Program-made: the position numbers and the translations under genes
Shown: positions 1 through 64,000 of the stretch, piece after piece
Layout of the letters: each line of letters begins with the position of its first letter
Position numbering within the stretch: the stretch's first letter is position 1
Notes under the pieces: generated by a model
What the model saw: the letters and a program-made list of their open reading frames with translations, nothing else
Database searches by the model: none
Told to the model about the DNA's origin: nothing
DNA from: Acanthochlamys bracteata
Lineage: Eukaryota > Streptophyta > Magnoliopsida > Pandanales > Velloziaceae
Length of the DNA stretch: 64,000 nt
Reading direction: 5' to 3'
NCBI GenBank assembly: GCA_019914995.1
Contig: CM034139.1
Span: forward strand, 6,488,461 to 6,552,460

Positions 1-548
1 CGCCACTGAATGTCCTTCAAGCTCAATCGCAGAACAAACACCACCAGGGAATACTTTTTTCCGAAATGGCATAGTAGAGTTCTTCGGGTGTTGTACCGGC
101 TTGTGCCCAAACAGTTTCTGGCAAAGAGGTTCTCTTGAAGGACCTGCAACCAAAATCATTCTGCAAGTAAAAGTCGGACTTCATAGTGGAGCCAATTACC
201 ATAGAAGAGTGGGAGGGACTTCAGAGTGGTGCAAGCAGGCACGGTCGAATCAGAGTACTGCAAGGAAGCCGGAAAAAGCATCGTTTGGATAGCAATCTGT
301 ACAAGCTTATGACTCATTATGTTTTGAAGAATCCTCGAGCAGCATATCTCAATACTAGAGATCTAGATTTTGGGTATGAATGAAAGAAAATTAACAAGTT
401 ACCAGAAGCAAAATTTTGGGAAGAAAGTACTTTAAGAATACTCTATTGCGAAACAAGAGTTTGATCTAGAGAATTTCTTCAGAAAAGCGCAGAGCATACC
501 ACCATTAACTCCAAACAAAAAGGAAAAACCAATAAAGAAATCATGAGA
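1..548 (+). pseudogene. 3' part of a berberine-bridge-enzyme-like (FAD oxidoreductase) pseudogene
   Basis: Only the C-terminal part of a BBE-like gene lies in the window; the rest would be left of base 1. Around 145-235 a frame with one stop reads like the family segment KSDFIVEPITIEEWEGLQ. At 303-380 the frame gives NPRAAYLNTRDLDFGYE, the conserved BBE C-terminal 'NPRAAYLNYRDLDLG' block. At about 465-548 another frame gives DLENFFRKAQSIPPL and then a stop, the usual end of the family. The pieces lie in different frames with stops between them, so the copy is not functional. Intact members are secreted FAD-linked oxidases, typically oxidising oligosaccharides or monolignols. It has the same orientation as the pseudogene starting at 852, suggesting a tandem array. 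Family call is confident; subfamily unknown. Confidence 0.75.
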
Positions 549-851
549 ACTGTTAGAATAAATCTGTAGTTTAATTTGCGCTTCTCATCTGTAAACTGTT
601 TTGTGTTAAGCTAGAGTATAGACTTATGGGTTTCATCTTCATCTATAAATGCAATTTAGTTGGTAAGTGGGTGAAGCAATGTTGTTCCTTCGGATTAAAC
701 ATCCTAGACTTTCTTATTCTTCCCTTAACGGAAAATGTTTCTAGCATCTCTACCTCCTATCTGGATATTTTTCTTCAAATAAAAATCAACTAAAAGGATA
801 AAAGTTTAAGTTGATAGAGATACTTTTTAACTTTGAACATTTGCCTAAAGA

Positions 852-2735
852 ATGGAAAAGGGCATGCGTTACTTTGAACATCTAGCTTTTCTCTTCTTTC
901 TATTTCTCTCCTTCACATCTGCACCTGTCTCAGTACCAAAGCCAAGAGGATTTCAGCCACACTGTTTTTCAAGACATATGGGAGCCTCTGCAAACATTTC
1001 TGATCTCATCTTTACTAACCCAAAACCCCTCCTTCACCTCTCTCCTACAATCCACCATCAACAACAGAGGCATGCATCACCTCGCAACAAGCCAGTCCTC
1101 ATTGTATCACCTACAGAAGATTCCCATGTCCAAGCAACAGTTCTTTTGCCGTAAGGAGCTTGGGCTCTCTATCAGGGCTGGGAGCAGTGCTCATGACTAT
1201 GAAGGACTTTCTTACCATTCCTATGATCATCTTCCTTTTATCATGCTTGACTTTAGGAACCTTAGGTTATCGAAGTTAATGTCAGCGCTCGTACAACTTG
1301 GGTCCAAGCTGGTGCCACACTGGTGAGCTCTATTACAGGGTTGCTGAGAAGGGTAGCACCATCGCATTCTCTGCAGGAATATGTTGAAGTGTTGGTGTAA
1401 GCATACAAGTGGAGGCAGCTTTGGAACAATGGTTCAGAAGTATGGTATTGCAGCAGACCATGTCATTGACGCTAAGATAGTTTGATTCTCACGGGAGGCT
1501 CTTAGATAAAAGTACATGGGTGAAGACTCCTTTTGGACACTTACATGTGGTGGTGCGGCTAGCTTTGGTATCATATAGCGTGGAAGTTGAGTCTAGTCCA
1601 AGTTCCTCGCATCATTGCCGTCTTTAAGTCCAAAGAAGTAAAGACGAAGGTACCTTGGATATAATTCATAAAGGGCAACACATTGCACCGAAGGTCGACG
1701 AGAATCTATTTATAGAAGCTACTATACAGTCTATAGGAGGGCCAGGGAGCAGTTTCACAAGTCAACACCTTATTCCTCGGAAGATTTAGAAAGTTGCTAA
1801 ATTTATTGAATAAAAACCTACCAGAACTGAGATTAAATAGAAGCGAATGCCAAAAAGAAGAGTTGGATTCAATCAATGCTCTACTGTGCTCCCTAAGGCA
1901 CAAGCATTTGAGGCTTTATTGAATAAAACTCTTCCGCCAAATGCCTTTTTCAAGGTTAAGCCATAATTCGATAATAATGCGCCTATTCCAAGAGAAGCAT
2001 GGGAAAGGGATAGCAAAGGTTCTTGGAGCCGTTAGTAGGAGCTACGTGGATGGACCCATATGGTGGGGTAATGGATGATATTCACTAAGGACAAATACCT
2101 TCTCCTCGTAGGAAAGGAAATCTATACAACATCCAATACCTTTCTGTATGGAATCAAAATGGATCTAAGACAGACGAAGAGAGCATTGCCTGGAACAGAA
2201 GCCTGTAAAACACACGACTCCTTATGATTTCAAAGAATCTTAGAGCTTCATATCTCAACTTTAAACTGGGAATGTATAAGGAAAACAAAATGAGCTACTC
2301 CGGGCTAAAATGTGGGAAGCAAATGCCAAATTTACCTATACTTTAAACTCAATCTTTTTGGCCAAAAACTCCGATTTCAACTCACATTCAATAAAAAATT
2401 AAACACAAAAAGTAAACTCACTTTTAAACTCCACTTCCAACAATCATATTTAAAATTAAAAACTCCACTTTCAAAGCTACTTTTACTAAAAAATAAACAC
2501 ACAAACTAAACTCACATTCATCGATCACCTTTTAAGTAACTTATTTTTTAAAACTCACTTTTCGAAACTTCACTTCCAAACAAAGTAAACGTGCCCAAAG
2601 TATTTTAAAATTAACTTGAAGAGAATAACTATGGTGAAACGAGAGGTGGATCCACAAAATTTCTTCAGAAATGAGCAAAGCATACCGCCAGTTCAGAAGC
2701 ACTGGATGGAACAAGAAAATCATGTTACACATACT
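852..2735 (+). pseudogene. Berberine-bridge-enzyme-like pseudogene, near full length, interrupted by a MITE
   Basis: It begins with a signal-peptide-like N-terminus (MEKGMRYFEHLAFLFFLFL) and runs in order through recognisable BBE blocks. These are KPVLIVSPTEDSHVQA at about 1098; HDYEGLSY at about 1195 (the His that carries FAD in the family) with FIMLDFRNLR; VQLGSKL/GELYYRVAEKG at about 1290-1350; a Y-GIAADHVIDAKI block at about 1445; MDPYGG near 2050; GNLYNIQYLSVW near 2120; NLRASYLNF near 2240; and [15 protein letters not shown] at 2650-2695. These fall in all three frames with many stops, so it is a decayed gene. At 2324-2596 a foreign AT-rich element splits the C-terminal KYFK block; removing it restores continuity. 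Intact proteins are about 530 residues, matching the span. Confidence 0.85.
2324..2596. mobile_element. MITE-like insertion inside the BBE-like pseudogene
   Basis: A 273-bp AT-rich stretch interrupts a conserved BBE codon run. The left flank ends ...TGGGAAGCAAA and the right flank resumes AAAGTATTTTAAA, so the repeated AAA (or CAAA) is the target duplication. Precise removal gives the family sequence W-E-A-K-Y-F-K in one frame. The ends are weakly inverted (left TGCCAAATTTAC, right complement GGGCACGTTTAC). The interior is rich in 'aactcac' and 'cttttaaactcc' motifs like those in the element at 31861. It has no coding capacity, so a non-autonomous element is inferred. Confidence 0.7.
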
Positions 2736-2740
2736 GACAT

Positions 2741-3154
2741 AAATGCTCCCAATTTAGTTTACATTGTTGCTCATATAAACATGCTTCATTTTTCAGCCGT
2801 TTAGTGTTTGTATTCACTATCATCAAGAATTAGTATGCCAAGCAACTTAATTCGTTCTTATCATCAACCTAATACAATAAAACTGGACATCCATTTTCCT
2901 GTAACTTTGCCCATACAAATCGATTATCAACTGACTTCACATAAAATAAATACTCCCAATTTAGTTTACATTGTTGCTCATATAAACATGCTTCATTTTT
3001 CAGCAGTTTAGTGTTCGTATTCACTATCATCAAGAATTAGTATGCCAAGCAACTTAATTCGTTCTTATCATCAACCTAATACAATAAAACTGGACATCCA
3101 TTTTCCTGTAACTTTGCCCATACAAATCGATTATCAACTGACTTCATATAAAAT
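2741..3154. repeat. Two-copy tandem duplication, 207-bp unit
   Basis: Bases 2741-2947 and 2948-3154 are direct copies in head-to-tail contact. By eye they differ at only about four positions, for example g/a at 2745 and cagccg/cagcag near 2797. The unit starts just past the end of the BBE-like pseudogene and includes a little of its former 3' region. Both copies hold short ORFs, but nothing resembles a known protein. Confidence 0.9.
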
Positions 3155-3527
3155 AAAAAAATACAAATCGACAGTAGCAAAGCAGCTAATTGTAATGCTT
3201 GACAAAGATCATCCAAATTTCAACTTAAGCTTTGAGGTAACCATTCATGTAAGTAAAATAAAAATCATTAATTCGGGCATTTGAAGTCTGCAATGGGCCA
3301 ATGGCTATAGAAACCTTAATTTCTCACTGGTAAAACCAAAAAAAAAATCAGGGAACACTTGTACATTATACATAGTAACAGGCAAACAGCTTTCACAGTT
3401 TCACATAAACAAACATAGAATGTGAAAAGAGAATGCTCAGATTGTATACACAAACAAGTCATCTTCCTTAAGTACATCAACACTAACCTTTCAAATTGCA
3501 ATTCTCTACTAACAATGGAGAGAAATC

Positions 3528-4272
3528 TCAGAGCTTGGATGCGAATTGCTTGCGTACAATTTCCCCAGTAACTCCATCTATCCCAACAGCACGGCAAAGT
3601 TCCGGAAACGCCCCTTTCCTAATCGAAGCATAAACATTTCCATCCCATCCTCGTGCCACCAGCTCCTCAGCCATCTTCACCGCCGCTTCTAAAGTCTCTG
3701 CCGGACCTTGATGTGCCCCATCAATAATTTTCCTCTCCACAGCCTCCTTCGCTCCAATCTTCTTCGCCCGAAGAGTAAGATCTCTTCGAGCTCTTGCATC
3801 GGTGATCTTAGCTCGCATGAGCGCCATGAAGTAGTGAGGTAAAGGGAGATTGATATCGAGCTCGCTCATATAAATCACGCCTTTATCTGCTCTCATGAGA
3901 ACGTAATCGGGAGATAACGCAAGCATGAATCCAGCAGCAGCAGTGTGGCCGGTGACGGCAGCGATTGTAGGCATCGGAAGAGAAATAAAGTCAGCAACGA
4001 GACCATTAAATAATTCACCCAGGTGAAAGAGACGTGAACGAGCGGCGGTAGGGTCGCCGGCGGAGTTAGCCCAGGCGAGATCGAAACCATTAGCGAAGAA
4101 TCTTCCCTCCGCGGTCGTTACCAGAGCAACGCCGCGTGAAGAAGACGAAGAAGAATCAGAGCGAACGCGAGAGAGAGCTGACCGGATCTCGGTGATCACG
4201 GAAGGGCTTAGACGGTGCTCACCGGAACAACGTTAGAATCCAAACTTTGCCCCGCTTCTCCAAAGAACACAT
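3528..4272 (-). CDS. Peroxisomal enoyl-CoA delta isomerase (ECI type), apparent 1-nt frameshift near codon 16
   Basis: This crotonase-fold enzyme moves the double bond of 3-enoyl-CoA to the 2-trans position so that unsaturated fatty acids can enter beta-oxidation. The start at 4272 gives MCSLEKRGKVWILTL, matching the N-terminus of plant ECI/ECHI proteins. The main frame then gives GEHRLSPSVITEIRSAL, FFANGFDLAWA, the conserved LPMPTIAAVTGHTAAAG block with its oxyanion-hole region, VLMRADKGVIYMSELDI, and ends in SKL, a type 1 peroxisomal targeting signal. Length is about 245 residues, normal for the family, with no intron. One extra T (4226 or 4227 on this strand) puts the first 15 codons out of frame with the rest; a stop lies just upstream in the main frame, and no splice can bridge it. 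It is either a recent disabling indel or a sequence error. Confidence 0.85.
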
Positions 4273-4599
4273 TATTGATCGATCAATCAATTGCTTCAGT
4301 GTGAAACCATACCAGAATTTCTTCTCTTCTTCTTCAACTGCTGATGATGCGATTTTCGCAGAGTAATTACGTGACAGTGTAGATTTCGTGACGTCTACCA
4401 AAAACATGTAATAGAAAATCGACCGAGTCAATATTTGAGTTAGTCCAATTAAAGCCTAGCCCAAACGTAATCTCTCAATTATGGACCGGGCCAACTAGGC
4501 CGTTAAAAAAGTCCAGCAGTCAAATGCACCAAAAGAATGTCTGAGCTGAGCATCTTCCGTCTATTAAACAAAAAAAGTCTTTTTCTTGAACTGAAAAAG

Positions 4600-4860
4600 A
4601 CTGCAAAGGATCCGCCTTGTTTGGATTGGTTATTATTTCAAAACTTTTCAATCTTAAAAAATTTTTTTACAATATTTTATCTTAAAAAATTAGAAAATAT
4701 GAATGATTCTTATATTATCAAATAATTGTAAATATGAATTATTTTTCAAAAGTTTATTATTTTTTGAAAAAGACTTTTTTTGAAAATGTACTTTATTCTT
4801 CAAATCAGAAAACATCAAAGTTGCTTACACTACTATGCTAAAGGTTTGTTTGATTTGTTA
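4600..4860. repeat. AT-rich MITE-like stretch
   Basis: This is an AT-rich block with foldback potential between GTTTGGATTGG (about 4618) and GGTTTGTTTGATTTG (about 4844). It resembles the other AT-rich elements of the window, but clean terminal repeats and a target duplication were not found. No gene is seen in 4280-5900. Confidence 0.3.
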
Positions 4861-5906
4861 GTAATTTCCAAAAAAATTCAAATAAACTTTATTTAAAGAA
4901 TTTATTAATTCTAATTTATTAACATTATTTCTTAAAAATTTAATTTTCAGATGCTCATTTTCAGATAATTTATATGCACCTGCCAGGTATATCTTCTCTA
5001 GGCAAAAATTATTTTGGAAAAACTCAAAATTTCTTGCATATGACATTGATGCCTTATGCAATTAGCAATATACAACCAATGTACTTACTACAGGACTAGT
5101 TAAAAGAACAGTGAGTTTGTGATTGCAAATTTTTATAAATGCAACAGTTCTTGGTCATCTTAAGTTCTATTTTTAGGTTGTGAGATGTTAAATCTGCATT
5201 TATGCATTGACAGGAAGAAGTCATGAAAAGATAAGAAAGTTCTTCTCCATAAATATTCCATAACTTTTCCGGCTGATTTGACGCAAGCAAGGTTAACTCG
5301 ACAAAGGATTTAATGTTACATGAAGTAAAAATAATTTGTTTTAAAATTCAAATGAGAACTTTTGTACATAAATAGAATTGTCTTTTTTTTTTAATCGTCG
5401 TTCTATGCAAAAGAAACAGTGAGAAATAAAGCAAGTGTCCGTTTCGGTATTACGTTGTCGAGCAGAGAAGATATGCAAAGAAAACACAAAGTACTACAAA
5501 TATGAGATACGAATGTTTGCCTACATAAAGAAATCAACAATCTTCAAAACCTGTGGACAAACAAACAACAACCAAAACATTTCCGCCGCTTCCATATCTC
5601 TTCCTTGTCTGCAGCCTCCATTTAATTAATTTTGCTTTCAATTGCCAGTATCACTTTTTGAAAACCCATCAAGTATAAAAGAGAAGAATTTTACTCATGC
5701 ACTAAGAACTAATTAATCAAGCTTCAAAATATATATAATCCATACAACAGTCATCAGAGCATATGTTGAGACTTAAGTTCGAATAACATCGACATAATAT
5801 TGCTACCTAGGGAGACTCAAAAACAGATTATAGAGTACTGCTAACTAAAGTTAGATGATCAAGATGGTATGATGATGATGATGTACGTAATTTGTGGTTG
5901 ATTCGA

Positions 5907-7001
5907 TCAAGCATCTTGCAGCCTGGTGGGGATTACTTCGAAGAACTCAGGGTACTGGATTACGTCTTGAAGTAGACCTTCAGGAACCGTAGGAAAATCT
6001 TCAGTACCACCACCGCCGGAGTTACACCACTGATCATAGTAGCACTCTAACTGCTGTAGTTGCTGCTGCTTCTGCTGTAGCGACTGTTGCGTGCTGTTCA
6101 TCGTCAACTTGAAACCTTGCATGGCTGCCCTGTTCAGATCGTTCACGTCCGCGTCCATCTCCATCCTAGATATTGTTTCATGGTTTCTGTTTATCATCTC
6201 CTTGTTGTTGTTGTTGTTGTTGGAGAATTTCTTAGGGTAGAAGGCATGTAGGACTTCTTGAAGCAGACCAGATTCTTTCGGCTCTGTATCCAACAAGAAA
6301 TCATTGCAGGGTTCAAATAGCGGAGTCGGCGGCGGTGCTTCAATGGTGCCGGATGGTGTCGATTTGGTGCAAACTGTTTGGTCATCAACAAAGCTGTCAA
6401 AATCATAAGAGTAATTACCCAACACAAGTCCTGCATCAGTGGTGCTAATGCTGTCGTCGGCGGCAAACGTAGTAGGAGTGGTACTGCTGCTTGTGGTTAT
6501 GGTAGTGGTGGAAGGTGAAATATACACTGAAGAAGCGAGGTAAGGCAAGTTGTTGAAGGGGATTGAAGCCGAAGAAGAATCGACAAGGTTCCGAAGAGCA
6601 AGAGCGTTTGTTGAGAAGTGATACGGAGGAACTCCAGCAGCAGCAGCAGGACATGGCCAAGAAGTCGCTGGAGTTTGCAGAGGCGCCACTGCAGCTGTAA
6701 CAGCAGTAGTTGGAACATGTGGAACAGGGTAGTGAAAATTTGTACGAGCTTTTACACCGCGCATAGCACGAGCAGCGATGTCGTAAGCGCAGGCAGCTTG
6801 CTCGGCCGTGTCAAACGTGCCGAGCCACCGCCGTTCTTTCGACTGCGGGTCTCTAATCTCTGCAGCATATCTTCCCCATGGCCTGCGGCGCACTCCACGG
6901 TAACGCATGCCTTCTTTGCTCCCTGCTGCCGCCGCACGCTTGTTGCTGCCACTACTACTACTGTTAGTTTTGTGATAAGCTTGAGTGTTGAACTCTTCCA
7001 T
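5907..7001 (-). CDS. AP2/ERF transcription factor, group VIIIb (ESR1/DRN, ESR2/DRNL type)
   Basis: This is a DNA-binding regulator with one AP2/ERF domain at residues about 33-90 ([20 protein letters not shown] ... [18 protein letters not shown]). The domain is very close to Arabidopsis ESR1/DORNROESCHEN and ESR2, which act in shoot regeneration, cotyledon and organ initiation. A second shared motif, [15 protein letters not shown] (the ESR motif), lies C-terminal, followed by Asn- and Gln-rich tracts and a terminal [15 protein letters not shown] segment. The gene has a single exon. I chose the ATG at 7001 (MEEFNTQ, 364 residues). An in-frame ATG at 7058 lies only a few bases from the TATA box at 7063-7072 and would probably be upstream of the transcription start. 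The family-level call is firm; whether it is ESR1, ESR2 or a paralogue is not settled. Confidence 0.88.
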
Positions 7002-7062
7002 GATACGATCAGGATATTGAATCGAGTGATACGAGTACGAGAAAGTAGAGAAGTTCAACGGG

Positions 7063-7072
7063 TTTATTTATA
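7063..7072 (-). promoter_or_regulatory. TATA box of the ERF gene
   Basis: The minus strand reads TATAAATAAA. Transcription would start about 25-35 bp downstream (about 7030-7045), leaving a short leader before the ATG at 7001 and excluding the upstream in-frame ATG at 7058. Confidence 0.55.
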
Positions 7073-7074
7073 CA

Positions 7075-8900
7075 CTGCTCAATTGTATTGCATAGACTTT
7101 TGCCCTAATCATCTAATAAGCAAAAAAACATAACGAGTGCCAGTGGGATTTTTAGAAGTAATATATCGAATTGATCATCTCAGTACTCAGAATCTATATC
7201 TCAACTACCCATTCATCAATGTCAAAGTAAGAATTTTATAATGCGAAACAATAAAGAATTGTTATACAAACAACAGAGAAATGAAAAAGAACTTATTATG
7301 TTGATTTGATGTTGTGTATCTGCTTTTTTTCTAAAAGGGGTGTTCGTTTCTTTGATTGACAGATGGAGTGAAGTACTGCTGTGTGCATGGAGTTCTGCAT
7401 GGGACAAAGGTATGATTTTGTTGTCTGCCCCTTACACTTCCCAATAACAAGTAGCCTTCTCTTCTAAATTAAATCCTACTACTCTAATAAAACATAATAT
7501 ATTCTACAGAAAAGCTATAGCTACGATCATCTAGCAATAAAAATAAAATCGACAACCAATTTATGAACCTTTCGAATAGGCCTGGTGAACGTTATCAGCA
7601 AGAGATTTGTAGGCTTTGTCCCTCTCATTACCACACGCTCTTTCTCTTGTTCTACATATCTAGGTTTGACTTGTGTTTATACGTATTCTCTGTTTTTATA
7701 CGTTAGGTAATAGTGTGTTCATAGACGATTCGAAAACCACATGTACAGTTGCGGTAGCGTAGCAGTACAGTACAACTCTTTAACTCCATCTCTCTGCATT
7801 GAGTAATATTAATACAGTAGCTATTTCCGAGACTAACATTCTGTGTTTCTGCAGTACTGCTGTTTTCTTCTATTTGGCTACTCATTTATGCACATCAACA
7901 TCTAGTCCTAATCTTTTTGAGATGTTTGGCGTGTGTTAGCTATCCGTTTTAGCAAATTTTAACATGCTACACCTAAAAGAATACAGTTCAAATATTTGTG
8001 TTAAGAAATGTTTTGAAATATAAAATTTTCTGACTAATAATGATTACATTTAATACTATCACCGTAAATCCATCAAATATTGGATATTAAAAAAAAAGAA
8101 AAAGAAAGCTCTCATGTGTGCGGAATATGAAGAAATCTGTGTTGCACATGAGATGAGACTCCGCCTGCCTGTAGATTGAATAAAGCTTGGGAAAGACAAA
8201 GTTGGGATTTGGTTGATGGATTGAAACTGACAAGAAGAAGTTGACAAGAATCGTATTTTGAAGTTCTTTTGGGTTTTGATATGATTTTGAATGATTGTGT
8301 TGCATGCGCTTGGTGCCCAGCTGGCGGCGTTCAGAAATTGTTCCCTTTTCCATTTCTTCTTTTCTTCTTCTTTCCTTTCGTGAATTAATAACAGACGAGC
8401 TAGCTAGTAAAGCAAAGAATGAAGAAGCCAATAAGGAATGTGTGAGATTTGATTATTGTACTACAACCGTGGCATTCAATCTGTGGCTACCTTTTGTCGG
8501 GATTGCTCATTAGAGTTTGGAAACCAAGGTTCTCTTCACGTGAACATGTCTCTGAATGATTTTAGGTTTTTCACTCTCTTTTCATGTATCTACCCTCTCT
8601 AGCTATTGAAACTTCATTACAGACAAGGTTTTTAGCTTAGCTTCACAGTCTTTAGCAATCAAGCATGCGAAATCAACAGTGCTACCATCTGAAAAAGTGG
8701 ATGAGAAGCATGGTTGACGCATGCACACGAGTCCGTGTAGCACGTTCCACACCTTACCCGTCCGGCGGCCGGCGATCAATTGCAGCAAAGGATCTGAGAA
8801 TACGTTGGACGTTAACGAGGCCTATCAATATTCGTAGTGGGCCTCAATCAACTCAAACTCATTAAAATAGGTCAATAAACCATTTCTTGCGTCACGTGGA
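7075..8900. other. Intergenic region, no gene recognised
   Basis: Short ORFs occur on both strands, but none resembles a known protein or shows coding-like composition. The 3' half (8060-8450) has purine-rich and pyrimidine-rich runs only. Confidence 0.5.
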
Positions 8901-8908
8901 AAGCCCAA

Positions 8909-10221
8909 TTGGAAAATCACAGACCTGAATCGCTCACTCTTTCTCATCACAATTCACAACGGAGTCCACAAGAATTCTTCGTCATCATCTTCTTGGTTTT
9001 CTTCTATAAATATAACATCTTCTGCAACACAAACTTCTCTACCGACAAATCCGGCGCCGGCGATATCTCCGTAGATATTCACAGGACCATCAACACTCCT
9101 CCCAAAACAAAGAGCTCTACTGTCTCTAGGAATCCCTGTTTCTCACTCAGCAAGACCCATGTTCAAACCAACCCATGTCCACACAACAATGCAACATTCT
9201 GCGACAACTCCTCAATGTTCAAGCACGCCGTTTCACTCCAATTCTCCAACTGTCTACAGACATTGATATCTCTTCTGTCCACTCTCCGATCTCTGTCTTT
9301 CTCCGACTGCCCTGTTCAACCACCACCATCGGTTACCGTCTTCGCTTGCTTCGGATCTTCGTTCTTTCTCTTGTTCTTCTTCTCTTCACTGCCTACCGGG
9401 AGTACGGATTTCTCGTCTACAAAATCTCACCTCGCCAACCATTGCTGATGTACCCATTACTGCTTCCGCTCGCTATGTTATTCTTTTTCTCGCATGCCTC
9501 ACCTTGTTTCACTCTCCATTACCAACGCTAACCTTTCTGGTTCACTACCTCGCCATTGGCTCTCGTTAAGCTTCACAGTTGTCAACCTTTTGTTTAACCG
9601 GCTAACCAGAAATATACCCAGTTCAATTTCACTCTGATCTTCTCTCTAAGCACTCAATCTAAGCTCAAATACATTCCCTGGTATTCTTCCCAATCGGTGG
9701 CCTTGATACTTCAAAGAACGTTTCTTTTTCGAATAACAAACTTTAAGGGCTGTTGCCGGAGACAATGTCACGCATGACGGCGCTTAACCACCTCGATCAG
9801 AGCTCAGATCAGTTCAATGGAAGCATACCCAAGTACACTTCTTCAATGAAACATCTTAAATATCTCAACTTGGAGAACAACAACTTCCAGGGAGTGTTCC
9901 CCTTCAACGCTTCGTTCGATCAGGAACCTAGATGTTCTCAAGGTTGGTGGGAATTCTAACTTGTGTTACAACCAGAGTCTTCTTTCTTCAAAATTGAAAC
10001 TTGGCATTGCTCGTTATTACGAGTACGGCATGCCGGTATCTCCGTACCGGAGAAATCGTTATAATTTCTTTGGACTACTCTGATGATAGCAGGTGAGATA
10101 ATGCGGCGGTAACGGCGGCGGCGGTGGTGTGGAGGTCACCATGGGGGTTCTTCTTGGAGTTGCTATTACATTGGTGGCGTGCTTCGTTTTCTTGGTTGTT
10201 TTATGCAAGAGATGTAGATGA
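8909..10221 (+). pseudogene. LRR receptor-like protein pseudogene, RLP51/RLP55 type
   Basis: Pieces of a kinase-less LRR receptor-like protein follow in order but in shifting frames. They are KALLSLGIP near 9110; LRSLSFSDCPVQPPPS near 9285; MPHLVSLSITNANLSGSLP near 9496; LRRs with SRMTALNHLD and [19 protein letters not shown] at 9765-9880; FPFNASF then [36 protein letters not shown] near 9990; and a final membrane helix, GVLLGVAITLVACFVFLVV, ending KRCR with a stop at 10219. From memory the order and motifs match Arabidopsis RLP51 (SNC2) and RLP55. At least three frameshifts and several stops (for example after IPSSISL near 9634) disable it. Intact relatives are cell-surface immune receptors. 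Confidence 0.75.
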
Positions 10222-10326
10222 TTGAAAATTTACCCAAAAAAGACGGTTCATTTTTGTTCTTTTTTTCTCTCTGAAAAAGTTTGCTGGACTCAGAAATTAG
10301 AATGGTGTTTGCCGGTTTGATTATTG

Positions 10327-10544
10327 GCGTTTGGAATTGCATTTTCCAGACGCTCATTTCTTATTTTTTTTATTTTATATTTTTTATATATTTTTTATAA
10401 TTATTTAAAAATTTGAAAATATAAAAAAATTTAAATAATAAAATATGTTTATTATTTTTTTGAAAATAAAAAAAAATTCTAAAAAAATAAACATATTTTT
10501 TATTTAAAAAAAATTTTATTTCATAAATATTATCAAACGTCCGC
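10327..10544. mobile_element. AT-rich MITE-like element
   Basis: The left end is GGCGTTTGGAATTG and the complement of the right end is GCGGACGTTTGATA, enclosing strongly palindromic AT-rich DNA. TATT lies on both outer sides as a possible target duplication. It sits just past the RLP-like pseudogene. Confidence 0.45.
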
Positions 10545-10851
10545 TATTTAAGATTAATGGGTCAAAAAGGTGTTACTTAAAAGACTCACTAAAGTAATCT
10601 GAGAAATCAAACCACAATCCGTCGATTCGAAATGCGATCATATCAGTTGCTACATTAATTGAATTCGGAAAACTTTGACGACGGCAATGGATTCGGCACA
10701 AATATGCAAAAATTTCATATTTCCATAAGAGTATAGAGAAATCAACCACACTTTTACATCATATGAGGCTTTCAAGTATCCACAGTAAATTTGGTTCCGT
10801 TTTCACATATAAAGGTATATGAACAGTCAATTGAATTGTCATCAAGGCATA

Positions 10852-13800
10852 TTAACAGTCAATTGAATTGCAGCTCTGTGCAACGGTTGTGCTATCCGTG
10901 GGGCTCAAAAAGGGGTCTATTTTAACCCACAGAAGAGAAAACACTGATGCCAATAGCACTGACCAGAGCACAACAATCGTTGGAGTTCTGTTCTGTCTTC
11001 CCATGAGACCCTTCAGGAATGGGTAAAGATGCAATATCACCCACATTGCGAAGAACACTTTGCCAAACAATGGTCCCCAGGCCTCGTAGCCGCTATTCAA
11101 GGCATCCGAAAATCCAGCAACCACGCCGACTATATTTACAACTATTATAGTTGTAGGAGGAATTAACACCGTCGTCCACTTGAACAAGTAGAGATCGCCA
11201 AACTCCCCATCGTCTGCTGCTTTGGCTGTGACGGTGAAGTTGGTGTCGACACCTGCCAACATCTTTAAGAAACCTTGGAACACCGCAAATAGGTGAGCAG
11301 AGACACCACCGATGACCCAGAACTGTTCGTTTCTCCACCAGTCTTCGATACCTACTCCACTCCATCGTAGCTCGAGAACGCTCGTCAAGATGATGGAGAT
11401 GAAAAGACCTAAAAACCATACACTTGCAATGTTCGAGAGCTGCGTAACAACCATAACACATGTTAACAAGAAATGCAGACAGTGATATTGCAGATGGGAA
11501 CTCGAGGATGAATGAGGAATACCGTTGGAATGATGAACTTTCCGGTGAGAAGACATATAGCAGGAAGGGAACAGTAAGCAATAAGGGGCAGCGAGGTGAA
11601 AGGGTAAACAATAGTGTTTATGTACGCCAGGCGCTGCAGCCACTTTAGCCGTCCACCACCATAGCCATACCATAGAGGGCAGTGCCTGCTCAGAAAAATC
11701 TCAACTGAACCAAGAGCCCAACGGAGAACCTGATGCAACCTATCAGAGAGATTGATTGGTGCTGATCCCTTGAAAGCAGGCCTTAGTGGCATGCAATAAA
11801 TTGATCTCCACCCTCGGCAGTGCATCTTAAACCCTGACAAAATATCTTCCGTGACAGATCCATATATCCAGCCAATCTGATTCAGGAGAAGCGCAAGAAA
11901 TTCATATAATTGAAATTAGGACAAACAAGATAATAAGGAGCAAGAAACAAAATAAAAATAACTACCAGAATTCGGGACGAACTATAATGAGGCGTTCCAA
12001 CAGTTAGTTAAGGATACCTCAAGCAAGCCTAACGCTAACAAGTCTGGTATTCTAATAAAGTAAAGTCAAAGGAGGCAGTAAATTTTGCAGGCCTGGTAAG
12101 CTTCCAAGATAAAATTTGTTGACTCATATTAAGCTGTATTACTGCATAGGGCATCTGATTGTCTAGCTTAAAATGATGTCCCAAACTTTGGCGTGTTTTA
12201 ATTCTCTCTTGAACTCTTTTGTTTGCCAAAATTCTTTTCAGATTTACCTTTAAATATAACAGAATATAAAAAAATCACTTTTTACTTATTTTTAAAAATA
12301 ATTAAACACGAAAAATTCAATTCACTTTTCGAGAAACTCACATTTTAAGAACTTACGGCGAGCCTACATAACCAGTTATGATCAAAGCTTATGGAACAGT
12401 TTGGAACTTCTATAAGAACAAAGCAATATCATTACGGAGTGCCTTTCGTTTTTAACAATCACAAACCTAAGAAGGTACACTATAAGTCCTAAGTTTTTGA
12501 AGCCTATAATTGTGCCACTTGTCTTAGAGTCCCTGATTGACTATTATTTACTTGCACCAAATAGAAAATTCTATCTGTGAAAAATAGTATTAGAGTTGAA
12601 TAAGCAGGAAAGGTGAAATTTGAAAATGCATGCCAGAAGGGTTACCTCCTTTCCCCATTCAGTTTTTTCTTCATATCCGCAACTGATAACATGAATTGCT
12701 TCTTTGATTAAAGTTGATGGGTTTGTAGACTCTGGAACTCCTCCGTGTTCCATCAGTGTAGATTCAATAAATACAGAAGATAGTCCAAATGTTTTCTCAA
12801 AGCTCATTTTGGAGACCAGTAAGGATCTCTCATATGCATCATAATCTGTGTGGAGTAAGAAAATCCATATCAGAAATTTTCTAAGAACTTGAAAATTATT
12901 ATGCGAAAGAAATCGGGCTTACTATCAATTTCCCCTAGGTTAAATATAGCAGCATCGAGATCCTCCCGCTTTGCATCCCGATAAACTTCCGACTCATCTT
13001 TGGAAGCCTTCTTAGGACAGCAGCAATTGCAGCAGCAGCACCATGAGCAAAATGAGGATTTGGGAATAGCTGGTAAAGATGGAGGGCCATAACCATATAG
13101 TGCTTGTCTTCTGAAAACACAACCAGTACCCACATAAACAGGTCCTTGGATCCCATCAAGCCCTTTCATGTTAATCTGAGTAAAGCAACAACTGTTAAGT
13201 GTCTGAAAGGATACGTCTGAAGACTAATTGAAAACATAATAGCTTACATCAAAAAAGACTATGTTTCGGTTGGCGTATCGGTCATGGCGATCTATGCCAT
13301 CAAACCTCTGAGGGAACTGCACATAGCATACATCTCTACCAACTTGAGGATCCATCATGAAACACATTGCTTCACGGACTGCCTTGCTATTATTTACATA
13401 GTGATCACAGTCGAGGTTAAGAATATATGGTGCATTTGTGAGAATAGCTGAGACTCGGACCTGCAGATGTTAAATTGTCAGCTACAGAGCAAGTGTGAAA
13501 CACACAAGTACTTTGAAAGAACAGTTTTGAAGATTAGCATACCAGGGCATTCATAGCACCAGCCTTTTTATGATGCTGGTAACCGGGTCTTTTTTCTCTT
13601 GAGACATAAACTAGACGAGGAAGCACATCACCTTCTATATCACGAGCTCCAGTTTGTCCAAGAAAAACCTTTACAAAGTGTTAATTGAAACAATTTCAAC
13701 TTGCATTTTGAGAAGATGAAATAAAAAATGAGCAAGCAGGTTCGAAGGAGTCAAACAAAACTGTCCTATGAACTGTCAGTATGCCTTTAAAATGTAAGCT

Positions 13801-16379
13801 TTTCATACTTCTTCAGTCTCACTTCATGTGGTGATAGCATAGAAAGGATGACTATACCAACAAGCAATATTACACAACAACTCCTCCACAACTAGCTCCT
13901 TAACTTTACCCGAACTTATAGTGGTGATAGATAACTACTGCATCTATTATGATCAATGAAGAAAAGCAGTAAACCTGAATCATTCCAGGGTGATCACGAG
14001 GATTATTTCCTGGCCAAGGGGTCCCGTCTTGCATAACCCAACCCTCTTCTGGGGTTTTTTGAGCCTTTGCAACCAGTGCATTTATCCTGACCTTATATTC
14101 CTCATAATCTCTCTGCAATACAATGAAAGACAATACTTGACCTTTCAATTTGAATAACGAAGTATTAAGGTAGTAAGTGGCAATTCAAATGCATGATATG
14201 TTTGTTATTCACTTATTCAGCAAACGTTCAAGAGGTTAAACCTTCATTGCTCTGCGTTCCTTGACAAAAGAAGGTTGTATTTTATCTCTTAGATAGTCAA
14301 TTTTCTGTGAGAAATAGAACTCTGGTGCCCTTGGCTCAATTGAGTACTTCTTACAAAATGGCACCCACTTTCTGGCAAATTCCGCCGTTTCAGCAAGAGA
14401 CTCAAAGGTAAGCATCGCAGAACCATCGTCAGAGACATAGCAGGAGATTTTATCCACAGGATAATCAACAGAAAGAATTGAAAGCACTGTATTAGCAGTA
14501 ATTAATGGAGGCTCTTTGAGGGGATCCACAGTACTAACAAAGAAGTCAACTGCAGCTAGCCCGCAATCTTTACCCCCTCTCTCGTACCTGAAACTCATAA
14601 ATCGAAACAAAAATTATTTTCCTGGATGCAATCACTTCTATTCCCTACTGCTTCTTATTAGTCTATAGATTAGACGCACACAGCCAACACTTGGTTAGAT
14701 ATATCATACCTTGCACTTAGTCTGTCTATAAACGTCTCTCTATTGATTGGCGACCATTTTGGAAACTGGTCCAACACCCATGAGATTGCAAACCAAATCT
14801 CGCATATGACTGAAGTCAGCCATAGGCCGTATGCACTCTCAACAGGATTTGTTATCCTGTAGTGGAAGAAAAGTCCAAGAATAATCAACCTCATGATGAT
14901 CACAGCCCTGTAAGGACTAAGTTTATTCCGAGAAATTGGAATGACTGCTGAAAGTGGTTGATCATCTGCTGCGTATCTGCGCAAGGTAAGCAAAACACTG
15001 TCCTTTAAGCATATGATCTTTTCTATTTAGAATGCAGGCTTTAATAGAGCAACAATGGTTAACTTTTCCAACAAGTCCTTTAGGGCTTGTTTACTTCACT
15101 ATAAGTGACCCAAAAGTGACTTTCTATCTCCAAAATATCACTTTCGGGTGACTATGTTTACTTCATAATTTGTTCTTACAAACTGATCGCTTTCTAATAA
15201 CTCATTCCTACTTGTTTTTCAAAAATTTATTTTTTAGAAACTCACTTGCAAACTAGTGACACACGCCCTTAGCGCAAAAGATAAGAAGAATGCATGAACA
15301 TATATAACTTTATATAACTGAATCAATGAACTACAAAAATATGCTTACTGATTCTCTTCAATGTGCTGTTCCAAAGGAACCTGAGTTTCTTTACCACCTT
15401 TTTTGAAGTTCTTTTTGTTTTTCTTCTCCTTCCAGCTCTCCACTCTGTTCTTCCATATTGGATCACTAGATTCTATTATAAAAACAACATATATAGAAGT
15501 AAAGCATTAATCTCTACAGGTCATGATCCGAAGAATGAAATCTACAATCGAACAAGTTTGAAATATCTTACCGCTGTCAAGGGTTGAAACAGTACTCACG
15601 TTCCTGGCATGAATTCCCGTGTCCTGTGCAACAAGTGAAATTATATTTCCAAACAAAAAAACTACTATGTTAAAACAGATCTCTATTGTCATCATCTGGA
15701 AGGCAGAATTCTGTCAAATCAGGAATAAAACACACGAGAAAGGAACCTGATAACTATCTTCATTTGCTGCTACTGTTGACCTTACATCAGATTCATCATT
15801 CTTGCCATTTTCTTTGCCTGACAAATGAAAGATACCATCAGTGTTTCCAGAACGGGGTTTAATGATCAAATTATCATGTCACTCAGCAGAAAGTGGAACT
15901 GCTATACTATTCTCAGAAATTAAAGCTTCCGATGAAGTTTGAAATTGAATTTTTAGGCGATAAAAAATAATTGCTATATAGCTCAAACCAACAGATATGC
16001 AATTGTTTTGAGAAACAACTTAGCCAAATGTACTCTACTACCCAAGTTGATGAACGCATTCAGGCAATAAATTGGAACTTATTAGAGACTGCCATGATCA
16101 AGTAGGTAAGGGATCAATTGATATGCAATCTATGCAACAAGCCGTAAATTCCGAAACAGACATTCTTACGAACAACCTGAACTCCAATCAAAAGTAACCA
16201 AAAGACCAACCTAGTACTCTTGCAAACGGTGCCGCACACATTAGGCAACAATTTTTTCCCTCCTTCAACTCATCGTTGACGCAAGACCGACACATCGGGT
16301 ACTGACACTCTTCGCAGGCAACGAACACGTCGCCGCTTTGGCCGCAAGAGTGACAAACAAGTGCTCCTGGTTCCATCAT
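10852..16379 (-). CDS. CESA8: Cellulose synthase catalytic subunit, CESA8 (IRX1) orthologue, 13 exons
   Basis: This subunit of the plasma-membrane cellulose synthase complex makes beta-1,4-glucan from UDP-glucose in secondary walls. Exons (minus strand): 16379-16211, 15817-15747, 15623-15572, 15472-15349, 14976-14710, 14587-14242, 14112-13975, 13668-13543, 13460-13248, 13175-12923, 12845-12646, 11876-11523, 11439-10852. All junctions are GT-AG and in phase, giving 966 residues. It has an N-terminal RING-type zinc finger, TM pairs, and catalytic DDG (280-282), DCD (448-450), TED (662-664) and QVLRW (702-706). The CESA8 assignment rests on [17 protein letters not shown], the MMEPG start and the C-terminal ..SIDC. 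The zinc-finger loop is about six residues shorter than usual. An ATG at 16394 is an alternative start; a 5'-UTR intron ending at about 16399 is possible. Introns hold MITEs at 15083 and about 12187. Confidence 0.95.
12187..12357. mobile_element. MITE-like element in a CESA8 intron
   Basis: The left side reads TTTGGCGTGTTTTAATTC and the right side ends ..AACTTACGGCGAGCC. The interior has the 'aactcacattttaag' sequence seen in the elements at 2324 and 31861. It lies in the intron between CESA8 exons 11 and 12. Boundaries are approximate. Confidence 0.4.
15083..15268. mobile_element. Tourist/Harbinger-like MITE with TTA target duplication (CESA8 intron 4)
   Basis: This 186-bp AT-rich element starts GGGCTTGTTTAC and ends GTGACACACGCCC (complement GGGCGTGTGTC). 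It is flanked on both sides by TTA (15080-15082 and 15269-15271). TTA duplications with GGGC-like ends are typical of PIF/Harbinger-derived MITEs. It has no ORF. Confidence 0.65.
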
Positions 16380-16548
16380 CTTCTCCAGAAGCATCACTGC
16401 AGTAAGGCAACAAATAACAAAAGAACTACTTCATGAATCAAAATCTTGGAATAATAAAGAAGGAGAAATGGTAGTGATGGAGGTTGGAGAGTTGGCATCG
16501 ATCGATTGTTAGATGGAAACAATGGAAGCAAACTTTTTCTTTCTATCC

Positions 16549-16556
16549 GGTTGGTA
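16549..16556 (-). promoter_or_regulatory. Candidate SMRE/M46RE (MYB46-type) site in the CESA8 leader
   Basis: The sense (minus) strand reads TACCAACC, which fits the secondary-wall MYB-responsive consensus ACC(A/T)A(A/C)(T/C). It is about 170 bp upstream of the CESA8 ATG. CESA8 genes are established targets of the MYB46 network, but short sites occur by chance. Confidence 0.3.
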
Positions 16557-16799
16557 AAAATCAATTCTTTTCTTTCTTTTGCGGTGAGATGTCTAATCTA
16601 ATTTACTGATATTTTGATGACTTCTGATTCTTGGATCCCAATATTATTCGTTTCTTCGAGATTGAAAGAGAAATAAAACGAAAAGAGAGATTGAGCTGTT
16701 TGTTTATCAACTTGGTTTTTGTTCTTCTTCTTCTTCGTTGGGAAGCTTCGGAGTTTGCGAGCGTTTGAAGCGAGGCAGGTGAAGTGTTTATTGATGGCT

Positions 16800-17445
16800 A
16801 TGGCGGGAACGGAAACACGTTAACTAACTTGGACCGGCATTTGGGCTTTAATAGGCCGAACAAGTTAAGCCCATGAAAGAGTTTGCTTTACTGAGCAGAA
16901 TATTTTGCTCGGTAAAGGGCAAGTGTATTTAACACCGGGAAATAAAACAACAAATCGCCAGAAAAAGAGCAAGTATGCTAGACACTTCTGGTCCATTGTG
17001 CAAGTTTAATCTGTTACTAGTGAATTTCTTGTAACAGTTTAAGTCATAATTTTTTATTTTTTAATAATGTAATCTTATATCTATACAATTGTTATTTATG
17101 TATTTTAATTATCACTCCATTTTTACTTATATTTAATTTTAAATTCTACTTTCATTAAAATTTAGCTATAAAATTTTATTTCACCATATTTCAATTATTA
17201 TTTTAAAATGTTACTGTTATCAAATTTTATGTATCAACGAATTTCACTTTAATAAAATAATTTTTTACGAGAAATTAAATTTTTTCGTGAAAACATGACC
17301 CAGATTGTTTCTAGCCACGTGGCAGCACGTTTCCTACATCCAGATCCAACCTGATTCAAGATCCAAATGTGGCCCGAAACTTCCGAGTCTCAGCAATGGG
17401 CTTCTTTTACTTGGCCCATGTAGAAATTTCTTCCTTATCTAACGT
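16800..17445. other. CESA8 upstream region, AT-rich, no gene recognised
   Basis: This stretch is AT-rich, especially 17040-17290. It holds no ORF of note and is presumably promoter DNA of CESA8 and spacer. Confidence 0.45.
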
Positions 17446-17508
17446 GTGCGCACAAATGAACAATCCAAAACATTTCGGCGGAAAAAAAAAAAAAAAAAAA
17501 AATCTGAA

Positions 17509-17965
17509 CTAAAGCATATCGCAACTGAAACTCAGTACTCCGTCAAGATTTCTCAGATGCATCCGTTCTCTCAGCGCTTGCTCAGAGAAATCTGTATACT
17601 CTGTTCTCGTCAGCTCTATAGAATTTCCCCAGAACTCCACCAACTCTCTCGCTTTCTTGTAATCCTTATTACTATGCAGCAGTTGTCTTCTTGGAGACCA
17701 ACTCTGCTTACTGGGTTTAGTAGCAATCTCATCTTTCTCCTCCATGCTCTTGAGACTTTTGAAGTTTTCAAGCTCTTTTGCTTGCTTTACTGTTTTCTGC
17801 TCTGAATCTTTGATTGAACAACAGAGAGATTGTTGAGCTACTACTGGTTGAGTTTACTTCTAATGCAAGAACTCGTGGGTGTGGGGAAGAATTAAGAAGA
17901 ATGTTTGAGAAGAACCAGAGAGAGTCTATTGCCATTGACTCCATTGAAGAGAGGAAGTGGAGCAA
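17509..17965 (-). pseudogene. Possible small unknown gene, split by a frame change
   Basis: Two overlapping minus-strand frames look coding and adjoin. The first starts around 17944 (MESMAIDSLWFFSNILLNSS, then RVLALEVNSTSSSS) and stops at 17768. The second is open from about 17805 through KQAKELENFKSLKS and MEEKDEIATKPSKQSW to KKARELVEFWGNSIELT and ends at 17509. A one-base shift near 17790 would join them into about 145 residues, basic and serine-rich. No plausible intron joins them: the only GT..AG pair is about 56 bp and leads to a stop. I do not recognise the family. It may be a broken gene, a real gene with a sequence error, or chance. Confidence 0.35.
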
Positions 17966-18097
17966 AAAGATTTAGGAAAGAGAGTTCTAGAGTTTTAATT
18001 AGAAAGATAAATAACCAAAAAAAAATTGGAATGAAGCGGGCACAATTCGTTTGAAATAGGTTAAAAGGCTATGTGTATGCACGTACAATCAAACGGC

Positions 18098-18171
18098 GGC
18101 CTATTAGCTCAGTTGGTTAGAGCGTCGTGCTAATAACGCGAAGGTCGCAGGTTCGAGACCTGCATGGGCCA
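18098..18171 (+). tRNA. tRNA-Ile (anticodon AAU)
   Basis: The acceptor stem GGCCTAT pairs with ATGGGCC (one G-U). The A box TAGCTCAGTTGG and B box GGTTCGAGACC are intact, and the anticodon loop is CTAATAA with AAT at the anticodon. There is no intron, the discriminator base is A, and CCA is not encoded, as in nuclear genes. A CAA motif lies just upstream and a T-run follows near 18210 for RNA polymerase III. Confidence 0.95.
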
Positions 18172-18199
18172 TTCTTCTTTCGTTATGGGTTTCTATGTT

Positions 18200-19610
18200 T
18201 CCTGTTTTTCTTTTTCTCATTAGTCACTACAATCAAGGTATGCGCCGTTGGGCAATAACCACGCCCAATCATAAAATGTCAAAATTTCCTGTACATATAG
18301 TATATAGCTGATTTGATATTAGTTTTTCGATAGAAATGTTAGTTTAGCATAAACCTCTTATCTGTTGTAACAACAAGAAATTGGCATACTGCTCCAATTG
18401 ATATATCGTATATGTGCATAGTCTGTGTTAGCTGGTAGCAAAATTTAGTATTCTTATTTTTAGAGCCAGAAGATCGTAATATCATAATATGTAACGCTGC
18501 AATAACAATAACAATACATCTACCAAGTTTTGTAATTTTGTTACGTAGGTTGTTGACTTGCCTACACAATTATCAAACGTTGGTGAAGAATGTCCCAAGA
18601 TAAGATTGATCACTTTGCTTAGTTTAATTACCAGGAAAATCTCTTTTGACAGAGGAGACCTTCCTCTCTCAAATATCAAAAGTTGTCCGAACTGAATGGC
18701 AACCACGTTCTCTACCACCGAAGAAAGAATTGCCCTGTAATACAACTCCAGATTCAAGTCCACACACGGGATGCTCAATTGTCTATGACTGTACCTTAAG
18801 GTTTGGTGATTCGTTACCCACCTCATCTTTGACACCTGGGGGACATACTTACCAAACCTGCTGAGTTGTATTAAGGTTTTGATTGGAGACTCATACTTCT
18901 AATATATATAGGATAGATATGTAGCTTCAGTTAACGTAGGGTTGATCTCAGAGATCACAGGAGAGAATTACATACAGGATATGCTGTCGCATAATCCTCG
19001 CCTTGGAGATGCCAAATTGATTGAGCATCTCAAATATGTCTGATCAGCTACTGATCCATTCAATCTATTTTACTCTCAAAGCATCAAACCAAGAGATAGA
19101 GACTTCCTTTATGCGAAGGCTCGACAATGGAAGGCTTCTGCTGATACTTTTTCTCAACTTCATTATTTTAAGTTATATATTGACAAAACAACAATGCATG
19201 AGCTCTTAATCAGAGTCAACAATTGATGAAAGAACTTGCAAAATAAACATATGGAGCATTAAATTTGATCTGTAGTTCTTAAATTAAAAAGCTATATCTC
19301 CAACTCTGCCATACATTAATAAGGCAAGAGTATCAAAACAACACATCTCCACTAAGATGCCCTTCAAGGCCTTTAGAACAATTTACAACTTCAAAACATT
19401 CATGCATCGATTCATAGATCCTTTTTATATATAAAAAAAGTAAACGACATTGATTTTTTTGAAAGACAGAAAAGAGCCAATGCTTTATTTGAAGATTTGA
19501 ACGATCGACGGAAAGAAGGGAATTTTAGTGAAGGACCAACGTTAGAGAAAGCACAGACCACAAGTGAAAAGTTGAAGGAAGCTACTTGGGAATAGTCGCA
19601 CTTCACTTAT
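18200..19610. other. Intergenic region, no gene recognised
   Basis: Short ORFs on both strands (the longest is 117 codons at 18482-18835, minus) show no recognisable domain. Nothing supports a gene. Confidence 0.4.
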
Positions 19611-19620
19611 GCTGTGTATG

Positions 19621-19640
19621 GCATATCCATAGGCATATCC
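19621..19640 (+). promoter_or_regulatory. Two P1BS (PHR1-binding) sites upstream of MIR399
   Basis: GCATATCC occurs at 19621-19628 and again at 19633-19640; both fit the PHR1 consensus GNATATNC exactly. A third match, GCATATGC, is at 19718-19725. The pair lies about 30-50 bp upstream of a TATA-like CTATAAAG at 19666-19673, a sensible promoter position. This layout matches the known phosphate-starvation control of MIR399 genes. Confidence 0.7.
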
Positions 19641-19665
19641 ATGAATGCTAGTACCATTTCTTACA

Positions 19666-19673
19666 CTATAAAG
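19666..19673 (+). promoter_or_regulatory. TATA-like box of the MIR399 gene
   Basis: CTATAAAG lies between the P1BS pair and the hairpin. Transcription would start near 19700, about 50 bp before the hairpin base. Confidence 0.45.
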
Positions 19674-19749
19674 ATTGAACTCAAAACCGGCAAGTGTCTG
19701 CACAACGAAAACTGCGTGCATATGCATGAAGAGAGACAGATTATATAGA

Positions 19750-19875
19750 TGTTGGCAATGAATCACAGGGCGGTTCCTCCTTTGGCAGGAACTCAAATCC
19801 AGCCAGCAAGAGAACTGCTAGTGAATGTATCTTCCTGCCAAAGGAGAATTGCCCTGTCATTCATTCAACACTACT
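19750..19875 (+). ncRNA. MIR399: MIR399 precursor
   Basis: The 3' arm holds a 21-nt mature sequence at 19836-19856, starting TGCCAAAGGAGAATTGCC. As remembered, it is identical to a known miR399 isoform. The 5' arm, 19768-19789 (GGGCGGTTCCTCCTTTGGCA..), pairs with it almost completely: two G-U pairs and one bulged C. Pairing continues outward (aatgaat.acagggc against its complement), giving a hairpin of about 125 nt with a loop of about 45 nt. The mature strand is on the 3' arm, as is usual for the family. miR399 moves in phloem and silences PHO2 (an E2 ubiquitin conjugase), raising phosphate uptake. P1BS sites lie upstream. Confidence 0.92.
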
Positions 19876-20294
19876 GATCATCATTGTCGGAAAAGTACTT
19901 GACGTAGTTTCGTCGGAAGGTAACCACTTTACTGTCTCATGCAGAATTAGCAGGGAGTTAATTCTACAGATGCTAATTGATTGTATTCGTTTCTTATTAG
20001 CAGTTGGTCAAAGAGATTATGTATGTGCTAGCAGTTTACATAAGATAGACGAAGCAAGTACTTCAAGTAGCCAATGCAGATCAGGGGTAATCTAACTTAC
20101 GAATTCCTTTATTTATATATATCTTGGTTGAAGTCTGTTAAATTCAAGTCATACATAAAGAAAACAAAATATCTTTAGAATAACTTCAAAATATGTGAAA
20201 AGAACACGTTAACTAGTTAATGTGAATGCTGAAGACTCTATTAACTGGCAATGGTGTTTCGTATCATGCACGGGGGGCCACTTAAGGACACTTC

Positions 20295-20500
20295 GGGTCT
20301 GCTTGACATTACTTATAAAAATTTATTTCATCTCTTTTAAATTTTCATTTCTAAAACTTTCTACAGTATTTTAGAACTGTTTTTTAAAAAAATTAAAAGG
20401 CACGAGTAAATTATACTTAATAAAATATAAACTTTTTCTAAACAATTTACTAGTTTTCAGAAAGCAAGTTTTATAAGTAATTCAAATTCCAAACGACCCC
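20295..20500. mobile_element. AT-rich MITE-like element
   Basis: The left end is GGGTCTGCTTGACATTACTTATAA and the complement of the right end is GGGGTCGTTTGGAATTTG then ACTTATAA, so the ends are imperfect inverted repeats of about 25-30 bp. Target duplication is unclear. Confidence 0.45.
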
Positions 20501-20916
20501 TTTCATATTGTCTTAAGGATAAAACTTTTATCTTTTTTTGGGTACCTCGTTTGTATAAACTTTTTCCAGCATACTGTAAGGATGGAGTTGCAAATGGACT
20601 TTTCACCGTGAATCAGTTACTGCTGAAGGGCATTTGATGAAGTGCTCCGCTCTATTTAATTTTATTTCATTTCATTTATTTTTATTAAAATTTTAAAAAT
20701 AGTTTATATTTATTTAAAAATTTTTAAAATATAAAAAAATTAAATTATAAAATTTTATTATTACATATTTTTATTAACTTTTAAATAAACAAAAATAAAT
20801 TTTTTATTTTATAAAAATTTTATTTTATAAATATTTTTAATAGCTCTTTACTTTGTTGAAGCTCAACGGTTATACATAGCAAATACAAAAAGAACATATG
20901 CACAATAATACACCAT

Positions 20917-21153
20917 GCGTGCGTTTGAAAGTATTTTTAAAATAAAAATTTTTAAATAAAAAATATTTATTTTAACAAATAAATTTTATTTGTTTATTTT
21001 ATAAAGATATATAATAAAAAAATTTATTATGTAAAATTTTTTATATTTTTTAAAATTTTAAATAAATTTACAAATATTTATAAAATATATATTTAAAAAT
21101 ATATAATTAAAAATTAAAAAATTACTTTTTTTATAAACTGAACCAAACGCATC
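20917..21153. mobile_element. AT-rich MITE-like element
   Basis: The left end GCGTGCGTTTGAAAG and the complement of the right end GGATGCGTTTGGTTCAG share GCGTTTG. The interior is long palindromic A/T runs. A similar AT-rich block lies at 20640-20850. Confidence 0.45.
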
Positions 21154-21159
21154 CGTTAC

Positions 21160-23100
21160 CGTTTCATGAAATACTCATTTTCCCATAAAATGTATGGAAG
21201 TAAGGGTGCCCATAGTTTTATTCCTATTTATTTTATTTCCATTACTATCCTCAACCGTACAGAACTATGACTAGCAGCCGCTGGACCATAATAATCATCG
21301 TCTGGATTAAATGAAAGTTCCAAAACATTAAAATGGAATCTTTAATAATATGCAGTCGAAACTCTTTCCTTGCATTCTATTCACGTGAGAAGAGTGCAAC
21401 TGCAATCTATTGGTTTTCCTTCTTTTGTTTTCTATTTCTTTTTAGAAAAATTTTGTTCCAAAAAAAAAAAAAAACAAAATATGATTGAATTAGAGATGTT
21501 GCGTACTGTTTATGTAACCCCACCAACTACTGTTTCTGTTTTCTTTGTTTGTTGTTTGAATTCTTGCTATATTGATTGATGCCAAACAGAAACAGCTGCA
21601 ATCAGTTGCCGTGTTGTTCATTACCCCACTTGTTCTTGTTATGTAAGAAGAAAATGTTCTATTCTGGATGACGTAACAGTGCCGTACTTGTAGGCAATGA
21701 AAAAATTTTCCTTGCTGGAATAAACCCATCGAGTACATTTCGAACGAATGGAGCTAAGAAGCTTTGTGGAAGTTTCCCACGTTTGACAAAAATAAATAAA
21801 TCTGAAAACTTGAAATCATTGATAAAGAAAGATTAAGAAAGAAACCTGCCTGAATAGAGAGAGAGAGAGAGATTTTTATAGCTTGTTATTGTATCGATTG
21901 TTGGCGTGTACTGTACGTAGTATAGAGAAAGTCAAATCGATCGATCGAACGTTATACAAATTAAGGAGTGGAGAAATCGTTCTCAGACAAAAGAAATAAA
22001 GAAAAAAATTACCTAACAAAAGAAGACTATTCTTAATAATAATGATATAGAATAAGATAGCCATCCATCCATTGATTGATTGATCTGTTTCTAAAATTTG
22101 TATTCAGTGATCAATGGTAATAGGTTGATCATTGAAGTAATAGAGAAGGTGGGTTGCAGTTGCAGATAGTTAGCTGGAATCGGTCGTTGGCAAAAAAATT
22201 TCAGTTTGTATATTATCTATAAATGTACTTGTGAAATTTTAAATTCATTTATCCAACTGTAGTAGCTCATGGAAAGCTTAGCTTTGCTAACTAACAGATT
22301 CATGTATTTGCTGAGATTCTTATATTTCTAGATAGGAAAAATCTTTCGATCCTGATGATTTAAAGCAAGAAACGTGAAAAAGTTAGAACACTTTTTCAAT
22401 CTTTTTTTTTTTTCGTTAATCTCTTTCTTGTGTAGTAGTGGAACAAAAAAAAAAAAAAAAAAAAAAAGAAACTTTTCTTTGCAGTTTCTTGAATTTCTCT
22501 GTTTTTTCAGATTTCATTACATTCGATTTTCGTTCTTTTTGTCTTTTGTGTTCATCTTCAACCTAAGCGAACCATGTGAGAAGATGAGACCCGGTATTAT
22601 TATTATTATTTCTCTAAGCATAATATAGTATTGATTATTCTTAATTTTGTATTTATCCAAGTGGAACCTTGGTGGGTGGAGAGAGATGTCACTCTCTCTT
22701 ATACTCTGCTACCCATTTGATCATTCATTGTTTTGATTAATTCACCACCATTATGTTATTCAATTCATTATAGATCATAGGTAGATAGAAGATATACATA
22801 TAGGTTAAAAGATTATTTGCACCCACGTCTATATATGATTTTCTTTTTCTTTTTTCTTTGTTGTTTTCGTTGATGATGTTGTTGTTGACGGCTAGCTAAT
22901 TGCATATATAAAAGTTCTGTTTTTTTTTGGGTAGTTTTTATATATTATATATAGAAGATACAGATATGAACTAACAAGGAGAGAGAGGGGATAGAGCTCA
23001 TTGAACTGCCCCATCTGTCCCTTTCCTTCCTTTCTTCTATTAACCGGCACTATTTTGTCACTCTTTTCTTAATCTTCTTCGTCATTTGTTTTCTGTCTTG
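21160..23100. other. WRKY upstream region, no further gene
   Basis: It contains a (GA)n tract near 21857, poly-A runs near 21461 and 22445 (the second about 23 A) and many T-rich stretches. No coding signal is convincing. Confidence 0.45.
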
Positions 23101-23135
23101 ATACTCAAAAGCTGCTGCTAGGCTACTGATTAATC

Positions 23136-24321
23136 ATGGAAGCTGGAACCAGTAGTACTGTTCAAGAAACAAGCCAAGAAGTTAAACTGGAGATAGAAGG
23201 AAGCGGCGGCGGTGGTGGTAGTTCGGCGGAATCAATGAATGTTTGTGTTTCATCTTTTTCTGCAGAAGCAAAAGCAGCGCGGCTTTCTCCTCCATCTCCT
23301 TCTACCTCTTCTCCAAAGAGAAGGTAAAGCAAACACAAAGATCAACTGATAGCAGAGTTGTTGTTAGCTAGCTTGGGTTTTGATTTGTTGACGATTTGTT
23401 GCAGCCGGAGATCGGTGCAGAAGCGAGTTGTGCAGATGCCTATAGCAGAGGCAGAGGCGATGAGACCTAAAGGCGCTGCCGAAGGAGCTCCGCCTTCTGA
23501 TTCTTGGGCTTGGCGCAAGTACGGACAGAAACCTATTAAAGGTTCTCCTTATCCAAGGTCTCTGTCTTCTGCTCTTCATAAAAGCTTTCAACTTTTTTGA
23601 TGAACAGAGTAGTTCTTCACATTCATGAACACAGTTTTCACCTTTCCGTCACTGATGAGGAAAGAATTTAATTTTCAATCATGGGCAAAGAAAGATTTTG
23701 CAGATTTTTGAATTGGTCTGTGTTGGTGGTGATCTTGGCAGGGGGTATTACAGATGCAGTAGCTCAAAGGGTTGTCCTGCGAGGAAACAAGTAGAGAGAA
23801 GCCGCACAGATCCAACCATGCTTGTGATTACTTACTCTTGCGAGCACAATCACCAGTGGCCACCCCCCAAAAACCATCACAGAAATCAAACTGCCAAACC
23901 AACACGTACAACAACAGCAGCAATAACAACAGCAACGGAAGACGAAGAAGAACTGACAGAGATCCCCGGACAACAACAAGAACAGAGCCCATTATCTTCC
24001 GACCAAGAAGAGAAGTTCTCCGATCTCATCGCCGCCGACGAGCCATCTCTGATGATGACTGATGAGTTCAACTGGTTCTCTAAAGACATAAGTTGTTCTT
24101 CAGACTCGGGTTCTCCGCCGGCAGAGATTCCACCACTGCTCTACGAACCCATCTACAACACCAGCAGCTGCTCTGCTTTTGCAGATGAAGGAGATCACAG
24201 AATCAAAGACAACGAAGAAGAAGATTCATTGTTCGCCGGACTTGGAGAGTTACCAGAATTCTCAATGGTTTTCCGGCGAAGTATACCGGCGGAAACGACG
24301 GCAGCTGCGTCCACGGGATGA
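23136..24321 (+). CDS. WRKY transcription factor, group IIe (WRKY65/69-like), 3 exons
   Basis: This is a nuclear DNA-binding regulator of the W-box type. Exons 23136-23323, 23405-23557 and 23742-24321 join in phase to give 306 residues. The single WRKY domain has WRKYGQK at 99-105 and a C-X5-C-X23-H-X-H zinc finger (C119, C125, H149, H151). The second intron sits after PYPR, the conserved position for groups I, IIc, IId, IIe and III. The motif [10 protein letters not shown] before the domain and [21 protein letters not shown] within it are typical of group IIe. The N-terminus is Gly/Ser-rich; the C-terminus is acidic and ends with [18 protein letters not shown], which resembles WRKY65. Exact orthology was not tested. 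Confidence 0.92.
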
Positions 24322-26100
24322 AAACTGTCGGCAAGCTACGTACCTGCTCCTATCAACTGAACTGACCCGTTTGCTTTTAATTAATTTTGCTTTTTCTTTT
24401 CTCTTGCTTTCTTTGTTTTGTTGTTTGTTGGTGTTACGACAAAAAGATAAAAGAACAACTTATATCAGCCGTTGATTGGGATCGATCAGTGTTGTGATCC
24501 GTAAGATCTCATCATTTCTCTTCTTCCAGCACAGATTATTAGATAAACAGAACAAATTTCTTCTTTCTTTCTTTTTTTTTTTATTTAATTTTTTAAATCT
24601 TCTGATCTATCCAGTTATCCCGGATCATTAATTGTTCAGTCTTCCAGCACTGAATTTGGATCTCATTTTTTCAGCGAATAAAATAAATTGAAAATCTCAA
24701 ACGTGCAACACGGCAAAGAAAATTTACATTTTCAATAAAAAATAATTAGAAACGAACAAAAAACTTGTCATTGCGGACGTCATTAGATTCTTACTTTATC
24801 GAAGAACCGGCAATAAGAACGGTCGTTAAGTTCGTATTAATATTTGATTAAGTTAATCTTCTTCTTTTTTTTTTGGGTCGTTGGTTTATTCAATGCGAAT
24901 TATCTTCAAGAGCAAGATAAAGGCATTTGGTCATGAGCTTGGTGGCATAAAACTAATGCCCAATCGCATGGCTAACGATTGCCAACACGGTTAAATTATC
25001 AAATAATTAATAGAAAATTTATTGATTTTATGAAACAATTATTTTAAAAAAAATTCGTCTAATGAAGATTATCTTCTTCTATAAGATGTGAACGTTTTAT
25101 GTAGTTGTCGAGAAAGAATCGTTCACATGGTTGTCCCAATTCCCTAGTCATGCTTCCTCAACCTATCATAATGTTTGAGTAGTTATCAGGAAAAGGAACA
25201 CAATGTAAAACAAAATATTTAGAATAATTCTATTATAAATGATGTATTTTTTAGCTTGCTTGAAAGTAATATTTTAAATAATAAATTTTAAATTGAAAAT
25301 ATAAATATGATCAAAATTATATAAAAATAATATTTTGATGATTAAAAGTATTTTAGAATCACTTATATATTAAATAAACAAGTAATCCAAAATGTTTAAA
25401 AGATCTAGGATCAATAGAGAATGGTTGGGATTACTTTTAAATAAAATTTTTTTAATTAAAAAAATTTTTCAAAATAAATTTATTTTAAAAAATATAATAA
25501 TAAATAATAATAAAATTTTATGTATAAATTTTTCTAATTTTTCTAATTTTTAAAAAGTAAAAAATTATTAAAACTATAAAAACTAAATTAGAAAGAAAAG
25601 TGATAGCCAAAGATACAAAGATCTGCGCAACGAATTTCTGCGGAGACTATTAAAAGAACAACAACGTCTACGAGCGACGATCAGAGGTTTACAACATTTA
25701 TTTAAAAATTTAAAAAATATATAAAATTTATATTCTAAATTTTTATTATTATTTATTTTATAAAAATATTATTTTTTAAAATAAACAAAAATATTTTTAA
25801 ATTTTTAAAAAATTATTTCATAATCACTCCTACAAACACTCCCCTTAGCAGTACGCAGAGCAGTTATTTCAAAAGAAGCTACATTTTCAGTTTCATAACC
25901 AGAAAGAACGTCACAGTTCTGCCTTCGATATAAGATTTACAATTCAATCATTTCTTAAACATTTGAATATTGTCAAAAGAAACTACATTAATAATCTAAT
26001 CATACTACCTACTTATATCATCATCTCCTACCGTAACGTAATTTTGATACAAAAGTTAGTCTAGCCAAAACCCAAAAGTACCAAGCAGTACGGGAGTAAA
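24322..26100. other. Intergenic region with AT-rich repeats
   Basis: No gene is seen. 25420-25580 and 25690-25850 are AT-rich palindromic stretches resembling decayed or nested MITEs; the right side ends ..CTACAAACACTCCCC. Confidence 0.4.
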
Positions 26101-26138
26101 GATCAATTACATAGAGTGGAAGGATGTCAAAACAATTT

Positions 26139-29799
<3,661 letters not shown>

Positions 29800-30099
29800 C
29801 TACTGTGAAGAGAAAGCTTAGATCCTGGTGCTAACGGTGAGATCTCTCCACTGTCTTGCTTCGATTGTTTGATAAAATTGGAGGAAAGAAATATGAACAG
29901 GTGTGGAAACTGGAAACAAAAAATTCGATATTTGGGGAAGGCGCAGAAGAAGGAAAAATTAAAATTTGACAGGTGTATTTCTAGAAAAGAAATAAAATTT
30001 ATCCGTTACTGAGGAATCAATCTTGGTCAACATGTTTAGAAAGTTGACTTTTGGCCGAAAATACAGAGAAGTAAAAGTAGAGCAGAAATTTAAGCGGTG

Positions 30100-31140
30100 T
30101 GTTCTTTTGAATTCAAATAAATTATTAAAAAATAAATTATTATTAGTATCGTCAAAAATAAGTAAAATTTTATATTACAAAAATTATAAGTGATTTATTG
30201 TGTTTTTATTAGCTAAAAGTGTGTCAAAAAATTTTTTTATGAAAAATCAAAATTTTTTTATGAAAAATCAAAATTTTTTTTATGAAAAGTATGAATTATA
30301 AAATAAAAAAATACACTTGAAATCTAATGATTGAACATGAACCTGTGCTTTTGGTACTTGCCTATCTATACAAGTTTTGTATACCTTGATTACGTATAAT
30401 ATCATATGTTACACATGAGAAATAAAACAAGTGAATCAATCATTCTTAAGAAAATTGTATCACCTAAAATAGAACAAGTCAGTATGCAATCTACTTTACC
30501 TCGACCATAGGTAATAGCTGTTAAAAACTTCCTTACCACAACTATACAGGTGTATTCTATGTAATATACACTCTAACTCATTTTGCATGGATTCTAAACT
30601 CATTTTCATTCTAATTTTTAATTATATATTTTTAAAATATTATTATTTATTTTTAAAAAAATTAAAATATTTTTTGTTTAAAATTTTTTTTTATTAATAC
30701 TTCCGGACATCCCCTTTCATGTGAGAAACAGCTGCTCAAGCGTGATATGAATATGCATTAGGGAGACATCCCTTTATATACATCTTGAAGGATTTCCAAG
30801 ACGCTGCTACATGAATAGCTTCCTTCATGATTGTCACAGAAACAATGGAAAAAGCATCCTTTCTCAGATAGTGTTCTGTCTATAGAAAATGTTATTAAAA
30901 AATAAATTATTATAAATAATATTATTAAAAATAAATTTAATATATATATTTTTTTAATATAGAAAATGAGCTATAAATAACTTTTTATATTCTGTTGTAT
31001 AGTTAAAAGTGAAGTGAAAGTTAAATTTTAGTATAAAAAATGAGTTATAAAGGTAGATAAAATGAAGAAAGTTTCAATATAGATAATTCTGGTAACGTGT
31101 TTTAGTCCTGATATTCTAACTTTCACGAGATGGAACAGGA
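30100..31140. repeat. AT-rich intergenic block with a short tandem repeat
   Basis: At 30229-30290 a unit of about 20-21 bp (AATTTTTTTATGAAAAATCA) is repeated two and a half times. AT-rich MITE-like stretches lie at 30100-30230, 30600-30710 and 30885-30960. No gene is seen. Confidence 0.45.
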
Positions 31141-31542
31141 AGGGTTGATGGTAATTGAGGTATCTACACCTGTTCCTTCCTCTATCCAATCAGCATCTTA
31201 CCTTCTCGAAAAGAATACACTCTCAATGCGGGAACAAACAATATTCAACATATGTGTATTGCAATTCCGTTCCTCCCTCGCAGGTACCTAATAATGAAGT
31301 TATATCCACTTCACAAAAGCACTTGGTTTTGGTTACCAATTAGAGTTCATCTTTAACACTTGACATTATAAAGTGAAGAAGGTCCGCACACGCATTCCAA
31401 AGTTGGGTTTGGAGAATCTGCCTTTCATGCAATTCTTACATAAAGCATCGATGGAGATGCGAACAAGAAAAAAAAGTAAAGTGTATTATTCCCAACAAAG
31501 AATAATTCCAGAGTGAGTATAAGAAAGCACAACCATGGTAAG

Positions 31543-33069
31543 ATGAAGAGCAACAGAAGCTGCCTCTGGAAAATGAACGCTACCAGTCTCCCTTTAGCTG
31601 CTTCTGGAAATCGAGTTTTATGCAATCAGCATGGAAATTCCTCTAGTGATCATGATCAACATCTGGGTAGATCATCTGCTGCTCCATGGTCACTCTACGA
31701 TCCAGCGGTAAGCTCTACAAATGATTTCATCTACGTGGCTACAATATTTTGGATCTGGATTGTAAGAACAGCGGAGTCTTCATATGTTTCCTTCATATGT
31801 TGTTTAGTGTTTGGTTTTTTTTTTTGTGTTGAAGTTCTTGCTGATGATCCTCAAATGTTAGGGCGTGTTTCAAATGTTCGTAATTTTACTTTCGAATAGT
31901 TCCTATGTTTTAATTATATAAAAAACTCAGAACTTCATTTCCAAATGCGGAATTTTAGTTCTAACTTTCTTATTTACACACTTCTTAATACAATTATATC
32001 TTTCAATTTTCAACACACTTTCAAAATCTATTGAAACACAAATATTGAACTCCACTTTCACTTCATTTTTTAAGAAACTTTACTTTTTATTTTTTACTTT
32101 CACGAAACTCAGTTACAGATATTTAAAACACGTCCTTATCCGCATATGGGGTTTGTCTCTACTCTGCTTGCATCAGGTCAATGGTTCAATAAATTGCTTC
32201 TTGGTTTTTCTGTCTTCGAATTAATGAACTTCTTTGCAAATGATACATGTTTAGATACCTGTTAGTGTTGCATGTTTCTCTCTTGAATTTGTTGTAAACT
32301 GTTCAGAGCGAGGCACTCCTTCCTTCTCCGTGGGGATTATTCGAGGAAAGAGTGAGATCAGGACCATTTCGCCTCACCAGGTGCCGTGCTCCGGTCATAT
32401 GTAGCTATATTTCGAAGCTTCGTGAAAACTTTAACATTTGTTATAGTTGTGCTTGACAGCTTCCCTTCCCAGCCTTATTCTCCATACCAGATCCTATTCC
32501 TTCGTGGCGGACCAGGGCAAAGAGCAAGTCCAACTCTGAGGCAGTTCATCAGGACAAACACTCCACCCCGTCTTCGAGGTGAATGGTTTTTGCACCTTCC
32601 GCAAGAACCTGAGGAGTCTAACTTATCAAATGAAGAGTTCAAGAAGGCTATGAAGAAGCTTAAGAAGCAAGCATACAGCCCTCATCCACCTCGAAGAGCT
32701 AAAAGAGGAGGCCTTTTCAGTAATTGGAGCAGTATCAGTGGCAGTAAGGTTGTTAAAGAAGAGGAAGATACCGAGAATGATGAACGAAAAGAGTGTGCTA
32801 TTTGCCTGGAAGCATTCAAGCTCAACGAACAGGTGCTTGTGACGCCATGCAACCATATGTTCCACCATGATTGCCTTGTTCCCTGGGTGAAGAGCCATGG
32901 AAAGTGCCCAGTTTGCAGGTTCAAGCTTTTTGAAAGGAGGGAGACGGCTGTAGCTGCAAACAACAGCAGCGTGATGAGGTCCAGTAACGGTGATGTTGAG
33001 TTGGCTTTGGAACTCATCTCACTACTAAGAGCCATGGAGGAAGCCTTCAATTGGGTAAACCATCGCTGA
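31543..33069 (+). CDS. RING-H2 finger protein (probable E3 ubiquitin ligase), 3 exons
   Basis: Exons 31543-31707, 32307-32380 and 32460-33069 join in phase to give 282 residues. The C-terminal half has a C3H2C3 RING: CAIC, then C-N-H-M-F-H, DC, CPVC (ECAICLEAF ... CNHMFHHDCLVPWVKSHGKCPVC). Such proteins recruit an E2 to ubiquitinate a target. No signal peptide or TM segment is evident; the middle is basic (KKLKKQAY, PRRAKRGG). The substrate is unknown. The start is uncertain: an ATG in strong context at 31534 reads only MVR before a TGA that overlaps the chosen ATG, and the same spot contains GTAAGA, a good donor. A MITE occupies intron 1. The gene faces the PUB17-like gene tail to tail. Confidence 0.85.
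31861..32135. mobile_element. Tourist/Harbinger-like MITE with TTA target duplication (RING gene intron 1)
   Basis: This 275-bp element starts GGGCGTGTTTCAAATG and ends TTTAAAACACGTCC (complement GGACGTGTTTTAAA). TTA flanks both sides (31858-31860 and 32136-32138). Its interior resembles the insertion at 2324-2596. Confidence 0.7.
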
Positions 33070-33589
33070 GCTATTGAAAAGCTGTTGTAGGAATTTGCAA
33101 GCATGTGTAAAGTAGTTACACGGTAATTGACAAAATGCTCAACAATCAGAACAGCTGAGGCAAAAACAGAACAAAAATGCATTTAATAAACTTGTTACAG
33201 CATCTGTTGTATGTTTTTTTTTTTTTAATTTTTTTTTTGCTGTGTAATATGATCAGGTCATTCCTATTGATGCCTGATTTTATCTTCCACTTTCAGCAAT
33301 AGAATTGCTCAATCATGCAACATGTGCTTATTAGACGTGTTCACATAATCAACTTATTATACACAGAAACATGAGAAACCTTCGCCAAGTTGTTGGTGTA
33401 TACACAAAAGCAACTACAATTCCATGAGAAAAGAAGACGAAAAATGTCTCCACAAAGATGACTTCAACTTCCCCCTCCTTGTTTATATGATAAGATACAG
33501 TGTTGATGACTCCCCACAACCACACACGAATTAAAGAATATGTGAAGCAACACTTGAATGTGTAACGAGTGTGTAAAGCAAAACCAAAA

Positions 33590-35740
33590 CTATAGAACAG
33601 GTACTGATATCGCCAGAGCAACAGGTACCGATACTTCTCCATTCCCAAAGTTGGACCGTCCCCGCAAAGAACCACTCCTTGCTAATGCATGCTCCAAACC
33701 AGGATCTATGGGTTGATCACACCGCTGACACATTCTCACAAGCGATGCAGCTTTCCGCCTTGCCCGCTTCGTCCCAGTGAACAATATTGACTGGATAGCT
33801 CCACTCAACCCAGGTGTTCCAGCTACTCTTGATGTCAAGGGTGTCCCTCCAGAGCGACACATCTCTTGCAGAGCAGCCACGGCATTCTCCTTTCCTCTAG
33901 GGCTACCTCTCCGCATCAGCCCTATTAGTCCTGCCACAGCACTTTCTTCCTTTGCAACAACTTGTACAACATTCGGACGACGCACGAGTAATGCTAAAGC
34001 TCCAGCAGCATCTTCAGCAACACCTTCCTCAAAAAGAGCTCCAACCAGTGCTAGCATTGCCCCAGATTCCACCATTTGTTCAGAACAGTCCGCATAAGTA
34101 GAAAGATTGAACAGCGCAGTCACCGCATCTTTCTTTCCTCGTGGACTGCCTTCTTTTAAAAGGCCCGCAAGTGCCTCTACAGAATTAGATTCATCCAGGA
34201 TTCTTTTCTTGTAGTCATGGACCACTGACAAGCTGAACAATGTCGCAGCTGCATTCTCCCTAGACTCTATTGTCCAACCATTCCGAAGAACATTAACAAT
34301 TGATTTCAAACACCCTTCTTCCTCCATGATCCTTCGTTTGTTTTGATCATGTATTGAAAGGTTAAGTAGTGCGGTTATCGAATTCTCTTGAGCTATCGGA
34401 TTCTGTGAATCAAGCAGTCGTCTTAGATGTGGGATTGCTCCCACCTCAGCAATGCAAGCCCTGTTCTCCTTCCCTGTCTTTGCAAGCAATCTCAGCTCAC
34501 AGGCAGCCATCGCATTCCCTTCATCAGACCCAGTAGAAAGCTGCTGCACCAAAAAGTCTGCAGTTGCTTTGTTAGCTTCAAAAGCAGCCTTGCTTGCAGA
34601 GACCAAAGGAAAACCATCGGCTGAACTTTCGCCCTCAGGGGGATAATAAGGGATGCCATGTGCAGCACACCATTGCGATATCAAACTCCGGAGAGCTCTA
34701 TTTGGAACTAGTCTATTGTGAGTGAGTGTTTGGCCTGAATTGGGGCAAGTTGAATGGCCTTCATCCATCCACTGTGAGATCGAAGGACGGTCATAGGTTT
34801 GCCCTGTAGAGACAACTACAGGGTCTCTCATCAAATCCAATGAAATTGGGCAGCAGAATTCTTTTGGCACTGACAAAGAATTCTCCCCACCTCCACCTCT
34901 CTTCAATTTCATTGCAGAACGATTGAATCTCTCTGGTAATTCTTTGACATTTCTATACTCGAAACCAAAGAGCAAGAATCTGGAGTACCTGAGAAGAGCT
35001 ACGATACCGCCGAGCAGAGAAGGGTCAGCATCGTCTTCCTGTGAATGCAACATCTCTTCTAGGAACTCAATCTCTTCTGTGAAAATCTCCGAACTTTTGA
35101 ACCCAAGTCGCCCTACGAAAACATCACGAAGGCTTTCTGAGTCAGGGCGGATGCCAGATTCGAATTGGGACAGAAATTCAAAAATTTTCCGGCGAGAGAA
35201 TTCAGCGGCCGGATCGATATAAAGCTTCAAGCGACGGCGACGGCAGCGAAGAAGGTCAAAAAATTCGACAGCATCAATAGAAAGATTGAGGTCGTTGATT
35301 GGAAAAACATCAAGAAGCGTTGCAATCTCGAGCGAAAGATCATGAAAATTCCCGGCGGTTGTTGGAATTTGCAGCACGGCAAAGGTGCGGCTCGACTGAG
35401 CGCAGTGATCAAGCAACGCTCGAGCGCGATGAACAACGATGTAGAACTCCTTCAAGCAGAGCACAGCAGAAGGAGATAGAGAAAACTGGCGGGAAAATAT
35501 TGTTTCTTTAATCGAATCGAAGATGAAGGAAAGAATCTTGATTTTGCGAATCAGAAACCTTGAATTTCTTTCGCTGGCGGTGATCGAATAATCGGAGGAA
35601 ATCAAATCTGAAGCAGAGAACGAGAGAGCAGAGATTAATTCAGAATCAGAGAGATCGGAAGGAGCAAAGAAACCTCCGGCGAGCGGTGATTTCCGTCGCC
35701 GGAGAAAATTGAACACCGGCGAAGATGATGATGATGGCAT
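33590..35740 (-). CDS. U-box/ARM-repeat E3 ubiquitin ligase, PUB17 (ACRE276) type
   Basis: This is a single-exon gene of 716 residues. It has an N-terminal UND-like helical region (about 25-280) and a U-box at about 291-358 (VPKEFCCPISLDLMRDPVVV ... LVPNRALRSLISQWC). Then come ARM repeats from about 385 to 665 with NSITALLNLS, ENAAATLFSLS and DAVTALFNLS. U-box proteins bind an E2 without zinc, and the ARM region binds substrates or receptor kinases. Length and layout match PUB16/PUB17, and the RRRKSPL N-terminus and ..SVPVL C-terminus fit PUB17. Characterised relatives promote cell death and immunity; that role is inferred only. It is convergent with the RING-H2 gene at 33069, about 520 bp away. 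Confidence 0.93.
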   Translation of the reverse strand: MPSSSSSPVFNFLRRRKSPLAGGFFAPSDLSDSELISALSFSASDLISSDYSITASERNSRFLIRKIKILSFIFDSIKETIFSRQFSLSPSAVLCLKEFYIVVHRARALLDHCAQSSRTFAVLQIPTTAGNFHDLSLEIATLLDVFPINDLNLSIDAVEFFDLLRCRRRRLKLYIDPAAEFSRRKIFEFLSQFESGIRPDSESLRDVFVGRLGFKSSEIFTEEIEFLEEMLHSQEDDADPSLLGGIVALLRYSRFLLFGFEYRNVKELPERFNRSAMKLKRGGGGENSLSVPKEFCCPISLDLMRDPVVVSTGQTYDRPSISQWMDEGHSTCPNSGQTLTHNRLVPNRALRSLISQWCAAHGIPYYPPEGESSADGFPLVSASKAAFEANKATADFLVQQLSTGSDEGNAMAACELRLLAKTGKENRACIAEVGAIPHLRRLLDSQNPIAQENSITALLNLSIHDQNKRRIMEEEGCLKSIVNVLRNGWTIESRENAAATLFSLSVVHDYKKRILDESNSVEALAGLLKEGSPRGKKDAVTALFNLSTYADCSEQMVESGAMLALVGALFEEGVAEDAAGALALLVRRPNVVQVVAKEESAVAGLIGLMRRGSPRGKENAVAALQEMCRSGGTPLTSRVAGTPGLSGAIQSILFTGTKRARRKAASLVRMCQRCDQPIDPGLEHALARSGSLRGRSNFGNGEVSVPVALAISVPVL

Positions 35741-36220
35741 TGCTATTACAAAACAATCAATTCAAATCCAAATATTGGAAAATTTTTCGAGTTGGAAAAT
35801 TTTATAGAAGAATTTGAAGGATTGAAAATTTGGAGAAGAAGAATTTTCGTAGATGGAATTCGATTCTTGGAAAGAAAAAGAAAAGAAAAATAAAGCTGCA
35901 TAGGGAGGGAGAAGAAAAGAAAAATAAAAACCAAGTCGTTCCCAGAAAACAGGTATGGTTCATTAAAATTACGAACGTGCCATTCATCAACCGGGTTCTT
36001 GCTAAATTATCCAAAACCGTTATGAGTTGTCTCCATGCGTGAAGTTCCTAATGCTCAGAGATTGTAGTAAACGGGTTGCGGTTATGAGATATAAACAAAT
36101 CCAATTGAGTTTGGAGTTTAACTAAAATAATGGTATTATGGTAATTTGATGCGGACCGTGAAAGCAAAGTCAACGATTGCTTTCCAGTAGAAAAAGAGAT
36201 ACGGAGCAGAAAAATAATGC

Positions 36221-36228
36221 TGACGTCA
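36221..36228 (-). promoter_or_regulatory. Palindromic TGACGTCA (bZIP-type) element upstream of the PUB17-like gene
   Basis: A perfect TGACGTCA lies about 480 bp upstream of the PUB17-like ATG. Such C-box/as-1-type motifs bind bZIP (TGA) factors. It is a single short site. Confidence 0.3.
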
Positions 36229-37064
36229 CAGTCGTAAAAAACGCGGCATCCGTGGCAGGCGATTATTGAGTTAATGAATTAATTAGTCAATAAATTAAAT
36301 TAATGCAATTTTGGTTTTTTTCTTGCTTTTGTTGATTTAAAGAATTTAATATTGTTGGTTGACTAAAAAAATAAACAGGTATACTCTGAATTATCGGATT
36401 GATTCAGGCGTATTGCAAACCAAATACTGACGGGTGGGTGGCATTCTAAAAACTAATCTATACTTCATCGGTAATTAAATGGCATGAAATTAAACACAAA
36501 CAAATGCGATGAGATGATATTCTTCTACTGTTCAAAAAAAAGAATTTAAAATTCAGTTATACAGGTTTTATTTTTTATGATAAACTTTTGTTCAAATTTA
36601 GTTTTAAATTTGTCAAATTTATATCTAATTTATTATTTACAGTACGTAATTTATTTAGACAAAATTTAATTGTATCAATTGAATACATCCTAAATACTTA
36701 CAACCAATACTTATAGCTTATTTGCTTATCAATTATAATCCAAAATAAACTTTTAAAACAATTATTAAAGATAAATTATATTTTATAAGAATAAAGAACT
36801 TTATTTAAATTTAATTTTTGGCTCAATAAGTAAATTAAAAATAAGATAAATTATTTTTAAGTAGTAGATGAAAGTTGAAATGTTAGCAAAGAATAATTTT
36901 TAATTTCTTTGTCTTACCAGATGCAGCTTCGTATAGTCCATATTATACGCTAATGTATGAAAGCCTCAGAAGCGTCGAGGTGCTTGACGTTTATGTATAT
37001 TTATGTTCCGGTTCAAAAGAAAATACAAAACTTAATATCTACCAGTTTCCTGAGCATTGACAAT

Positions 37065-37253
37065 GGATGTTCGAAAAAATTTATCGTCTACTTTTATTTT
37101 AATTTTTAATTTTATATTTTTAAATAAAATTTTAAAATATAAAAAATTTTACATCATAAAAATTATTTTTATTTTAGATTAAAAAATTATTCAAAAAATT
37201 TTTTAAATATATTTTTTAAAAACTTATTTTCAATAATATTTGCAAACATCTCT
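37065..37253. mobile_element. AT-rich MITE-like element
   Basis: The left end GGATGTTCGAAAAAATTT and the complement of the right end GAGATGTTTGCAAATATT are imperfect inverted repeats around AT-rich DNA. No gene is seen in 36050-40320. Confidence 0.4.
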
Positions 37254-37344
37254 AAAGTACAATTATCACATAAACAAAGCAAAAATAATACACATATCAA
37301 AGGCAAAAAACAATATTCTCAGAGGAAAAAAAAAGGGTGAAAAT

Positions 37345-37927
37345 TGTTGAAAATAACGAGTGTGTTCGGTTTGTCGATAGACGCAGCGGAAATATAAAAT
37401 ACACTCAAATATCTTGCGTAAGCAATACGAGAATTGAGACAAGAGTAAGACAATTACAAGACAAGAGATTTACGTAAAAAAAAATAAGAAAAACTCTACG
37501 AGAAGACAAACTAATCTTCAAAGAAATCACTAAATCAAAATAATTACAAACTCTTGTGTTACACTTTAAGTGGGAATTCTCACTAGAATACTTTGTTTAT
37601 ATCTCTCACACTTGACGTGAGAATGATCTTTTTTTATTTTCTCATCTTGTTCTATCTTCCAAGCAAATGCCTTCATTCATATATATAATGCTTCAAGGAG
37701 ACTCTAGAACTTTCAAATAGTTGTCCTTTCATCTTCCTATTAATTGTTCAAATCTTTTGGTCTTCCATCTTCTAAAAGATGCTTCAAAGTCATTGACCGT
37801 TGGCTTTCCAACTTCTTGGGTGATGATTCATTTTCCTTGATCTTTGGCATTCCAATATGAATGCAAATTTAACTTATTGTATTCTAACGAATCACTAATT
37901 TACATAATGGCTTTACAATTTCTAACA
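37345..37927. mobile_element. Probable solo LTR of a Copia-like retrotransposon
   Basis: The 583-bp unit begins TGTTGAAAATAACG and ends ATTTCTAACA, giving the TGTT..AACA ends of LTRs. The inner text (gacgcagcggaaatataaaat, caagagatttacgt) resembles LTRs common in eudicot genomes, from memory. The flanks are AAAAT on the left and AAAAA on the right, a near match for a 5-bp duplication. No polyprotein or second LTR is seen, so it would be a solo LTR. Confidence 0.5.
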
Positions 37928-38135
37928 AAAAAATAACAAACAATGAAGTTACGCAAGCATCAGTTATATTAAAAGTATTAAAAGAAGAAACTGAAGATAT
38001 ATCCAAGAGAAGATATTAATCATTAAATTTAGTCCACGATTAGAAATAGCTGAAAGAATATTTTTTTATTTGTTTTTAAACAAACTTATTTTCTTTTACA
38101 AATTTGAAAGAATAATATATATATATATATATATA

Positions 38136-38483
38136 GGCACTCTCTTCCTACTTTATAATCAAAATCAACTTCAAATTCAATCTCTACCGTTAGATATGAA
38201 AAATTATGAGTTAGAAATTTACTCATAAAATTTCAATTCAATCGGATCATAAATTCACCTCCATCCGTCACTTGATTAAAATGATAGAAATGTTACAATA
38301 TATATTTTTTGAAATTTTCTTATTTTCTATCATTTTAATCAAGTGACCGGATGGAGGTGAATTTGTGATCCGATTGAGTTGAAATTTTATGAATAAATTT
38401 CTAACTCATAATTCCTCATATCAATGGTGAAGATTGAATTTAAAAAATCACCACCAATCATAAATCGAGCCAGATGTGCTCTT
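38136..38483. mobile_element. Long foldback element between two (TA)n tracts
   Basis: The two arms, about 38136-38290 and 38326-38483, are inverted copies. The inner 120 bp match at roughly 90%; for example acttgattaaaatgatag and its complement close the loop. The loop is about 35 bp. The element sits between (TA)n runs at 38114-38135 and 38512-38533. There is no ORF. It is a foldback MITE, similar in context to elements that insert into TA microsatellites. Confidence 0.75.
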
Positions 38484-38539
38484 AAAAAAAAAATGTTCAT
38501 ATCCTTCTCCCCATATATATATATATATATATAATTATT

Positions 38540-40320
38540 TTTAAATATGGAATTGAAAGTATTTTAAAACAAGAGATAAAAACAAAGCCATATCACAGCT
38601 TTAGTGATGACTCTGGTTATGCTTCAACATACTGACTAGTGGAATCATGAAACAGGCAAGAAAAACAAAGGATTTTATAGCACCCCTCGCTATCACCCCC
38701 ACTTTCTATTGCTGAACTTTGCAATTTCCATCAGTGAAATATTGGTCTTCTAACTAATGGAATTCTTACGGACCATGCTAGTCCACGTCAACGATTGTAG
38801 CCAAATTTCATTAACAAAAGGATTATATACACACATATGCTATAATTCTGTAAGTAACCCAAATTCAGAACATAACCTTAACTGTTCTGGTCTCTCAAAC
38901 AAAAATATAAGATAATAAAAATAATTGTATACAAATTCCGAATCCCCCCTTCTTGTAGTGTATCTGAAAAAGAGAAACAACTTGGAAGATAAAATCAACC
39001 CTATTACTTGTCATAGAGAAGAACACAGAAGTTGTTGTGCTTAAGTTGTGCATTCTTCTGGATAAACAATGAAATTTTAATACATCTCTCATAACAGTGC
39101 TGGTATGTTAAAGTAAAACTTAGAAAAATCAAATATCTCCGGTATAAACCTCATTTTCAATAAGCTAATATACACCTGTACATAACAACAACTTCGAGGT
39201 CGGATATTGGACCTTGACTAATCAATCAGGACTAACAGCACTATAATGTGTCAGCTAAGATCACCATGTAACATGAATGTAGCAGTAGTTGAATCAAGTT
39301 ATAGTTAAATAGAAATAATAAGTTACATTTGAAGGATGTTTTAAAGGCTAATTCACGTTGATGATCAGATAAATAGTAATACAATGTTGTTGAAGAGACT
39401 ACAAACAGTTTTCCCTTGAATGTTACTCTAAAGAAGGGATGGTGGCACTATTTAGTTTGCTCTGAAAGGTCGACATTGAAAAGAATAGCCATGAGGCTCT
39501 TATGACCTTAAGTATAAAAGAATTTGAATATGAATTTTTGTCATAATTTACAACTAAAGCTAACCTTGTATAGACTACAAGAGAAGCCAACCAAAATTCA
39601 AGAGAACAGCAACAGCTGATGGAAAATTACAAAGAAACTTATCTTGGTGATCTAGTATAAAGGCATCTTCCACAAGTCATGAATCTTCTTAGTGCACGAG
39701 ATCTGTGGGTCCTCAGCCTCAGATGTGGTGACTGCAGAGTTACAAGTATTAATGAAATGGAAGAAAGTGGTGCGAAAGACAAAATTGTCTCGAACGTCAA
39801 GCTCATGCTAACATGCTGTTCTAATCACTTTGAACCTTAGAGCTCTAGGCCAAAATTGTTTTATTGCATACATATTCTGTCAGATTGTACCAACAAGACT
39901 GGATGCTTCAGGTATTGAATGCTTTTGACAATATATAGCTGGTGTGCATGGTGTTGATCATATTTGTAGTTGTTCTACCACCTTATAATTCTCAAGTTAG
40001 GAGAAGCATCTGATGATTACGTTGACATTCTATGTTATCAATATCCCAAGTAAGTATAAATTTCTCATTGATGATTTTGTAGCAGTAATATGCATGTCTT
40101 CGGCTTTTGTAGGGGAAAAAATCTCATTGGTGGTGAATCCTTGCATTATGATGTACAGCAAGGCTAACTTAGCTACTCGCATTTTCAGCATAACATAATC
40201 ATACTGCAATGCAGTTATGTAGAGTCCTCAACTCAGAACAGAATCACATACACTTAAAATAGAGTATGCAGTTTCCTGGAGATGTATGCAGTGAACAAGA
40301 TTGCTTCCTAAATATGATAA
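38540..40320. other. Downstream region of the STICHEL-like gene, no gene recognised
   Basis: Short ORFs only. The part nearest 40320 may be 3'-UTR of the STICHEL-like gene. Confidence 0.4.
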
Positions 40321-40329
40321 ACCAGGTTA

Positions 40330-43300
40330 CTATGGTACCTTTTGTCCAGTTTCTCTAGAAGACCTCCAGCAGAGTAAGCTTCTTGATCTAGGTTCCAGCC
40401 TCCTGTAAAAGTTGCAAATATAATACTAAAACAAAACTGATACAGATATCATAAGTTCAGAATGGTGATGTTACTGCCAATGCAAGAATGGGAGGGTTAC
40501 ACTTACAAGTTTTCCTGCTCGATCTTTTCAGCAATCGAGGTTGCCTTGCGTTTAGACCAACTACTTTGTCTATAGTTTTCTGCCTTCTGAATAACATGTG
40601 CAAGAGATACTTTGCCTTTAACCAGGCTTCTGCTCCTAGAAGGTTCTCCACTTTCCTTTATTGGAATCTGCAAAGATGAACCATCTGTCCTGTTATTGTT
40701 CAGTTGGTTTCTGTAACTTTCTGCAACATTAGCTTGTCGTTCAGCAAGCTCATGCACTTCAGGAGAATCTATCACTTCAACTATTTCATCTTTTGACATA
40801 TTTAAGGGATCAGAATACACTTGTTTCGCATGAGATGAGCCAATTCCATCAATAGCATTTTCTTTCGGAGGACCATGACTTGAATATTGTAAATTTGACA
40901 GAGCTTGACCGTTTGGTCCTTTCTCTGTTGTCGAAGTACAACTCATATGAAGTACAACTGGAGAATCGAGAACAGATTCAAAAGCTTGCAAAATCTGTCC
41001 CCTGTACTTCTCAGCTCTCTTTTTATTTGCATAAGAGCTGAACCTCAACTGCACAACCAAAGCTGAAAATACAAGATACAGGAAAGCTTTAGCCATAACT
41101 TCAAAGGCGACAAAGAAAGATAGAAACTAACAGTAGTCAGTTTCAGGCAACCAAAGACATTGTTAAGTCACCTCTAGCAGATTAAATGCCAAGCCAGCGG
41201 AGATTTCCTCCAGTATGGAATAATGCAGATATTATTGTAAGTAATAAGGCCTAGATGACATCTCTTACCAGAACCTACAACGACTGTAAGAAGCCGTCCT
41301 TCTTGCCACAGAAAATCTTTAAGCGCATCAAATTGAAGATTCTCCAGGACTGCTTGCCATATCTTTTCATTTTTTTCATAGCAATTGCCAATACCTCTTG
41401 CTTTGACAACTTCAGGAGATATCTGAAGTTTATTGGTCATCTTATTCTTGCCATGCTTTGCACACTTACCACCTCCACCCCTCCGACTTTCTAAGCCAGT
41501 TCTCAGTAAACCTCTTTCACCAATACGTATATCGTGCATCACGTTAGTGGAGTTCCTCAGAATGTCTCTATCATTTACATCATTAACAACGACTGTGCTA
41601 TTTTTATTGCTGGTCTCCTCAGGGGATATCATGCGCACATATTGTTGATCTGGAGCAAGTTGCAGCAAAGCAGCAGTTAGCCAAGTTGTTCTGTCATTTG
41701 ATGTCCTCAACTGTTTTTCAGCTTCAGAAAGAGTTTTCAAAGCCTGACATAATTTTTCCATATCTTCCTTGGATACTGAAATTATAATATGAGGAAGAAT
41801 TACTTAACTGGTATTTAGTAACAGAAAACGAAGTCATAGGTCATGCAAAAGTTTAAGCAATCAAACATAATCTGTGATTCTGAGACCAGACCATCTACAT
41901 AACTTGATTTTTCACTCAATTGCAAAAAAGTAACAGAGAATAGTTTTTAATCAACTCACATATAGTCCGACAGAAAAACTTCCGGCGCACATTTTCTCCT
42001 CTCAAAATGTAGCTACCAGCAAGGATATCAGTAATTATAGCAGCAAGCTGTGACATTAGACCTAGTGGTCCGACCCCAGTTTCCATAATCTTTCGTAACA
42101 TCTTTACAGTGTTGACAGTATCAGCAGATAATGCCAGGTCAAGCAAATCGACCAGTTTCTCATCAGATACTAGGCCAACCTGAAAAACAAGATTTTATTT
42201 ATCAAATCTACCTCAAGAAACCGTCTATGTTGGATTCCATCTTCCTTCTTTCCACTGAGCATCCACTTGCTAATTTAAGATATATAAGCTTTTCTATAAA
42301 ACAATATGAACATTATAAGTATTTTATCTCTTGATTTTGTTAAATGTAACCTCGATTAGACTTCAAGAAACAAGCCTACTGTATGCACTTGTTCAATCAA
42401 GAGATGTATGGCTATATCGTATTTTATGACTTAAACCTCAGGCTTAACCAGACCAATTAAATTATGTTGGATTAGAAGTATGCATACAGAAACCAGGATA
42501 GCAGCACATTCATCTGCTACACAGAAGACCATGTTTAAAAGATATATACAAGGAAAGAATATTGCTGTCTAATGTGGATATTATTTGTGTTAACACAACT
42601 TTCATTTAATAAACTACCTGTGGAGAAAATTAGTATTGACCATAGATCAAAATATAAAGATACTACATATTGGAAAATTAGGGGCCAAATTAAACAAAAT
42701 ACGACAAATACTTCTACCAAACAGGAAGAGTAGGAATAATCCAACAAAATTAGCATATCTGGAGCATAAATAAAACACAGTCGGTAAGGAAGGGAATAAG
42801 CCTTACCACTTCCTGAACAACATGAAGTGGTATTCTGTGCCCAAGCAAACTAAGCTGATCAAGAGTCATCAAGGCATCTCTCAAGGATCCATCTGATCTT
42901 GCTGCTATGAGTTTCAAGGCGTCCTTATCAACTTCCAGGCCCTCACTTGTTGCTATCCATTGTAAAGTAAAGATGACATCAGAATCCTTCAGTTTGGGGA
43001 AAAAGAACTTTTGGCATCTGGATATAATTACATGGGGGAAATGGTCAAGGGTTGAGCTTATGAGAACAAACACCACATGCCTAGGTGCTTGGTCTATGAC
43101 CTTTGATACAAAGCTCCAAGAGTCATGTGATAAGGAATCACAGTCTTCAACAATGAACACCTTATACTGAGATTTCAAGGGTGACGAGACTACATTGTCT
43201 AGAACATCCATGATGCTCTCAAAATCAAACCTACCAACTTGCCCAATCTCTACCACATTTCGACTTTTACCAAGGTTGTATGAGATGCAGGAAGGACAAC

Positions 43301-44786
43301 TATCACAAGGTTTTTGGTAGTCCATCGATTGGCAGTTCAAAGCTTTTGCAAATACACGAGCACAGGAGGTCTTGCCTGTTCCATTATGTCCATAAAACAC
43401 ATACACCAGACCAACTTTTCGTTTCAAAACAGCATTTGAAAGAGCCTGCACAACCAAGTTCTGTCCAACAAGATCTTTGAAGGTCTTTGGTGTGTACTTT
43501 TGTGTCAAACTTCGATGCCTATTATGATAGCGCCGTCTCTTTCTGTGATGATGGCTTAATATTCCCTGAGACTCTAGCTCTGGATCCTGCTCATTTCTTA
43601 AGGCACTGTTGGCAAAAATATCTAGCTCCCCCGAATAATCCCGTCCCAAGAACTGATCCCCGGTGCTTTCCTGTGATCCAGATGCTTCAGGAAGTAAAGG
43701 TAGTGATTTGGAATCAGAGTTGAATGAACTTAATCGATCTGATTCCACTGGTTTTCTTGAATCGTCTTCACTGCTTTGATAAGCAGGCACCTTCTCATCA
43801 GATCTCTTCATTCTTGAATCAGACAGACCGCAAGACAAACTCTTCCCAGCCTTGTCAAGAAATGTCTTTCCTCTATGATGAATCCTCGACCAGTTCCAAG
43901 GAATGCCACATCCATTTCCTGTTTCCTGTGATTCCTCAAGTTTACCATCCCTGTTCTGGCCCATGCAAGGCTCTTTCTTGGAAGCTTTAGCAGCTTTCCG
44001 AGCAACACTCAAACCTCGACGGCCCCTTCCACCGCTAAACCTATTTTTCTTCATCCTCGGTGGTCTACCTTGATTCCCTTGACTGCTTGCTTCAGGCTCC
44101 TCATAGATTCTCTCAACTACACTAGGCTTTCTGTACATATAAACATGAGAATCCCTCCTGCTCTCTTTATCTATATGACTAGGAGATTCTTCCGATCTCT
44201 CTGAAAGCGTCTTTGGTTGAAAATCAATGCCATTTATGCTGTTTTGGAATGTCTTTTTCTTAATTGGAACTGTCTGATACTGTGAAATTATGGTTGCAGG
44301 ATTCTTACTGCTACTAGGATCCTCTCCTCTGAACCCTCTAGTATTCGAAGATGCGCTCTTCATGATTTCACTAGCCACTTCAGCTGCAGTAATCCTAGAT
44401 ACTGCGATACTTGGAGCATGAGACGAGCTCGTATACTCACTCTCAGTTTCCCTCCTAGGGTCATTGTTGATTGATTTTCTTCCATTGGCAAATGTACTGC
44501 CAGCCATTTTGTACTTAGACGACATGTTGATGACAGAAGGAGAGATCCAAGATTGGGGACTAGTTGAAGGGTCCCTTAGGGACCGAGACCTCTGCAGGGC
44601 AATGAGATCCCTTATCAGGGACCTATCTCCAGTGATAGGGCTGTGATGATGCATGTGGTTTCTCAAATGGATACAGTTGGTCAGGTGAACATGTGTGCGG
44701 AGGTGTTCACTGAAGGCACTGCGATCATCTCTTAGATGAAAGCTGATTGCAATTCCATTTTCTCTAGGAAACCTTTTCCTAGTCAT
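40330..44786 (-). CDS. STICHEL-like AAA protein (DNA polymerase III gamma/tau-like), 5 exons
   Basis: Plant STICHEL family proteins resemble the bacterial clamp-loader gamma/tau subunit; STI itself controls trichome branching. Exons 44786-42807, 42179-41960, 41775-41269, 41062-40507 and 40402-40330 join in phase to give 1111 residues. It has an N-terminal EHLRTHVHLTNCIHLRNHMH motif as in STICHEL-like 3/4, an RSRSLRDP motif, Walker A GHNGTGKT (466-473), a Cys cluster (CDSCPSC), Walker B IVEDCDSL, and SRCQKFFF. Then come GLVSDEKLVDLLDLALS and a C-terminal ENLRLEPRSRSLLCW. An apparent stop right after ENL at 40503 is part of an intron donor (GTAAGT); splicing to 40402 restores the family ending. 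The start MTRKRFP was chosen over a non-conserved upstream start at 44831. Confidence 0.92.
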
Positions 44787-44789
44787 TAT

Positions 44790-45700
44790 AGTGCTTTGAA
44801 GGATAAACAGCAAAGCATTATCATCACACAAAGGTATTCATTGAGGAATTCCATCAAACAGATTGCCATCACTAGCCATGATAACCGTAACGGCAAACAG
44901 CTTAACTATGATCGCTTTTTGACATCCTCAATCAACTGTCCTTTAATTCCCAAAAAGAATCTACAAAGATTCGCAGAACACTCCACGATGATCCTTTAAT
45001 TTGAGAGCTAGAGCAAAAGGCAACAAGGCAAATCACTCATTCACTTCCTTGTACTCAACCAAACAATGTGCTTGATGATTTATATCCCAAAAACTGTTCT
45101 CCAAACCTCCAAGTCAACAGAAAACCGCAGTTTCTTCTATTTCGCATACAACCAAGAATCAGAACAAAACTGTTCGGCAAAAAAAACTACAACCAAGAAA
45201 CATATATCTCAGAAGAAGCAAATAAAGTTTTTCCTTTGCTATCACACTAGCCGCTGTCGCTAAGTAAACCATTATACTGCTATGAATTCAAGACTGCCTA
45301 GTTACTACTAGCCGTTGATCTCCACCCAGTATTGGTAGGCCGAGTTTGATCTTTGAAGAGAAGAATAAACACAAGATTTGTCTGACCTCTCTTTGTGCCG
45401 TATAGATGCCGGCGGCTTTGATCACATGAAGCTGGTGAAGGGAAGAAAACCAAAGAAAAGTAGAAGACGGCGATGCAAAGAAGGGAAACGTTTCTTTCTA
45501 ATTTGAGCACAAGAAAGAAAGTAAGAAAGAAAGCTGCTGATGCAGAGATGCTGATAGTAGAAGATAGAACTAATGCACAGAGAGAGAAGAGAGAAAGAGA
45601 GAGAGTGCCCGGTCGAACCAAACCAGGTGTATACAGCGATGTAGAGGACCACGTTAACATACCTCTAGCATCGAATTTACCGTAGTGTTGTTTTGTAACT
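44790..45700. other. Likely leader and promoter of the STICHEL-like gene
   Basis: It contains a T/C-rich (minus strand) stretch at 45440-45610 with CT repeats, typical of a plant 5'-UTR or core promoter. The ORFs here are low-complexity. Confidence 0.35.
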
Positions 45701-47700
45701 TTTGTTTCTGTGAATGAATTACTGCAGTAATTCTTTTATTCTTTAGGCAAGACCTTAATTCACCGACCGAAACAAGAAAGGACGAGTAACGGTTGTATTG
45801 ATTGCCTCGGGGGATCTTGGACCGAATGGCTGTGATTGATAGAGAGGTAACGTGGTTGGAATAATACTTCGGTTGAAGAAGTTCCGGGTTTTCTATTTGG
45901 TGATGGTTTTAAATGGGTTAGGTCGGGTTATGAATAGGTCAGAATTTGGGATTTGCCTTGCACATTTGCGTTACTCCCAGATCCTTTTGCCAAAAGAGAT
46001 AAGTAGCCAAGTATCCTTTCTCCATACTTGACTAGACCTATTCCACAAAATGCAATGCTTTTTAAAGTCTCAACAGAGAGAAGTCCGGATGCCACATCAG
46101 CATCAGCAAGTGGATGGATGGAAACTGGAATACGAACCGAATCACGGGCCAGCCTAGTAAGAGCAGGACAAATCACAAACTCTCACGCTTCAACCATACA
46201 AGCTATTTGAACCAGCTTCGCATAGAAGAGTACTAAATAAACACTGCCAGTTATGACCCTCGAGAAGAAGTCAAAAAAAGAAAAGAAAAGAAGCACAGTC
46301 CCGAGGTCCTACTGCTTTAGTTAGAGCACGCCTTTAACTTTTATCTTAATAATAAGAAACGATTTCCCAGTAATTCTTCTGTTATCAATACTTCAACACC
46401 CATTATCCCCTATATGTATAATTTACAGATCTAATCTATGCCTCTAATAAACAGACAAAACACCAGCTATTAGTGCCAAATGAATCATGGTGCGTGCATG
46501 TGACGTAATTTGGCTAGCACAAAGAGGTGTGCGTACGTGACCACTGTATCTGTACCTGGCTTGGGTTTGATGTTATGCTACAGCTATGTGTGGTGAAGTG
46601 ACCACTCTGATGACTGATGAGTGCGTCTAGTTTTCCGAAAACACTACCAAGAGCTAGACTACAGCTAAATATTTTAGCGGTCCAACGAGGAGCCAGTGGA
46701 TAGAGTAGTAGCAATTTTCCACCTCTTCAGTTTTTTTATTACGGCTTCTCATCTTCTGGAATTCGAAACTTCCATCCGCTTTTCCATCGGAGTCCAACTC
46801 CGTGTCCAAACAAAACGTTATCGATACATGACTGCTGCATAATAACCTCTGCATACCAAGCAAGAAATTTTTGCTGCATAACACCATGTACAATAGAAAA
46901 GAAAACGTAGGGCCTAACTACACCGAACAATTAAATTAAAAGAAAAACTAACTAACGCAGTTACCCCTTCATCATTTAAGCTATAAGCACATCAGAAATT
47001 ACAGCCTACAGAGCCAACTGGCAATCCGGTCCTTATTTTCAGCAAAGTAGTTCTTCATAGTTCATACCTTATTCAATTAAGAGATCACAAGTCCAAACGA
47101 CCAGTACATAATTGCATCAGCAAGAACAGTATCAAGATTCCAAGGGTGAAAACAAGAGAGGAAAAATAAAAAAGGATTCTACTTTCGAAGTGCTTGGTCC
47201 TAAGATAGAATTCTTAAAAAGAAAAAATGCTTTTGGAAAATTAATTTTTTTTCTTCTGTTTTGCCTATGAGAAAATTGATAGAATTAAAATATTTTATTA
47301 CATATTGGCTTTACTTTTCCTTCGCGAAGACAAGAAAAAATAAATTTTCCTTGAAAAAGAAACGGTGGGCGATAACTAATGATGTTGGTGACGATCCCTT
47401 TTTTTATCTTCTTTTTCCAACTAGATCAAACACTACAAACATTCCAAGATACCTAGAAAGTTTCCCAAAATAGTTCTTCAGTGTTCTTCTATATTGGAAG
47501 AAGAAAGCACTGAACAAAGAAAACTCAATTAGCTCACAAAGTTTCTTTTGGTTAAAAAATGGTTGAATGCCTCTTGGAGGCTAAAATTACCTTCAGTCAG
47601 CTCCACTAGCTTCTTTGAGGATCATTCAAGGCTAATAAGTGAAAAACTGAGTTTGTATAGTCATTTACAGCATTTACATCAAGAATTCAAAGTCCAATAC
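45700..47700. other. Intergenic region, no gene recognised
   Basis: Minus-strand ORFs at 45928-46176 and 46654-46893 are open but resemble nothing I know. No splice-joined model was found. Confidence 0.4.
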
Positions 47701-47710
47701 CTCCAGTTCA

Positions 47711-50151
47711 TCAATTATCACGAATAAGGTTAGTCGGTTCACTCAACACGTACTTTGGCAACTCATATTTAGCACCTGTAGAATGAGATTATGAGAATCT
47801 ACTTTACTTTATAAGAAGCTGCAGTAGTTACCGAATAGACATTGGAAAGGAAAAGGAGGGCGTGCCATTACCTCTTTCGTCATAGCAGACTGTCATATCA
47901 GCACTAGAAACAATAATGCCTGCACTATTCACTATTGCTTGCGCAAGAGTTAAATCAGCTTCAGCTGCAGCTTGAAGTGCATCCCAGATTTCTGGAGAAA
48001 AAACACTTGCATTAATTTCTTAAAGGTCCTAAACGCAAACTTCATCTGCAGGACAGAAACATCTGAAAAAGACAGCAGAGCAGAAAAACAATCACATTGA
48101 AAATAGTCAATTTATTGCCTGCTTTATAAATCAGAGGAAATAGAACCAAACAAGACAAAGAGTAACCTTTGGTTGCTTTAATTAAACCAGCAGAACCATC
48201 ATGTTTCACTATAAGAGAAGCACACAAAACAAAACTGAAGAATGATATGATAAACAATTCTGGTATTATATTTCACTATCCATGTAATTGTGAAGGCAGG
48301 AACTAGCTACCAGCGTAACAGAATACAGTAGTCCAGTAATAATCATTCTTCACCCTTGAGGGATGCTTGGACTAAGATACTCAAAATGCAATTTACCCCT
48401 AAGTCAAAATGCAGCCTAGAGAATTAAATAAGCTTTTAAACAAAGCTCTAATAGGTGAAAAATCTCTTTCTAATGTTGTCATGCAACTACTAACATGTCA
48501 AAAAGCTTGCCACTTAATTAGAGACATGTTGTAGATGTTTCAACAACAGACATCTTGTTTGCCACCAAAATCTTATTTAGTTAGAGAAATCACGTACACT
48601 TGTTGATTAATTATTTTTCCACACATGATAGATATTAACCTATTATGATATGTACTTAAATGTTTACAACTATTCCTGAGAGGAAAAACAACTACTCTGT
48701 AGTTATCAGAGTTTCCTTACCTTTCCTACCACCATAATGAGGTGCTGTATCCCAAAACTCCTCGCGCATCCGTTCGAGTTGTTCCCTTGTTATTGCTTCA
48801 GTATGCTTCCACGGCCTAGGTCTCCTGAGTTTCTTTGTGCTTTCTGGATAAAAAGCGGGAAAACATAAGAAATATGATGATACAAAAATAAGGGTGCATC
48901 ATAAGGTTTAAGAAGATGATGACATCACAAACTAAAAATGAGAGGAACAGTTTTAAGTTAAATTGTGCTGCTATCGTGCAGGGGAATATACGAGATTTGA
49001 GTTAACATTCCGGAGAAATGGAGTCAAGATCCAAGACCTCTAGAAAATATAGAAAGTAGTAATAAAGTTAACAGGAAACATTTGGAGATACAGACAATAA
49101 AATGCAAGTTTTCTAAAAGGGTTTTGTTCGCACTAATGCAATCCTTCACCGCCATATTTCAGCTATCTTAATAATGCTTCTTTTTCAGAGTGTGTGTATG
49201 CGTGTGGGGCATGCATGCATATACTGCATGCAAAAGGTATAGTGGAAAACGTGCTGAACAGCATGTCACCAAGTTCTGTGGTGTGTAACTCAAAAGCATA
49301 GCCTGGCGTAGAAGAGCAGCACTAATGTCTAACTAGACTACGGCCTCTAACATAATAACAACAAGAGCAGAACTGAGTGTGATCAAATCAAAATCTCCAC
49401 ATACTGACTACATTCTTGGAGTTTCATGGTTCTTCAAGATGAGAAGTCATGTACATTACATCATAAGAGATGGCAAGGAAGAGGAAAACATAGTCTGATT
49501 AACTGCATGTTCAGTAAAAGTTAGACGATACCTTCACAACTATGTCATCTTATACATTTAAAAACCCAACTTAGCATAAAAGAAATCGGCTAACTGAAGC
49601 TGGTCCTTCATCATAGAAATTTATAATTAACAATTTGCATGGTCTGAAATGGCCTAACAAAGACAAAGGGATTCCTAACATAACCACATGTCAATCACCG
49701 GTGTCTTATAGATCCATCTTCACCACTGTCCACGTTAACCAGTACTTAGTTCCAACGACAGTGTCTAAAGCTTGCATGAACACAGCATTTCAGAAGAACA
49801 GAATAAACAGGACACCGTTATATATTAAACCACAAGCTAAATCCGACCAATTTGTTTTCTAGCTAAAACTTAACTAACACTCTAGAATACAGAAACTCCA
49901 TACCTAAACCAGAATTTATGAACAAACCAGTAAAAAAGCAAATGTATGACGAGATTAATCGTAACCCACGCCACAAACTCCAGAAAACAAAGACAACCCT
50001 TAAAACAATGCCCCTATCCCTTAATCCAGCAAAATCAAATATAAATCATGAAGTACTCCAGTCAAAACACAACTCAACTGAAATCCAGAACATACTAACT
50101 AAGAATCTCACCGTCTCCTCCTTTGGTCGGAGTGGATCCAGTGCAACCCAT
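47711..50151 (-). CDS. Ubiquitin domain-containing protein (UBTD/DC-UbP type), 4 exons
   Basis: Exons 50151-50112, 48843-48721, 47991-47872 and 47775-47711 join in phase to give 115 residues. The protein is essentially the DC-UbP N-terminal domain: RPRPWKHTEAITREQLERMR, then EEFWDTAPHYGGRKEIWDAL, AAAEADLTLAQAIVNSAGI, DMTVCYDERGAKYELPKYVL and SEPTNLI. It resembles Arabidopsis At1g53400 in length and sequence, from memory. The N-terminus MGCTGSTP has Gly2 and Cys3, suggesting myristoylation plus palmitoylation and membrane attachment. Human UBTD1/2 bind E2 enzymes; the plant role is unknown. The first exon is tiny (40 bp) and its intron is 1268 bp. Confidence 0.92.
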
Positions 50152-50639
50152 TCTCAGAAGCCTCCCACTCTGGTAATCGATCTCTACCAATCTAGTGAAT
50201 CAATCGATCACCCAAATCACTGCCGGGAAATCAACAGAGATCACCGGCGATCAACGGAATCCGGTCGGCAACTAAGGTCAATGAGATCTTTCTCCTCTAC
50301 TATTGTTGCTACAGCTACCGAGAGAAATGATTGGAAGAAAATTTTTAAAAACAATTGGCTAAAAGAAAAAGAAGTCAAGAACAACTGATTGTTACGGTGA
50401 TAATTGGGAAGGTTTTTATAGTGTTCTGATGCTTCCAATTTCTTGCTTTCGGATCCCAATCCTTATCCAGCTCGATGGCTCAACAACTTCTTCCCCACCC
50501 ATCGTCGTGCATGTCACGTGACATACAACTTCAGTGTTACTCGAAAGTTTTAAACAACAATCTATAAGTTCTATTATGAAAATTACGATAAAAAGAATCC
50601 ATTTTGCTAAACGGTAAAGTTGACAGTGACTACTGAACA

Positions 50640-51240
50640 TGTGGAATGTTTTCGTAATAACAACGAATCACGTACTAAAAATTGGAAAGGTAACTTCTCG
50701 AAACCCAACACGTTCAAACAAATTAGTGTTACTGTAACTTTTTAGGTGTCGTTTAAGGATTTTAAACAATAATTATCATGATTTATCAAGATTTGTTTGT
50801 TTTAATTTTAATTTTCAATATTAATTTTAATAAATTTAAATAAGTGATACACAATAAAACTTTTATATATAACGTTATAATTTTTTAAATTATTTATTAA
50901 CTTCTTTTAGAAACACTTTTAAAAATAAGCAATCCTACAGGTGGAACGTAAGTAGCTAAATTAACAAAAATATTACCCACATATAATTACACTATCACTA
51001 TTTTATCAAGGTTATTATCTTCTAAGCAACGCAATATTATTGAATTGTGGTAAATTTTACTAATAATTCAGTAATTTTCCTTTTTCTTTTTAAGGAGTTC
51101 ATATTCTTCCCTACAAAATTCCCAGACGTTCACAGAAGTTTCTAGCGATTCTTCTTCTCATTTCCTCGACGGTTTTTCCATTTTCCCGAATTATCTTTCT
51201 GATTGTTCCAAATTTACGAAACCAACCACCGACCTCACCG
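50640..51240. other. Intergenic spacer between the divergent UBTD-like and ERD2-like genes
   Basis: This AT-rich spacer holds the promoters of both neighbours. An AT-rich element with GTGTCGTTTAAGG near 50747 may be a decayed MITE. No gene. Confidence 0.35.
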
Positions 51241-51245
51241 TCGCC

Positions 51246-54224
51246 ATGAATATCTTTCGTTTCGCCGGCGACATGACTCATCTCGCAAGCGTTCTCATTC
51301 TTCTTCTCAAGATCTACGCAACCAAATCTTGCTCCGGTATCAGTCGATCCGTTTTCTTCCGTTGATTTTTAGTCAGTAGATTGAATTTGATGTTGATTGT
51401 TGACGGTTTGTTTGATTGATGAATGAATGAACAGGGATATCGTTGAAGACGCAGGAGTTGTACGCGCTGGTGTTTCTGACAAGGTACATAGATTTGGTTA
51501 CGGATTTCATCTCGGTCTACAACAGTGTGATGAAAATCGTGTTCATAACGAGCTCGATCGCGATCGTTTGGTTCATGCGGTTACACCCTGCCGTCTGCCG
51601 AACGTACGACCGACACATGGACAGCTTCCGGCATTACATACTCATCGCCGCAGCCGCAGCTCTTGCGCTCCTTTTCCACGATCAGTTCACCTTCAGAGAC
51701 GTAAGTTTGCTTCCTTGTCCCTGTCTAGTGTTACCGACTGAGTTTGGGGGTGTTTGGCTTTGCTTTCCTCCAACCCAACTTTTCAATTCTCCATTTCACA
51801 TTTTTTAATATATTTTTTATAAATATATAAAAAATTTATTTAAAAAATTAGAAAGTGTAGAAAAATTCTACGGAGTGAGATCTTTTTATTACATATTTTT
51901 ATTATTTTTTTAGAAGTAAAAAAAATAAAGCTCGTTTTTCAAAAAAGACAAAAATATCCTTCATTTCATAAGCAATCCCAAACGTCCCCTTTGCTATGTT
52001 GTTGTCTGAAATGGGAGTTACCGAATTTGGTATGCTAGTGTTTCCATGGAGTGTTAAGGTGTGGGATATATAGGTTTGAAGTAGATTTAATAAGTGTTAG
52101 AAATTTTTTATGTTATTGATTGTTTTGCATGGTAGTTAGTTTGCTTTGCTCGTGATTGATTAAGAGTTATAAAGTGAGCAGGGAGTGATGCATTGGCAGG
52201 CATTTCAAATTGCGTTCTTTGAGATTTTGGTAGGATAAATGCATGAAGGTTTCACCACTAAATGTTTGGTTGAGTTCCTGACCATATTACTACAATGTTG
52301 ATTACGATTGACACCTTTATTTTCTGGTGGAAAGCATGTGGATGTTGTGTTGGTCACACCTCTTTGTGGTGGAGAGCATGAAGCTGTTGCTTTGGGGAAG
52401 ATTTTCCCAAAGAGTTCAGATTTTAGCTTATTGATCATATTGTGAGATATTAGAATTGGAATGTACCAACTTCAACAAGTTAAACCTAGTGCAGACCAGT
52501 TGTGTTAAGAGTCTCTTTAATTGAAAATCCGAAGACCCTATCTTCTGCAGCTAAATGACTCGGATTATGTTGGTTTTCGCCAGTGTTGTGTATGTTGTTT
52601 GATAAAGTTATGACAAGGCTTCATGCTTATTAATCTATGATGAGTGTTACCTCTTATCATACTTCAATGATTGGAAGCTGCTTTCAAATGATTTTTTTTC
52701 TTTTTCTGAAAGGAAGGTGGTACATATCGAAGAAAGCTTCATTCAGTTTGACAAATTTCATAATGTTTATTGCATTGTTTTTATCGTAGCACCTTTCCAA
52801 ATGATGCTCACTGCAGGTGCTGTGGGCATTCTCTATATATCTGGAGGCAGTAGCAATTCTTCCGCAACTAGTTTTGCTACAAAGAAGTGGAAATGTGGAC
52901 AATTTGACTGGGCAATATGTGTTCTTTCTTGGGTATGTTTCCTAGCCTTTCCTGTTTTCTGTCTTCTGTAAATACGAGTCCAAGCATATGATGTCTATCT
53001 GGTAAGCATCAACTAGCTTGAATATTTATAGGAGGTTTTGTTATTTTCTAGACATGCTCCCTGGACTATGACTGTGTCTAGCTGGGTAGTACTACATATG
53101 TAGGCACTATAGTTTTTGATGTATCATAGTGTATGTCAAACATAGGAAAATGTTCATCAAAATGCTATGACATGTTTTCAAGATCAGAATTTTGGAAGAG
53201 GTTCCTTATATGGCAAAGAACTCATGAGGGATATATTTTATTGAGAATCAGGTTTAAGGGAGCTGTGCTTCTTAAAGTAAAAGCTTACAGCTGCAATCAG
53301 ATATCATATGAGGTGCTTAGAGCAACATGCCTTTAATTGTAGAATCATTTAAGCAATTTCATGTTGACTGCGGGCTTAGTTTCTATAGTCTTTATTTAAG
53401 TTAGGATAGGGTAAAGGTAGCAAAAGATGCTCACACGAGTGTGTCACTAGTGGGTTGAAAGGGAGGTCTAGTGAATAAAATATTGAGACCCTACAACGAT
53501 CGACCTTTTCTTCGTGCCATGTATCTCTGCTAACTGCTTCATGCGCGTATCTTCCTTTCTTACTTCTCATTGACTGATGATAGAACTTAACATCGCCAGT
53601 GGAAGTGTGGAAGTTACTGTGTTAATTGCACTGAGTTTATAATGATATTGTGATTAGAGCTCACTTGTCCTGTATACCTGGCTGAGTTGAAATCTCACTG
53701 CAGTCAAAACTTAATCTTCATGACGTAGTATTTAGGATCATTGATCTGTCATTGTCCTTATGAAAATAAATTAGGAGAAATAATCACATAATGAGCTCTC
53801 TTTGCACCAATTGGTCATGTAGCCCTTCATTGACAATCTTGCAGATGATGCACGGGGTCCATTGAATTTTGCTGATACTAAAAAATTTTGTCATTGTAGG
53901 GCTTACCGTGCATTCTACATTCTAAACTGGATATACCGCTATTTCACTGAGCAGCACTATAGTCGGTGGATACGTAAGTTTCAATTAAATATTTGGTAGG
54001 ATGTTTCTTCTTTTTTCCAGAATGTACTTAATTCTGTTCATTTCAGCATGGCTAGCTGGTCTCGTCCAAACTGCTCTCTATGCTGACTTCTTCTACTACT
54101 ACTTCATAAGGTAAGATGAATTTATGTAACAGCATATAATGTAAATGAAGAAAATTAAGAACTAACGATGCTTCTGGTTATCATCAGCTGGAAGAACAAT
54201 TCCAAGCTTCAGTTGCCAGCCTAA
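51246..54224 (+). CDS. ERD2: ERD2-type ER lumen protein retaining (KDEL/HDEL) receptor, 6 exons
   Basis: This seven-TM Golgi/ER receptor returns H/KDEL-tagged proteins to the ER. Exons 51246-51336, 51435-51700, 52817-52932, 53900-53973, 54047-54110 and 54188-54224 join in phase to give 215 residues, as remembered for Arabidopsis ERD2. It starts [20 protein letters not shown] and holds [63 protein letters not shown] and [20 protein letters not shown], ending in LPA. All junctions are GT-AG. Intron 2 carries a MITE at about 51747-51989. Whether it is ERD2a or ERD2b cannot be told. Confidence 0.95.
51747..51989. mobile_element. MITE-like element in ERD2 intron 2
   Basis: The left end GGGGTGTTTGGCTTTGC and the complement of the right end GGGGACGTTTGGGATTGC are inverted repeats. 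TTTG flanks both sides (51743-51746 and 51990-51993). The 243-bp interior is AT-rich and palindromic. Confidence 0.6.
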
Positions 54225-55260
54225 AATTACTTGTGGTCGGTGAATTTGCTGAAGGGCCAGTTTCTGGATTGATTAAATGCCATGAGGCTTTTGAAAAGGT
54301 CAGAAGCTGGCATCTGAGTTTTGATCTCCACAAGGAATTTGAGAGCTCGTATTTTGTATTTGGTGAATTGTTGTCCATATTGGAAGAAAGTAGAGAAGTA
54401 TCAAGGGAACTTCAACTGATTGAGACCTCCTTCACCCTGCTTCATGTGAATACCACATTCCAAGCAAAGATTGTATCGGTAGCTTTTGGCCTCGTCTCAA
54501 TATCGATCAATTCTTTTCCAAAGAACTTCATGTATGTTGATTGATTAGATTTGTTGAAACGAATTACTTGCTGCTACTTTGCCTCCGAGTTCCTGCATGT
54601 GTAGCTTAGAATGATCGAGGTTGTGGTGTCAGGAGGTGGTAAGAAAAACTTCTTGGAGATAGTACTGAGATACGATGCCAACTTCTTCAGTTATTCTTTT
54701 GATGACCTGGGACATGCCAAAGCTGAATTCGCTGGTAGTGAATGAAATACAATCTGATATGATATATAAGAATGTTGAATATATCGTACCATCTTTACCG
54801 TTCGCCTCATGAAACGCTTCAATTTCTTTCAATGGGATTTTCTGAAGTATGCTGCTCATTACAATATCCTGGAGAAAGCCTCGCCTCAAACCCTTTCGAT
54901 AACAGGAGAGGACCAAACTTGTAGACAAAGAAGTCTTGAACAGTGCAGGATATTTGAACTACAAAAGACGTTTGGTGAATAAAACAAAACAAAAACAAGT
55001 ACTGAGAAAAAAATCGGTCGAACATCTGCTGAAGCAACAATTGTTGGCCATGCCCTTTTTCATGCATCAAGAGCCAGAGCTAGCAGCAGCCTTTAACATA
55101 ACAATGAAACATGAAATCTGCCTCCAATCAGGAGAAGTTTCTAACAAGAATCTGCACAAATTCTATAAAGATGTTCTACAGTACTTCATGAGCAAATATC
55201 AAAAGTTTTTGAAAGAATTGGAGATTTATTCAGATGGGATGACCACCTAGTAAAAGTCAC
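54225..55260. other. ERD2 3' region and unassigned coding-like sequence
   Basis: The first part is presumably ERD2 3'-UTR. Three unusually long open stretches follow: plus 54233-54544 (KCHEAFEKVRSW..), minus 54629-54928 (..MSQVIKRITEEVGIVSQYY) and plus 54936-55250 (..VEHLLKQQLLAMPFF, KFYKDVLQYFMSKYQKFL). I recognise none, and no splice model joins them. They may be parts of a decayed gene. Confidence 0.3.
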
Positions 55261-55833
55261 AATTTAAATTGATAATATACAACAAGAACAAGGATAAGGC
55301 AGGAAATGATTAGACTTTGGCAATTAATTTATACCAAACATTTAAGTCTAACTTAATCGACTATTGTGATATTACCTTCGGCTGCTCCAAGGAACCCGTA
55401 TTAAATTATTCACGAGAAGATCAAACATAAAAAATTGCCCTGAATTCACACATCAAGTTTGACCTGTAAGAATCATCCGGTTAATAAAATCAGCCATCAG
55501 CGCCACCGCATATGCTCCAGCTCTGCTTGTTGTGATGAAAAGAAATGAAGATATTTATTTAGTTCTACGGAATATGGTTTGGCTCTGACGAATAATGATC
55601 ATAAACACCAGCCTTCTGCATGAATAGCGATCCTACCCCTAACCGGAAAGCATCTTAAAGCTCCCCCATTTGCACTAAGTCGGTTTGCCAACCAACCAAC
55701 AATCCCTGGGAAATGTCTTCTCCTTGGCGAAGCACTTTGCTCCAAATAGAAACCAACTCAAGCCATTAGGAGATACTCATCGACTGACTCAGTGATTAAA
55801 AAGACATTTTCCCTGGCTAACCCATGATGGCTT

Positions 55834-58800
55834 TCAACTGAGGTTAAGCACACTAAGAGATGTTCCAAGCGACGACGCTTGAACATCTACTGCAGGTGGG
55901 ATTGGCTCAGCAAACTGCTCAACTGAGGATGTTTTGGATGCTTCACCCAGAGCTTCAAGCATGTTAATAACATCATTAGAATCATCCAAATAGTACTTCG
56001 CTTTGCTTGGTTTCTGGCCAACAGTGCAAGCAAACACTGACGTATTGGGGGCAACCAAATTCTTGCTCATCACTCCCGCAATACATTTAAACATGTCCTC
56101 ATCAGATCTGTCATCACCAATGCAGAGAACAAAATCTGCTTGCCTCCTCTGCCCAACCATAGATGACAAAATCTTTTTTGCAACTGAGCCCTTGCTGACA
56201 CCCTGATTACAGTCACCATCATGTTAGTGATCTCTACTTGTAAATATGCCAAACCAGATAAAGTACTGAAATGCCATTTTACTCAGTCTTCAGATTGTTA
56301 AATCTTAGTATGTATAATGATTCTTCACATTGCTTTACACAGACATGACGCTTAGATTCAGTTTTCAACAGTGCGAGTAATTACAAAATGGATGACCTTG
56401 ACATGCAAATCCACAGAACACACCTTGTGATATCCATCATCAGTTTACAATTGCTGTACTTCCTTATATTTTATAGTTGAAGAGTATTGCCCTACATATG
56501 CATACTGCTGGCATCCTTGTAGTGACTTCATTAACTAATGCAAGACATATCATAAAAGGTAACTTCGTAGTTCTAACAAACTTCCTTGTTATAAAACTAA
56601 AGATGGTTTACAATATATACCTGAGGTTTGACTTCAACAATGCACTGCCCACTCTTTACTTCCACCGGTTCATTAGCTAATACACTTTCCAAATGGTCTT
56701 GCAACTCCTTTGCCTGAGCAGACCCAAAGCCCGGGTCTGCATCCTGATGATGCCATACCAGAGCACTCTCTTTCTTCTCTATAAAAGATCCATCAGTAGC
56801 TTCAGTGTAATGCCTCATAACGGGCTCAGCCATTTGGATCCATGAAAAATCAGTGTCCTGGCTGTGCCTTTCCCATTCTTCATCACTTGTCCACCTATAG
56901 TCATAGAGCGACACATATCCTTCAATATCTTTTATAACTCACTTCAACAATTTTCTCGAGTCTAGTGTAACATATACCTTTTACTGGGCTATCATCTGCA
57001 ATAGATATGGCAAGCACAAGACTCATGCCTAAAGTGCAAATGTAGCATATAGGATTAAAAATCAAACACACCGCCCTACTAGATGGGGAAGCGATACATA
57101 GAAAACCAGATGCTGATTACAGACAAAGACTAAAATCTTCCAAGGCCCACCTTAGCAGCATAAGAGATAGTATATTGGAATTTCTAATGTTAGTCATCTC
57201 CCCTAACAAGTGAAGACAGATAATTCTTTTTCTTAGATGACATTTTTGCAAGTCTAGTGCAAAACTTTTGGAGTTGATCCAACTGATTCTTAGTTTAGGA
57301 CAAACGAAGCAATACTATAACGGGAAAAGTTCTTTGGCAGAACATACCTCATGAAAAAACCGTGTTCTGCAGCAATTCCGAGCCTATCACATTGTGAAAA
57401 CCACTTCCCTAAGGTTTCCCTCTCCCTTCCGCTAACCAAGAAAATCACATTCTTCTTATCTTGGCATAGAGTATTGATGATTGAGATAACTTGAGCGCTC
57501 GGAGTCTTGACCATAGAAGTCTGTGACACAACTGTACCATCATAGTCGAGTAAAATCACCCTGCTCTTGGCCCTCTCATAGGCCAGAACAATGGCATCTA
57601 CATTGAGCTTCCTGAAGTTGGGATCAAGTGCCACAACCCTGAAGCCAAACCCCAGCCCAATCCCCCAACACTTCCTCCTAAAATGGTCCTTGCAGGCTCT
57701 CTCGAAATCCTGCATAAAGCTACCAGCCCAATAACCCACATGATGAGTACTGACATACTTGTAATGCTTCTCATGCCGCAGCTGCTTCTCGGCCTCTGGC
57801 AATGAAATTGCTTCATTCATTGCCTCAGCAGTTGTATCAATGTTCCACGGATTAACCCTTATGGCTCCGCTCAGTGAGGGTGAGCACCCGATGAACTCAG
57901 AAACAACTAGCATGCTCTTCCTGGGTCCTGAACTCTCCACACTTGATTCAGAACCACTGTTCCCTTGCCGACAAACAACATACTCGTACGGAGTTAAATT
58001 CATTCCATCCCTCACAGCAGTTACCACAAGGCACTCAGTAATGGCATAATAAGATATCCGCTCAGCAAGTGAAACCGGACGGTCAATGAAAACCACAGGG
58101 CTATAACCTTCCCGACTGAAATCATCATTGATCCTCTTGCAAGTCTGCTGGATTTCAGCCTGTATCTCATCAATATCCTTGCCCCGTGCACGGGCAGGAT
58201 TCACAATCTGAACAAGCACAGCTCGGCCTTGCCACTTGGTGTGAACCCGCAGCATCTGCTCGAAAGCAAGCAACTTTAGATCGATCCCTTTAAAAACATC
58301 CATATCGTCAACTCCAAGTAGAACGGTTTTTCCTTGGAATTGTTGGCGTAGGTCTGCAGCGCGCCACTCCGCATCAGCCTGCGACAAGGCGGAGTCAAGC
58401 TGGCCCATGTGAACACCCACAGGCATGATCTTGATACCAACTGTGCGGCCATAGTACTCCAACTCAATATACCCCCGGCTAGATTGGTGCTCTAACTTAA
58501 GCATCCTAGAACAGCAGGAAAGAAAATGGCGAGCGTAATCGAACGTGTGAAACCCAATCAAATCACAATTCAAGAGCGATTTCAGAATCTCTTCGCGAAC
58601 AGGAAGAGTCCTATAGATCTCCGATGACGGAAACGGCGAGTGCAGGAAAAACCCCATACGTAACCGATTGAATCTACGTCGAAGGAACGACGGCAGAGCA
58701 AGTAGATGGTAATCATGGATCCAAATATAATCATCCTCAGGACTGATTACCTCAATCACCTTCTGCGAGAACAGCTTGTTCGCGAGAACGTAAGACTCCC

Positions 58801-59350
58801 ACAGGGATCGATCGAACCTTCCAGCGGCTGCTGCAGCGGTGGGAAACGGTAACATGTAATGAAACAGTGGCCAGAGATGCTGCTTACAGAATCCATGATA
58901 GAATCTATCGAGAAGATCAGGCGGTAAAAACGCAGGCACGCATTTGAATCTCTCGAGAAGACTACTCGATACATCGTCTTGCTCATCGGGATCGACTTCG
59001 GCACGCAGCGAACCAACATAGATCACCTCCATATCTTCTGGCAAACCATCTTTGAGTTGAAGCAGAAGAGATTCATCGTCCCAAGAGAAACTCCATCCCC
59101 TTCCATCTGGTCTCCGGCGCGCTTTAACAGGAAGCTGATTGGCGACGATGATCACTCGATCCTGAGCGTTCGAAGAAGGCACGTCCGATGAAACGCTCCC
59201 GGCTCGTTCATCGTCATCGAGTTCGGAGACGATTCCTGGTACCGTCATGACACGAGGCAAACGGCGGCGAGGTCCACCGCCTGGTCCGGCGAGTTCAGGG
59301 AAGTTTCCAGCGGCGAGATCTAGTAGATTTGTGTACGATCTTGACATCAT
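55834..59350 (-). CDS. Class II trehalose-6-phosphate synthase (TPS7-like), 3 exons
   Basis: Exons 59350-57348, 56894-56621 and 56202-55834 join in phase to give 881 residues. The N-terminus MMSRSYTNLLDLAAGNFPEL and RRLPRVMTVPG are typical of TPS7-type proteins. A glycosyltransferase-20 domain (about 65-545; IWIHDYHLLALPSFLRRR, FLHSPFPSSEIYRTLP) is followed by a phosphatase-like domain (about 595-850) with LLDYDGT and GDDRSDEDMF. In active synthases the nucleotide-sugar loop reads VDRLDYxKG; here it is VDDMDVFKG, so the Arg is replaced. This fits class II proteins, which are mostly regulatory (SnRK1-linked) rather than catalytic. The large first exon and two small ones match plant class II genes. 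Confidence 0.95.
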
Positions 59351-59778
59351 CTTTCCGGTGGATCAATTAAGAAATTGTTTGATCGAATTCTGCTTTGGCG
59401 CTGAAAATTTTTCTTGGGAAATTGCAATGAAATTTGAATGGAATTTGTTTTGAATTTTGTTTTTGTTTCGGTTCCTGTCTTGGTTTGTATATAAATGGAA
59501 GAAGAAGAACAAAAATAAAGAAAACGAAACTAATAATCTAAGTTGGAAAAAATAGGGGTATTTGAGGAAGAAAATAAAAGTAGTAGGATAATGTTTCGGC
59601 CAGCAGAGAGCGGGGAAGAGACAGCTGGAGTCACGCGAGGTGTAGAGACTAGAGAGAAGAGCTATTATTTCTATTTCCAAGTTCTGGCCCACTTGATTTG
59701 GGGCCCATTTGAAGACTAAGCGGGTCATATTTCTTAGAAGAAAAAATCCCTTCGGACCAACTACGCGGCTAAAAATGA

Positions 59779-59800
59779 TGACGTCATTAATGACGTGGCA
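59779..59800 (-). promoter_or_regulatory. Paired TGACG (as-1-like) elements upstream of the TPS gene
   Basis: TGACGTCA at 59779-59786 and TGACGTGGC at 59791-59799 form two ACGT-core sites 12 bp apart, the as-1 arrangement bound by TGA/bZIP factors. They lie about 430 bp upstream of the TPS ATG. A TATA-like TTTATATAC lies near 59486-59494 on the minus strand. Confidence 0.4.
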
Positions 59801-59929
59801 CAAGGTCAAATTTTCAAAAATATTGAAGGGGTTTGACTTTGACGTAGAAAACCGTTGACCGCACGTAAATTGAAATGAGTTGTGAAGCAGTTGTGGGTTG
59901 TGGTTGTGAACCATTCAACTTTCGAGAGT

Positions 59930-60970
59930 AGTATTCGGGTTCGTTTGAGAGTGTTTATAAATAAAAATTTTTTAAAATAGAAATTATTTTTGTTTTTTTT
60001 AAATAAATTTTTTTTTTTTTTTTAAAAAAAATAAAAATTCCATAAAAAGATCAAATTTTGTAAAATTTTTTTTATGACAAATTTATTTTTCAAAGAATTT
60101 ATGAAAATATTTTTCTAAAAGTTCAACTTTTTCATCAACTTTTACTTCATAGATAATAATAGATGATTATTTGGGGTCTATAATATGTAAGCCTATTCCA
60201 TTATCTAGTGAATTTTATGTGAAATGATTGTTTATTGTGAAATGAACTTGGATTTTGTGACTCTACAGTTTAAGGCAATCAAATATCCTACATCAACTTT
60301 ATACATATATTGCATGTTTCAAATATATGTAATTGAATTTTATAAAATTGAATTTTATGAAAGTAAAGTTCGGTAAAAGTAAAATTTGAAGTGAATTTGA
60401 AATAAGTAAAGTAAAATTTAAAATTAAATTTTTATAAAAATAAAATTTGAAATGATAATTGAGACACATAAAGTAATTAAATTTAAAATCTGAAAAGAAC
60501 ATATAGATACGAACGGAGAAAATAAAATTCAGTATATTTAAAACAAGCCCATATATAAACTGGAATACAAAGATATAATATGTCACTCTCATATACATAC
60601 ATCTATGTCAATCCCAATCTCTCAAAAGTTAAAAATACTCCATCATTGATGAATGGATAATGGATGGGATGGATAAATTCTTGACACAAAAATGAGTGAT
60701 GCGGATTTTTGTAGACGTGATGCTTTTAATTTCTTTTGTTTGTTTGCTGTTTTCATAGATGAGACGAAGTGGTCTAATAGATTCATTTGGATTGGAAGGA
60801 ATCACTACTATATATGTCTATATAGTATTTACCAGCTTTTATTTTGTTATGCATATGTAGTTTCTTTTTTTCCTTTAAAGGGAAAAAAATGTCACCAAAT
60901 GATTGTTCTGCATATGTTTTTTGAGAATTTTCTTCATCAAATGTTTAGTATCAACAACTTAGTTAAGGCG
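59930..60970. other. Gene-free AT-rich region
   Basis: 59937-60125 is an AT-rich, palindromic, probably MITE-derived block beginning TTCGTTTGAGAG. No gene is seen; the ORF at 60692-61030 has no recognisable feature. Confidence 0.4.
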
Positions 60971-61454
60971 CATTTGGCACTCAATTTAATTTCAACTTCA
61001 AAATTTTCAATAAATTTTTATAGTATTTAAAATTAGTTTAAAATTTAAAAAATTTGTATATATACGTCATACATTTTACATATATTATTATTTTTATAGA
61101 TATAAAAAATCAAATTTAATGTTTTACAAAAAGTTTAAATGTTTTTTAAAAATTATTTATTTTAATCACTTTCGAACGACTCCTGAGGCTTTTTTGAGAG
61201 AGTATTTAGTAGTACTTTTGAAAAATATTATTCTAAAACGGATGATATTTTTATTTTATTTTAAAATTAAGATTTAATTTTTTTAATCTAAAAATTAATA
61301 ATAATAAGTAATAATAAGATTTTATTATATATAATATTTTTTATATTTAAAAAATTTTAAAATAATTTTTACAATATTATAAAAGATTTATTAAAAATTA
61401 TGAAATGAAAAATTAATTTTTTTTAAAAAAAATGCACTGACAAACGCACCTCAG
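60966..61454. mobile_element. Two adjacent AT-rich MITE-like elements
   Basis: The first spans about 60966-61185 (left GGCGCATTTGGCAC, right ..TTTCGAACGACTCC). The second, 61183-61454, starts CTGAGGCTTTTTTGAG and ends ..CAAACGCACCTCAG, so CTGAGG forms the inverted termini. Both have A/T palindromic interiors. Confidence 0.45.
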
Positions 61455-61459
61455 AAACT

Positions 61460-62700
61460 ACCCAAAAAAATCTTACCTATAGCTAGTTCTTACTTAGAAA
61501 ATACACAAAGTCTGAAAAGAGCATTACAGGGTGGGGGGACTGTTTGGTTGCTATCCAATAGACTGGCATTGGTTTAGTTTGAATTCCACGCTTAATATCC
61601 ACGAGAAAAGCTTAAATTTAATTAAAACCGTACATAAACATGAAAAATGTGAACGTTTTCCATTAAATCTGGTTTCATCAAAGTTCGTTGAGTGGACCAA
61701 ATCTAAATAATTAGTAGATACATTATTTGCTATGAATGCGATACTCGTGTTAATTAAAAAGTTTAAGATTAGGTGAAACTGAGATCTTCAACAATGCAAA
61801 ATAGTCGTAAAATCAAGTTCTGCATTAATGCAAATTATTGCAGATTCTTCTATGTGTTTGTTCTTAGCTAGCTTTGCAAGAGAATCATTTCAACAGCTAG
61901 CCGTACCTAGTGGGGAATGGATCAAATTCTTCTATTAGGCATTAATAATCAAGTAAAAGCCTGTTACCAGAGTTTTTTGGGTCTTCTACAATGTGGCTCA
62001 TGAACGTAGAAATTATGCGGCATTTGAAAAAATATATTTTTTTTCATTCTAATTTTTTATTTTATATTATAAAAAGTATAGAATTATTTATTTTCAAAAG
62101 CAAAAAAATCAATCATGTATAACCTTTGAAAATTCGAAAGCTGAAACACGTACTTGTGCACGAACTCTAGCCAGCTAACTCTATCGAGGTGATCCCTGCA
62201 CTCTCTTTGCGCATTCACCGACCGGCACCGTCACCGTCGATCCATGCCCTCGACTGCTAGCCATTGACGGCGGTACTCTGCGCTTTGATAACATATTCGG
62301 CGTAACACTCTACCGGTGAGGGCAAAGATTTATTAGTTTCCCATGTCAAGTAATTTGAGATGCGGAAAAAAAGTTATTAGATTACAACGCGTTCCAAAAA
62401 CCTTAGCCGCCCTAAACTTGTTTCCAGGCAATTACTCAACCTTCAAAAAATTCTTCCTTCTATTAATCAACCTAACCTTGTTGCGGTTCCGTATGTTGAA
62501 CTCTCGATAAAAATTGATTAATGTTTGGATTTTAGTTAAGTGCTTCAACTGCAGTGATAATAAGATGAAAATTTAAGGGATTGCTTATACGTGAAATACA
62601 TGTTTGTTAACAACAACAACTTAATAATACTGGCCAACAATAGTCCCAAATCAATAATATAACAAGTAGAGAAACATAAAGAAAAAGGACTGCATTTAGT
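61460..62700. other. Intergenic region, no gene recognised
   Basis: 62160-62350 is GC-richer (accggcaccgtcaccgtcgatcc) than its surroundings, but no frame gives a recognisable protein. Confidence 0.4.
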
Positions 62701-62714
62701 TTGTTTTGAGCGCG

Positions 62715-63110
62715 GACGTAACTCCAGAAGCGTTTAGAAATATTTATGAAATAAAATTTTTCTAAAATAGAATATATTTTTATTTTTTTTAAAAATGAGA
62801 TTTATTTTTTTATTTTTAAAAATATAATAAAAATATACAATAAAAAAATCTCACTCCATAAAATTATTTTATATTTTTTAAATTTTTAAATAAATTTTTT
62901 ATATACTTATAAAATATATATTAAAATATAAAATAAAAAAAAATTGAAAAGCATCGTTTGAAAAGCTCTTTCAAATATAGATAAATTTGACGCCATAATT
63001 TTTTATATACCATTTTATTTTTAAAATAAAAAAATAATATTTTATAAAGCTCCAAATAAAAATTTTTTAATAGAACTTTTTATTTTAAATAATTTCAAAG
63101 ATCAAGCCCT
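62715..63110. repeat. AT-rich MITE-like cluster
   Basis: Palindromic A/T runs lie between AGAAGCGTTTAGAAAT (about 62727) and AAGCATCGTTTGAAAAGC (about 62949), followed by a second AT-rich block to 63100. A poly-A run of about 18 follows at 63161. Confidence 0.4.
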
Positions 63111-63437
63111 CCAACCTCCACAAGCAGTGATCTTTGGGGGTCTTCTGATAAGCCGCGATGTAAAAAAAAAAAAAAAAAAAGCCTGCCTCCCACAGCTTTA
63201 CAAAATCAGGCTTATTTCACGCAGCCAAATAAAATAACTATTTTGTCATCAATAATTTCACATTTACTGATATCCCAAATTATTATTATTATACATACTT
63301 AATAATTTATTTAATAGTACCAATTTAGTTTTGTAGTTTATAAATACTTTATTCACAAACATTGTTTTCAACTTATTTTTAAAAAAATTTTATCTATCTT
63401 TTTATAAAATAAGCTATTTATTTTAGCAATAAACTTA

Positions 63438-63679
63438 GGGATCATTTGAAATTGCATTTTTCAAATTTTTTTAAAAATTTTTTATTTTACATTTTTAATA
63501 CATACTTTATAAATATTTAAAAAATTTATTTAAAAATTTAGAATGTATCAAAAAATTCTACATAAAATTTTTTTAATTATATTTCATTATTTTTTTAAAA
63601 TAAAAAAATAAAACTTATTTTAAAAAAATAATTTTTATTTTAAAAAAATTCTATTTTATAAACAAATTCAAATCTGTTC
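63438..63679. mobile_element. Tourist/Harbinger-like MITE with TTA target duplication
   Basis: This 242-bp element starts GGGATCATTTGAAATTGC. The complement of its right end is GAACAGATTTGAATTTG. TTA flanks it at 63435-63437 and 63680-63682, matching the elements at 15083 and 31861. Confidence 0.6.
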
Positions 63680-64000
63680 TTAAACTTTTATAAACTAAAT
63701 AAACTACTTATTTTATAAACTTTTAAATTTAAATTCAGCGAAACGTGCCTACGGTATCTCCCTAAAGTTGGACCGGTACTATGGAGATTCTTCATTTCAG
63801 CGCATCTATAAAATAGATAAAATAGGTACGTAGTCCTTTGCGAATATAAAACTTGATTTGAACGCATTTGTGGCTCTAGATTTTAAAAGGCAACTAGCAA
63901 TTTTCTTGTCGCACATTCACGGAATGATCAGGATAAGTGAAAATAATTAGTGATTTAAATTGCAAACGGAAGAAAACGTGTATGTCATAATTGAACACAA

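Follow-up and report, generated by a model that had tools for sequence, protein, structure and literature searches.

The stretch of Acanthochlamys bracteata DNA analyzed here (hereafter the window; 64,000 nucleotides, C14:6488461-6552460) belongs to a nuclear genome that totals 195.5 Mb over 557 contigs, of which 20 (C1 to C20) are chromosome sized and C21 is 40 kb. It carries a hairpin of the MIR399 family with predicted mature and star sequences on opposite arms, preceded by a TATA-like box and a closely spaced pair of P1BS sites (Table 1). We note that open frames matching the cellulose synthase (two frames), WRKY, and Ras families lie on both sides of the MIR399 gene, and that a tRNA-Ile (anticodon AAT) is located at 18098-18171, ∼1.6 kb upstream of the hairpin.

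Table 1. Features of the MIR399 locus and its surroundings (window positions), with the PHO2-type loci elsewhere in the genome (contig positions)
Feature	Position	Strand	Remarks
P1BS doublet, GCATATCC twice	19621-19628 and 19633-19640	+	Starts 12 bp apart; spacer of 4 bp
TATA-like box, TATAAA	19667-19672	+	26 bp below the doublet
Third P1BS-type site, GCATATGC	19718-19725	+	Probably in the transcribed leader; role doubtful
MIR399 precursor hairpin	19756-19866	+	RF00445, 83.3 bits; z, -8.11 for 19740-19880
Predicted miR399 star	19768-19789	+	On the 5' arm, with a single-base bulge at 19777; from the pairing table of the fold
Predicted mature miR399, TGCCAAAGGAGAATTGCCCTG	19836-19856	+	3' arm; identical to published miR399
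Flanking family-matching frame	10852-11673	-	
Flanking family-matching frame	14236-14610	-	
Flanking family-matching frame	23698-24321	+	
Flanking family-matching frame	26139-26519	-	
PHO2-type locus	C13:3009500-3019400		Five predicted miR399 sites upstream of large open frames
PHO2-type locus	C14:4556200-4566100		Six predicted miR399 sites upstream of large open frames

The MIR399 hairpin and its predicted products

The plus strand of the hairpin scores above the curated cut-off of 57 for the Rfam MIR399 family (RF00445), with an E value of 2.1e-18. This match, together with a collinear copy in a duplicated block on C13 and a layout common to the paralogues (both described below), argues against an inverted repeat that arose by chance or from a transposon and happens to resemble MIR399, an origin that we regard as extremely improbable. 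The segment from 19740 to 19880 folds at -62.3 kcal/mol, compared with a shuffle mean of -32.2 (standard deviation, 3.71), and none of 200 shuffles folds as well as the native sequence. In the fold of the precursor itself (19756-19866), every one of the 21 predicted mature positions is base-paired, with a single bulged base on the star arm.

An earlier note on this DNA had proposed a near-perfect MIR399 hairpin on this strand with a miR399-type 21-mer on its 3' arm, and the family, strand, and mature arm are all upheld by the Rfam match, the fold, and the identity of the 21-mer to published sequences. Specifically, TGCCAAAGGAGAATTGCCCTG is exactly identical to MIR399A and MIR399H of grapevine (PMC2831844) and to csi-miR399c/e of citrus (PMC8121382), and the 21-mer occurs in 18 papers of the open-licence literature. 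The star that the note had placed at 19768-19789 is recovered at the same coordinates when a 2-nt 3' overhang is applied, a prediction from fold geometry.

The minus strand of 19756-19866 also exceeds the RF00445 cut-off, at 60.1 bits. We considered that this strand might yield a second miRNA and set the idea aside, as seven of the eight other MIR399 loci likewise match on both strands, as near-palindromes may, and the 2 kb preceding the hairpin on the minus strand contain no P1BS site.

A P1BS doublet in the promoter

The P1BS consensus GNATATNC is matched three times at the window promoter, with two sites upstream of the TATA box, starting at 19621 and 19633, and one downstream of it, starting at 19718. 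The doublet with its 12-bp spacing and the TATA-like box had been recognized in the earlier note and are found where it had put them. The third site had been listed along with these, and it is present at 19718 as described, but its part in the promoter is questionable. Transcription starts ∼30 bp below a TATA box, and the site, at 45 bp below the box, is thus probably inside the transcript, some 20 nt in; it is also without counterpart in the paralogues, as no P1BS is seen between the TATA-like box and the hairpin in the other eight Rfam-detected MIR399 copies. The presumed leader also includes two very short ATG frames at 19722-19761 (8 and 11 codons, noted by eye), which may encode micropeptides.

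The window overall shows no excess of P1BS sites (nine observed versus a mean of 12.7 in 100 dinucleotide shuffles), and three of the nine fall within 105 bp at the MIR399 gene. Pairs with starts no more than 12 bp apart are seen once, against 0.01 per shuffled window, and trios with starts within 100 bp are also seen once, against none in the 100 shuffles.

Genome-wide counts, all of which are lower bounds, give at least three occurrences of the arrangement GCATATCC-N4-GCATATCC in 195.5 Mb and none in the reversed control. All three are upstream of a MIR399 hairpin, at the window locus on C14 and at the loci designated C12_1 and C7_1. Leaving the gap free between 0 and 30 bp gives 12 pairs of GCATATCC, compared with two in the reversed control; the nine pairs other than the N4 doublets include none with a 4-bp gap and are spread over the 30 other spacings, at ∼0.3 per spacing. 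A stricter pattern that includes the window's own spacer and allows one mismatch finds the window copy only. We note that the three doublets may share a single ancestor and need not be independent.

A more general 12-bp P1BS grammar was also evaluated and rejected, with the full consensus at a spacing of 4 giving 27 places versus 28 in the reversed control; at a spacing of 5, there are 24 places versus 11. As the full-consensus P1BS has no preference for a 4-bp spacer, the doublet marks one subgroup of MIR399 genes and reflects no general rule. In all three doublet loci, the distance from the end of the doublet to the TATA-like box is 25 to 26 bp. In eight of the nine Rfam-detected loci, including the five non-doublet loci with a P1BS promoter (nearest site), 17 to 38 bp separate the end of a P1BS from the TATA-like box (TATAAA, TATATA, or TTTAAA) below it, with the gaps being measured by hand, noticed post hoc, and based on a loose TATA definition without a chance control.

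The window gene shares with the RF00445 family its hairpin, 3'-arm mature sequence, known 21-mer, and upstream P1BS, but it differs in having two exact GCATATCC sites 12 bp apart. MIR399 promoters of Arabidopsis and N. benthamiana are listed with one to three P1BS sites each (PMC6296076). A tandem P1BS binds an AtPHR1 fragment in vitro ∼50-fold tighter than a single site does, with a ∼30-fold slower release being the main source of the tighter binding (PMC5651819). The single-site probe in that work, from AtSPX3, contains GCATATCC, and the AtSPX1 promoter used for the tandem probe resembles the window promoter in having two P1BS sites close together, although these have other letters and, by our reading of the probe, are 24 bp apart start to start rather than 12 bp. 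Four tandem P1BS sites on a minimal promoter give a phosphate-starvation response in 9 of 10 Arabidopsis lines (PMC2936532), and in a rice structure a single P1BS is occupied by two MYB domains of PHR2 (PMC8948245). By analogy with the in vitro binding to tandem sites (PMC5651819), it is plausible that the window doublet acts as a strong switch.

A more specific proposal is that GCATATCC-N4-GCATATCC, at 25 to 26 bp above the TATA box, could serve as a promoter module devoted to MIR399 genes of the A13 type (those with A at position 13 of the 21-mer). It would load a pair of PHR dimers separated by roughly one turn of the helix, and would confer a sharper onset and a slower shut-off than at single-site phosphate-starvation genes; we consider this unlikely. 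We found no account of tandem P1BS spacing at miR399 in the open-licence literature, and the doublet may nonetheless have been published.

MIR399 copies and a duplicated block

A search of the genome with the Rfam MIR399 model returns 17 strand-wise matches at nine places, four above the cut-off. Besides the window locus on C14, C12 has three of these places and C7 has two, whereas C13, C1, and C5 have a single one apiece. The miR399 target-site search brought up a tenth place, C2:4251866, a MIR399 relic that aligns with the C1 copy; it has kept the 21-mer but shows changes in the 5' arm and has lost two of the three P1BS sites.

The paralogues show the same P1BS-TATA-hairpin layout as the window gene, and the window, C12_1, and C7_1 have an identical 21-mer with A at position 13. 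The strand of C7_1 is read differently by different features, with Rfam favoring plus (57.8 versus 52.5 bits), whereas the doublet, the TATA box, and the exact 21-mer favor minus. We also note a head-to-head MIR399 pair on C12 and another on C7 in similar segments (regions C12:2023449-2028431 and C7:2170660-2172351), each pair with P1BS sites between its two hairpins; the third C12 copy is 2.9 kb beyond the C12 pair.

The window positions from 24 to 53900 and C13:1103000-1182999 share blocks that are collinear in reverse order, the best at 84 to 87% identity and others down to ∼65%, with the comparison reaching window position 53900, where the C13 stretch used ends. Together these look like a duplicated block, in which the C13 partner of the window gene is 69% identical over 279 bp. 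The partner differs at both doublet sites, at the TATA box, and at the third P1BS site. Its 5' arm is longer by four bases, and its 21-mer differs at a single base, with A13 being kept. Its hairpin folds at -29.1 kcal/mol, versus -56.4 for the window hairpin, and there is no P1BS in the 2 kb upstream, the sole exception among the nine Rfam-detected loci. With a damaged hairpin, P1BS absent, and the TATA box changed, the C13 copy looks like a dying duplicate, and we infer that the changes arose on the C13 side and that this copy is non-functional. The window copy looks like the intact member of the pair, and its partner decayed.

The presence of the identical 21-mer and the same doublet in C12_1 and C7_1, and the apparent decay of the C13 partner, would also fit a window locus with an intact sequence but little or no expression, owing to redundancy with the copies on C12 and C7. 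We view this as improbable, as the doublet, the TATA box, and both arms are intact in the window whereas the C13 partner is changed in each, a contrast for which selection on the window copy is the presumed cause.

The family and its phosphate biology are both known, the promoter doublet is mildly unusual, and the apparently decayed duplicate is informative. A single duplicated block in which one copy looks intact and the other decayed provides a natural test of P1BS number and spacing against MIR399 retention; we found no account of MIR399 promoter P1BS after whole genome duplication in the open-licence literature.

Candidate targets, mimics, and the phosphate route

The two PHO2-type loci (Table 1) have 11 predicted miR399 sites, counted at a penalty of ≤4.5 for at least one miR399 variant under our own penalty scheme. 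The domain scan covered the C13 locus, where open frames match SH3 domains of the UBE2O type and a ubiquitin-conjugating domain (UQ_con), the combination that PHO2 should have; open frames at the C14 locus are similar. At 10 of the 11 sites, the window variant has a penalty of ≤4.5 (2.0 at best), and at nine of the 11 its A13 is opposite A, a mismatch. The T13 variant of the C12 locus C12_3 has penalties of 0 to 1.0 on seven of the 11 sites. We note that the last site of each PHO2-type locus is fitted better by the A13 variant than by the T13 variant of C12_3.

The miR399-PHO2 phosphate route is an established pathway, and it presumably also operates in A. bracteata. Regulators of the MYB-CC class, to which PHR1 belongs, are represented by 36 matches to MYB-CC domain exons in the genome, which is a class-level assignment and not one to PHR1 itself. 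With a probability of roughly 0.93, we interpret the window locus as an intact MIR399 gene that is driven by PHR under phosphate starvation and yields a miR399 that silences PHO2. Its sequence features suggest that it is probably switched on by phosphate shortage, and its likely function is deduced from the same features. Under phosphate starvation, PHR1-type MYB-CC factors would occupy the two sites of the P1BS doublet cooperatively, and transcription would then be driven from the downstream TATA box. The primary transcript would then be diced to a 21-nt miR399, as the hairpin geometry suggests, and this miR399 would silence PHO2 through its several upstream sites, giving more phosphate uptake and transport.

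A MIR399 family of ten places is found in one genome beside candidate targets and mimics. The IPS1/At4 mimic pattern has three matches in the genome, one of which is at C3:1407983. The other two are mimic candidates at one mismatch from the pattern, C1:14026847 with two P1BS sites within 0.9 kb upstream and C3:10043530 with P1BS sites 0.3 and 1.1 kb upstream.
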